This document shows, piece after piece, positions 1 to 47,304 of a DNA stretch of 47,304 bases; the first letter of the stretch is position 1; each line of letters starts with the position of its first letter. Both the position numbers and the translations under genes were made by a program. The stretch covers positions 1 through 47,304 of the forward strand of contig CACLDR010000011.1 of the NCBI GenBank assembly GCA_902605755.1, given 5' to 3'. The DNA comes from an uncultured Marinoscillum sp. (GTDB lineage Bacteria > Bacteroidota > Bacteroidia > Cytophagales > Cyclobacteriaceae). The notes beneath the pieces are model-generated. The model had not been told where the DNA came from and ran no database searches. It was given only the letters and a program-made list of their open reading frames with translations.

Positions 1-562
1 GAGAAACTTCCTCTGGATACCACACGCTCTGATCGTGTTTCCTTTTTATATCTTCTTTTTCTTGATCTGAAACCAATTTCCATTTGGTAAAAGTATAGTC
101 ACCAGGTAGCTGATGACCTCCATGAAAAACGGGGAATGCCTGTTCAACCAAAGATTGACATATTCTCATATTAAATTCGGGCTGTTTCCATTTTGTTTTT
201 TGTAACAATTTTTCGAGTATAAACAATGATTTCCAATGTGACCTAAACTGTAACTCTAACCTTTCAAATCCTTCTTTTTTCAAATTTTCTTCTAATGCAA
301 TTAAAAGTCTAAAACCCAATTTATTATTTGCATGATCAGGTTTCACCCTCAATGACATAATTCTAAAATCTTTTAAATTCATATCAGATAGACCTAAAAT
401 CATACCTACCGGCACATTATTTTTAGAAACTACAACACCCTTAAAATTCTTCTGGATACGTTCCCCCTGCTTCGTGATATCAGGAAATATCAGTCCCATC
501 ATATGATCTTTTATCCATTTCAAGGATATAGCAGCGCTGTACTGAAATTTATAATCCATCAT
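1..562 (-). CDS. GNAT-family N-acetyltransferase, 3' end cut by the window edge
   Basis: An open minus-strand frame begins at the first of two adjacent ATGs (562 and 559) and runs off the left edge after 187 codons. The middle reads SLRVKPDHANNKLGFRLL followed by an ALEENLKKEGFERLEL helix/strand. This matches the acetyl-CoA-binding core of GNAT acetyltransferases: a beta strand ending in a V-x-P step, a loop replacing the classic Q/RxxGxG/A, then a helix. The substrate cannot be told. The part after about residue 125 (HGGHQLPGDYTFTKWKL) is not a typical GNAT ending, so a second domain may follow outside the window. The gene is separated from the next minus-strand gene by a terminator, so it is probably its own transcription unit. 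Confidence 0.7.
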   Translation of the reverse strand, partial: MMDYKFQYSAAISLKWIKDHMMGLIFPDITKQGERIQKNFKGVVVSKNNVPVGMILGLSDMNLKDFRIMSLRVKPDHANNKLGFRLLIALEENLKKEGFERLELQFRSHWKSLFILEKLLQKTKWKQPEFNMRICQSLVEQAFPVFHGGHQLPGDYTFTKWKLVSDQEKEDIKRKHDQSVWYPEEVS

Positions 563-657
563 TTTTTTGAATAATTATGTGAAAGCCTCGGTTACAAACA
601 AATTTTTAGACTCAAGCAATATCGATATCTAAAGTCTGAAAAAAGTATATTTTTTTC

Positions 658-688
658 AAAAAAAAAGAGATACCCTCGAGTATCTCTT
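658..688 (-). terminator. Rho-independent terminator after the VCBS/T9SS gene
   Basis: A 9-bp perfect stem (AAGAGATAC at 665-673 with GTATCTCTT at 680-688) encloses a 6-nt loop. On the minus strand it is followed directly by a run of U, seen as A at 658-666 on the plus strand. It lies 27 bases past the stop codon of the gene ending at 715, the right place to end that transcript. Confidence 0.8.
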
Positions 689-714
689 CAAGTGATAAAA
701 CGTATAGAAAAAAA

Positions 715-3336
715 CTACTTTTTAATAACTGGATGAATTATTTCACCCTGAACTGAATTTATTTTAATTAAATAAACTCCTTTTGGCATGTCAGTCATAT
801 CTACACTAAAATCTTTAGAGGTTATCTCAAAAGATTTAATATTAACTCCTGATAAGGAATAAACGCTCACATTTTTCAACGTTGCTATTTCAGATTTAAC
901 ATTTACTTTATCTGCTGTAGGATTAGGATAGAAAGAAATATTCACATTCTTATCCAGTGCTGTTAAAGAAGTAATAGTCAATGTGAAAGAAGCTTTGGCA
1001 ACATTATTATCAACATCAACAGCCTCAATAATAACTTCTATCGAACCTATATTAGCTGATGAAGGTGTTCCAACCAATTGCTGCGTTGTTCGTGTGAAAG
1101 TCAACCAAGCAGGTAATGCTGATCCATCAGCTTGCTTTGCTCTGTACTGAACAATGTCATCATTAGCATCAGTAAATAGACTACTCGCATCAAAACTATA
1201 CTCAGCTCCAACGCTTGCAGTTTGAGCATCAACACTTGCTGCCGTAGGAGCTGTAACCGTACCTGATCCTTTGAAGAACCATGAGCTACCGGAACGATCA
1301 CCCAAGAGCATATCTTGAACTCCATCTCCATTTAGATCTCCAAAAACAGGAGAAGGATTTGCAACTACTGTAATTCCTCCAAAAGGATTGAGATCTCCAC
1401 GTTTGGTAAAAGTTTGGTCGCCATTATTCATGTAATATTCAACTCGATCGTCTTTACCAATAAACATATCAAGGTCACCATCCTGATCAAGATCATATGC
1501 ATCATGCCATATCTTATTTCCACCAAGATCTTCATCATCAAAGGGTCCCGCAACCTCTGCTAAAACCCCTGCTCCATCATTTTCAAAATACTTCAGCTTC
1601 CCATCCTTATTTCCTACAAAACTGTCAAGATCCCCATCTCCATCTAAATCGATGAAAGTAATAGTTTCATTATCAACTGTTTTGTAATTTAAGAAAGGAT
1701 TCTTGGAAGTAAATGTTTCATCTGTCCAAGTACCATCTTGGGCATTTTCATAATAATGAATGATGGTATCATTTTCAGTTCCAACAAATAAATCTCCATA
1801 CATATCACCGTTCCAATCAACCCACGTAGGTGAAAAGGCTGAAGCTGTGGCGGTATCAGCACCATCAATAATATCGACTCCACCTATACTTGAGCTTACA
1901 TCATCTAATGGATTACCAGCACCAACCTTCTCCGCGAACTTTCCAGTACCATCATTTTCAAAATATGTCAAAGCATCACCTTTCGACATCACAACGTCCA
2001 AATCACCATCTTCATCAACATCCGCGATTGCTGAACCTATATTTGAATTCGTAATATCTGCTATCCCTAGATTATTGGCTGGAATCCACTTAAAAGTACC
2101 ATCTCCATTATTTTCAAAATATGTTAGTGGTCCATTCAAGAATCCCATAGGCATATCTAAGTCTCCATCTCCATCCAAATCCACAAATATTGGTGTTACA
2201 CTATCAAAACCTTCTGAATGGTAGCTCGACAAATCTGAAAATGGGTTATTTACAGTGGTGTCTTGTGCAAATGATGGTTCAGTTGCGGATCCTGTATTAA
2301 CATACATCACTATTGCCCCATCTTTGTTGCCAACATAAGCATCTAAATCACCATCACCATCAAGATCAGCAAAAGCAGGAGCCGCTTCGTCCCCTGCATC
2401 CAAATAACCATATTCTTCAATTAAATTTCCTAAGCTATCAGTTTTTTGGTAGCTAAAAGGACTACTTAATTGCCAAGAGTACTGTTCTTTTAATACTCCC
2501 TCCTCATTCTTAAAGTATCTTAATTCTCCGTTCCCCTTACCTATAACAGCATCTAAATCACCATCCGCGTCTAGATCTGCAAAAACAGGCTTTGATTTCT
2601 CGCCATCTGCAACGTAACGTCCAGTCCAAAATTTAGTAGTATCCTGACCATTATTAGTTATCGTATCTTTCATCTCTTTCTTGTAAAAGGATGTCCCTAA
2701 AAACGGATTATTCGCTGTATCGTAAGCAAACGTACCAGCTTCATTTCTAAAATAATGAATCAACCCCTTTTCTTCACCTACAAAAAGGTCGTGGTCTCCA
2801 TCCCCATCAAAATCTGCGAAAGCTGGGGCCGAATACATACCATCACTTCCTTCGTTCTTATCTAATCCGTGTGCAGTTGAATCATAAAGGTTTTTGAACA
2901 ATCCCACTATTGCGTGATCTTTGTTCCTTTTAAATTTGCCGTCGGCATTTTCATAGACAAAAGCGCCCAGTCCAGGATATCTTTCGCCAATCACCAAATC
3001 AAGATCTCCGTCACCGTCAATATCACCAAATGCGGGTGCAGAGTAATTTTCGGCATGTGCTGAACCCAAAGGTCTTTTGGTATCAAGTGCAAAACTTGTC
3101 TGGGCGCTAGACTCCATGGGAGCTAAAACCAATGCTAGTGAGGCAAGACTGCCGGCGGCGGCAAGTTTCAAAGCTCTTCCCAAATCGTTTATTCTATCAT
3201 AAAGCTTTCGCAATCTTTTTACAAAAACATCAATCCTTCTTTTATGAAAGGATAATCGTTTGGCATTATCAATTTTTCTTTGGTACTTGTTATAACGCTT
3301 AACTAGCTTGTTGTAATAAAGTATTTGTCTTTTCAT
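715..3336 (-). CDS. Secreted VCBS/FG-GAP repeat protein with T9SS type A sorting domain
   Basis: This 873-residue protein is probably exported by Sec and then carried to the cell surface by the type IX system. Residues 1-57 are strongly basic (20 Lys/Arg, 4 acidic), then comes a hydrophobic segment (58-72) and a probable cleavage site at SSA-QTS (78/79). About ten FG-GAP/VCBS repeats follow, each with a calcium-type loop such as DIDGDGDLD or DLDGDGDLD followed by a VGN/IGE strand. These repeats are expected to form a beta-propeller. Next is a cadherin-like/He_PIG Ig-type domain (about residues 695-795, ending VGTPSSANIGS...ASFTLTITS). The last 75 residues carry the T9SS sorting pattern: FYPNPTADKVNV, VYSLSGV, MPKGVYLIKI and a Lys-rich end. 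Only this ATG precedes the hydrophobic segment, so the long N-terminus looks real. The lipoprotein gene upstream is 26 bp away and probably cotranscribed. The ligand is unknown. Confidence 0.85.
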   Translation of the reverse strand: MKRQILYYNKLVKRYNKYQRKIDNAKRLSFHKRRIDVFVKRLRKLYDRINDLGRALKLAAAGSLASLALVLAPMESSAQTSFALDTKRPLGSAHAENYSAPAFGDIDGDGDLDLVIGERYPGLGAFVYENADGKFKRNKDHAIVGLFKNLYDSTAHGLDKNEGSDGMYSAPAFADFDGDGDHDLFVGEEKGLIHYFRNEAGTFAYDTANNPFLGTSFYKKEMKDTITNNGQDTTKFWTGRYVADGEKSKPVFADLDADGDLDAVIGKGNGELRYFKNEEGVLKEQYSWQLSSPFSYQKTDSLGNLIEEYGYLDAGDEAAPAFADLDGDGDLDAYVGNKDGAIVMYVNTGSATEPSFAQDTTVNNPFSDLSSYHSEGFDSVTPIFVDLDGDGDLDMPMGFLNGPLTYFENNGDGTFKWIPANNLGIADITNSNIGSAIADVDEDGDLDVVMSKGDALTYFENDGTGKFAEKVGAGNPLDDVSSSIGGVDIIDGADTATASAFSPTWVDWNGDMYGDLFVGTENDTIIHYYENAQDGTWTDETFTSKNPFLNYKTVDNETITFIDLDGDGDLDSFVGNKDGKLKYFENDGAGVLAEVAGPFDDEDLGGNKIWHDAYDLDQDGDLDMFIGKDDRVEYYMNNGDQTFTKRGDLNPFGGITVVANPSPVFGDLNGDGVQDMLLGDRSGSSWFFKGSGTVTAPTAASVDAQTASVGAEYSFDASSLFTDANDDIVQYRAKQADGSALPAWLTFTRTTQQLVGTPSSANIGSIEVIIEAVDVDNNVAKASFTLTITSLTALDKNVNISFYPNPTADKVNVKSEIATLKNVSVYSLSGVNIKSFEITSKDFSVDMTDMPKGVYLIKINSVQGEIIHPVIKK

Positions 3337-3362
3337 ATTTTCTTCGTTATAGTTTTAAGATT

Positions 3363-3815
3363 TTAAGGTGTAAAGTTGAACACATAGTCGCCAGGTAGTG
3401 CATCAATTCGTCCACCCGAATCAGCATAAGTGAAAGTAATAGTTAGACTTGTTTCACTAACAGCAATTGTCATGCTCACACCATCGTCTCTTGTCAACGT
3501 ATTTAAGTCTGATCCAAAAGTAAATGAGCCCGAGGAAGGCCAGACTGGATCATAACTTCCGTTTGTAGAATAAGTTTTATCCTCCTTCAGCGTAAGCACG
3601 AGGCCACTGAAGTTTGTAGTCGCATCGGCACCATCTAAGGTAGTGCTGGACATTGTCCAAGCAGACGCAGACAAAGTTTCAAGTTGCTTCTCTTCTTCTG
3701 TTTGCTCAACAGGATCGTCAGTGACCGCGGCAGCATCGTCATCGTCTCCACAACTCATCAACATCAGCGCGGAGAGAGAGAAAGTAAAAAAAACAAATTT
3801 TTTAAGGTATTTCAT
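3363..3815 (-). CDS. Small surface lipoprotein, lipocalin-like, function unknown
   Basis: The 150-residue product starts with a type II signal peptide ending in the lipobox LMSC, then GDDDD. An acidic run just after the lipidated Cys resembles the lipoprotein export signal that sends Bacteroidota lipoproteins to the outer face of the outer membrane. The remainder reads like the small lipocalin-type lipoproteins of this phylum: SAWTMSSTTLDG at the start of the barrel, LTLKEDKTYSTNGSY, a SGSFTFG strand and L-T-R-D-D-G turns. The specific family was not recognised with certainty. It lies 26 bp upstream of the VCBS/T9SS gene in the same direction, so the two may act together at the cell surface. 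Confidence 0.7.
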   Translation of the reverse strand: MKYLKKFVFFTFSLSALMLMSCGDDDDAAAVTDDPVEQTEEEKQLETLSASAWTMSSTTLDGADATTNFSGLVLTLKEDKTYSTNGSYDPVWPSSGSFTFGSDLNTLTRDDGVSMTIAVSETSLTITFTYADSGGRIDALPGDYVFNFTP

Positions 3816-3999
3816 ATAAAGTTTTCGTTTGTTCGTTTAATTAATGTTTCGAAAGCTTTGTAACTATTTATTCGTTTGGTTAACAAAAGCTATTCGACAA
3901 TATAACGAAAAAAATATGTCAATCCCCCAAAAATCTAAAATAGTTATATAACAACATATATAACCTTTGAATTCTAGTAAGTTTATTTATCTATAAATA

Positions 4000-4560
4000 T
4001 TAACTTACTCTGGTTGTTATATCTCGAAAATAAGGTTCAAGATCCAAAAATATTTTTTTAGTTGCTATTCTTAGTTGATTTTCTATTGTTTTAGGGGTCA
4101 AACCTAGGATTCTGGCAGCCTCTTTATATGAACGCCCCTTATTTCTGACTAGTTCAAAAATAGATTTACATCGAAGTGGTAATTTTTTTATAGATAACTC
4201 AATCAACACTTTGAGCTCATCAAGCTCGTAGATTTGATCAGGGCCCATTTCATAATGATTCAACATTTGCTCATCTAACGAAATAAAATGTTTGTTCCCT
4301 CTCTTTCTGATATGATCTAAACATAGGTTTTTAGTGCAAACAAAGAGATAGGATTCTAACTTTACTATTGGGGGAGAATTTTTTCTATTTTTCCAAAGTT
4401 TGAGAAATACGTCTTCAACAATTTCCTCTGCAAGACCTTGATCTTTTACAATGCTAAACGCAGTGGTATAAACCCATTTCGAATGCATATTAAACAACTC
4501 CTCTAATGCACTTTCGTCTTCTTTCTCGTTAATTCGTCGCAAAAGTAAATTATTAATCAT
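4000..4560 (-). CDS. ECF sigma-70 factor (Bacteroidota type)
   Basis: The 186-residue product has the two helical regions of extracytoplasmic function sigma factors. Region 2 spans about residues 18-85 (ALEELFNMHSKWVYTTAF, then GLAEEIVEDVFLKLWKNR, the -10 recognition helix, then YLFVCTKNLCLDHIRKR). Region 4 spans about 125-175 (LPLRCKSIFELVRNKGRSY, then a helix-turn-helix EAARILGLTPKTIENQL). Length and motifs fit the Bacteroidota RNA polymerase sigma-70 factor group. These are usually encoded beside a FecR-type anti-sigma factor and a SusC/D pair, but none is present here. The nearest downstream genes are the lipoprotein and the VCBS/T9SS protein, a possible regulon that is only inferred from position. 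The targets are unknown. Confidence 0.9.
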   Translation of the reverse strand: MINNLLLRRINEKEDESALEELFNMHSKWVYTTAFSIVKDQGLAEEIVEDVFLKLWKNRKNSPPIVKLESYLFVCTKNLCLDHIRKRGNKHFISLDEQMLNHYEMGPDQIYELDELKVLIELSIKKLPLRCKSIFELVRNKGRSYKEAARILGLTPKTIENQLRIATKKIFLDLEPYFRDITTRVS

Positions 4561-5000
4561 GGTGAACTGGTATGTTTTAATAACAAAATGTTTGAGAAGC
4601 TAATTAAAAAAGTTGAAATAAAACAACTTATTATAGAATTTCTACTAAATTCATCGCATGCAGATCGAAAAATATTAAAATATTTGCAAAGAGCCCCTTA
4701 ATGATCTTATTTTTTATTCCAATGTTTTATCGAAGACATTATTTGTTTTATCGAAGACATTATTTACTTTGATACATCAATATTTTCCATATCTCTTCCT
4801 TACAATTCATAGTGAGATATTATTAAAATTGTAATTCAAATTGATTAATTGGCGAAATAAACCGAAATACTTCTTAAAATATTAAAATATGACAAGACTA
4901 AAGTAATAAAAAAATACGCTCTATTAGTTTTATTGTCTTTCAAATTAAACCTACCTTTTTTTGAAAAAAATCAATTAAAGAACAATTTGTTTTTCAAATA
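4561..5000. other. 440-bp AT-rich intergenic region with a tandem repeat
   Basis: No convincing gene is seen between the sigma factor start and the AlbA_2 gene end. It holds the upstream region of the sigma factor and the downstream region of the VWA-ATPase-AlbA_2 operon. The notable element is the 21-bp tandem repeat at 4724-4765, listed separately. No perfect TAnnTTTG box was found on the minus strand here. Confidence 0.6.
4724..4765. repeat. Perfect 21-bp tandem duplication
   Basis: Two head-to-tail copies of a 21-bp unit (GTTTTATCGAAGACATTATT plus T) occupy 4724-4744 and 4745-4765 with no mismatch. They lie about 165-205 bp upstream of the sigma factor start. The repeat may be a replication-slippage duplication or a paired regulatory site. 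Confidence 0.9.
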
Positions 5001-5645
5001 TTAGGCTAAAAAAATGAACTTATCCTCTTTTTCATTTGGAATAACTTTCAACACGTTGTTTATAGTGAGTTTAATGAGTATTTGAGAAGCTAACTGCTTA
5101 TCAATATTACTAATGGTGCAAAAAGTATTAACTGTAACTTCCTCATGATTTCCAAGATAATTTAAAAGCATTTTTTCATTTTCACCATATTCAAAAGAGG
5201 TCGAAGCCTCTCTCAAAGATAATTTTAAAATTTGTCTCATTTCTCGACTCGCTTGGATGGATCTATCCTTAAGTCTCACAAAGGAGCGACCTCGCTTGTG
5301 AAAAGGTTTTAAAAAAGCATAGTAGGGTTTCTTTTCTCCAGATTCAAATTGATAATGAAGTATCGCTCTTTTATCATCTTTAGGTATGATTTGGTATTTA
5401 TATTTAATTTTGGGCCTACACAACTCTAGCATCGCTCTCTCCATAACATAATGGGCTTCTTCAGCATCTTTTAGGCCAATAATGCTGCCATCATCGTCAA
5501 CACCTATAAACAAATGCCCCCCCTTTGAATTTGAAAAAGCAACAACTTCTCTGATAATCCTGTCGGGATGATTTGCTTTAAGCTTAAATTCAATTCTTTG
5601 GCCCTCCCCTTTTGCAATCAACTTTTGGACCTCTGTGAGTGTCAT
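5001..5645 (-). CDS. AlbA_2 (Schlafen-like) domain protein with C-terminal winged helix
   Basis: Residues about 10-125 form an AlbA_2 domain: GEGQRIEFKLKANHPDRI with the conserved E-x-K-x start, then VVAFSNSKGGHLFIGVDDDG and the GL turn (residues 36-58). Family members are linked to nucleic acid or nucleotide binding and are often annotated as putative DNA-binding transcriptional regulators. After an Arg-rich basic segment (FHKRGRSFVRLKDRSIQASREMRQ, in two parts about residues 115-140), residues about 155-205 look like a winged helix (EVTVNTFCTISNIDKQLASQ). At 214 residues it is short for the family. It is the third gene of the operon, 12 bp after the ATPase. A regulatory or nucleic-acid adaptor role for the ATPase/VWA pair is inference. 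Confidence 0.75.
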   Translation of the reverse strand: MTLTEVQKLIAKGEGQRIEFKLKANHPDRIIREVVAFSNSKGGHLFIGVDDDGSIIGLKDAEEAHYVMERAMLELCRPKIKYKYQIIPKDDKRAILHYQFESGEKKPYYAFLKPFHKRGRSFVRLKDRSIQASREMRQILKLSLREASTSFEYGENEKMLLNYLGNHEEVTVNTFCTISNIDKQLASQILIKLTINNVLKVIPNEKEDKFIFLA

Positions 5646-5657
5646 GTCTGCTGTATT

Positions 5658-7166
5658 TTAACTATCTTCTGGACTATGATCTTCAATATCAAGCATGCTA
5701 CTAATCAAGTCTTTGAACTGAAATCCCTCATCGAGGATGTGCTTACTCAGCACACTGTATTCTGCTAATCCGTGTAAAGCCAACTCCATTAAAAATAGCC
5801 GATAATCCTCCGATTCCTGACCATACCTTTTATTAACTAAATCAGCTAACCCTGGTATACCTTTTAGGCAGGAACTATATTCCGAATCACTTGCGTCTAA
5901 TGTTAAATCTACTAAATTACCTTTTCCGAACCATTCTGAAATAGCTTGATATGGACTCTTTTTTTTATTTTTCCTGATCTCCTCGGGATCTGGAAAAAAA
6001 TTTACAAATTGAGCTCTTATGGACTTACTGATCAAATTGGCAGCTACAATACCTGGGCCCTCTTGCTCTCCCTCATAGACCAGTTCTACTTTACCTGTTA
6101 TCCCTGGAATTACCCCGACAAAATCAGTCACTCGTATTGTTGTCTTTTCCATCCCATTCTTGATCATTCTTCGCTCAGCCGCACTGATTAAATTTTCATA
6201 AGCAGAAATAGTCAGTCTTGCTGACACACCACTCTTTGCATCGATATACTCACTTTCACGGGCTTCAAAAGCAATCTGTTCAACTAAATCCTTTACCAAA
6301 TCAAAAGACTTTACTGCTTGCTTTTGTTCTGACTCCAATCGTGCTTCTTGCTGGGTTATTTTCTTACCTACATCTATTCTTTTTGGATAATGAGTTATGA
6401 TCTGGCTATCAATTCTGTCTTTTAAAGGTGTAACTATACTCCCTCTGTTAGTATAATCTTCCGGATTTGCAGTAAATACAAATTGAACATCCAAGGGCAA
6501 TCGCAACTTGAACCCTCTTATTTGAATATCCCCCTCTTGAAGAATATTGAACAGAGCTACTTGAATTCGAGCCTGTAAATCTGGAAGCTCGTTGATCACA
6601 AAAATAGACCTATTAGAGCGTGGAATTAAACCGTAATGAATGACTCTCTGATCTGAATAAGAAAGCTTCAAACTAGCGGCCTTGATAGGATCAACATCCC
6701 CGATAATATCGGCGATAGATACGTCAGGAGTAGCTAATTTTTCAGTGTACCGCTCATTTCTATTCAACCAGGAGATTGCCGTATTATCACCCTCATCTCT
6801 TAGCTTACTCAAAGCGTAATGGGAAATCGGTCTAAGTGGATCATCATTGAGTTCTGACCCTTGGACAATAGGTATCCATTCGTCAAGTAAAAATAACATC
6901 ATCCGAGCTATTCGGGTTTTGGCTTGTCCCCGAAGTCCGAGAAAATTAATATTGTGTTGGGCCAAAATTGCCCTTTCAATATCTGGAATTACCGTATGTT
7001 CATAGCCCCATATCCCCTTAAAAACTGAATCTCCATTTTTTAAAGATTTTAACAAATTTTTTCTCAGCTCTTCTTTAATACCAATCGAAGCATAACCTGC
7101 CGCCTTCAACTCTTTTAATGTTTTAATCGATAGTAATTTTTTTTCTGATAGATCGTAATAGGTCAT
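5658..7166 (-). CDS. MoxR/magnesium-chelatase-like AAA+ ATPase with atypical Walker motifs
   Basis: The 502-residue product has the layout of ChlI/MoxR-type AAA+ ATPases. The Walker A region is GLRGQAKT (77-84), with Ala where GxxxxGK[ST] has Gly. A long insert (about 95-180) follows. The Walker B strand is SIFVINELPDL, with Asn-Glu (192-193) instead of Asp-Glu. Sensor 1 is FVFTANPEDY (N234), and R251 in PLKDRIDSQI is the likely arginine finger. The C-terminal part (about 290-500) is a helical lid plus an unassigned tail. Such ATPases work with VWA proteins to load metals or remodel protein complexes. The VWA partner lies 5 bp upstream and the AlbA_2 gene 12 bp downstream. The substrate is unknown; similar Bacteroidota genes are often loosely labelled magnesium chelatase, but no chelatase pathway genes are visible here. 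Confidence 0.8.
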   Translation of the reverse strand: MTYYDLSEKKLLSIKTLKELKAAGYASIGIKEELRKNLLKSLKNGDSVFKGIWGYEHTVIPDIERAILAQHNINFLGLRGQAKTRIARMMLFLLDEWIPIVQGSELNDDPLRPISHYALSKLRDEGDNTAISWLNRNERYTEKLATPDVSIADIIGDVDPIKAASLKLSYSDQRVIHYGLIPRSNRSIFVINELPDLQARIQVALFNILQEGDIQIRGFKLRLPLDVQFVFTANPEDYTNRGSIVTPLKDRIDSQIITHYPKRIDVGKKITQQEARLESEQKQAVKSFDLVKDLVEQIAFEARESEYIDAKSGVSARLTISAYENLISAAERRMIKNGMEKTTIRVTDFVGVIPGITGKVELVYEGEQEGPGIVAANLISKSIRAQFVNFFPDPEEIRKNKKKSPYQAISEWFGKGNLVDLTLDASDSEYSSCLKGIPGLADLVNKRYGQESEDYRLFLMELALHGLAEYSVLSKHILDEGFQFKDLISSMLDIEDHSPEDS

Positions 7167-7171
7167 ATGAA

Positions 7172-8269
7172 CTAGAAATTTTTTCTTCGGTTATTTTTAT
7201 AGTCTTGAAAAATAAGATGTCCCAGACCTTCTAAGTTACTATAATAGGCGTTGCCATTATTTATTTTTGTAAACTCTTGTACAAACTGCTTTAAGTAAGG
7301 GTCTGAAGCAATCATAAAAGTAGTAATAGGTATCTGGTTTCTTCTACACTGTGCCGCTAAGTTGAAAGTTTTATTCATTATTTTAGGATCTAAACCAAAA
7401 CTATTTTTATAATATTTAATACCCACCTTCATACATGTTGGTTTACCATCAGTAATCATGAAAATTTGTTTATTTTTATTTTTTTTACGCTTAAGAATAT
7501 CTGTTGCAAGCTCCAAACCCGCGATCGTATTAGTATGATAAGGACCCACTTGTAGAAAAGGTAAGTCTTTGATTTCGATTTGCCATGCATCATTACCAAA
7601 TACAAGAATGTCAAGAGTATCTTTGGGATATTTTTGGGTAATTAACTCTGCTAAAGCCATGGCTACCTTTTTGGCGGGCGTGATCCGATCTTCACCATAT
7701 AAAATCATGGAATGGCTGATGTCTATCATTAAAACTGTTGAAGTTTGTGCCTTGAAATCTTTATATTGAATTTCTAAATCTCGCTCCGTCAATCTGAAGT
7801 CTTCAGCACCATTATTAATCTGTGCATTTTTTAAGCTTTCGGTCAATGCAATTTGGTCTAATGGGTCTCCAAACTGAAATCCACGGTAATCGGTAGTATT
7901 CTCATCTCCATGACCAAAATGAGGGGTTTTATGATCTCCTTTAGCCCCTTTTTTAAGTTTTCCAAAAATTTCTTTCAATGCATTTTTTCTTATTTTTTGT
8001 TCCGATTTAGGGGAAGCCTCAAAAACACCATCTTTGTTACTCGCCTTAATATAACCTTGGTCTTTTAAATCATCAACAAAATTTCCTATACCATAGTCAT
8101 TAGAAAGTAGATTGTATTGTCGATCTAAATTATTCAGCCAATTGATTGTCTCTGTGGTATCTCCCCCAGTAATAACCATCAATTGCAAAAAAATATCTAA
8201 AAGGCTTTCAAATGACCCTTTTTGAGGTATTTTTTCAGGTATATATGTAGTAAACCTATATCCAATCAT
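7172..8269 (-). CDS. VWA-domain protein (BchD/CoxE-like partner of the AAA ATPase)
   Basis: The 365-residue product has a helical, charged N-terminal half (1-175) and a C-terminal von Willebrand A domain. The metal-ion-dependent adhesion site is complete: DISHS (183-187, DxSxS), T248 in HTNTIAG, and D274 in MITDGKPT. There is no signal peptide, so it should be cytoplasmic. This gene leads the operon, only 5 bp before the ATPase. MoxR/VWA pairs usually act as a chaperone-like or metal-insertion complex in which the VWA protein binds the client. The stretch about 100-130 is Lys/Gly/His-rich (KKGAKGDHKTPHFGHGDE) and might bind metal or be a flexible linker. Confidence 0.85.
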   Translation of the reverse strand: MIGYRFTTYIPEKIPQKGSFESLLDIFLQLMVITGGDTTETINWLNNLDRQYNLLSNDYGIGNFVDDLKDQGYIKASNKDGVFEASPKSEQKIRKNALKEIFGKLKKGAKGDHKTPHFGHGDENTTDYRGFQFGDPLDQIALTESLKNAQINNGAEDFRLTERDLEIQYKDFKAQTSTVLMIDISHSMILYGEDRITPAKKVAMALAELITQKYPKDTLDILVFGNDAWQIEIKDLPFLQVGPYHTNTIAGLELATDILKRKKNKNKQIFMITDGKPTCMKVGIKYYKNSFGLDPKIMNKTFNLAAQCRRNQIPITTFMIASDPYLKQFVQEFTKINNGNAYYSNLEGLGHLIFQDYKNNRRKNF

Positions 8270-8338
8270 ATTATACTCTTTTTATTTAAAAACATTTATT
8301 GACCCAAATAAATTTCATTTACAAAAAATAATGAAAAA

Positions 8339-9463
8339 TTATAGCGTAATGCATGCAGCTTTGTAAGCTCTCTCATACATGGGCATGATCTCAGACAATT
8401 CGAATGATAATGCCTTATTGTAAGCTGCTGCTTTGAATTTCGGCAGATAATCTTCATTCAATACATGTAGTGTTTTTTCTGTCATATCCTCGATATCTCC
8501 TACATTACAAGTATACCCTGTAATCCCATTTTGATTTAATTCGAGCAGTCCGCCAACATTTGTACTGATAAGAGGTACTTGACAGGCCATTGCTTCAAGG
8601 GCTGCTAAACCAAAACTCTCTTTCTCAGAGGTCATAATAAACAGATCGCATACCGATAGAATTTCTTCGACATTAGACATTTTACCGAGAAACCGTATGT
8701 CTTGAATACTACAGGTCTCACGAGTCATTTTTTCCATTTCAGATCTCTCAGGACCATCACCCACTAGTAGCAACTTGACCGGCATCTTTTCGCAAACCTT
8801 ACAAAATACACTAATTACATCTTGCACCCGTTTAACCTTCCTAAAATTAGAAATATGTACCATGAGCCTTTCACCATTGGGACATATAGCCTTTTTAAAA
8901 TGATCTTTATGCTGCTTTTTAAACTTTTTAATATCGACAAAATTTGGAATCACCTTTATTTTTTTTTTGACATTAAAGAGTGAATAAGTATCACTTCTTA
9001 ACGAATTTGAAACTGCCGTAACAACATCTGATTGATTGATGGCATAAGTTATCACCGAGGCATAAGTGGCCTCTTTACCCACCAAGGTAATATCTGTACC
9101 ATGTAACGTGGTTACAATTGGAATGAAAATTCCCTTGGTTGCCAATATCTGTTTTGCCATGAGACCTGCAGATGCATGAGGAATGGCATAATGGACATGT
9201 AATAGGTCTAATTTTTCATATTCAACAACATCCACCATTCTTGCAGCCAAAGCAATCTCATAAGGAGGGTGTTCAAACAAAGGATAATCTTTAATAGATA
9301 CCTCATGGTAAAAAAGATTCTCACTCAAAAAGTCTAACCTGGTAGGCTGGGAATAGGTGATAAAGTGAATCTTGTGTCCTTTTTTGGCAAGGCCCATCCC
9401 TAACTCCGTAGCCATTACGCCACTGCCTCCAAAAGTAGGGTAACAAACAATTCCAATTTTCAT
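8339..9463 (-). CDS. bshA: N-acetyl-alpha-D-glucosaminyl L-malate synthase (bacillithiol step 1)
   Basis: BshA is a GT4-family glycosyltransferase that joins GlcNAc from UDP-GlcNAc to L-malate, the first step of bacillithiol synthesis. The N-terminus MKIGIVCYPTFGGSGVMATE and the following segments (HFITYSQPTRL, LLHVHYAIPHA, TTLHGTDITLVG) are the BshA-specific version of GT4. The C-terminal half has the nucleotide-sugar motif EKESFGLAALEAMACQVP with the Glu residues of the E-x7-E pattern. The length of 374 residues is normal. The gene stands alone: it is about 70 bp from the VWA gene and divergent from the mutL cluster. The later enzymes BshB and BshC are not in this window. Confidence 0.93.
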   Translation of the reverse strand: MKIGIVCYPTFGGSGVMATELGMGLAKKGHKIHFITYSQPTRLDFLSENLFYHEVSIKDYPLFEHPPYEIALAARMVDVVEYEKLDLLHVHYAIPHASAGLMAKQILATKGIFIPIVTTLHGTDITLVGKEATYASVITYAINQSDVVTAVSNSLRSDTYSLFNVKKKIKVIPNFVDIKKFKKQHKDHFKKAICPNGERLMVHISNFRKVKRVQDVISVFCKVCEKMPVKLLLVGDGPERSEMEKMTRETCSIQDIRFLGKMSNVEEILSVCDLFIMTSEKESFGLAALEAMACQVPLISTNVGGLLELNQNGITGYTCNVGDIEDMTEKTLHVLNEDYLPKFKAAAYNKALSFELSEIMPMYERAYKAACITL

Positions 9464-9717
9464 TTTTTTAAATTAAGTTAAAAATGTTCACTTTAGAGTT
9501 TTTCATTCTATCTTCATTTCCTGTGGCGAAAGTAAAGATTTAATTAAATAAGCAAAATTTTTAGTGATATTTTTGAAAATCAAGGATAAGTCCAAAGCGT
9601 TATTTAGAGGTTAAAATTAATAAACTCAAAAATTTATATTATGTCTAATTATTTCATCCTTATATTTCATTTTTAAAGTAAATTAAAGTTTTGGAAACAG
9701 CCTTCATGATATTTCAA

Positions 9718-9725
9718 TAAATTTG
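9718..9725 (+). promoter_or_regulatory. Candidate -7 promoter box TAAATTTG
   Basis: A perfect match to the Bacteroidota -7 element TAnnTTTG. A TTTG at 9690-9693 could be the -33 element, but the 24-nt spacer is slightly long. It would start transcripts near 9732, about 115 nt before the small membrane protein gene. Confidence 0.4.
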
Positions 9726-9730
9726 TAAAA

Positions 9731-9808
9731 ATGAAGGCAATAATCATTTTTTTCTATTTATTCACAGAAAATATATTGCTCCGAAAGATCATTTCATACC
9801 TTGCATAA
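9731..9808 (+). CDS. Possible 25-residue hydrophobic micro-protein
   Basis: An ATG six bases after the TAAATTTG box opens a 25-codon frame beginning MKAIIIFFYLFTEN and ending SYLA. The composition is that of a single membrane segment with a basic start. It would be almost leaderless if the box is used. It could equally be chance in AT-rich DNA; no family is recognised. Confidence 0.2.
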   Translation: MKAIIIFFYLFTENILLRKIISYLA

Positions 9809-9847
9809 AGCAGGCTTTTACAAAAATGTTATAAATAATTAGATAAA

Positions 9848-10189
9848 ATGAAGTTACCATCTTTTATAAAATTACCCGGACATAAAAAATTTACCATCAC
9901 TCCGCGCTATTATGATCCGATCAAAGAGGAAATAATTGAGCGTACAGAGGCGATTAAAAGAAAGATGTCAAGAGAGGAGAATTTTAGGATGAGTGACCAT
10001 AAAATTACCTTCGAGAGGCGATCCAGTCAGAGGGCTAATACTTTGGGATTACAAATAGTGATCGCAATTGGTTTAAGCTTGGGTATAATGGGTTGGCTTT
10101 ATTTTGGAAATTACATTTTAAATCTACTTTGGCTTATTATTCCCACATATATAATTTTTAAGTTCAAAAATAAGGGAACTGGACACTAA
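9848..10189 (+). CDS. Small conserved membrane protein upstream of mutL
   Basis: The 113-residue product has a soluble, basic N-terminal half (FTITPRYYDPIKEEI, then ERTEAIKRKMSREE) and two membrane helices at about residues 66-84 and 87-105. They are separated by GWLYFGN and end with a Lys-rich tail. It resembles short proteins that sit before mutL in Cytophagales genomes and are sometimes mislabelled riboflavin synthase subunit beta. Nothing in the sequence supports that enzyme name. Its TAA stop shares one base with the mutL ATG (TAATG), which indicates translational coupling. The function is unknown. Confidence 0.7.
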   Translation: MKLPSFIKLPGHKKFTITPRYYDPIKEEIIERTEAIKRKMSREENFRMSDHKITFERRSSQRANTLGLQIVIAIGLSLGIMGWLYFGNYILNLLWLIIPTYIIFKFKNKGTGH

Positions 10190-12012
10190 TGCAAGGTATA
10201 ATTAATGTACTACCGGACCACATTGCCAATCAAATCGCCGCTGGTGAAGTTGTTCAAAGACCGGCCTCAGCCTTAAAGGAACTCCTAGAAAATAGTATTG
10301 ATGCTGGAGCTAAAGAAATTCAAGTATACATAAAAGAGGCCGGTAAAACTCTCATTCAAGTGGTAGATGATGGCAGAGCTATGTCTGAAAAAGACGCTAT
10401 CATGTGCTTCGAAAGACATGCAACTTCAAAAATAAAAGATGCTAAAGATCTATTTAAACTAAAATCAATGGGTTTTCGAGGGGAAGCCCTTGCGTCCATT
10501 GCCGCGGTTGCGCAGATAGAGTTAAAAACAAAGCCTATTGAACTTGAACTGGGGGTTCTAATCAATGTTGAAGCTAGTGATGTTCGTAAGAAAGAGCCCA
10601 TAACCATGCAAAATGGAACCAGCTTGTCCGTTAAAAATCTTTTTTTTAATATTCCTGCTCGACGAAATTTTTTAAAAAGTAATTCTGTTGAGTTTCGACA
10701 TATTCACGAGGAATTTCAAAGAATATCCATTGGTCATGCAGATATTAAATTTTCATTATACCACAATGATGAAGAAGTTTACAACTTAGTTGATGATAAA
10801 CTAAGTAAACGCATCGTACAAATTTTTGGGAAAAACTATCAACAGCAACTTATCCCATGCAAAGAAGAAACACCATTAGTCAAAGTAAAAGGCTATATTG
10901 GTAAACCTACTTTTGCCAAAAAAACCCGAGGTGAGCAATTTTTTTTTGTAAATAATCGGTTCATAAAAAATCATTATCATCATCATGCCGTATTAAAAGC
11001 ATTCGAGGGACTATTAAAACCGGAATCACATCCTTTTTATGTGCTATTCATCGAGATTGATCCTAAAGAGGTAGATGTAAATGTGCATCCAACCAAAACA
11101 GAGGTTAAATTCACCGATGATCGCCTTCTCTATGGTGTTATCTTGGCTGCCGTGCGCCAAGCCTTGGCAACCTCAAATATCACTCCCTCAATAGACTTCG
11201 AAACTGATATTAATTTTAATTTATTTTCCCCAAAAAAAAATGATTATCGCCTATCTGAATCAGATAAAAAATATTCGGAGTTCAAAAATATTCCAAGCTC
11301 TAATAGTTCACCAAAAAACTGGGAATTATTATACAAAAATGCACATAATGAAGAGCTGAAAAGCAGAGAACAAGCTATAAATGAAATTCAGCAGCAAGAT
11401 CAAATTATTCTGAACAGTGATGCTCATTCTGACCTTCAAAAAAGTTATCCCAATCTTAAAACCCTTTGTATCCATAACCGCTTTCTATTACGTCAAGTAA
11501 AAAGTGGCATGGTGCTAATTGATCAGAGCGCAGCACATGAGAGGATTCTGTATGAACGATATCTCGAATATTTTTTCCAAAATCGAGGTGTTTCACAATC
11601 TTGCTTATTCCCCAGTCAACTTTCTCTCAATCCTGCAGATTTCGATTTAGTCCTTTCAATGAAAAATGAAATTCAAATGCTTGGTTTTGAATTTGATCCT
11701 TTTGGTAAAAACTGTATTGTTATCAATGGCGTACCTCCTGAAATTGGTAATCTATCTGAAAAAGATCTTTTTGAAGATCTAATAGAGCAATTTAAGATGA
11801 ATCAATCAGAAATCACTTTAAATAAACCCGAAAACCTAACACGCTCTTTAGCGAAGCGCACCGCTATAAAAATCACTGAAAAATTAAGTGAGGACGAAAT
11901 CTCTAAAATCTTTGACTTATTATTTGCTTGCAAACAACCCAATTATACACCAGATGGTCAACCAACTTTTGTAGTTTTGACCATAGATAAAATAATTTCA
12001 CTTTTCAATTAA
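10189..12012 (+). CDS. mutL: DNA mismatch repair protein MutL, with altered motifs
   Basis: MutL is the GHKL ATPase that links MutS mismatch recognition to strand removal. The N-terminal ATPase (1-330) shows ELLENSIDAGA (31-41), the FERHATSKI segment, MGFRGEALASI and the NNRFI/VDVNVHPTK transducer motifs. Two motifs deviate. The second ATP-binding motif, usually DNGxG[MI], reads DDGRAM (60-65). The C-terminal endonuclease motif DQHAxxExxxxE reads DQSAAHERILYE (445-456), with Ser for His. The C-terminal zinc-site motif (CPHGRP in Bacillus) reads YTPDGQPT, which may be a lineage trait. The length of 607 residues is usual and the frame is intact. The gene is coupled to the small membrane protein upstream and followed 5 bp later by a rhomboid gene. 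Confidence 0.95.
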   Translation: MQGIINVLPDHIANQIAAGEVVQRPASALKELLENSIDAGAKEIQVYIKEAGKTLIQVVDDGRAMSEKDAIMCFERHATSKIKDAKDLFKLKSMGFRGEALASIAAVAQIELKTKPIELELGVLINVEASDVRKKEPITMQNGTSLSVKNLFFNIPARRNFLKSNSVEFRHIHEEFQRISIGHADIKFSLYHNDEEVYNLVDDKLSKRIVQIFGKNYQQQLIPCKEETPLVKVKGYIGKPTFAKKTRGEQFFFVNNRFIKNHYHHHAVLKAFEGLLKPESHPFYVLFIEIDPKEVDVNVHPTKTEVKFTDDRLLYGVILAAVRQALATSNITPSIDFETDINFNLFSPKKNDYRLSESDKKYSEFKNIPSSNSSPKNWELLYKNAHNEELKSREQAINEIQQQDQIILNSDAHSDLQKSYPNLKTLCIHNRFLLRQVKSGMVLIDQSAAHERILYERYLEYFFQNRGVSQSCLFPSQLSLNPADFDLVLSMKNEIQMLGFEFDPFGKNCIVINGVPPEIGNLSEKDLFEDLIEQFKMNQSEITLNKPENLTRSLAKRTAIKITEKLSEDEISKIFDLLFACKQPNYTPDGQPTFVVLTIDKIISLFN

Positions 12013-12017
12013 TACAC

Positions 12018-12818
12018 ATGTTTGGAAGATTAACCCCCACAGTCAAGTACATTTTAATCATCAATACGGGCATCTTTGTTTTGCAATCATTTTTAAACCT
12101 TCCATTATCCTATTGGTTAGGATTACGTGTGATTTTCTCTGACCAATTTGCTTTGCATCAATTCATTACCTACATGTGGATTCATGCCAACTTCAGCCAT
12201 CTATTGGGAAATATGTTTGCTGTTTTTGTTTTTGGACCACTCCTTGAGCAAACATTTGGACAAAAAAAATTCCTCATTTTCTATTTACTCTGTGGTATTG
12301 GAGCGGGTGTACTCTTTGGTGCTGCCAATTTTGTTGAACAATATCAATTAAAAGCAGATACGGAAAATTATCTAGCTGATCCAAATCCCGATGCCTTTAG
12401 CCTTTATATTGCCGAACACAAGACTCGTCAATTCAATCTACAAAATTTGGCTAAGCTCTCAGACCAATATTATGAAAATTCACAAAATATTTATTACAGG
12501 AATCAAACTAAGAGCGCAGTATCGCAAATATTTGATTTTAAAACGAATATACCAATGGTAGGTGCCTCTGGAGCAATTTATGGAATATTAATGGCCTTTG
12601 CAATGCTATTTCCTAACTTGGAACTCATACTTTTATTTCCACCCATACCTATTCGAGCGAAATATTTAGTTTTTATTTATGGGGCCATAGAACTTTACTC
12701 AGAGTTAAATCGTTCTGAAAGCGATAATGTTGCGCATTTAGCACATTTAAGCGGTATGCTGATCGCCTTTGTCCTCATTCGGATTTGGACTAATAACAAA
12801 ACCATTAAACCTTATTGA
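12018..12818 (+). CDS. Rhomboid-family intramembrane serine protease
   Basis: Rhomboids cleave membrane proteins within or next to their membrane segments. This 266-residue protein shows about six membrane helices, the HANFSHLLGNMF motif (56-67, first-loop His and the HxxxN pair), the catalytic Ser184 in VGASGAIYG and the catalytic His243 in AHLAHLSG. A soluble insert of about 70 residues (107-178) lies between the third helix and the serine helix; it is rich in Asn, Gln and Tyr. Such an insert is seen in Bacteroidota rhomboids next to mutL. The gene is 5 bp after mutL and runs directly into a second rhomboid gene, so all are probably one transcript. Substrates are unknown. Confidence 0.92.
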   Translation: MFGRLTPTVKYILIINTGIFVLQSFLNLPLSYWLGLRVIFSDQFALHQFITYMWIHANFSHLLGNMFAVFVFGPLLEQTFGQKKFLIFYLLCGIGAGVLFGAANFVEQYQLKADTENYLADPNPDAFSLYIAEHKTRQFNLQNLAKLSDQYYENSQNIYYRNQTKSAVSQIFDFKTNIPMVGASGAIYGILMAFAMLFPNLELILLFPPIPIRAKYLVFIYGAIELYSELNRSESDNVAHLAHLSGMLIAFVLIRIWTNNKTIKPY

Positions 12819-12820
12819 TT

Positions 12821-13747
12821 ATGTATACAAATGAAAATCTATTTGATGAATTCAAAAATGCTTGGAACAAGCCAAATAATGCCATTGCACAAATAATAAT
12901 TATCAATACTGGTGTTTTCTTGGTAATGCTGATTTTGAGCATATTCCTGAAACTAAGTGGTGAAGCTGAAATCTACAGATCTATTGAGGAATTATTGATG
13001 CTCCCCTCTGACCTCAGTTTATTTTTATCTCAGCCATGGTCTATCATAACTTATTTCTTTTTACACGCTGACTTATTTCATATTTTATTCAATATGTTAG
13101 TAATCTATTGGTTTGGAAAACTCATTGTTGAATATTTAGGCAGCGACAAAGTGATTTCCCTATATGTTCTCGGCGGAATCGCTGGTGGACTGCTTTATTT
13201 GATTATTTATAATACTCTCCCATTTTATGAAAGTGATCACATTTCCAGAATGCTCGGTGCTTCAGCTGGAGTGTACGCTGTTATTACAGCCGCGGCTACC
13301 TTATTACCTAATTATACTTTCCATTTGCTTTTGATTGGACCGGTAAAAATTAAATATATTACTCTGTTTTATATAGTTTTATCTTTTTCCCAAACTGTAG
13401 GTGCTAATGCAGGTGGCGAATGGGCACATTTGGCCGGCGCTGCTATGGGCTACGTCTACATTAAACAAATACAAAAAGGCCAAGACCTCGGACGATGGGT
13501 CCCTCAAATTATTAGCTTTTTTAAGAGTTTTTCTAAAAAATCCTCGAAAATTAAAATTACCCACAGAAGTAGACCTAAAAAAAAGACCAAAGCAGATACT
13601 AAAACAAATCACCCAACATGGCCTATAAACAACCCTAATCCAGAGCAAAATGAGATAGATGCTATTCTTGATAAAATTTCACAAAAAGGCTATGAGAGCT
13701 TGACTAAGGAGGAAAAAGAAAAGCTTTTTAATGCCAGCAAAAAATAA
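12821..13747 (+). CDS. Second rhomboid protease, with C-terminal DUF6576-like tail
   Basis: This second rhomboid follows the first by 2 bp. A TTG at 12815 could give two more residues, but the ATG at 12821 is more likely. Membrane helices start near residue 23. The HADLFHILFNM motif and the serine motif LGASAGVYA (Ser about 148) are present, with Ala replacing the second Gly of GxSG. The catalytic His is about residue 203 in EWAHLAGAA. After the last helix comes a basic linker (KSSKIKITHRSRPKKKTK) and a short C-terminal module (IDAILDKISQKGYESLTKEEKE) that matches DUF6576, often found at the end of Bacteroidota rhomboids. The gene ends 2 bp from the convergent rlmN. Confidence 0.9.
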   Translation: MYTNENLFDEFKNAWNKPNNAIAQIIIINTGVFLVMLILSIFLKLSGEAEIYRSIEELLMLPSDLSLFLSQPWSIITYFFLHADLFHILFNMLVIYWFGKLIVEYLGSDKVISLYVLGGIAGGLLYLIIYNTLPFYESDHISRMLGASAGVYAVITAAATLLPNYTFHLLLIGPVKIKYITLFYIVLSFSQTVGANAGGEWAHLAGAAMGYVYIKQIQKGQDLGRWVPQIISFFKSFSKKSSKIKITHRSRPKKKTKADTKTNHPTWPINNPNPEQNEIDAILDKISQKGYESLTKEEKEKLFNASKK

Positions 13748-13749
13748 AA

Positions 13750-14784
13750 TTAATTTTTGTTGGCTAGCTGCCCACAGGCCGCATCAATATCCTTTCCCCG
13801 ACTCCTTCTCAAATTTACGACAAGTTTCTTTGACTTCAAAAAATTTGCAAATTGATCCAATTTATATTTGGTCGTATTTTGATACTGAGCTTCAGTGATT
13901 TGATTGTATTCAATAATGTTAATTTTGGAAGGAATAGATTTAGCAAAATGCCATAAATCCTTAGCATCCTTGAGACTATCATTGAAATTATGGAAAACTA
14001 TATATTCAAAAGTAATCCGATTTCCTGTTTGTTGATAAAAATAAAGCAAAGACTCCTTCAATACCTCCAATGTATTGCTTTCATTGATAGGCATAATTTG
14101 ATTTCGCTTCAAATCATTCGCCGCATGCAAAGACAAGGCCAAGTTAAATTTGACTCGATCATCAGCAAGCTTAGTAATCATCTTTGCAATACCTGCCGTA
14201 GAAATCGTGATCCGCTTTGGAGACATGTTAAGCCCATCTAATGCAGTGATCCTCTCAATACCTTTTAAAATATTGTTATAGTTAAGTAAAGGTTCACCCA
14301 TCCCCATAAAAACAATATTGCTAAGCGGCAAATCAAAATGCTTTCGGGCTTGTTTGTCTATTTCAACTACTTGATCATAAATTTCCGCTGAATCTAAATT
14401 TCGCTTACGATCCATGTAGCCAGTAGCACAAAATTTACAACTGAGTGAACATCCTACTTGAGAAGAAATACAGGCGGTCATGCGATCCTCTGCAGGTATC
14501 AAAACCCCTTCCACCAAGCTTTTATCATAAAGAGCAAAGGCAAATTTTATGGTTCCATCATTCGACATTTGATCTGCTTGAACAGTGATAGGCAAAATAT
14601 CAAAATCTTCAGCCAACTGTGCTCGAATTGATAAGGGAAGATTGGACATTTCGGCAAAAGTATGTGATGACTTAACCCATAACCATTCCCAAATTTGTTT
14701 CGCACGAAACCGCGGTAATCTTTTTTTCAATACATAATCCCTCAATTCGTTCAGTCCTAATTTTCGAATATCCTTTTTCATCAT
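13750..14784 (-). CDS. rlmN: Dual-specificity 23S rRNA/tRNA adenine C2-methyltransferase
   Basis: RlmN is a radical-SAM enzyme that methylates C2 of A2503 in 23S rRNA and A37 of some tRNAs. The radical-SAM CxxxCxxC motif reads CSLSCKFCATG. The GMGEPLLNYNNI segment and the C-terminal RRSRGKDIDAACGQL, with the conserved methyl-carrying Cys, are diagnostic. The start was placed at the first Met of MMKKDIRKLG (14784), giving 344 residues, normal for the family. The open frame continues 24 codons upstream to 14856, but those residues are not typical of the enzyme. It converges with the mutL-rhomboid cluster, with only 2 bp between the stops and no hairpin terminator visible. Confidence 0.95.
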   Translation of the reverse strand: MMKKDIRKLGLNELRDYVLKKRLPRFRAKQIWEWLWVKSSHTFAEMSNLPLSIRAQLAEDFDILPITVQADQMSNDGTIKFAFALYDKSLVEGVLIPAEDRMTACISSQVGCSLSCKFCATGYMDRKRNLDSAEIYDQVVEIDKQARKHFDLPLSNIVFMGMGEPLLNYNNILKGIERITALDGLNMSPKRITISTAGIAKMITKLADDRVKFNLALSLHAANDLKRNQIMPINESNTLEVLKESLLYFYQQTGNRITFEYIVFHNFNDSLKDAKDLWHFAKSIPSKINIIEYNQITEAQYQNTTKYKLDQFANFLKSKKLVVNLRRSRGKDIDAACGQLANKN

Positions 14785-15498
14785 GGCGAAGATAGAGGAA
14801 TATATCATTATTCCACTTATCAGGTATATATCTCGTGAATAGATTCCCCGGATCATGAAAAGATCATTAACACTACCTAAAATTGAATAATGATGTCAGA
14901 AACAAATAATTCGCATAAAATATATAAATCTGGATGATTTTTTGTTTTAATAGAGTACTGCCCTCTAACCGGGTATTCTTATTTCTTGAAGATGATTAGT
15001 GTTATAATATTTTTACTTTCTCAGCACTTTATAAAAATAATTTAATTTATGAAGCTTATTACACCTAAGGTAAATCATTAGGTTACTGTTACATCATAGA
15101 ATAACCAATGTCAAATTTATCAAGATTTAATATTCCATTATTACATTGTCTCATTGCATTCTCCAAAGAAGTGAGGAAAACAAAATGGAAATAAAAACGT
15201 TAAAATGATCTTTCATAAAAAAATGATTACAATTCTAAAATTAATTTCAGTTCCAAAGAATACTAAAATATCAATTAATACAATAGAAAATTTTTTAAGT
15301 GGAATTGATCCCTTAAGTGTTTACTCCAAATAACAGTAATATCGCTTTTCAAAGTCATTTTATTATTATTAAACCCGCTGATTTTATCATTTTGATTGGC
15401 CTCAATGTTTTTTCTCAAAAATGTAAACGTCCTTTAATGCAGGTAACTCAATCACAAATTAATTTTTTATTGCTCTAGTTTTCGATAGATTAGCTGGC
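14785..15498. other. 714-bp AT-rich intergenic region
   Basis: This is the divergent region between rlmN and the TRAP permease genes. No tRNA, strong hairpin or conserved gene is seen. A TAAATTTG box lies on the minus strand (15112-15119), about 330 bp before rlmN. A 42-codon open frame at 15205-15333 (plus) has no recognisable features. A TRAP substrate-binding gene, which would be expected near here, is absent. Confidence 0.5.
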
Positions 15499-15993
15499 AT
15501 GAATTCAATCATAAATGGAATCCAATCTTTAAGTCGCTTCCTTGGAAGAACAATCTCGTGGAGCTCAATCATTTTGATATTTATAATAGTCTCGGATGTA
15601 TTTTTTCGTTATGCTTTTAGTTTAACCTCTGCAGCAACTTATGAGATAGAGTGGCATCTATTTGGCCTCATGTTTCTTTTGGGTGCTGCTTGGACCTTCG
15701 ATCAAGATAAACATGTCCGAGTAGATCTTTTTTATCAAAACTTTAGTCCAAAAATGAAAGCCTCAATAAATCTAATTGGCACATTAATTTTCTTAATCCC
15801 CTTTTGTTGGGTAACATTGATTACAAGCATAGATTTTGTCCAAAGTTCATTTTTACACAATGAAACAAGTCCAGATCCTGGTGGATTGCCCGCTCGATAT
15901 CTAATAAAATTGGCAATCCCCGTAGGTTTTGGCCTTTTGATACTTCAAGGTATCGTAGTCATTATCAATTCAATTAAAACACTGTTTAAATAA
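15499..15993 (+). CDS. dctQ: TRAP transporter small permease (DctQ family)
   Basis: DctQ is the four-helix small membrane subunit of TRAP transporters, which use a sodium gradient and a periplasmic binding protein to import carboxylates. The 164-residue product has four hydrophobic segments. It shows the family signature of a first helix with SWSSIILIFIIVSDVFFRY, then EIEWHLFGLMFLLGAAW and DKHVRVDLFY. The C-terminal helix follows a PGGLPARYLIK segment. Its stop overlaps the start of the large permease by one base (TAATG). No DctP binding protein lies on either side in this window, so the substrate is unknown. Confidence 0.9.
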   Translation: MNSIINGIQSLSRFLGRTISWSSIILIFIIVSDVFFRYAFSLTSAATYEIEWHLFGLMFLLGAAWTFDQDKHVRVDLFYQNFSPKMKASINLIGTLIFLIPFCWVTLITSIDFVQSSFLHNETSPDPGGLPARYLIKLAIPVGFGLLILQGIVVIINSIKTLFK

Positions 15994-17297
15994 TGTACGA
16001 ATTCCTTCCTATTATTTTTTTTATTATCACTTTTTTATTAATACTTACAGGCTATCCTGTCGCCTTCACTTTAGGAGGCATCGCCACAATTATTGGGGTT
16101 TGGGTATTTGACATTGATTTTTTCTATCTTCTTTCTCTTAGAATTTTTGGTACTATGCAAAATTTTGTCCTTTTAGGGGTTCCCCTCTTTATTTTCATGG
16201 GTATGATGTTAGAAAAATCAGGCATTGCTGAAAAGCTCTTGGAGACTATGGCCTTGTTATTTGGTGAATTTAAAGGGGGACTTGCACTGTCTGTGATTGT
16301 AGTAGGGGCTCTGCTTGCTGCATCTACAGGTATTGTTGGAGCAACGGTAGTCACTATGGGATTAATCAGCCTTCCCACCATGCTTAAACGTGGCTATAAA
16401 CCAACCCTTGCGATGGGAACAATCGCAGCTTCGGGTACCTTGGGACAGATCATTCCTCCTTCCGTAGTTTTGATATTATTGGCTAGTGTATTGAATGTTT
16501 CTGTTGGGGCTTTATTTCTTGCTGCAATCGTACCTGGTTTCTCCCTCATTGGTATGTATATGATTTATGTAATTATCTTTGCACATCTCTATCCAAAGCA
16601 GGCACCGGCAATGCCTTCTAAAGAAATTACTTATTTCCGAAGTAAGGGATTTTCTAAAGAAATCATTCAATCTTTTTTATTGCCCTTACTCTTGGTTGTA
16701 CTGGTGTTAGGAACCATTATTGGAGGAATCGCTTCTCCAACAGAGGCAGCGGGAGTTGGAGCAATGGGTGTGTTAATACTAACAGCCTATAAAGGAAAAC
16801 TTAATAAGAAAATTCTCACTTCAGTGACTAAAGAAACACTCGTACTCACTTCAATGGTTTTCATGATTCTCATTGGGGCCACGGCCTTTTCTCTAGTCTT
16901 TAGAGGGCTTCAAGGAGACAAGCTTTTTTTAGAGATAATCTCTAAATCTCATTTGAGCCCAAATGGTTTTTTAATTTTAGTCATGATAATGGTTTTTATC
17001 GCAGGGTTTTTTATCGACTTTATCGAAATCATATTCATTGTTGTTCCGATCGTTACTCCTGTATTTATCAGTATGGATATAGATTTAGTATGGATAGGCA
17101 TATTACTCGCCATTAACCTCCAAACATCTTTTTTAACACCCCCTTTCGGATTTGCACTCTTCTACCTGAGGGGCGTCACTCCTTCAGAGATTAAAACCAA
17201 ACAGCTCTATATTGGGATTCTTCCTTTCGTAATAATTCAAATCATATTTTTAGGCCTATTGATTCTTTTTCCACAATTATTGAAGGTTTTTCAATGA
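15993..17297 (+). CDS. dctM: TRAP transporter large permease (DctM family)
   Basis: DctM forms the transport path of TRAP systems. The 434-residue protein is almost wholly hydrophobic, with about 12 helices. It carries typical DctM segments: GYPVAFTLGG near the start, LGVPLFIFMGMMLEKSGIA, GTLGQIIPPSVVLIL, ASPTEAAGVGAMG and a C-terminal TPPFGFALFYLRGV. The length matches the family (about 425-440). It overlaps dctQ by one base, so the two are translationally coupled. The missing DctP may be encoded elsewhere, as happens in some genomes. The plus-strand unit ends here, with about 200 bp to the tRNA gene. Confidence 0.93.
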   Translation: MYEFLPIIFFIITFLLILTGYPVAFTLGGIATIIGVWVFDIDFFYLLSLRIFGTMQNFVLLGVPLFIFMGMMLEKSGIAEKLLETMALLFGEFKGGLALSVIVVGALLAASTGIVGATVVTMGLISLPTMLKRGYKPTLAMGTIAASGTLGQIIPPSVVLILLASVLNVSVGALFLAAIVPGFSLIGMYMIYVIIFAHLYPKQAPAMPSKEITYFRSKGFSKEIIQSFLLPLLLVVLVLGTIIGGIASPTEAAGVGAMGVLILTAYKGKLNKKILTSVTKETLVLTSMVFMILIGATAFSLVFRGLQGDKLFLEIISKSHLSPNGFLILVMIMVFIAGFFIDFIEIIFIVVPIVTPVFISMDIDLVWIGILLAINLQTSFLTPPFGFALFYLRGVTPSEIKTKQLYIGILPFVIIQIIFLGLLILFPQLLKVFQ

Positions 17298-17497
17298 GAG
17301 TTCAATATAGCCTAATATGAGATTATTTAACGTCAACTTCAATAAAACTATATCCTCCCTTGGATACAAATTTATATGTTATCAATTTCGTGCACCAATA
17401 ATTGCGAACCTTTCAGACAGAACTGCTTGGTATTAATAATCTGGCATATTACACAGCATATATCACTCTTGAATAATATCCGTCTTTTTAATTTTTG

Positions 17498-17572
17498 TCG
17501 GGATGACTGGATTCGAACCAGCGGCCCCCACTACCCTAAAGTGGTGCGCTAACCGGACTGCGCCACATCCCG
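17498..17572 (-). tRNA. tRNA-Pro with anticodon AGG
   Basis: A 75-nt cloverleaf on the minus strand. The acceptor stem is CGGGATG/CATCCCG, the D stem GCGC/GCGC with GG in the loop, the anticodon stem CCACT/AGTGG, and the T stem GCTGG/CCAGT with a TTCGAAT loop. The discriminator is A73 and the first pair is C1-G72, both typical of bacterial tRNA-Pro. The anticodon loop reads TTAGGGT, which gives AGG and not the common GGG or UGG. The 3' CCA is not encoded. A TAAGTTTG promoter box lies about 25 nt upstream. Confidence 0.93.
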
Positions 17573-17596
17573 AAAATTAACTCAAATCCAAAGCTG

Positions 17597-17604
17597 CAAA
17601 CTTA
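17597..17604 (-). promoter_or_regulatory. Candidate -7 box TAAGTTTG for tRNA-Pro
   Basis: A perfect TAnnTTTG match on the minus strand, placed to give a leader of about 18 nt before the tRNA 5' end. No clear TTTG -33 element is visible at the usual distance. Confidence 0.5.
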
Positions 17605-17658
17605 TTTCAATAACGGGACTATAAAAAGAACATAAGTTGAAAATCTAATGATTTATCC

Positions 17659-19056
17659 TTACTCACTATGGACAAATACTTCATCCTTTATTGAGAGGCT
17701 TGCCCCTCCTTCGATCTGAAATATAAATTGGATCTCGTCCTCATTCATCCCCTTCGAATAAGGGATGAATGTCTTCAAATCTAAATCTAGAGCTATTTTG
17801 TTCGATAAGAACGATTTATTCAATCCCCGAGCAATACGGTCATCTAGCGAATAGAGAAAAGGACTCATGTTATAGCTTAACTGGTTCACTACATATTTTT
17901 CAATGGCCCGATGCATTGCCCAGTCTGTAATCTTTGCCCATCCTTCCATTTTGGTTAATTCATAGTCAAAAGCTGAAAATCGTATTACCAAATTTTCATC
18001 AATACTCGGCACTACAAACAAAGAAATAATTCCATTGATATCTCCTTCCACTGTTAAATTCCATCTCAAAAATCCCTCATGGGGGCTGATCTCAACCCCA
18101 TTTACTTTTGCAGCAATCCCGGCCAAATTTAACTCCTTCCCTACCAAGAGTAAATCCATCGCCTGCTCTATTTTCAGAAAAGAGAACCGGAGTTCAACAA
18201 AAGAACTGATCTGTGCATGCCTAGACAAGGGATTGGTCCTAAGTGGTAAAGCTTCCAACAATTGATGGCTGTTTTGCACATCGTTGATTCGGAGTATCGA
18301 TTGATGCTCAAGTTGGAAAAATAAGGTATCATTAATCTCGAATTTAACAAAACCACCCCTTAAATTGATGGCCTCATTGGTAAAATAAAAAGGCAGTTCC
18401 GTTGCTGATATATTCAATGGCTCTTGAATCGATCGATATAGCCTTTCTACTACTGCTCTTAAATTAATTTGGTCTTGAAGAATGGCATTGATAATTTTTT
18501 CTAAGGGCTTTTTATGTGTTTGAATCTCTTTTTCTATGAGTTCTGCCAAATCCATTTTCAAGCCCAAAACTGTAAAATTAGTCCCTTCAATCCATTTAAT
18601 AGTTCCCCATCTTGAATCAACCTCTATATCCCATCGTTCATCAATATTTAACTGCAGAGACAATTCAGCTTTAGCTTGAAGTTTAATAGGCCTTGCTGCA
18701 TTACTGACCGAAACGCCCAAGAGACGAGATTTGATAATCGCCGAAATATTTAAAGGTAAAGCCAAATGAAGACGCTCTTGGTAATATTCAATATCAATGC
18801 GTCCCTCACGCTTAATTTTTAAAAATAAGCTATCCTTTTTTTTATTCAAAGCAAACCCTCCATCGAATAATTGTTGACGCAAATTTTCGTTAATCCCTTC
18901 TTCTAGCTCAGCGATCGGCAACTTAATGAGGACATTGGTAAAAGAGGCTGGCACGGGTATTATCGCCCCCATTCTATCATCATTACCTCGACAACTTATT
19001 AAAAATATTAGGGAAGTCATTATCAATAAGCGAAAGTATAAGCCTAACTTTATCAT
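17659..19056 (-). CDS. DUF4403-family lipoprotein
   Basis: The 465-residue product has a type II signal peptide (hydrophobic residues about 5-20, lipobox LISC, then RGNDD) and so should be an outer-membrane or periplasmic lipoprotein. The mature part begins IIPVPASFTNVLIKLPIAELEEGIN. This matches DUF4403, whose members have two elongated lipid-binding-like (TULIP-type) beta domains. Repeated features such as ALPLNISAIIKSRLLG and LEHQSILRINDV fit long amphipathic strands. The function is unknown in the family; a role in lipid or detergent handling at the envelope is inference. The gene is divergent from the DUF6503 lipoprotein gene, sharing a 65-bp promoter region. Confidence 0.8.
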   Translation of the reverse strand: MIKLGLYFRLLIMTSLIFLISCRGNDDRMGAIIPVPASFTNVLIKLPIAELEEGINENLRQQLFDGGFALNKKKDSLFLKIKREGRIDIEYYQERLHLALPLNISAIIKSRLLGVSVSNAARPIKLQAKAELSLQLNIDERWDIEVDSRWGTIKWIEGTNFTVLGLKMDLAELIEKEIQTHKKPLEKIINAILQDQINLRAVVERLYRSIQEPLNISATELPFYFTNEAINLRGGFVKFEINDTLFFQLEHQSILRINDVQNSHQLLEALPLRTNPLSRHAQISSFVELRFSFLKIEQAMDLLLVGKELNLAGIAAKVNGVEISPHEGFLRWNLTVEGDINGIISLFVVPSIDENLVIRFSAFDYELTKMEGWAKITDWAMHRAIEKYVVNQLSYNMSPFLYSLDDRIARGLNKSFLSNKIALDLDLKTFIPYSKGMNEDEIQFIFQIEGGASLSIKDEVFVHSE

Positions 19057-19121
19057 CTATATAAAATATAATTTAATCTCTATTTTTTGAGTTAACGCTT
19101 ATTCATCTGCTACCTACTCCT

Positions 19122-19955
19122 ATGAAATATCAACCCTTTTCTTTTAATCGAATTTCAAACTTTAGTCCAAGCCTTACCCCAATCATAAAAAATTGGGGAT
19201 TTTTTGGCGTTTTATTGCTCTTCGTTTGGTCTTGCGAAAATAAGGTCTCCTCATCTCAAAAAAAAACACCCAAACACAAAGCCCAAGAAGTAATTAATCA
19301 AGCAATCATGGCACATGGGCAACATCTTTTCGAGAATGCCACCTTGTCTTTTTTATTTAGAGATAAGCAATATAGCGCAAGGAGATTCGATACCGAATAC
19401 ATTTATACAAGATCTTTTAAAGACGGTTCTGCACTCATAGAAGATATGTTGATCAATAGTATAAATTTTTCTCGAAAAAAAAATGGCGTCTCGATGGAAA
19501 TCGAGAACGAATGGGCCGATAAATACAGCAAATCGATAAATTCCGTTCTTTATTTTTTTCAGCTACCCTATCTATTAAATGATCCAGCAGTTGAAAAAAC
19601 ATATCAAGGAATTAGACAAATAAATGATAAAGAGTATTATCAAATCAAAGTTTCTTTTCAGGAAGAAAATGGCGGAGACGATTTTAATGACGAATATCTA
19701 TTTTGGATCAATGTAAACAATTTTGAAATCGATTACTTTGCCTACAATTATATCACTGATGGCGGAGGAGTTCGATTTAGATCTGCGATAAATAAAAGAA
19801 AAGTGGATGGATTGCTGATTCAAGATTACATAAATTATACTCCAGAAAATAAAAAAACTCCCTTACCCGACTTAATCAAACTGTTTGAAAAAGGAAAATT
19901 GATGGAGCGATCTCGTATTGTGAATTTCGAAATAAGCCTCACCCCAAATAATTGA
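19122..19955 (+). CDS. DUF6503-family lipoprotein
   Basis: The 277-residue product has an N-terminal stretch of about 25 residues, a hydrophobic helix, and Cys in LLLFVWSCENK, probably a lipobox. The mature part carries the DUF6503 pattern: NQAIMAHGQHLFENATLSFLF with FRDKQYSA, then KYSKSINSVLYFFQLPYLLN, GKEYYQIKV-like NDKEYYQIKVSFQEENGGDDF, YLFWINVNNFEIDY and TDGGGVRFR. The fold is probably a LolA-like half-barrel, but the function is unknown. The true start may lie nearer the hydrophobic helix, since there are no strong start signals. It is convergent with lgt, with stops 2 bp apart. Confidence 0.75.
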   Translation: MKYQPFSFNRISNFSPSLTPIIKNWGFFGVLLLFVWSCENKVSSSQKKTPKHKAQEVINQAIMAHGQHLFENATLSFLFRDKQYSARRFDTEYIYTRSFKDGSALIEDMLINSINFSRKKNGVSMEIENEWADKYSKSINSVLYFFQLPYLLNDPAVEKTYQGIRQINDKEYYQIKVSFQEENGGDDFNDEYLFWINVNNFEIDYFAYNYITDGGGVRFRSAINKRKVDGLLIQDYINYTPENKKTPLPDLIKLFEKGKLMERSRIVNFEISLTPNN

Positions 19956-19957
19956 TC

Positions 19958-21124
19958 TTAGAACTCCTCTTTTTTTCGTACAGTCTTTAAAAAGACAAAC
20001 AAGCCAATTAAAATCATAGGTATACTGAGAATCTGACCCATATTAATAGGTAAGGTTGCCTCAAATGCCTCCTGATCCATTTTTAAAAACTCATTAAAGA
20101 ATCTATCTCCCCAAAGGAGTACCATAAAAACGCTAAAAATTAAACCATCATTTAAAACAAATCTTTTATAACTCCATAAGGAGAATAAAATGAAGGCAAT
20201 AATCAAGCAAACTATTGCTTCATACAACTGCGGTGTATACCGCAGTATGCCTGTGGCCTTGATTTCTATGCGCTCAACTCCGGACTCATTAATGATTTGA
20301 TAATCGAGACCTCTCCTTGATGAAGTAAAATCAACATGCTCAATAATTTCTTGATAATTATTAAGGCTGTAGGCCAGTTGACCTTTTAAAAACCGTTTCA
20401 TTGAATCATCGACTTCGATACCTGATTTCAAGACCAAAACTGCTTTGATAGGTAAATATCCCGGATTTTTGGGATTATAAATTCCTTCATTAAAAAATAC
20501 TTCTTCAATCACATTATCATCAAAATTCAACACCTCTTCAGCCGCTCTAGCATACACAACACCAAAATCGGTCCCTGTCTTTACCCCTTCCATTTCTGAA
20601 TTCATAAAATTACCTATTCGGATAAGTGCTCCAGTGATAGCCACTACAATTGCGACCCTATCCAAGACCCAGAAATAACTTTGACCCTCTTTTTTTCGCT
20701 TTTTTACAGAAAAACTAATAGGAATAATAAAAATCCATTTTGACCTGATATCAAAATTAACATATAACCAGAGGGCCACGAATATTCCAAGAGCACCCCC
20801 GTGACTTGCCAAACCTCCCTCCCAAATCTTCAAAATCTCAATGGGATCCGACAAATAATAACTGGGATTATAAAAAAGGCAATGACCCAATCTAGCACCT
20901 ACGATAGTGGCAATAACCATAAATGTAGTCAAGGTATCTACATCCTTTTCAGAATGGCCCTCTGCCTTGAAAATTTTATAAGAAATTTGTTGTCCGATGA
21001 TAAATCCCATCGCAAATAACAAACCATACCAAACAATTGGACGATCTGGTAAACCCAAAAAAGATAAGGGAATTTTAAAAATCACAGGATCAGGGCTCCA
21101 AATTAAATAATCCAAAAAAATCAT
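19958..21124 (-). CDS. lgt: Prolipoprotein diacylglyceryl transferase, with a large insert
   Basis: Lgt moves diacylglycerol from phosphatidylglycerol to the lipobox Cys of prelipoproteins, the first step of lipoprotein maturation. Helices and signature motifs are present: YGLLFAMGFIIG, GARLGHCLFYNPSYY, WEGGLASHGGALG (with the essential His) and IRIGNFMNSEMEG (with the essential Arg). Two things differ from E. coli Lgt. A soluble insert of about 100 residues precedes the last helices, and the usual RHPxQLYE motif reads RYTPQLYE. The start at 21124 (MIFLDYLIW) was chosen because it follows the trkH stop by 2 bp; an ATG at 21142 would overlap trkH. It is the last gene of the trkA-trkH-lgt operon. 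Confidence 0.92.
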   Translation of the reverse strand: MIFLDYLIWSPDPVIFKIPLSFLGLPDRPIVWYGLLFAMGFIIGQQISYKIFKAEGHSEKDVDTLTTFMVIATIVGARLGHCLFYNPSYYLSDPIEILKIWEGGLASHGGALGIFVALWLYVNFDIRSKWIFIIPISFSVKKRKKEGQSYFWVLDRVAIVVAITGALIRIGNFMNSEMEGVKTGTDFGVVYARAAEEVLNFDDNVIEEVFFNEGIYNPKNPGYLPIKAVLVLKSGIEVDDSMKRFLKGQLAYSLNNYQEIIEHVDFTSSRRGLDYQIINESGVERIEIKATGILRYTPQLYEAIVCLIIAFILFSLWSYKRFVLNDGLIFSVFMVLLWGDRFFNEFLKMDQEAFEATLPINMGQILSIPMILIGLFVFLKTVRKKEEF

Positions 21125-21126
21125 AA

Positions 21127-22584
21127 CTATGTTTTTCTCCAAAAAAATGGGGTGAATAATATCAAAACAGTAAAAAGCTCTAATCTACCCAATAACATCA
21201 ACAAAGAAAGTATCCATTTCCCCATAGTAGGCATATATGCATAATTGGCGATGGGTCCTACTGATCCCATCCCGGGTCCTACGTTCCCCAAGCAAGTTGC
21301 AGCAGCACCCATAGCAGTCACTAAATCCACTCCCAACAATGCCATTACTAATGACCCTAAAGCAAAAACGGTCAGATATAACATTACAAAAGCAAGAATT
21401 TGAAAAGTAATTTCACCATTAACACCCTTCCCATTGAGACGTAAGGGCAACACAGCTGAAGGGTGTATTTGTCTGTTAAATTCTAAAAAACTATTTTTCA
21501 CCAAAATCAAGTGTCTAATTATTTTAATTCCCCCAGCCGTTGACCCTGCGGAAGCACCTAAAAACATGAGAAAGAAAAAAAGCATGGTCAATAAAGGTGT
21601 CCAAGCCGTATAGTCCTGTGTAATAAAACCGGTAGTCGTAATAACTGAGATGACCTGAAAAATACCATATCGAAAAGAATCCATTAAATTTTCATCTCCA
21701 TTCATCCAGATTCCTAAAGCACAAAATACCGATATAGCCAAACAAGAAATCCCATAGCTTCGGAACTCTTGATTCTCAAAAACCTTTTTGAGCTTACCAT
21801 GTAGCCCAAAATAAAGCATGGTAAAGTTAGTACCCGCTAGAAACATAAATATTATAATAATAAAATCTATATAAGCGGAATCATAATAAGCAATACTAGT
21901 ATTTTTTATTGAAAACCCTCCAGTAGCCATAGTAGTTAAACTGTGGTTTAAAGCATCAAAAAAAGTCATACCTCCCATCATCAGGAATATTAATTCCAAT
22001 CCCGTGAAACCTACATAAATAATCCATAACCGCTTGGCAGTTTCTTTGATTCGAGGTTGAAATTTATCTGGAGTAATGCCTGGAGCTTCTGCTACGAAAA
22101 GCTGCATCCCACCTATTCCCAATATAGGTAATATCGCCACAGTGAGTACAATAATCCCCATGCCTCCTATCCATTGACTCATACTCCTCCATAACAATAC
22201 ACCTTTACCCACCGATTCAATATCCTCTAAAATGGTCGCTCCCGTTGTAGAAAACCCAGATAAGGTTTCAAAAAATGCATCCGTAAAATTTAAAATCTCT
22301 CCACTCAGCATATAAGGTAACGTTCCAATTAAAGACATCACCACCCAGCCAATAGTGACCACTAAATACCCCCCACGTTTACTTAGTTCCCTATTGATAG
22401 ATTTTCGTGTCAATAACCACATGACTGTTCCCAAAGTAATCACAATGAATGATGACCCTAACAGAGCCATAAAATCTTGGCCTCCAAAATACCAACTGAA
22501 AGGCAGACAAAACATCATAAAAATACCATTGAGCACTATAAGAAGACTCATAATTTTGATGATTAATTTATAATTAAACATCAA
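21127..22584 (-). CDS. trkH: Trk potassium uptake channel subunit TrkH
   Basis: TrkH is the membrane pore of the Trk K+ uptake system. The 485-residue protein has four M1-P-M2 repeats with recognisable selectivity loops: SGFSTTGATIL, TMATGGFSI, ITTTGFITQDY and CLGNVGPGMG. Each has a Gly at the filter position. SAGSTAGGIKIIRH before the last repeat is a classic TrkH/KtrB segment. It begins 3 bp after trkA, so pore and gating subunit are made together. The overlapping upstream ATG of lgt suggests that lipoprotein maturation is co-expressed, probably by chance of operon structure and not function. Confidence 0.95.
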   Translation of the reverse strand: MMFNYKLIIKIMSLLIVLNGIFMMFCLPFSWYFGGQDFMALLGSSFIVITLGTVMWLLTRKSINRELSKRGGYLVVTIGWVVMSLIGTLPYMLSGEILNFTDAFFETLSGFSTTGATILEDIESVGKGVLLWRSMSQWIGGMGIIVLTVAILPILGIGGMQLFVAEAPGITPDKFQPRIKETAKRLWIIYVGFTGLELIFLMMGGMTFFDALNHSLTTMATGGFSIKNTSIAYYDSAYIDFIIIIFMFLAGTNFTMLYFGLHGKLKKVFENQEFRSYGISCLAISVFCALGIWMNGDENLMDSFRYGIFQVISVITTTGFITQDYTAWTPLLTMLFFFLMFLGASAGSTAGGIKIIRHLILVKNSFLEFNRQIHPSAVLPLRLNGKGVNGEITFQILAFVMLYLTVFALGSLVMALLGVDLVTAMGAAATCLGNVGPGMGSVGPIANYAYMPTMGKWILSLLMLLGRLELFTVLILFTPFFWRKT

Positions 22585-22587
22585 AAA

Positions 22588-23928
22588 CTATTTAAAATAA
22601 TGCTCAACTGCATGGATACATTCTGGTTTAGATAGCACGACTACGCGATCCTCTGCCTCAAAATTAAAGTTCCCTCTTACAGTATAACCTTTGTTTTTTC
22701 TAATTACCCCTCCGATTACTGCGGTCCTCGGAAAATCTAAGTTCCGCAATTCATCTTGCAGAATTTTTGACCCTTTTTTAACTTCGAATTCAAGAATTTC
22801 TGCATCTACTCCGTGCACACTTGTAATATTAACCACCTCTCCTTGACGAATATGCCTAAAAATAAAATTCGCTGCTATAAGTTTTTTATTAATCATCGTA
22901 TCAACTCCAATACTTTGAGACAAATGAATGTAATCAATATTTTCAACCAAGGCTATGGTTTTTTTTATCCCTGCATCCTTGGCCACCAATGAAGAAATGA
23001 TATTGGTTTCGGAATTACCCGTTACTGCAATAAATGCATCCATACTTTCAATTCCTTCCTCTTTCAGTAATTGTAGATCTCGTCCATCACCATTAATTAT
23101 CATAGTATCAGGAAGTTCCTCGGCTAACCGAAAACATTTTTCTTTATCCTCTTCTATAAGCTTAATTTTATATTTTTTTTTTAGTTCGCGAGCCGTATTG
23201 ATCCCAACCTTGCTTCCTCCCAAAATCATTAGACATTTTACTTCAGATTTAACTTTGCCGGAAAGGTGTAAAATTTGATCAATCCCCGTTGGCTCAGCTA
23301 TAAAATAAGCATGATCATTTTTTTTAAATTTATTTTCTCCATGTGGAATAATTGTCTCATTATCTCTGAGTAGAGCTACAGTTGTAAAATCATGATTTGA
23401 TGCCATAAAGGCTGTTTCGGTAAGGGTTTTGTTAAAAAATTTCGATTCCTCATCTATGGTAATCCCCACTAAAGACAAAATCCCTTTATCAAATTCAAAA
23501 GTATCCGTTAATGCAGTCTTTTTCAACAATCCCTTTATTTCATGGGCTGCCAATAACTCTGGAGAGATGAGTTCATCAATGCCCACATCATTAAAATTAA
23601 ATAACTCTTTTTGCCTTAAAAATTCAATATTAGATATGCGAGCAATGGTTCGCTTGGCACCCAGTTTTTTACCAATTATAGTCGCAGCAATGTTGGTTTC
23701 TTGATCAGAAGTAACAGCAATCAACAAATCTGTTTTAGAAATATTGGCTTCAACGAGAACGCGTATAGATGTCGCACTACCCACTACAGTTCCCACATCA
23801 AATTGATTTTTCGCTTGATCCAAAACACTATCATCTCCATCAATGAGTGTAATGTCTTGCTCTTCTATTGCGAGTAGTTTGGCTAAGTGAAATCCAAGTT
23901 CACCAGCACCTGCAATAACTATTCTCAT
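22588..23928 (-). CDS. trkA: Trk system regulatory subunit TrkA
   Basis: TrkA is the cytoplasmic nucleotide-binding ring that gates TrkH. The 446-residue product has two tandem RCK units, as in TrkA and unlike the single unit of KtrA. The first Rossmann motif is IAGAGELGFHLAK (6-18) with the acidic LIDGDD turn. The second is MILGGSKVGINTAREL (about 234-249) with LIEEDKE. Each is followed by a TrkA-C domain (about 145-225 and 360-446). It heads the trkA-trkH-lgt operon, with a TATATTTG box about 25 bp upstream of its start. Confidence 0.95.
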   Translation of the reverse strand: MRIVIAGAGELGFHLAKLLAIEEQDITLIDGDDSVLDQAKNQFDVGTVVGSATSIRVLVEANISKTDLLIAVTSDQETNIAATIIGKKLGAKRTIARISNIEFLRQKELFNFNDVGIDELISPELLAAHEIKGLLKKTALTDTFEFDKGILSLVGITIDEESKFFNKTLTETAFMASNHDFTTVALLRDNETIIPHGENKFKKNDHAYFIAEPTGIDQILHLSGKVKSEVKCLMILGGSKVGINTARELKKKYKIKLIEEDKEKCFRLAEELPDTMIINGDGRDLQLLKEEGIESMDAFIAVTGNSETNIISSLVAKDAGIKKTIALVENIDYIHLSQSIGVDTMINKKLIAANFIFRHIRQGEVVNITSVHGVDAEILEFEVKKGSKILQDELRNLDFPRTAVIGGVIRKNKGYTVRGNFNFEAEDRVVVLSKPECIHAVEHYFK

Positions 23929-23952
23929 GTATTTTTAACCTAATGGCCCCTG

Positions 23953-23960
23953 CAAATATA
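23953..23960 (-). promoter_or_regulatory. Candidate -7 box TATATTTG for the trkA operon
   Basis: A perfect TAnnTTTG match on the minus strand, 24 bases before the trkA ATG, implying a leader of about 18 nt. No good -33 TTTG is seen at the expected spacing. Confidence 0.45.
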
Positions 23961-24044
23961 TAGAGTTATCCTTTTTTAAATAACTATGCTTAAGCAGATA
24001 CCTGTAATTGAAATCCCAAAAACAGAACAAAACATAAATAGCAC

Positions 24045-25406
24045 CTAGTTTTCAATCTTTTTAAAATAAATTTTCGCCACTTTCATGACTTTAGAAGCCA
24101 ATATCATAGCAGAAATCATAGTAGGAAATGCCATCAAGCCATAAGCCATATCAACCAGACTCACGACCGCACCCAACGTTGCTACTGAACCCAAAATGAT
24201 GATTCCTACATACCAATAATTAAAATACCATCCATATTTAGCCCCTATAATGAAAGACAGGCATTTACGACCATAATAAGATAAACCTACAATTGTCGTG
24301 AATCCAAATACTAACACGCAAAGTGCCAAAATATAGGAGCCCACCAAAGGGAGACTTGTCCGAAAAGCTTCGACCGTCAAGGCAATCCCACTCAATGTAC
24401 TAGATTCCCAAACTCCAGTCGTGAGGATACATAAACCCGTTAATGTACATACCAATAGGGTATCGATGACAGGCCCCAGCATGGCCACAAGTCCCTCCCT
24501 AATCGGTTCTTCGGTTTTTGTAGCACCATGCATCATCGGAGCCGTACCAATACCTGCCTCATTAGAAAATGCCGCTCGACGTGCTCCAGCTAAAATGATA
24601 GCCCCAACCGCACCCCCTAATACAGCATTTGCTGAAAAGGCATCCTCTATAATTAACAATAAGGAGGGAACAATATATGATGCATTTAAAAAAAGGATGC
24701 AGCCTACACTGATCAAGTAAAGTATGACCATCGCTGGTACCAAACGTGCTGCCCAAAGACCGATCCGCTGTATCCCACCAAAAATAACGATGCCCGTTAA
24801 AAGAGTCAAAACCAGTCCCATAACCAAGTCTCCAGACATAGAAGCTTCTATTCCAATGGGTTGCAATACGATCTCATTGGCTGCAGCTATGATTTGATTG
24901 GCTTGAAAAATGGGTGTGGCTCCGAAAAAGCCTACCAAACAAAAAAATACTGCCAATGGACGCCATTTTTCACCCATTCCCTCACTAATGACATACATGG
25001 GCCCCCCCTGTAAATCTCCATTGGAATCTTTTCCCCGATACATAACCGCTAGAGTACACGTGAAGAATTTAGTAGACATACCAAAAATAGCACTGACCCA
25101 CATCCAAAAAATGGCGCCAGGGCCACCTGTAACTATGGCCACAGCTACACCACTAATATTCCCCATACCAATGGTCGCCGCCAAATGACTCGCCAAAGCC
25201 TGAAAATGACTAATCTCTCCTACACCATGGGCTTGATCATATTTTCCCGTCAACACCTCCAAAGCATGTCTTAGGTATTTAAAAGGGAGCAACCTTGAAT
25301 ACATCATGAAAAAAAAACCTCCCCCCAACAAAAGTATGAGCAACGGAAAACCCCAAATAAAATTAGCCCCTTGAATAAAAAACTGTTCGATCTTTTCTAT
25401 GATCAT
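24045..25406 (-). CDS. AGCS-family sodium:alanine/glycine symporter
   Basis: The protein imports small amino acids (alanine or glycine in known members) with sodium. It has about 11 membrane helices and the family motifs: SHFQALASHLAATIGMGNISGVA, in two parts from about residue 68; GPGAIFWMWVSAIFGM; GGPMYVISEGMG; RAAFSNEAGIGTAPMMHG; and a C-terminal helix bundle. The start at 25406 (MIIEKIEQFF, 453 residues) shares one base with the TesA-like gene stop (TGATG), which implies coupling. The longer frame to 25442 would overlap that gene. The pairing with an esterase is not an obvious pathway link. Confidence 0.92.
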   Translation of the reverse strand: MIIEKIEQFFIQGANFIWGFPLLILLLGGGFFFMMYSRLLPFKYLRHALEVLTGKYDQAHGVGEISHFQALASHLAATIGMGNISGVAVAIVTGGPGAIFWMWVSAIFGMSTKFFTCTLAVMYRGKDSNGDLQGGPMYVISEGMGEKWRPLAVFFCLVGFFGATPIFQANQIIAAANEIVLQPIGIEASMSGDLVMGLVLTLLTGIVIFGGIQRIGLWAARLVPAMVILYLISVGCILFLNASYIVPSLLLIIEDAFSANAVLGGAVGAIILAGARRAAFSNEAGIGTAPMMHGATKTEEPIREGLVAMLGPVIDTLLVCTLTGLCILTTGVWESSTLSGIALTVEAFRTSLPLVGSYILALCVLVFGFTTIVGLSYYGRKCLSFIIGAKYGWYFNYWYVGIIILGSVATLGAVVSLVDMAYGLMAFPTMISAMILASKVMKVAKIYFKKIEN

Positions 25407-26083
25407 CAATTCAATTCTAAAAGTGGCAATAACCTTTCCCAAACCAATTCGGCTATTAAAAGGTGACCCTCTGGAGTAGGGTGAATACCGTCAGACAAGT
25501 TCAAAATGGACTTACCTGCAACATCTACCAACAAAAAAGGTATAAGTAATACAGAATTCTTTTTAGCAAGATTTGAAAAAATATTACGAAACTGACTTGT
25601 GTAAGCTTCCCCTAAATTTGGAGGAACTTCCATTCCGGCAATCACGATCTTCACCTCCGGATTGATCAATTTTACCTTATCGAGGATTACTTGTAGGTTT
25701 TTAGATGTCTCCCGCAAAGGAAGTCCTCTAAGGCCATCATTCGCCCCTAATTCCAAAACAAAAATATCGGGCACGGTTCGCAGCACCCAATCTATCCTAT
25801 TCTTACCACTAGCAGTGGTTTCTCCACTCAATCCCGCATTAATTACCTGATAGCTTAAACCCAAAGAATCTATTTTTTGCTGAATTATTGCCGGAAATGC
25901 CTGATCCATATCTAATTGATAACCCGCAGTAATACTGTTCCCAAAAAATAAAATAACCTTTTTTTGAGAGGAGGGTATGGATTCTGCGACCCTTTTCCCC
26001 GGCAAAATAGGAGGTAATTTTTCTTTTTTTGGCCCCTGACAACCTACCCATAAAAGTGATAGGCAACCCATTAAAAATCTCAT
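25406..26083 (-). CDS. tesA: TesA-like SGNH/GDSL esterase, lipoprotein
   Basis: The product is a multifunctional esterase/lysophospholipase of the SGNH fold. Block I reads FFGNSITAGYQL (GNS for GDS, with the nucleophile Ser). Block II has INAGLSGETTASG, block III ELGANDGLRG (GAND), and block V DGIHPTPEGH (Asp and His of the triad). The start at 26083 gives MRFLMGCLSLLWVGCQG, a clean lipoprotein signal peptide; the longer frame to 26116 would bury it. E. coli TesA is periplasmic but not lipidated. The gene is divergent from a YbbA/YbbP-like ABC pair, the same arrangement as tesA-ybbA-ybbP in E. coli. Confidence 0.88.
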   Translation of the reverse strand: MRFLMGCLSLLWVGCQGPKKEKLPPILPGKRVAESIPSSQKKVILFFGNSITAGYQLDMDQAFPAIIQQKIDSLGLSYQVINAGLSGETTASGKNRIDWVLRTVPDIFVLELGANDGLRGLPLRETSKNLQVILDKVKLINPEVKIVIAGMEVPPNLGEAYTSQFRNIFSNLAKKNSVLLIPFLLVDVAGKSILNLSDGIHPTPEGHLLIAELVWERLLPLLELN

Positions 26084-26245
26084 GATTTCGTCTTGATTAA
26101 ATTGCAAATTAGACAAGTCAAAGCATTAATATACAAAAGTGAACATTTAAAACTTGAATCTACGCAAGGACCTCTTAAAATAAAAAAGGAACTTTAACCT
26201 TTTTTAACCTCTTATATAAGCCTCGGTGATTTATTATTGTATCAC

Positions 26246-26914
26246 ATGTCTGAAATTCTAAAAGTTAAAAGCTTATCTAAAGTGTATGGCTCTAAAGCCA
26301 ATTCGCTCACTGTACTCAGTGATATTAATTTTTCTGTACTAAGAGGTGAGTCTTTAGCCATTATTGGGCCCTCTGGTAGCGGGAAAACGACGCTACTTGG
26401 TCTTTGTGCCGGATTAGATCGTGTGACAGAAGGAGAAATTATCTTGAACCATATCTCACTCAATAAGCTTAATGAAAATGAATTAGCCCGAGTTCGTAAT
26501 CAAAACATTGGTTTTGTTTTCCAAAATTTTCAATTGATTCCTACCTTGACGGCCATTGAAAATGTCCAGGTTCCTTTAGAGCTTCGCGGTGTAAAAAATA
26601 GCATGGGACCCTCTATTGCCTTGCTCGAAAGAGTTGGTTTAGGCGCCCGAAAAAATCATTACCCCTCGCAATTATCTGGAGGTGAACAGCAACGCGTAGC
26701 CATCGCAAGAGCCTTTTCAAATAATCCTGAAATCCTTTTTGCCGATGAGCCCACGGGAAACCTAGATGAAGAAACAGGAAAATCTATTGAGGCCTTACTT
26801 TTTGAAATTAACAAAGAAAAAGGAACAACATTGATAGTCGTCACCCATGACTTAGAGCTTGCTCAAAAAACTCATCAAATTATCAAAATCAAAGGGGGAA
26901 CCCTAATTAATTAA
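26246..26914 (+). CDS. ABC transporter ATPase, LolD/YbbA type
   Basis: The 222-residue ATPase belongs to the MacB/LolD/YbbA group that works with FtsX-type permeases. It shows Walker A GPSGSGKTTLL, the Q-loop VFQNFQLIPTLTAIENV, the signature LSGGEQQRVAIARA, Walker B ILFADEPTGNLD and the switch His in VVTHD. The ATG at 26246 (MSEILKVKSL) is preferred over an in-frame TTG at 26237. The permease gene follows 15 bp later. Position next to a divergent tesA homologue suggests the YbbAP type, which is not a classical importer and may extract molecules from the inner membrane. Confidence 0.93.
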   Translation: MSEILKVKSLSKVYGSKANSLTVLSDINFSVLRGESLAIIGPSGSGKTTLLGLCAGLDRVTEGEIILNHISLNKLNENELARVRNQNIGFVFQNFQLIPTLTAIENVQVPLELRGVKNSMGPSIALLERVGLGARKNHYPSQLSGGEQQRVAIARAFSNNPEILFADEPTGNLDEETGKSIEALLFEINKEKGTTLIVVTHDLELAQKTHQIIKIKGGTLIN

Positions 26915-26929
26915 GACAGGCTTCAAACT

Positions 26930-29491
26930 GTGTATAAAAATCCTCCATTAAAAAAAATAATATACGATAGCTCTTGGCCCTGGAAAATGGCTTGGAGAGA
27001 TAGTAGAAAAAGTCGTGGTAAATTATTACTATTTATCGCTTCTATCTCATTGGGTATTGGTGCAATGGTGGGCATCACATCGTTTAGAGAAAATCTCATA
27101 GCTGAAATTGACGGCCAAGCAAAAAACTTGCTGGGTGCAGATGTTTCTGTTCGAGGCAAAGCTGAGTTACCTGATTCGTTATTTTTCCAAATATCCCGGT
27201 TGAGCAAAGATGAATCTAATGAAGTCTATTTTGCTTCAATGGTTCGATTTCCTAGTACAGATGGTACCCGTTTGGTACAAATCCGCGCTTTAGAGGGTAA
27301 CTACCCTTATTATGGAGACATAGAAACAGAGCCCTACAGGGCCGCTAAAGATTTTCGGATCGCACAAAAAGCCTTAGTAGATGGAAAATTGATGCTCCAA
27401 TTTGGTGTTCAATTGGGTGATTCCATTAAAGTCGGGAACATCAGCTTTGAAATCGTCGGAAAAATACAGAAAATTCCCGGGCAAAGCGACGTTGGTTCAT
27501 CGGTTGCACCAGTGGTGTATATTCCTCTAAAATATTTAGAAAAGACAGGCCTGATACAAAAGGGAAGTATCATCAACTACATCACTTATTTTCAATTCCA
27601 TCCTGATATAGATACAACCAATGTTTTTGAAGAATCAAGAAATATTCTTGAGCAAGCAGGTTTTGACGTAGATAATGTAGAAGATCGAAAAGCACAAACG
27701 GGTAGGGCTTTTCGAGATCTTTCCTCATTTTTAGAATTGATTGCATTTGCTGCCTTATTATTGGGGTGTTTGGGTGTTTCAAGCTCAATTTATGTGTACA
27801 TAAAAAGTAAAATACAAATTGTGGCCGTGCTGCGATGTATGGGAATGCAAGCCAAGGAAGCCATCAATATTTATTTAATTCAAGTAGGTTTTTTTGGCCT
27901 CATCGGTGCATCTATTGGCTGCCTTTTGGGAGTCGTCATTCATATTTACTTACCAGAAATCGCAAAATCATTTATTCCCTTTGACATTCAAGCAACCATG
28001 CATTGGCCTGCGATTATCGCAGGGTTAATTATTGGTGTGGTTACCTCTATTCTTTTTGGATTACTATCACTTATCGGATTGAGAAAAGTAAGTCCCCTCA
28101 CTGCCATTCGTTTTGGATATGAATCTTTAACCCTCAAATTAGATCTACCTTTTTTCACCATTATTGGGAGTATTTTAATCTTCTTATATCTGATAATGTT
28201 ATGGCAACTTAAAATTGCACTTGATGCTTTAATAAATATATCCATTCTTTTGGCAGCGTTGGCCTTATTGTACGGCCTTGCCCATGGCCTGAATGCATTA
28301 CTTAAAAGACTCCTACCCAAACAGTTGGGGTTTGTTTGGCGTCAAGGCATTTCAAACCTCTATCGCCCCAATAATCAAACCGTGATTTTGGTGACCACTT
28401 TGGGCTTGAGCACGGCGTTTTTAGCAATGTTATATTTCACGCAAGGATTGCTTGTAGATCGTGTATCTATAAGTGGTAAGAATGAAAGACCCAATACAGT
28501 ACTTTTTGACATTCAAACCAACCAAAAAGAAGCGATTCGGACCTTGACAGAGGAATATGATCTTCCGGTGCTCCAAGAAGTTCCCGTGGTTACCATGAGG
28601 TTGTTAGAAATCAATAATCAGACACATGATGAAGCCGACGCCGACTCCACTGTCGATCTTCCGAAATGGGCATTTAATCGAGAATATCGCGTAACCTATC
28701 GAGACACATTGATCAGTTCAGAAACAATCTCTCAAGGAACATGGCATGGAAAATTAAAAAATCCAGATGATTCTATATTTGTTTCCATATCTGATGGATA
28801 TGCTGAAAACTTAGGCCTTAAAATTGGTGATCAATTGCTTTTTAATGTGCAAGGAGCATTGATAAAAACCTATATAGGCAGTTTTCGTGAAGTAGATTGG
28901 CGCCGAGTACAAACCAATTTTTTAGTCTTGTTTCCTACTGGAGTTTTAGAACGAGCACCCCAGTTCCATGTACTAATTACACGAATCAATCAAAGTGATG
29001 TTTCTGCGCGCTACCAGCAAGCCATTGTTCGGCAACATCCTAATGTATCTATCATTGACCTAGAGCTTATCTTAAAGACCCTTGAAGATCTCCTGTCAAA
29101 AGTAGCTTTTGTCATCCAATTCATGGCCTTATTTAGTATCGGGACAGGATTAATTGTAATGATCAGTGCCGTTGTCTTGAGTAAATTTCAGCGCATGCGC
29201 GAAAACGTTTTACTTCGGACTATAGGAGCCTCTAAGGCCCAATTATGGAAGATCATCGCGGCTGAATATTTCTTTTTAGGGGGTTTGGGAGCATTAGCAG
29301 GCCTCTTTTTAGCCGTCGTTTTTACTAGTCTATTAGGTTATTTCATTTTTGAATTTACCTATGTGCCCGACTTAATAGAAATCGTAGGATTCTTTTTTAG
29401 TATAACTGCCCTGACGGTATGCATTGGGCTGCTCAACAGTCGCGCCATCGTCCGGCAATCGCCTTTAACTGTTTTGCGAAATGAAATTTAA
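26930..29491 (+). CDS. FtsX-type ABC permease, YbbP-like
   Basis: The 853-residue permease starts with GTG at 26930 (an ATG 19 codons on would trim the cytoplasmic start). It has the YbbP/DUF214 layout of two FtsX blocks. A first helix (about 32-50, KLLLFIASISLGIGAMVGI) is followed by a large periplasmic domain (to about 250). Then come three helices with YVYIKSKIQIVAVLRCMGM, a central membrane region, a second periplasmic domain (about 510-710) and three final helices with VLLRTIGASKAQLWKII. This is about ten helices and two periplasmic domains, unlike the four-helix LolC/E or MacB. It is the partner of the ATPase just upstream. The substrate is unknown; lipid or lipoprotein handling is likely. 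Confidence 0.9.
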   Translation: MYKNPPLKKIIYDSSWPWKMAWRDSRKSRGKLLLFIASISLGIGAMVGITSFRENLIAEIDGQAKNLLGADVSVRGKAELPDSLFFQISRLSKDESNEVYFASMVRFPSTDGTRLVQIRALEGNYPYYGDIETEPYRAAKDFRIAQKALVDGKLMLQFGVQLGDSIKVGNISFEIVGKIQKIPGQSDVGSSVAPVVYIPLKYLEKTGLIQKGSIINYITYFQFHPDIDTTNVFEESRNILEQAGFDVDNVEDRKAQTGRAFRDLSSFLELIAFAALLLGCLGVSSSIYVYIKSKIQIVAVLRCMGMQAKEAINIYLIQVGFFGLIGASIGCLLGVVIHIYLPEIAKSFIPFDIQATMHWPAIIAGLIIGVVTSILFGLLSLIGLRKVSPLTAIRFGYESLTLKLDLPFFTIIGSILIFLYLIMLWQLKIALDALINISILLAALALLYGLAHGLNALLKRLLPKQLGFVWRQGISNLYRPNNQTVILVTTLGLSTAFLAMLYFTQGLLVDRVSISGKNERPNTVLFDIQTNQKEAIRTLTEEYDLPVLQEVPVVTMRLLEINNQTHDEADADSTVDLPKWAFNREYRVTYRDTLISSETISQGTWHGKLKNPDDSIFVSISDGYAENLGLKIGDQLLFNVQGALIKTYIGSFREVDWRRVQTNFLVLFPTGVLERAPQFHVLITRINQSDVSARYQQAIVRQHPNVSIIDLELILKTLEDLLSKVAFVIQFMALFSIGTGLIVMISAVVLSKFQRMRENVLLRTIGASKAQLWKIIAAEYFFLGGLGALAGLFLAVVFTSLLGYFIFEFTYVPDLIEIVGFFFSITALTVCIGLLNSRAIVRQSPLTVLRNEI

Positions 29492-29513
29492 TCGATTAAA
29501 ATTACTTTTGAAA

Positions 29514-30329
29514 TCAAAGTAGCTTTGCCAGTAATTCCTTAATGATTTTTGCCGCTGCCATGGCGGTAACTCCATTGAGATCACGATCAGGATTGTACTC
29601 AACTAGGTCAAGGCCGACAATATTTAAATCAAGCAGTTGTATCATCCGCAATACCTCTCGGGTAGTGAAGCCTCCGGGCTCATGATGAGAAACTCCAGGC
29701 GCAAAGGCAGGATCGAGTACATCCATATCAAAACTTAAATAAACAGGTCCCGATAAATTTAAATCTACGGCCGGTGACCAATTTCTCATGTCTACAACCC
29801 TTACACCAAACTTACTGACTTGCATTTGCTGATGATCATTCAAGGTCCGAATACCTACTTGTGTTAATCCTTGAGACAGTCCCTCTTCCATAATTCGGGC
29901 AAAAGGGCTAGCATGTGAGTACCTACTTCCTCCCCATGAATCATATAAATCCCCATGGGCATCAAAATGCAGAATACTTAAACTGGGGTAAGAAGCTGAC
30001 ATGGCCCGCAGAATCGGATAGGTAATCGAATGATCCCCTCCTATCGAAAAAGGAATAGCCCCCCGCTTTAAAATTTCAGCAATAATGACCTCGATATCAA
30101 AATAATCTTTGAGCGGGGCATTACCCAACCAACAAACATCTGGATGATCCGCTAAATCCATCAAGCCCTCGGTAAAATAATTAGCCGAATTACTCTCAAT
30201 GGCATCGATGATTAATGGAGGAGCCGTCGCTGACCCTTTGAGAAAAGAAGAGTGATCATCAAAAGGTATACCAATTAAGGCAATATCACCAGACTTGAGG
30301 ATAGATGTTTTGGCGCGACGCACAGGCAT
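29514..30329 (-). CDS. speB: Ureohydrolase, agmatinase/arginase family
   Basis: The 271-residue enzyme hydrolyses a guanidino group, releasing urea, with a two-manganese centre. All metal motifs are present: GGDHS (H100), DAHGD (D123, H125, D127) and SFDMDVLDP (D201, D203). The sequence fits agmatinase-type members better than arginase, but substrate choice cannot be read from motifs, so the gene symbol is tentative. Its ATG overlaps the stop of the upstream M28 peptidase gene by one base (TAATG). Co-translation suggests that arginine- or guanidine-derived products of peptide breakdown are handled here, which is inference. It is convergent with the ABC permease gene, with a weak 6-bp stem between them. 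Confidence 0.85.
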   Translation of the reverse strand: MPVRRAKTSILKSGDIALIGIPFDDHSSFLKGSATAPPLIIDAIESNSANYFTEGLMDLADHPDVCWLGNAPLKDYFDIEVIIAEILKRGAIPFSIGGDHSITYPILRAMSASYPSLSILHFDAHGDLYDSWGGSRYSHASPFARIMEEGLSQGLTQVGIRTLNDHQQMQVSKFGVRVVDMRNWSPAVDLNLSGPVYLSFDMDVLDPAFAPGVSHHEPGGFTTREVLRMIQLLDLNIVGLDLVEYNPDRDLNGVTAMAAAKIIKELLAKLL

Positions 30330-32518
30330 TAATTCAGAACCAATATGCTCTGCAAGTGGGCATCAAAATTTTGAAGTGTCGTGGTCAAAATGGTCACCTG
30401 AGACCGGCATTCCTCCCAATTTTCTTGTTCGATCGCCTCTCTAACACCTGGGAGCGTTTTAACGCCATATCCCGTGTAAAAGCCCGGTGCATAAATCTGA
30501 TGCCGGTACCAACTCCTGCGCGGTAACCCTGAGGCAAAAGTCAAAACCTCTTCAGCATGCATCAGTTTGTCATTGAGAACATCTTTTGAGATCAAGGAAA
30601 CAAGGGACTTTTCACCTAAAGCATCTACCGTAACTTTGAGACTGGCTAGCGCATTGTGTAGTGGCGAGAAATCAACATAAGGTATGATGGCTTTTTTGGA
30701 AGGCTGTTTGAAAGGTTTTTTTGGATCTGCAGTCAAAAAAAATACCTTTTTGTCAATAAACGCATTGTGCAGTTCAACTTCCGCACGCATCGTGTTTAGC
30801 AAGTCATTAATTTCCGATAAGTACCCCTGAACGGTCATGTACCAAGCCTCAAACTCAAAAGGCAATACTTCAGCATTAGCCAACCTCAAAACTATACGCC
30901 CCACTGTTTTGGCTAATGCAATCCCATAAGACATATCTGGATCTTTAAACCTTTTAAAATGCTTATAGGTATCATAAATCGTATGGTATTCTCCTCCCAA
31001 ATTTTCCCCTCCAAATCCAATATTAATCGCTGCGATACCTGCATGCTGAATAAAAGGTGTATAATCAGAACCAGATCCCAAGGCATAAAATCCTGGATTA
31101 CCATCGCCTCCATTTAATAAATCTAAAGCTCCAAGTCGTTCAGCCACAGAAACGCCTTTTTGAGGATCGATAACATCTATAGCTACCTCTTTTACCATAG
31201 ACTCAAGTGAATGAGATCCCCCTGCTCCTAAAAATCCGCGCCCATTCCCATCTGTATTAATGTAGGCTACCGTTTTTTGTTGCAGTTCATCCAAATGATC
31301 CTCAACCCATTCAGTAGAACCAATCAAACCAGGTTCTTCAGCATCCCATGCACAATAAATAAGGGTTCTTTTTGGTTCATTCCCTGCTTTTGCGAGCATC
31401 CCGACTACTCTAGCCTCCTCAAGCAAGGCAACCATGCCGCTTAAAGGATCAGCAGCTCCATGTACCCAGGCATCGTGATGATTCCCTCTAATAATCCATT
31501 GATCAGGAAAATCTTTCCCTTTGAGCTTGGCAATTACATTATGAGCATTTTTCAATTGCCAATCAAAAGTCAGTTTTAGATGAACCCTCGCCGGTCCAGG
31601 TCCGATGTGATAAGTAATAGGCAACGCACCGCGCCATGAGGGGGGAGCCACTTGCCCTTCAAGGTTCGCCAACAATGGTAAGGCATCCTCATATGAAATC
31701 GGTAATACCGGAATTTTTGTAATGGTTGGAGCATCCTTCCAATCAAGCCTTTTGGCATTTTTCGTGGCTCCATAACCTGGGGTCAGGACATCTCCTGGAT
31801 ACAAGGGCATATCCATTACGGATCCCCTTTGAACACCTGTAGCATTTTTAAAAGCTCCCTTAGGGTATACGTCCCCAGCATAAAATCCATCATCCTTAGG
31901 ATCTGAGTAAATGATACAACCAATGGCACCTTTCTCTGCTGCCAATTTAGGTTTGATCCCCCTCCATGAGCCATAGTATTTGACGATTACAATTTTCCCT
32001 TTGACATCTACCCCTAACTTCTCCAATTCGTCATAATCTTCGGGAATTCCATAATTAACAAAAACGAGCTCGGAAGTCACATCTCCATCCGAGGAAAAGG
32101 CATTATAACTTGGTAACAAGGCATCCCCTTGATCCGTGTAAGTATCACCTGCAACGGGAACAGCAGTCAATTTGGCCTTATATTTTTCAGGAGCTACCAA
32201 CTCAAGTAAGCGAACTATTGGATAAGGGAACAATACCTGATAAGTCTCAATTTTAGCATCATAACCCCATGATTTAAATTGCTTAACCATCCATTCGACA
32301 TTTTTTCGCCCATATGCTGTCCCCAAGTAATGAGGTTCTGCAGACATTAGTTTCATCCACCCATCTAAGTTATCAGCTAAAAGCATTCTATCAAATTCTG
32401 CTTCAAGATTCTTTTGTTGGGTCACTTTGTTTGCTCCAAAACCGATAATAGAAGATTGAGAAAAAATCAAGCAGCTTTTCAAGATGAGCATCATTCCAAT
32501 AAATATTTTTATTTTCAT
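30329..32518 (-). CDS. Secreted M28 zinc peptidase, glutamate carboxypeptidase II-like
   Basis: The 729-residue product is a secreted co-catalytic zinc peptidase of the PSMA/NAALADase type. A signal peptide covers about residues 1-20 (LILKSCLIFSQ). A protease-associated domain lies at about 120-290. The catalytic M28 domain has the ligands H347 (GNHHDAW), D357 (AADPLSG), E394/E395 (DAEEPGL), D423 (NTDGNG) and H512 (EYHTIYDTY). A transferrin-receptor-like dimerisation domain ends the chain (about 590-725). The full domain order of GCPII is kept, unlike shorter bacterial M28 enzymes. The Cys in LKSC is not a convincing lipobox. It leads a two-gene operon with the ureohydrolase. Confidence 0.92.
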   Translation of the reverse strand: MKIKIFIGMMLILKSCLIFSQSSIIGFGANKVTQQKNLEAEFDRMLLADNLDGWMKLMSAEPHYLGTAYGRKNVEWMVKQFKSWGYDAKIETYQVLFPYPIVRLLELVAPEKYKAKLTAVPVAGDTYTDQGDALLPSYNAFSSDGDVTSELVFVNYGIPEDYDELEKLGVDVKGKIVIVKYYGSWRGIKPKLAAEKGAIGCIIYSDPKDDGFYAGDVYPKGAFKNATGVQRGSVMDMPLYPGDVLTPGYGATKNAKRLDWKDAPTITKIPVLPISYEDALPLLANLEGQVAPPSWRGALPITYHIGPGPARVHLKLTFDWQLKNAHNVIAKLKGKDFPDQWIIRGNHHDAWVHGAADPLSGMVALLEEARVVGMLAKAGNEPKRTLIYCAWDAEEPGLIGSTEWVEDHLDELQQKTVAYINTDGNGRGFLGAGGSHSLESMVKEVAIDVIDPQKGVSVAERLGALDLLNGGDGNPGFYALGSGSDYTPFIQHAGIAAINIGFGGENLGGEYHTIYDTYKHFKRFKDPDMSYGIALAKTVGRIVLRLANAEVLPFEFEAWYMTVQGYLSEINDLLNTMRAEVELHNAFIDKKVFFLTADPKKPFKQPSKKAIIPYVDFSPLHNALASLKVTVDALGEKSLVSLISKDVLNDKLMHAEEVLTFASGLPRRSWYRHQIYAPGFYTGYGVKTLPGVREAIEQENWEECRSQVTILTTTLQNFDAHLQSILVLN

Positions 32519-32592
32519 GGTTTTTATTTCTAAAAATTAAATTAATTCATACTCGCCCTTTTTACCAACCGTTCAAGTAAAATTACTCTTTT

Positions 32593-34266
32593 TTAATTAT
32601 TTCTTTTATTCCAACCATCTCTTAGGGCCAGAGTTCTATTGAAAATGAGCTTCCCATAATGACTATCCTCGTCTACCCTAAAATATCCGATTCTTTCAAA
32701 TTGAAACTGATCCCCTACTTGGGCATGTCGAACAGAAGGTTCTAAAACCGCTTTATTATTAATTGTCAAAGAATCTGGATTCAGATGAGTTTTAAAATCA
32801 TCTTCAATCTTATCCAAATTTTCCGTAAGAAATAATCGATCATACATACGTATTTCAGCTGAAACTGCATTCGGTGCTGATACCCATCCTAAGGTTCCTT
32901 TTACTTTTTTGCCACTCATATCTTGGCCACTTTTGGTATTTGGATCATATTCAGCATAAATTTCAACGACCTCTCCATTTTCAGATTTCTTAAACCCTGT
33001 GCACTTAATAATATAGCCTTTTTTAAGGCGTACTTCACGATCCGGACCCAGTCTGAACCATTTTTTGGGACTCGGAGGATCTTCCAAAAAATCTGATCGA
33101 TCGATGAAGAGTTCACGAGTAAAAGGCAACTCACGAGTACCTGATGTTTTATCTTCCGGATTATTTTCAGCCATCATTACTTCTTGATAATCCAAAGGCC
33201 AATTAGTAATAATTAGCTTGATAGGATCCATGATGCCAAAGATACGATGGGCTGTTTTATTTAAATCTTCTCGTACAGAATGCTCTAACAAAGCCACATC
33301 GGTAATGCCATTTCTTCTTGCCACCCCTATGATCTCCGTGAATTTTCTAATCGATTTAGCTGTAAAACCCCGTCTGCGAATACCTGAAATCGTAGGCATC
33401 CTGGGGTCATCCCAGCCTGCAACATAATGCCCTTCAACCAATTCTCGAAGACTTCTTTTGCTTACAATGGTATAACTCAAATTTAATCGAGCAAACTCTG
33501 TCTGTTTTGAAGGGTAAATTTCTAATTGCTGAATAAGCCAATCATATAGGGGTCTATGCACCTCAAACTCAAGAGTACAAAGAGAATGGGTAATTTGCTC
33601 TATACTATCCGACTGACCATGTGCAAAATCATAAGTAGGATAAATACACCATTTTGATCCCGTACGATGATGTGCTAAATGCTTGATCCGATATAAAATA
33701 GGATCCCGCAGATGCATATTTGGACTACTCATATCAATTTTGGCACGAAGTACCCTTTCTCCATCTTGAAAAGCTCCTAACCTCATGGCTTCAAAAATCT
33801 TAATATTTTCTTCAATTGGTCGATTTCTAAAGGGACTCTCTTTTCCAGGTTCAGTCGGTGATCCTTTCAACTTATTAAATTCAACCGCACTCAATTCGTC
33901 AACATAAGCGCTACCTTTTTCAATTAAGCGAACTGCGAACTGATATAAACGTTCAAAATAGTCTGAAGTATAATACGCTGACGGTCCCCAATCAAAACCA
34001 AGCCACCTGATATCTTCTTTAATGGAATTGACATATTCAGTCTCCTCTTTTTCAGGATTGGTATCATCAAATCTAAGATTGCACTCACCCCCATATTTTT
34101 GAGCAAGTCCAAAATTTAAACAAATCGATTTAGCGTGACCAATATGTAAATACCCATTAGGCTCGGGAGGAAAACGCGTTTGGATCTTTATAAACTTACC
34201 TTCCTTCACATCCCGCTCAATTAGCTGCTCAATAAAATTTAATGACTCTTTCTTTTTTTGACCCAT
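32593..34266 (-). CDS. glnS: Glutaminyl-tRNA synthetase
   Basis: GlnRS charges tRNA-Gln with glutamine. The 557-residue protein has the class I motifs PPEPNGYLHIGHAKS (33-47, HIGH at 41-44) and VSKRSL (the KMSKS equivalent), with NLRFDDTNPEKE after the first. The GlnRS-specific segments CTLEFEVHRPLYDW and YDFAHGQSDSIEQITHS separate it from GluRS. The anticodon-binding beta-barrels occupy about 340-550. Presence of GlnRS implies direct charging of tRNA-Gln. The gene is divergent from the FKBP gene, and an 11-bp inverted repeat lies in the shared region. Confidence 0.96.
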   Translation of the reverse strand: MGQKKKESLNFIEQLIERDVKEGKFIKIQTRFPPEPNGYLHIGHAKSICLNFGLAQKYGGECNLRFDDTNPEKEETEYVNSIKEDIRWLGFDWGPSAYYTSDYFERLYQFAVRLIEKGSAYVDELSAVEFNKLKGSPTEPGKESPFRNRPIEENIKIFEAMRLGAFQDGERVLRAKIDMSSPNMHLRDPILYRIKHLAHHRTGSKWCIYPTYDFAHGQSDSIEQITHSLCTLEFEVHRPLYDWLIQQLEIYPSKQTEFARLNLSYTIVSKRSLRELVEGHYVAGWDDPRMPTISGIRRRGFTAKSIRKFTEIIGVARRNGITDVALLEHSVREDLNKTAHRIFGIMDPIKLIITNWPLDYQEVMMAENNPEDKTSGTRELPFTRELFIDRSDFLEDPPSPKKWFRLGPDREVRLKKGYIIKCTGFKKSENGEVVEIYAEYDPNTKSGQDMSGKKVKGTLGWVSAPNAVSAEIRMYDRLFLTENLDKIEDDFKTHLNPDSLTINNKAVLEPSVRHAQVGDQFQFERIGYFRVDEDSHYGKLIFNRTLALRDGWNKRNN

Positions 34267-34301
34267 GAATACTGTGTTTGAAATGTAAATTAAATCAGAT
34301 T

Positions 34302-34343
34302 TTTAGATTGATCATTTTTAATTTTAAATCAAATCAATCTAAA
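34302..34343. repeat. 11-bp perfect inverted repeat between glnS and the FKBP gene
   Basis: TTTAGATTGAT (34302-34312) is repeated in reverse complement as ATCAATCTAAA (34333-34343) with a 20-nt AT-rich spacer. It lies 36-77 bases upstream of glnS and 124 or more bases upstream of the FKBP ATG. Candidates are a regulator-binding dyad or a hairpin in the glnS leader. Confidence 0.6.
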
Positions 34344-34466
34344 CGCTCAATTAGTTTATTAAATGAAGCGCGGGAAGGAATTTTAAGCCACTTAAAAGGA
34401 TTGCTGTTAACCCTCATTTTTAATAATTCGATTAAACTCATTATATTCGCATTTCATTTTATAATC

Positions 34467-35132
34467 ATGCAAAAAATTAAAATATCGATTTTAGTAGCTA
34501 TAGTAGCTCTATCTTCAAACTGTTCAGATAAAACAGGAACTGGGCAAGTTCAATTGAAAACGTTTAAAGATAGCTTAAGCTACAGCTTTGGTACTCTTTT
34601 GGCAGAACAAATTAAACCGCAGCTAGAAGATGTCGATATAGCCGTAATTACGGAGGCATTTAGAGAAGCTTTAAGCGATACCAGCCAATTGACCCTAGAG
34701 AAATGTCAACAATTATATATGGCATTCAATGAAAGAAAAACAGAGAGCCTAGCAGAAGAAGGAGTAGCTTTTCTTCAAGAAAATGCTACTAAAGACGGTG
34801 TCCAAACTACAGCCAGCGGACTTCAATACAAAATTTTACAGGCAGGTTCAGGAGAGTTTCCCACCGCCGAAAGTACCGTCACGGTACATTATACTGGTAA
34901 ATTGATAGATGGAACTGTTTTTGACTCTTCTATTGAACGCGGTGAGCCTATCTCTTTTCCTCTAAGTGGTGTCATCCCCGGATGGACGGAAGGAGTACAA
35001 CTCATTAATGTGGGAGGTAAAATTGAACTTACCATTCCTTACGAATTGGGTTATGGAGAAAGAGGGTCAGGTCCAATTCCTCCTAGATCTGTATTAATAT
35101 TTGAAGTCGAACTGATTTCTATAGAAGCCTAA
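34467..35132 (+). CDS. FKBP-type peptidyl-prolyl isomerase, lipoprotein
   Basis: The 221-residue isomerase resembles FkpA/Mip. It has a signal peptide (KISILVAIVALSSNC) with Cys as the probable lipidation site, although Asn at -1 is unusual in a lipobox. An FKBP_N dimerisation region (about 30-85) follows, then an FKBP domain (about 110-220) with VTVHYTGKLIDGTVFDSS, the IPGWTEGVQL loop and the YGERGSGPIPP flap. The start at 34467 was chosen because it gives a normal lipoprotein signal; the open frame continues 63 codons upstream, but that part is basic and atypical. The protein should help periplasmic or outer-membrane protein folding. A single-gene unit. Confidence 0.9.
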   Translation: MQKIKISILVAIVALSSNCSDKTGTGQVQLKTFKDSLSYSFGTLLAEQIKPQLEDVDIAVITEAFREALSDTSQLTLEKCQQLYMAFNERKTESLAEEGVAFLQENATKDGVQTTASGLQYKILQAGSGEFPTAESTVTVHYTGKLIDGTVFDSSIERGEPISFPLSGVIPGWTEGVQLINVGGKIELTIPYELGYGERGSGPIPPRSVLIFEVELISIEA

Positions 35133-35185
35133 ACTAACTCATTTAAAGACCCTACTCATCCATTTTGTGTAAGTTTTTTTTATGC

Positions 35186-35809
35186 TTAAAAAGGGCTATA
35201 GCTTAAGATTTTTTCTAGGAATATGGCTGCTGACTCAGGATATATCCAAATACTGAAAAAAATTCCATAAAGGGCGCCATACAAATGGGCTTCGTGGTTG
35301 ATGTTTTGAGATAGGTTTTTCCCTTGAGTAAAAGAATAAATGAGAAAAATAACTCCCAAGATAAATCCAGGAAAACATAGTATTGCAAAAAGACATATTT
35401 TGTTCAATGGGGCATAAATGATACTCGCAAATACCATAGCTGAAACTGCTCCAGAGGCTCCTAAGGTATTATATCCAGGCCTATTTTTATTTTTAAATAA
35501 TCCTGGTAAATCTGAAACAACAAGGGCGGACACATAGAAGAAAACAAATACAACGGCCGCATTTGATCCCAAAATATAACCAAAATATAACTCCACAGCA
35601 CCACCAAAAAAGTACAGTGTAAACATATTAAACCCCAAATGTGAATAGCCGTCGTGGACGAAACCTGAAGTAATCAGTCTCCAATATTGACGCTTCTTCA
35701 TAACCTCATTTGGATTCATCATAAATTGGCCATAAAGATTCGTATTGTTCTGAGCATAAATACTGACCAATACCGTCAAAATAATAATGATTAAATTTAA
35801 ACTCATCAT
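35186..35809 (-). CDS. Third rhomboid-family intramembrane protease
   Basis: This 207-residue rhomboid is a compact six-helix form without the N-terminal domain or long insert of the first two. It has the SHLGFNMFTLYFFGG segment (56-70), the nucleophile Ser119 in LGASGAVSAM and the likely catalytic His175 in NHEAHLYGA. Both catalytic residues are present, so it is predicted active. It is 23 bp downstream of the polyprenyl synthase gene and ends the rnr-prenyl synthase-rhomboid run. The substrate is unknown. Confidence 0.9.
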   Translation of the reverse strand: MMSLNLIIIILTVLVSIYAQNNTNLYGQFMMNPNEVMKKRQYWRLITSGFVHDGYSHLGFNMFTLYFFGGAVELYFGYILGSNAAVVFVFFYVSALVVSDLPGLFKNKNRPGYNTLGASGAVSAMVFASIIYAPLNKICLFAILCFPGFILGVIFLIYSFTQGKNLSQNINHEAHLYGALYGIFFSIWIYPESAAIFLEKILSYSPF

Positions 35810-35832
35810 TTAATTATTCATACTTAGTGCTA

Positions 35833-36807
35833 CTATCCCTCTCTTACAATTAAGCCATGCGCAAAATGATTGAAAATCTCAAGTCCGTCTTTATTACAAT
35901 CTATCACTTTAAGTAATCTAAATGCCTTATCAAAATAAGCATTCATCTTTATTTTTACTCGGTTGGGGATTTTCAATCGATCATAAATATTTTTTACAGC
36001 AGCTACTTTTTCTTTGGGGTCTGCATCTCGTATACTGACCCAACCCTTCAACTGGCGACGCACGTCAGTTCCTGCAAGGTCTAGAGCATTGATCATTAAA
36101 AATGTTTTTTTATTGGCAATAATATCGCCCCCTACTTGTTTGCCTACCTTCTGATGATCTCCGTAAACATCTAAATAATCATCCATCAACTGAAAACCCA
36201 GCCCAAGATTTTCTCCTACCTCATAAAGCTGCTGTTGATTCTTACGATCAAAGCCGCCCATCAATCCTCCTAATTCCATACTAAACCCAAGCAATACAGC
36301 AGTCTTTAATCTAATCATCTCCAAATAATCCGTTTGAGAAACCTCAGAATATTGTTCAAAATCCATATCCAATTGCTGACCTTCACAGACCTGTAAAGCA
36401 GTTTCATTAAATCGGTTGATGGCTATTGACAAGTGGCCAGGACTGATCTTAGTCATAAGCTGATAAGCCTTGACAAACATCGCATCTCCACTTAAAATAG
36501 CAGTGTTCTGATTCCATTTTTCATGAACTGCTGGTTGACCTCTTCGAAGCGGGGCAACATCCATAATGTCATCATGCATCAAAGTAAAATTATGAAACAC
36601 CTCAACGGCTATAGCTGGATCTAATATTTGTGAGGTTAGTGATCCTCTTAGCTGTGCTGTTAATAAAACTAATAAGGGCCTAAACCGCTTCCCTCCCATA
36701 GCCAATAAGTAGCTAATGGGCTCATACAGGTTCTTGGGCTGTACCTTGAGATCTAATTGAGCCAAGCGTGTATCAATTGATTTTCGTAAGGCAATTATTG
36801 ATTCCAT
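35833..36807 (-). CDS. Polyprenyl diphosphate synthase (short chain likely)
   Basis: The enzyme condenses isopentenyl diphosphate units onto an allylic starter. The 324-residue product shows GGKRFRPLLVLL (38-49), the first aspartate-rich motif DDIMD (79-83) and the second DDYLD within GFQLMDDYLDVYGD. The Phe five residues before the first motif (FTLMHDDIMD) suggests a short product such as farnesyl or geranylgeranyl diphosphate, not a long quinone chain. That is inference from known chain-length rules. It sits between rnr (115 bp upstream) and a rhomboid gene. No menaquinone or carotenoid genes are nearby to define its pathway. Confidence 0.9.
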   Translation of the reverse strand: MESIIALRKSIDTRLAQLDLKVQPKNLYEPISYLLAMGGKRFRPLLVLLTAQLRGSLTSQILDPAIAVEVFHNFTLMHDDIMDVAPLRRGQPAVHEKWNQNTAILSGDAMFVKAYQLMTKISPGHLSIAINRFNETALQVCEGQQLDMDFEQYSEVSQTDYLEMIRLKTAVLLGFSMELGGLMGGFDRKNQQQLYEVGENLGLGFQLMDDYLDVYGDHQKVGKQVGGDIIANKKTFLMINALDLAGTDVRRQLKGWVSIRDADPKEKVAAVKNIYDRLKIPNRVKIKMNAYFDKAFRLLKVIDCNKDGLEIFNHFAHGLIVREG

Positions 36808-36922
36808 TTACTTTGTATTAAGCTTATAATTAAAAAAGGATATGAATAACTTCCCTCTCCCTGACTTCAAACTTCTAAGTTAGTCCTATCTAAAAAAAAT
36901 CAATCAAATATTTTGAAATAGG

Positions 36923-39085
36923 TTAATTTTTAACCCAAAGCAAATCTATTGTTCTCCGTTCTATGTCTGTTTTTAATACCTTAACATGAATTTCATCACC
37001 CAAAGAAACTATTCGCCCTGTCCGTCTTCCAACAATCCTATATTGCTTCTCATCGTATTGAAACTGATCATATTCTATATCTGCAATTCTAATCATTCCC
37101 TCACATTTAGTGATACTTATTTCCACAAATAATCCCCACTCAGTGATTCCTGATACAATCCCGTCAAAAGTTCCTCCCAGCATCTCAGACATAAATTCAA
37201 CCTGCTTAAATTTTATAGAAGCTCTTTCAGCCTCAGCAGCCCTTTTTTCTCTGTCTGATGAATGAATACATTTTTGTTCAATAAGCTCTTTTTCTTGAAG
37301 ATTTTCCCCTTCCAAATAATCCCAAAGTAACCTATGAACCATTAAATCTGGATACCTTCGAATGGGAGAAGTAAAATGGGTATAATGATCAAAAGACAGG
37401 CCAAAATGACCCCTAGGATCTGTGGTATATAGAGCTTTAGCCATAGATCTGATGGCTATAGATTCTAAGACGTTCTGTTCTGGCTTACCCTGTATGTCTG
37501 CAAATAACTTATTTAGGTTTTTGGATATTCCTCCTTGAGTTGGAAATTGATATCCAAACCTATTGGCAAACCTTGAGAAATTATCAAATTTTTCAGGATC
37601 AGGGTCATTGTGAACTCGAAATACAAAAGGAAGACCTCCCTCTTGTTGTTTTTCTTTCCCCTTATCAAAAATAAAAGTAGCTACCTCTCTATTTGCCAAT
37701 AACATGAACTCTTCAATCATCTTGTGAGCTTCTTTTCGCTCTTTGGGTATAACTTCCAAAGGCTTTCCTTTCTCATCTAATTTAAATTTTACTTCTACTG
37801 ATTCAAAGTTTACTGCTCCGTTAGCAAAACGCTGATCTCTAATTTTTCCAGCAAGGTCATTAAGGAGTAATATTTCCTCTTGATAATCTCCAACACTTCC
37901 TTCAATAATTTCTTGAGCATCTTCATAAGTAAACCTTCGATCCGAATAGATGACCGTTTTTCCAAACCACTTATCAAATACTTTTCCTTGACCATTGATT
38001 TCAAAAACTGCTGAGAAGGTTAATTTCTCTTCTTTAGGACGTAATGAGCAAAGATTATTAGATAACTTTTCTGGTAACATCGGTATTGTTCTATCTACCA
38101 GATAAACAGACGTTGCCCGTTCAAAAGCCTCTTTTTCGAGCAATGAATCGGGTTTGACGTAATGAGAGACATCTGCTATGTGTACCCCTACTTGAAAATG
38201 TCCATTATTTAGTTCTTTAACAGATAGGGCATCATCAAAATCCTTCGCCTCGTGAGGGTCAATGGTAAAGGTGACCTCTTTTCTGAAATCTCTACGCTTA
38301 TTTATTTCCTCTTTTGAAATGGCTACTGGAATGAGCGCTGCCGCTGCTTCGACTGTTTTGGAAAATTCCAAAGGCAGACCATATTCTGCAATTATCGCAT
38401 GAATCTCCGTATTGTTTTCTCCTGCTTGACCCAAGACATGGGTTATACTTCCAAGGGGACTTTTATTTTCATTATTAGGCCATTTATCAACTTTTACTAA
38501 AACCTTATCATTATGAATGGCCTTTTTAAATTTTTGTGGATAGACTAATACGTCGAAAAACACATTCCTATTATCTAATACCACAAAACCAAATTTCCGT
38601 GATACTTCCAGTCGCCCTACAAATTCGTTTTTGAACCGCTTTATTATGGAAATTACACGCCCCTCAGCTCGTTGACTGGCTTTTGCCACACTCGTGATTT
38701 GAATAGTAACAGTATCTCCATGCATCGCAAAGTTCAAGTCTTTAGATTTTACCCAAATATCATCAGGAAGTGAATCCACCATGATATAGGCAAACTTGGG
38801 ATTGACATGATCCACCGTACCCTCATAATAAATAGGCTCTACAGCAGTAATCCATCTGCCGTCAGGTACACGGCGCAGCTGATCTTCGGCTTCCATTTTA
38901 AATAATAATTTCTTTACAAAATCTTTGGATTTTCCATCCCGTATTCTCAAAAGTTTAACTAACTGACTTAGACTAAACGACTCATTGGGACTATTTTGAA
39001 AATGTAGTTTTACTTCGTTTTTGATATTTATTTTAACCCGTGGCATTTTGCCATGAATACTTGATGATTTCTTTTTTCTAGACAT
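36923..39085 (-). CDS. rnr: Ribonuclease R
   Basis: RNase R is a 3'-5' exoribonuclease able to degrade structured RNA. The 720-residue product has an N-terminal winged helix (about 10-75), cold-shock domains (RVPDGRW, GTVDHVNPKFAYI), the RNB catalytic domain and a C-terminal S1 domain (GTFDGIVSGITEWGLFVEI). The catalytic acid cluster lies in FTIDPHEAKDFDDALSV, and the DHYTHFTSPIRRYPDL segment is diagnostic. The start was placed at MSRKKKSSS (39085), a typical basic opening. The frame extends 33 codons further to 39184, but that part (Cys- and basic-rich) does not match the family. No TAnnTTTG box was found upstream. Confidence 0.95.
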   Translation of the reverse strand: MSRKKKSSSIHGKMPRVKINIKNEVKLHFQNSPNESFSLSQLVKLLRIRDGKSKDFVKKLLFKMEAEDQLRRVPDGRWITAVEPIYYEGTVDHVNPKFAYIMVDSLPDDIWVKSKDLNFAMHGDTVTIQITSVAKASQRAEGRVISIIKRFKNEFVGRLEVSRKFGFVVLDNRNVFFDVLVYPQKFKKAIHNDKVLVKVDKWPNNENKSPLGSITHVLGQAGENNTEIHAIIAEYGLPLEFSKTVEAAAALIPVAISKEEINKRRDFRKEVTFTIDPHEAKDFDDALSVKELNNGHFQVGVHIADVSHYVKPDSLLEKEAFERATSVYLVDRTIPMLPEKLSNNLCSLRPKEEKLTFSAVFEINGQGKVFDKWFGKTVIYSDRRFTYEDAQEIIEGSVGDYQEEILLLNDLAGKIRDQRFANGAVNFESVEVKFKLDEKGKPLEVIPKERKEAHKMIEEFMLLANREVATFIFDKGKEKQQEGGLPFVFRVHNDPDPEKFDNFSRFANRFGYQFPTQGGISKNLNKLFADIQGKPEQNVLESIAIRSMAKALYTTDPRGHFGLSFDHYTHFTSPIRRYPDLMVHRLLWDYLEGENLQEKELIEQKCIHSSDREKRAAEAERASIKFKQVEFMSEMLGGTFDGIVSGITEWGLFVEISITKCEGMIRIADIEYDQFQYDEKQYRIVGRRTGRIVSLGDEIHVKVLKTDIERRTIDLLWVKN

Positions 39086-39602
39086 ATGTTTTTGATACAT
39101 GCGCGCACTGTAATCTTTCTTAACAACAGGCAAGTCTTTCAATTTAAATAAGCTTGATCTAGGGCAAACACATCCCCTTGACAATAATTCCCTACTTGCA
39201 TCGGAACCATATTCTCACTGTAATATACCTAATTGACCTTAAAACCATCAATGTTTGATTTATTCGAATCGAAATCATATAGGGTTACTAATAGATCCAA
39301 AAACTTAGAGTTTTTTTGTCTTCAACTTACCAAGGTCAATTGTATTGATGTGCCGTACCTCCCAAAGCTTTTTACCTGAAAAATCTTAGGTTTGACAAAT
39401 CACTACAAATTGACAAGCATATGCCAACTCAGAAAAAGAAAATAAAATTTTTTGCCATTATAAATACATAATTTTAAATACTATTGATTGAATTTTGTCA
39501 CTAGAGATTTCTTAAAATCACTCTACAATTTAGCGCCCTCACAATTTTAAAAAAAAGAAACTGAGAATGGTCCTATCCTCAAACTCACGGGATGCCCCTG
39601 CA

Positions 39603-39621
39603 GAAAAATCGATGATTTTTC
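39603..39621. repeat. Hairpin A, arm GAAAAATC
   Basis: A perfect 8-bp stem, GAAAAATC (39603-39610) with GATTTTTC (39614-39621), encloses a 3-nt loop. Its arm sequence is shared with hairpin B 34 bases further on. Confidence 0.7.
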
Positions 39622-39654
39622 CTAATTCAGCCTAAATGCCTCCTTTTTAAATGC

Positions 39655-39675
39655 AAAAATCACTCGTTGATTTTT
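39655..39675. repeat. Hairpin B, arm AAAAATCA
   Basis: A perfect 8-bp stem, AAAAATCA (39655-39662) with TGATTTTT (39668-39675), encloses a 5-nt loop. The core AAAAATC/GATTTTT is identical to hairpin A, and both are preceded by TGCA or a close variant on the plus strand. Confidence 0.7.
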
Positions 39676-39994
39676 ACCCTTACTGCACAACTAGATAGCT
39701 TTTCTCTTCAAATGCTGTCTTAATTTTTCAAGGGGGGTTTTAAAGCTTAAAAATACTCTGATCTTTTTAATATCAATAATCAATAAATAATTTAATTTCA
39801 CACTCGTAAATGCAAACCCCCATTTAATTTTAGCTTTTCAATATAACTTAAGTTTGAAGCATTAATCGACGAGGGAAGATAAATATATTTCTCATTATAA
39901 TTTGCCTTCTAAAATAAAGACTAATCCAAAATTTATAGATAAAATATAAAATTTCAGAACTTATACATTCAATTAAAGTCAAAGATACCGTTTC

Positions 39995-40258
39995 TTAGCT
40001 AGGAATGGCATGGAGTAATGAAGTTTTTCGATCCCCATTGGACCCTTTAAAGGCAACTAAAGTAGTATCTAAACTGCTCTTATTCCAATTGGTTGAATAA
40101 ACTAGCCATAAATCATCTTTATTTGATTGTAAAATCGCTTTAGTAACTTGACCAATGAGCGAATAAAGAATATTTTTTTCATCTATGCACAAAAAGGTCA
40201 AAAGGTTCTCGAAAAATACAGTAGGATAATTCGAAAAATAATAATGTGATAATAACAT
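39995..40258 (-). CDS. Hypothetical 87-residue open frame, possibly a gene remnant
   Basis: A minus-strand frame from ATG 40258 to the stop at 39995. The second half (DLWLVYSTNWNKSS, LVAFKGSNGDRKTSL) has a reasonable protein composition, while the first half is ordinary for AT-rich DNA. There is no signal peptide, no membrane helix and no known motif. It lies 44 bp downstream of lipB in the same direction, so it could be the 3' end of a lost gene or chance. Confidence 0.25.
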   Translation of the reverse strand: MLLSHYYFSNYPTVFFENLLTFLCIDEKNILYSLIGQVTKAILQSNKDDLWLVYSTNWNKSSLDTTLVAFKGSNGDRKTSLLHAIPS

Positions 40259-40302
40259 ACCATATGATCATAAAATATTATTCTACATGGCCGATTGATT
40301 AG

Positions 40303-41031
40303 CTATTGCATTCCAAGACCATCCTTTTTCCATTGCATTTTGAAAAGTTCTGAAATATTCTTGCGAAGCCTTTCTTCCACCTCATCAAAGACTATCAGTC
40401 TACCGAGTTCTTGATGCATAGAGGTAACCGCTTTATCACCAATACCACAAGGAATAATATTTTTAAAATACTCAAGGTCTACATTGACATTTAATGCAAG
40501 CCCATGCATAGTAACCCATCTGCTCGACTTAACTCCAAAAGCACATATTTTTCTTGCTTTAAGAGGATCATTTTCGTCTAACCAAACCCCCGTCAATCCC
40601 TCAATTCTTCCGGTTACCATTCCATAAGAAGCTAAAGTTCGAATTACCGCCTCCTCCAAAAATCTTAGATATTTATGAATATCGGTAAAAAAATTATCTA
40701 AATCAAGAATCGGATATCCTACAAGCTGACCCGGCCCATGATAAGTTATATCACCTCCACGACTTATACGGTGATAGGTAGCACCCTTATCACGCAGTCC
40801 AACTTTATTTAATAACAAATGATCTTCCTTACCACTTTTACCTAATGTATAGACATGAGGATGATAAACGAAAAGTAAATAGTTGGGTGTAACTTCTTGC
40901 TGATCTACAGGCCGATTCCTATTTTTAATTTTTAAGTCTACAATCTTCTTAAAAAGCTTTTTCTGGTAGGCAAGCCCCTTTACGTAATCTAATAATCCCA
41001 AATGTCTAAATTCTACAACTTTGTTTTGCAT
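40303..41031 (-). CDS. lipB: Octanoyl-[acyl carrier protein]:protein octanoyltransferase
   Basis: LipB transfers octanoyl groups from ACP to lipoyl domains, the first step of lipoic acid synthesis. The 242-residue product has the family motif RGGDITYHGPGQLVGYPI and the catalytic Cys in IPCGIGDKAVTSM. The catalytic Lys is in ICAFGVKSSRWVTMHG. The length is normal. The ATG at 41031 shares one base with the manA stop (TGATG); an in-frame TTG at 41034 is less likely. Pairing with manA has no clear pathway logic and may only reflect operon structure. LipA is not in this window. Confidence 0.95.
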   Translation of the reverse strand: MQNKVVEFRHLGLLDYVKGLAYQKKLFKKIVDLKIKNRNRPVDQQEVTPNYLLFVYHPHVYTLGKSGKEDHLLLNKVGLRDKGATYHRISRGGDITYHGPGQLVGYPILDLDNFFTDIHKYLRFLEEAVIRTLASYGMVTGRIEGLTGVWLDENDPLKARKICAFGVKSSRWVTMHGLALNVNVDLEYFKNIIPCGIGDKAVTSMHQELGRLIVFDEVEERLRKNISELFKMQWKKDGLGMQ

Positions 41032-42005
41032 CAATCAATATAGGTTTCCAAAAGTACAACCTCAGCATCCGCCTTAATTTCATAATTTAATAACATAGCA
41101 GGAATCAAAGCTGTTTCTCCTTTTACTAAAACAGTCTCCTCTTCACCTTTTACTATTTTTGCTGAACCCTCAATACAAATATAAATTTTGAACCCTGCTA
41201 CTTGAGGTGCATTTAATACTTTATTTTGTGTCAAATTGAGCTTGTTTGTCACGAAATATGGACAAGACACTAATGGCACTCTTTTATTCAATCCCCGATC
41301 ATAATTGGTTTTATAATTTAATTCGTAGGTAAAATCTATTGCGTCCAACGATTCCTCAAAATGCAAGATCCGCTTATTCCCTTGATCATCCGTTCGATTA
41401 AAGTCATCTATACGATAGGTGATATCAGAGGTTTGCTGTATTTCAGCAATTAAAATCCCTTTCCCAATCGTATGTATTCTGCCTGCAGGTAGAAAAAAAA
41501 CATCTCCTTTGGCGACATGTTCTTTATTCAATACTTCCATTAAATTCCCAGATGCTAATTTTATTAAATATTCTTCTCTGGACACAGATTTATTAAACCC
41601 AGTAATCAGAGATGCCTGCTTATCTGCTTGCAAAACATACCACATTTCCGTTTTTCCCGAACCTTGATGCCTTTTTTTTGCCAATGAATCATCTGGATGT
41701 ACTTGAATGGAAAGATCCTTATTTGCATCAATGAATTTAATTAACAAAGGGAAATCTGAACCAAATTTTTCATATAATTCTATACCCATAATGGCAGCCC
41801 CGTTTTGCGCTAGAAGCGATTTAAGATCCCAGCCTTCCCAATAACCATTACTTACCACTGAAATATCTCCAGGTAGGGCAGAAAGCTCCCATGTTTCCCC
41901 ACAGTTAGGCAATTCACCAAAATCTTTATTAAGAAATGTTTTAATCTTATTTCCTCCCCAAATCTTATCTTTGTAGATAGATTTAAATTTTAATGGATAG
42001 GCCAT
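41031..42005 (-). CDS. manA: Mannose-6-phosphate isomerase, class I
   Basis: ManA interconverts mannose-6-phosphate and fructose-6-phosphate, linking glycolysis to mannose-derived sugars. The 324-residue product is a cupin of the short type I class: KDKIWGGNKIKTFL near the start, GETWELSAL, then the zinc-site segments LSIQVHPDD and KTEMWYVL (His and Glu ligands). FFLPAGRIHTIGKG supplies a further His, and EIQQTSDITYRIDDFNR is diagnostic. It lacks the longer middle domain of the E. coli enzyme. A TAAATTTG box lies 20 bp before the start. Its stop overlaps the lipB start. Confidence 0.94.
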   Translation of the reverse strand: MAYPLKFKSIYKDKIWGGNKIKTFLNKDFGELPNCGETWELSALPGDISVVSNGYWEGWDLKSLLAQNGAAIMGIELYEKFGSDFPLLIKFIDANKDLSIQVHPDDSLAKKRHQGSGKTEMWYVLQADKQASLITGFNKSVSREEYLIKLASGNLMEVLNKEHVAKGDVFFLPAGRIHTIGKGILIAEIQQTSDITYRIDDFNRTDDQGNKRILHFEESLDAIDFTYELNYKTNYDRGLNKRVPLVSCPYFVTNKLNLTQNKVLNAPQVAGFKIYICIEGSAKIVKGEEETVLVKGETALIPAMLLNYEIKADAEVVLLETYID

Positions 42006-42024
42006 ACAGAATAGTTTTTTTGAA

Positions 42025-42032
42025 CAAATTTA
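42025..42032 (-). promoter_or_regulatory. Candidate -7 box TAAATTTG for manA-lipB
   Basis: A perfect TAnnTTTG match on the minus strand 19 bases before the manA ATG. A TTTG at 42058-42061 could be the -33 element, but the 25-nt spacer is longer than usual. Confidence 0.45.
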
Positions 42033-42313
42033 AGGGAAAATGAAAGAAATCATGAATCAAAAATATCTAGAATTTGGGGATAAATTTATAATATAACTAT
42101 AGTTCTACACGAGTAAAATTAGATTTTATGCTGATCCTTTATAGAAACTGATGAGTTTTCTGTCAAGCTGATATATCGTAAAAGTAACGTTAACTGACTA
42201 ACTCAAATTTATTCTTTCATAAAAATGTTATCTGTGCTAAACTTAAGTAAATCCACCAAAAAAATTGGAGATGAAACCATTGATTTTCCTCAAGGTCCTA
42301 TTGATTAATTAAG
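42033..42313. other. Intergenic region between manA and purM
   Basis: AT-rich DNA with no recognisable gene, tRNA or strong hairpin. It should hold the end of the purM transcript and the upstream part of the manA-lipB promoter. Confidence 0.5.
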
Positions 42314-43480
42314 TTAAATATATTCAAAAGAGCCATTGGGCGTTTGAATAACGAGCTCTTTAATCGCTGATGCCTCTACCCGTCCCACCACTTGCGCATT
42401 CACATTAAAAGACTCTGAAATTTCAATAAGATCATCTGCTACCTGTTCGGGCACATAAAGTTCAAATCTATGACCCATATTAAATACCTGATACATTTCA
42501 CGCCAACTCGTAGTACTCTCATTTTGAATTAAAGAAAACAAAAGAGGTACCTCAAAAAGATTATTTTTTGTGATTTTTAGTTGATCGACAAAGTGCAAGA
42601 TTTTTGTTTGACCACCTCCACTACAGTGGACCATCCCATGGATTTGATCATGGTGCTCAGTTAAAATTGCTTTGATGATGGGAGCATACGTTCGTGTAGG
42701 AGAAAGAACCAGTTTACCTACATTCAAATTAGTGCTTTCCACAGGGTCAGTGAGGAATTTTGTTCCACTAAAAATTAAGTCCAATGGTATCGATGGATCA
42801 AAAGCTTCAGGATATTTTGATTGATATATCTTTGAAAACACATCATGCCTTGCTGAAGTAAGGCCATTACTTCCCATTCCACCGTTGTATGCCGACTCAT
42901 AACTAGCCTGACCAAAAGAGGAAAGACCTACGATTACATCTCCTGGGATGATGTTGGCATTATCAATAACCCTGCTCCTTGGCATTCTCGCCGTTACCGT
43001 GCTGTCAACAATAAGGGTACGTACCAAATCTCCAACATCTGCGGTTTCACCACCCGTTGAAATAATATCAATCCCTTGATTTCTCAACATTTCTAAGACC
43101 TCTTCTGTCCCTTCTATCACTGCTGCAATTACTTCTGCGGGTATTTTATTTTTGTTTCTACCAATGGTACTTGATAGCAATATATTCTCTGTGCAACCAA
43201 CGCACAACAGATCATCTGTATTCATGACCACCGCATCCTGAGCAATACCTTTCCAAACAGACATATCTCCTGTTTCCCTCCAATACATGTAGGCCAAGGA
43301 AGACTTAGTTCCTGCTCCATCAGCATGCATTATGGCACAATAATCTTCATTTTTTGCTAAAAGATCAGGAACTATTTTACAGAAAGCTTTAGGGAAAAGT
43401 CCCTTATCTATATTTGAAATCGCCTCATGAACATCTTCTTTAATGGCTGAAACTCCTCGTTGTGCATACCTATTTGACAT
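42314..43480 (-). CDS. purM: Phosphoribosylformylglycinamidine cyclo-ligase (AIR synthase)
   Basis: PurM closes the imidazole ring in step five of purine synthesis with ATP. The 388-residue product has the family segments IMHADGAGTKSSLAYMYW, DAVVMNTDDLLCVGCTE and IDIISTGGETADVGDLV. VIVGLSSFGQASYESAYNGG and the C-terminal VFNMGHRFELYVPE are also present. It belongs to the longer (about 390-residue) Bacteroidota form. The start was placed at MSNRYAQRG (43480), the usual opening. The open frame continues 75 codons upstream to 43705 and encodes an unrelated hydrophobic stretch, discussed as a finding. A single-gene unit. Confidence 0.92.
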   Translation of the reverse strand: MSNRYAQRGVSAIKEDVHEAISNIDKGLFPKAFCKIVPDLLAKNEDYCAIMHADGAGTKSSLAYMYWRETGDMSVWKGIAQDAVVMNTDDLLCVGCTENILLSSTIGRNKNKIPAEVIAAVIEGTEEVLEMLRNQGIDIISTGGETADVGDLVRTLIVDSTVTARMPRSRVIDNANIIPGDVIVGLSSFGQASYESAYNGGMGSNGLTSARHDVFSKIYQSKYPEAFDPSIPLDLIFSGTKFLTDPVESTNLNVGKLVLSPTRTYAPIIKAILTEHHDQIHGMVHCSGGGQTKILHFVDQLKITKNNLFEVPLLFSLIQNESTTSWREMYQVFNMGHRFELYVPEQVADDLIEISESFNVNAQVVGRVEASAIKELVIQTPNGSFEYI

Positions 43481-43885
43481 AGTATATATTATAAGCTGCA
43501 AATATCGCAACTTAAATTTAATCATGGTACTGATTACACTAATGATTATGGACAACCCAACAACCAATACCAAGTTTAAAGTTAATCCATACTCAACTGA
43601 GATAAAACCAATAACTAGAGCACCAATAAAAAATCTTATAAAGCTTATTTTTGATACAGCCGCAATACCTAGATTGTTCCAAGAGGCCCATAACGGAAAC
43701 GGCATACGACAATCTTAGGCTCTTTTACATTTGGTATTCTGACCTCCAATTTCCGAATATAAAATTTTAAGAACAAAAAGTACCCTTAAATAGGACTAAT
43801 GCCAATTCTAGAATAAAATTTGAAATGATCAAAACTGACATTATATCAACACACTAAACCTAAGCGATAAATTTGTAGATTATAG
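43481..43885. other. 405-bp region upstream of purM with a hydrophobic reading frame
   Basis: From 43705 to 43481 the purM frame stays open upstream and would encode two membrane-helix-like segments (FFIGALVIGFISVEYG and LNLVLVVGLSIIISVIS). This may be a remnant of a small membrane protein or chance. The rest (43706-43885) is AT-rich and shows nothing clear. Confidence 0.4.
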
Positions 43886-45850
43886 CTATTTATTATCATT
43901 TTCGAAAAAGCGCTCATATTCATCTACCGACTCCTCCTCTACCTCAATCTCCTGAATATCATATTTCAATACCTTAAATTCAGTACGCCTATTGATTTGA
44001 TGCTCTACTTCTGTTTGCGCATTTTCAATCATTAATTTTGTTTCTCCATAACCTTTTGCCAAAACTCTTTTAGACTGAATGCCGCGACCAATCAAGTAGT
44101 CAACAGCTGATTTAGCCCTTCGTTGCGATAAATCCAAATTATATGCATCGGTATTTCTGTCATCAGTGTGCGAACCTAATTCGATGTAAATCTCAGGATT
44201 ATCCTCCAACATAAGTACCAGACTATCTAGAATGAAGGCTGCATCGGTGCGTATTTCAGACTTATCCAAATCATAATAAATGTTATTGATCACAATAGTT
44301 TTCTCAATCACGATTTGATCTAATTCGACATCTAATTCAAAGAAAATATCAGTCTGAAATTGAGTGAGCGTATCTCTTCTAATGTTTCTACCAACGGTAG
44401 AAAATACTTTTCTAGCGGAAAAATAAGTAGATTTTTCAACCCTAATATTATAATTTTCCTGCGCATAGACTCGAAATTTATAAACACCATCCTCTCGAGT
44501 AAAATATTCATCTAATATTTGCCCATCCTCCGAAATTAAGGAAACTTTCGTATTAGATACCGTTATGGCTGCTCCACCATCATCCTTAGTAAGAGTTTTG
44601 CCAGTTAAAAAATAATTGATGATTTTCAAATCAGGATCGTCGTTAACAAATGTATAAATATCATCGTCCCCCTTACCTCCTGGTCTATTTGATGAAAAGA
44701 AACCGCGCGTAAGATTATATTCATAAAATCCAAAATCATCAGCAGAAGAATTCATTGGAGAGCCTAAATTTTCTATAATCATAGAACCTCCAATCCGAGT
44801 CGCCTTAAAAACATCTAGATTACCAAAGCCAGGTTGACCATCCGAGGAAAAATACAAGACCCCTGATTCAGAAATAAAGGGAAACATTTCATTCCCCGGA
44901 GTATTGATCTCAGGACCTAAATTTTGTACATCTACCCATCGCCCTCGACGATCTAATTGTGCAATGTAAAGATCTGCCCCTCCAAAACCTCCAGCTCTAT
45001 TAGAGGCAAAATATAAAGTATTTGCTTCTTTATTTAGTGCTGGGGTACCATCATATGCATTGGGATCATTTATGTTAAGGGGTCTGGGCGTACCCCATTT
45101 ACCATTTCGGTATCTGGCAGCAAAAATATTGACTTCGAGAGTTCCACTGGCTTTACCAGAGTTCCCTTTCGCAAATAATATGTAGCTCCCATTGGCTCCT
45201 AGAGCCAACGAACCCTCATTAATCATAGGGTTATTGATAATTGGATCTAGTGAAGTCAAAGTTCTTAAATTTACCTTAGCTCCCTTAGTCGCAACGCTGT
45301 AAATATCGGTAAAAGGGGTTCCTGTACTTTTATATATCTTACCCCCATCACGATTAGAAGTGAAATAAAGCCTTCCATTTTCAAAAACCGGTCCATATTC
45401 CGCTCCTTGGGTATTGATCTCTTCTAAATTCTTAACTCTAAAAAAGGTTTCGGTATCATACATATCATCTAAGGAGGCCAGACCCTCTATTTCATAGGTC
45501 ATTAATTTATAAATCAGATCGTCCGTTACTTTAGGCAAAGCATCTTTTAAAACCTTGCGAGCATCATCGTATTTTTGATTAGCTTTCAAGGATCTAGCAT
45601 AATAATAGTAAGCATCATCTTGATCAACACCTGACTTTAAAGCTGATTCATAGAATGATTCAGCATTCTTTATTCTATTCGAGAGTCGATAAGCCTCGGC
45701 AACCTGGTAGTTGGTTATACCATCATTGGTTTTCGTTGACTTCCCATGCTTTGCGATCATACCATCATAATTCCCTTTAATTAATTGCTTGGCTGGAGAA
45801 ATACAACTACTGAATAAAAACAAAATTAAAAGTTTCCGAAAATATTTCAT
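43886..45850 (-). CDS. PorE-like TPR/PD40/OmpA lipoprotein
   Basis: The 654-residue lipoprotein (signal peptide ending LFLFSSC) has the domain order of PorE, the peptidoglycan-binding component associated with the type IX secretion system. It has TPR repeats (about 45-115, AEAYRLSNRIKNAESFYESAL and DDARKVL) and a PD40 beta-propeller (about 145-400, with repeats such as LYFTSNRDGGKIY, LYFASNRAGGFGGADLY and FFSSNRPGGKGDDDIY). A carboxypeptidase-regulatory-like beta-sandwich (about 415-490) and a C-terminal OmpA domain (about 540-640) follow. The OmpA domain has ELGSHTDDRNTDAYN and LSQRRAKSAVDYL, which bind peptidoglycan. Many paralogues with this layout exist in Bacteroidota, so PorE identity is likely but not proven. 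It may anchor T9SS machinery that exports the VCBS protein at 715-3336. Confidence 0.85.
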   Translation of the reverse strand: MKYFRKLLILFLFSSCISPAKQLIKGNYDGMIAKHGKSTKTNDGITNYQVAEAYRLSNRIKNAESFYESALKSGVDQDDAYYYYARSLKANQKYDDARKVLKDALPKVTDDLIYKLMTYEIEGLASLDDMYDTETFFRVKNLEEINTQGAEYGPVFENGRLYFTSNRDGGKIYKSTGTPFTDIYSVATKGAKVNLRTLTSLDPIINNPMINEGSLALGANGSYILFAKGNSGKASGTLEVNIFAARYRNGKWGTPRPLNINDPNAYDGTPALNKEANTLYFASNRAGGFGGADLYIAQLDRRGRWVDVQNLGPEINTPGNEMFPFISESGVLYFSSDGQPGFGNLDVFKATRIGGSMIIENLGSPMNSSADDFGFYEYNLTRGFFSSNRPGGKGDDDIYTFVNDDPDLKIINYFLTGKTLTKDDGGAAITVSNTKVSLISEDGQILDEYFTREDGVYKFRVYAQENYNIRVEKSTYFSARKVFSTVGRNIRRDTLTQFQTDIFFELDVELDQIVIEKTIVINNIYYDLDKSEIRTDAAFILDSLVLMLEDNPEIYIELGSHTDDRNTDAYNLDLSQRRAKSAVDYLIGRGIQSKRVLAKGYGETKLMIENAQTEVEHQINRRTEFKVLKYDIQEIEVEEESVDEYERFFENDNK

Positions 45851-45909
45851 TAATTAAACTTTTGAAAACAAACGTTATAATACTTTTCAATCACTTTTTT
45901 GGATAACAT

Positions 45910-46395
45910 TTAAATGAGGTATTTCTTACACCAAGATTGATCGACGGTTTGATACCAGAATTTTTTAAACTCCGCTACACTGGAAACCGAGTTATTTAAA
46001 ATGATGTCATCTGGCTTGATTTTATCAGAAATTATGGCTTTTTTAATCTGGCTTATATTTAATACTGTTATCTCTTTATCAATCACGAATCCAATCTGGG
46101 TTCTATCCGTCAAGGAAATCTCATAAGTCCGTTCTAATGATTTCATAAAAGCAACTGACGCATCAATACTGCAACCACTAGCACCATGAGATGACTCATC
46201 AACTGCAAGAACAATAACTTGATCATAATATAACCTATAGGAGGATTTTATTGCAATTCCATGCGCATCCCAAGAGGCTAAAAATTCTTGCAATGAGGAA
46301 TTAATACCTTCTATTTCTGCAGATGAAAATTTTCGATTACATTGATAAATCCATAACCGAGCATCCTCCGGCATTTGATCAAAAGATTTCTTCAT
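45910..46395 (-). CDS. Conserved Bacteroidota protein of unknown function
   Basis: The 161-residue cytoplasmic protein has a recognisable conserved core: WIYQCNRKFS near the start, FLASWDAHGIAIKSSYRLYYD, VIVLAVDESSHGASGCSIDASV with a central GASGCS motif, LTDRTQIGF and a C-terminal ILNNSV. It is seen across Bacteroidota and is sometimes labelled ABC transporter ATPase, but no Walker motif is present and that label is not supported. It lies between a CCG-domain Fe-S protein (44 bp upstream) and the PorE-like gene (59 bp downstream). A TAACTTTG box in the gap suggests its own promoter. The function is unknown. Confidence 0.75.
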   Translation of the reverse strand: MKKSFDQMPEDARLWIYQCNRKFSSAEIEGINSSLQEFLASWDAHGIAIKSSYRLYYDQVIVLAVDESSHGASGCSIDASVAFMKSLERTYEISLTDRTQIGFVIDKEITVLNISQIKKAIISDKIKPDDIILNNSVSSVAEFKKFWYQTVDQSWCKKYLI

Positions 46396-46412
46396 AAAGC
46401 TATATTAAGTTA

Positions 46413-46420
46413 CAAAGTTA
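46413..46420 (-). promoter_or_regulatory. Candidate -7 box TAACTTTG for the 161-residue protein gene
   Basis: A perfect TAnnTTTG match on the minus strand in the 44-bp gap after the CCG-domain gene, 17 bases before the downstream ATG. No -33 TTTG is seen at normal spacing. Confidence 0.35.
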
Positions 46421-46439
46421 GACTTTAAGTTTGAATATT

Positions 46440-47231
46440 TTAGAGCCCTTGGGATTCGGCAATAAGTTCTGCCAAATCTCTTACCTGTACAGACTCCTCT
46501 TTTTCTTTATTTTTAACACCGTCACTCATCATGATCATACAGAACGGGCAAGCCACTGCAATGGTGTCTGCACGAGTCTTTAATGCTTCCTCAGTGCGTT
46601 CAATATTGACTTCTTTATTCCCTTTTTCTGCATCTTTAAACATCTGCCCTCCTCCTGCTCCACAACAAAGCCCTTTGGTTTTACACCTTTTCATTTCAAC
46701 TAATTCAGCATCTAAGGCTTTCAATACTCTCCTAGGCGCCTCATAAATATTATTAGCTCTGCCCAAATAACAAGAATCATGAAAAGTTATTTTTCTTCCC
46801 CTAAAAGCGACTTCGGTTTCCCTCTGAATAACCTTCCCCTCATCGATAAGCTGCTGCAAATAGGTAGAATGATGGACTACTTGATAATTTCCACCAAGTT
46901 CAGGGTATTCATTCTTTATAGTATTGAAACAATGCGGACAAGCGGTTACAATAGTTTTTATACTGTAAGCATTTAACATTTGAATATTAGATATCGCCTG
47001 CATTTGAAAGAGAAAGTCATTCCCCGACCTACGGGCTGGATCACCAGTACAAGTTTCCTCAGGGCCTAAAACAGCAAAATCAACTCCAACCTTATTCAAT
47101 ATTTTGGCAAATGCCTTAGTGACATTTTTATAACGTTCATCAAATGAACCTGCACAGCCCACCCAAAATAGAATTTCCGGAACCTTTCCCTTGGCAGCCA
47201 ATGCCGCAACTGTTGGTATTTTTATATCCAT
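46440..47231 (-). CDS. CCG-domain Fe-S protein (HdrB/GlpC/LutA-like)
   Basis: The 263-residue product carries two cysteine-rich CCG domains, as in heterodisulfide reductase HdrB, GlpC and LutA, which bind iron-sulfur clusters and shuttle electrons. The first domain has WVGCAGSFDERYK, EETCTGDPARRSG and VTACPHCFNT. The second has HDSCYLGRANN, LCCGAGGGQMF and AVACPFCMIMM. It is cytoplasmic with no signal peptide. The upstream gene, whose last codons are at 47242-47304, is probably a 4Fe-4S ferredoxin-type partner subunit. Together they would form an electron-transfer module of unknown donor and acceptor. Confidence 0.88.
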   Translation of the reverse strand: MDIKIPTVAALAAKGKVPEILFWVGCAGSFDERYKNVTKAFAKILNKVGVDFAVLGPEETCTGDPARRSGNDFLFQMQAISNIQMLNAYSIKTIVTACPHCFNTIKNEYPELGGNYQVVHHSTYLQQLIDEGKVIQRETEVAFRGRKITFHDSCYLGRANNIYEAPRRVLKALDAELVEMKRCKTKGLCCGAGGGQMFKDAEKGNKEVNIERTEEALKTRADTIAVACPFCMIMMSDGVKNKEKEESVQVRDLAELIAESQGL

Positions 47232-47241
47232 TACAATTTAA

Positions 47242-47304
47242 TTATTTATCATTTTTCAATTCTTCTAACCAATTGAAGCGATCTTGATGAGAAAATTTCC
47301 ACGG
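47242..47304 (-). CDS. C-terminal end of the gene upstream of the CCG-domain protein
   Basis: A minus-strand frame entering from the right edge ends in TAA at 47242, giving the last 20 residues WKFSHQDRFNWLEELKNDK preceded by P. It is 10 bp from the next ATG, so the genes are cotranscribed. In Bacteroidota the CCG-domain gene usually follows a 4Fe-4S dicluster/heterodisulfide-reductase-like subunit, which fits, but identity is inferred from context only. Confidence 0.55.
   Translation of the reverse strand, partial: PWKFSHQDRFNWLEELKNDK

Follow-up and report, generated by a model that had tools for sequence, protein, structure and literature searches.

A proline tRNA with anticodon AGG that appears to stand in place of tRNA-Pro(GGG) in a branch of the Cyclobacteriaceae

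Adenosine at wobble position 34 is nearly absent from bacterial tRNAs other than tRNA-Arg(ACG), the named exceptions being tRNA-Leu(AAG) and tRNA-Thr(AGT), and not tRNA-Pro(AGG) (PMC8007984). Among the closest described systems is the tRNA-Leu(AAG/IAG) of Streptococcus, other Lactobacillales and Oenococcus oeni, a natural A34 tRNA that serves a four-codon box beside a standard TadA; its editing has been shown in Lactobacillales (PMC11472039, PMC13249217). The tRNA-Thr(AGU) of Mycoplasma is also a natural bacterial A34 tRNA outside the arginine box, unmodified and found in reduced genomes (PMC11066159). Eukaryotic tRNA-Pro(IGG) is encoded with A34 in genomes that lack GGG, and is edited, together with several other tRNAs, by the heterodimer ADAT2/3. 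The AGG anticodon itself is known from laboratory constructs, namely a Salmonella mutant and orthogonal tRNAs in E. coli, which read both CCU and CCC (PMC11066159, PMC3711424). We found no description of a natural bacterial tRNA-Pro(AGG) in the open literature; earlier surveys of A34 may contain one, and tRNA databases will contain the genes.

The tRNA described here resembles the leucine case in that A34 outside tRNA-Arg(ACG) is conserved in a clade, the GNN isoacceptor of the box is lost, and TadA was found in nearly all the relatives sampled. It differs in belonging to the proline box and to Bacteroidota and in showing no shift in codon usage. Unlike the Salmonella and E. coli constructs, which are unedited in hosts with a TadA that tolerates no other base at 35, it is natural and conserved, and unlike the Mycoplasma tRNA it is carried mostly by genomes of 3-9 Mb that encode TadA. 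The absence of GGG recalls the eukaryotic case, but the family has only a TadA of the homodimeric type, and no other extra A34 tRNA was present in the two tRNA sets read. With the family's own tRNA-Arg(ACG/ICG), the classical TadA substrate, it shares A34 together with U32, U33, G36 and G37, whereas base 35 is C in the arginine tRNA and G in the proline tRNA. Extra A34 tRNAs are a known kind in bacteria; as far as we could find, what is new is an A34 replacement in the proline box of Bacteroidota.

The window, by which we mean the whole analysed stretch of 47,304 nucleotides, is contig 11 of a genome of an uncultured Marinoscillum sp. (1.76 Mb in 87 contigs, 68% complete). The tRNA gene, 75 nt long and without an encoded CCA, occupies 17498..17572 of the minus strand; ARAGORN calls tRNA-Pro (agg) at 17497-17572, and Rfam model RF00005 matches 17498-17572 over its full length with 60.4 bits (gathering score 29, E 8.7e-13) and no non-standard pair marked in the alignment, so that the tRNA fold is complete. 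The acceptor stem reads CGGGAUG/CAUCCCG, with C1-G72 and A73, and the anticodon arm CCACU-UUAGGGU-AGUGG, with U33, A34, G35, G36 and G37; the bacterial proline identity set (C1-G72, A73, G35, G36, G37) is therefore present in full. The anticodon lies at 17535..17537 (ARAGORN anticodon position 36), A34 being the complement of T at 17537. A preliminary description had proposed a complete cloverleaf and a tRNA-Pro with A34 and C1-G72/A73, and both proposals are borne out, as is its placing of the source among Cytophagales. The anticodon loop, UUAGGGU (17533..17539, minus strand), departs from the UUACGGC of the genome's own tRNA-Arg(ACG) only at bases 35 and 38. We infer that the tRNA is expressed, charged with proline and active in decoding. 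Its gene is flanked by the DctM gene of a TRAP transporter (DctQ and DctM, 15499-17297, plus strand) and by a gene for a DUF4403 protein (17659-19056, minus strand), and a gene for an RlmN-type radical SAM enzyme lies at 13750-14856 (minus strand); nothing bearing on the tRNA was found among the neighbouring genes in the window. Listing the proline tRNA genes of the genome, which the preliminary description had suggested, gave a partial answer: tRNA-Pro(AGG) is the sole proline tRNA among the 19 recovered tRNAs, which include tRNA-Arg(ACG), and no other, tRNA-Pro(UGG) included, was found in this 68%-complete assembly.

Comparison with relatives, likewise suggested there, showed that AGG is common to a large branch of the family. 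Proline tRNAs with UUAGGG in the loop were found in 27 of 60 sampled family genomes by a pattern search counted by hand, and the 18 read as whole tRNAs, from 18 genomes, all have an intact tRNA structure. At the levels of order and class, TTAGGG matches occurred in at least 11 of 148 and at least 11 of 247 genomes, respectively, lower bounds obtained with restrictive patterns; patterns that tolerate mismatches also retrieve TGG and CGG genes, and AGG counts therefore refer to TTAGGG matches only. Scanning a single genome for each species returned at least 120 stretches, all called Pro(agg) by ARAGORN and mostly from Cyclobacteriaceae, Flammeovirgaceae or other Cytophagales. Carriers include Dawidia, Ekhidna, Amoebophilus and the cultured Fulvivirga, Chryseolinea and Reichenbachiella. 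The preliminary description had held that its claim would lapse if AGG proved common in the clade and already described; the anticodon is indeed common, and the earlier account is what we did not find. Further carriers belong to Lachnospiraceae (Butyrivibrio), Succinivibrionaceae and Flavobacteriales (metagenome-assembled genomes), a spread that suggests several origins. The tRNA bodies from Lachnospiraceae and Succinivibrionaceae (L052, L054, L068, L053, L099, L149) are unlike that of the Cyclobacteriaceae, and on this sequence comparison their AGG tRNAs probably arose independently. A possible further type, with a UUAGGGG loop and a D-arm ending in TAGAGC, was seen as pattern matches in six genomes of one genus in another family of the class (G284, G317, G347, G376, G403, G430).

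The tRNA-Pro(GGG) that would ordinarily read CCU and CCC was not encountered beside AGG. In a finished genome (G036) and a 99%-complete one (G041), tRNA-Pro(AGG) and tRNA-Pro(TGG) were recovered and tRNA-Pro(GGG) was not, in a tRNA search that scored 150 candidates per genome and missed some tRNAs such as tRNA-Ala(TGC); a separate proline pattern yielded no GGG in G036 either. Among the matches listed, none of 20 AGG genomes had GGG, bearing in mind that a divergent GGG could escape the pattern, and none of 19 genomes with an ARAGORN-confirmed GGG had AGG. The GNN isoacceptor of the proline box thus appears to be lost in the AGG-bearing relatives, the source genome itself being incomplete. The core of our explanation, which we hold to be very probable, is that tRNA-Pro(AGG) replaces tRNA-Pro(GGG) and decodes CCU and CCC.

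The body of the AGG tRNA points to tRNA-Pro(CGG). The origin was judged by pairwise identities: with position 34 left out, mean identity to the AGG tRNAs was 83.8% for CGG, 79.8% for TGG and 74.8% for GGG, and CGG was the nearest isoacceptor for 17 of 18 AGG tRNAs, reaching 95% within one genome (G051). The loops agree, in that the UUAGGGA of the AGG tRNAs has U32 and A38 as do UUCGGGA (CGG) and UUUGGGA (TGG), a context lacking in the GGG loops (AUGGGGU or CUGGGGG). Since the AGG tRNAs are closest to CGG outside position 34, the simplest history is probably a change of C34 to A in a gene for tRNA-Pro(CGG), either the original or a duplicated copy, followed by loss of tRNA-Pro(GGG). A direct G34-to-A mutation of tRNA-Pro(GGG) is disfavoured, loop and body both matching CGG. 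The sharing of AGG across the family branch, the replacement of GGG and this affinity to CGG had all escaped the preliminary description. In several Flavobacteriales assemblies (L086, L093, L101, L104, L112, L119), genes for tRNA-Pro(AGG) and tRNA-Pro(CGG) adjoin within about 200 bases, a pattern such as tandem duplication would leave.

Codon usage gives some indication of the decoding role. CCC and CCU make up 21% and 43% of the 471 proline codons in long open frames of the window, and CCC, CCU and CCA are used alike in 10 AGG and 10 GGG genomes, a comparison based on 40 kb per genome in which a small effect would be missed. Because CCC usage is unchanged relative to that of the GGG-bearing relatives, tRNA-Pro(AGG) presumably reads CCU and CCC, with tRNA-Pro(UGG) taking CCA and CCG. 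No codon-usage signature of inosine was seen in these 20 genomes, which does not decide the chemistry of A34.

The candidate editing enzyme is widespread: nearly every relative sampled has a TadA-like protein, every score lying below the curated cut-off of the TadA model. None was found in the 68%-complete source genome, where two proteins were considered and dropped, one with a motif like that of dCMP deaminase (L037) and one of RibD length (L038). Residues are numbered here by what we take to be the E. coli TadA sequence, which agrees with the PDB alignment in the compared regions. H57, E59, C87, C90, D108, F148 and R153 are invariant in all 34 aligned TadA sequences from relatives; these are the catalytic positions and the reported contacts to the U33 ribose and to G36, the latter made by F148 and R153. 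By contrast, the positions of R26 and R152, two arginines that are suggested to hold E. coli TadA to C35 (PMC10586758), are mostly Gly and always Leu, Ile, Met or Val, respectively, as in S. aureus, whose TadA has a C35 pocket without base-specific contact. S. pyogenes TadA, which edits tRNA-Leu(AAG) (PMC11472039), aligns with Ala and Gly at these two positions in an alignment read by eye. To judge from these residues, the base-35 pocket of the family TadA looks permissive; since no position in the aligned relatives separates AGG-bearing from other lineages, such a pocket may be ancestral and unrelated to AGG. In the TadA of relatives (L211-L240, L274-L279) a stretch of roughly five residues near E. 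coli 123-127 is missing, whether the lineage has AGG or GGG, and the deletion is present in all 34 aligned sequences; this region holds the Asn with which S. aureus TadA contacts the 32-38 pair (PMC3711424). The native tRNA-Arg(ACG), read in three genomes, has the loop UUACGGC, with U32/C38 and not C32/A38. The proline loop shares U32, U33, A34, G36 and G37 with this loop, and departs from the U33-A34-C35-G36 that the E. coli and S. aureus enzymes recognise in having G35.

Not every account of the gene invokes a working replacement tRNA. An error of sequencing or assembly at position 34, which the preliminary description had named as fatal to its claim, might be suspected in a fragmented draft that is 68% complete, but the gene and its flanks recur in a congeneric genome (G041) at 83-84% DNA identity, and the AGG anticodon is found again in dozens of independent genomes; because the tRNA is identical in G041 and near-identical in many others, we reject an error and regard it as excluded for practical purposes. 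It seems very improbable that the gene is a remoulded relic, silent or not needed by the cell, and that CCU and CCC are left to tRNA-Pro(UGG). Relatives do have tRNA-Pro(UGG), and a U34 tRNA, whether unmodified or carrying cmo5U, is able to read four codons. The tRNA structure is nevertheless intact in the 18 family genomes checked and in at least 120 contig stretches, AGG and GGG occur complementarily among the matches listed, and CmoB gave no convincing match, weak matches only, in ten genomes, which makes a four-codon tRNA-Pro(UGG) less likely.

Given a replacement tRNA, A34 may be edited or may be left as it is; these are the two alternatives that the preliminary description had set out, and they are the right ones. 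The latter is a substantial possibility, to which we assign a little less than an even chance. It draws support from the orthogonal AGG tRNA in E. coli, which that host's TadA left unedited and which read CCU and CCC in a ratio of 56:44, with CCA and CCG at about 1% (PMC11066159), from a Salmonella proline tRNA mutated to A34 that, as cited in PMC3711424, read CCC almost like the wild type, and from Oenococcus oeni, in which two of four A34 tRNAs are edited according to the citation in PMC11066159. The preliminary description had supposed that an unmodified A34 would read CCN broadly; this is stronger than needed, given that the E. coli construct read CCU and CCC well but hardly read CCA and CCG, and that tRNA-Pro(UGG) is present in relatives. 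Also in keeping with an unmodified A34 are the lack of any TadA change that tracks AGG and the purine G35 where the native substrate has C35. On the other hand, E. coli is a poor guide because its TadA carries R26 and R152, both missing in the family, and the proline loop is close to the family's native TadA substrate. We slightly favour inosine, and our working explanation, held tentatively and at close to an even chance, is a replacement tRNA that decodes CCU and CCC with A34 edited by the cell's own TadA. On this explanation, once a tRNA-Pro(CGG) gene or its duplicate had mutated C34 to A and tRNA-Pro(GGG) had been lost, tRNA-Pro(AGG) would have served as the CCU/CCC reader in its stead; A34 would be deaminated to inosine by a TadA with a permissive base-35 pocket, and the IGG anticodon would read CCU, CCC and possibly CCA, with tRNA-Pro(UGG) covering CCA and CCG. 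A homodimeric TadA in part of the Bacteroidota may then edit a proline tRNA to IGG, in parallel to the eukaryotic expansion, enabled by a base-35 pocket that lacks both arginines of the E. coli enzyme and by deletion of the contact segment for the 32-38 pair, a proposal that we advance with the same reserve.

A branch with tRNA-Pro(AGG) beside sister genera that keep GGG, all with TadA, constitutes a natural experiment on the expansion of inosine decoding or, alternatively, on the reasons why an unmodified A34 is avoided elsewhere. It sets a bacterial TadA of widened range against an unedited A34 that is sufficient by itself. Separately, one of the genomes (G010, L036) contains at 1400-2414 an array of ten tRNAs within about 1 kb, made up of mixed tRNA-Ser(GCT) and tRNA-Pro(TGG) repeats, and a run of tRNA-Pro(TGG) in another genome (G049) resembles it.
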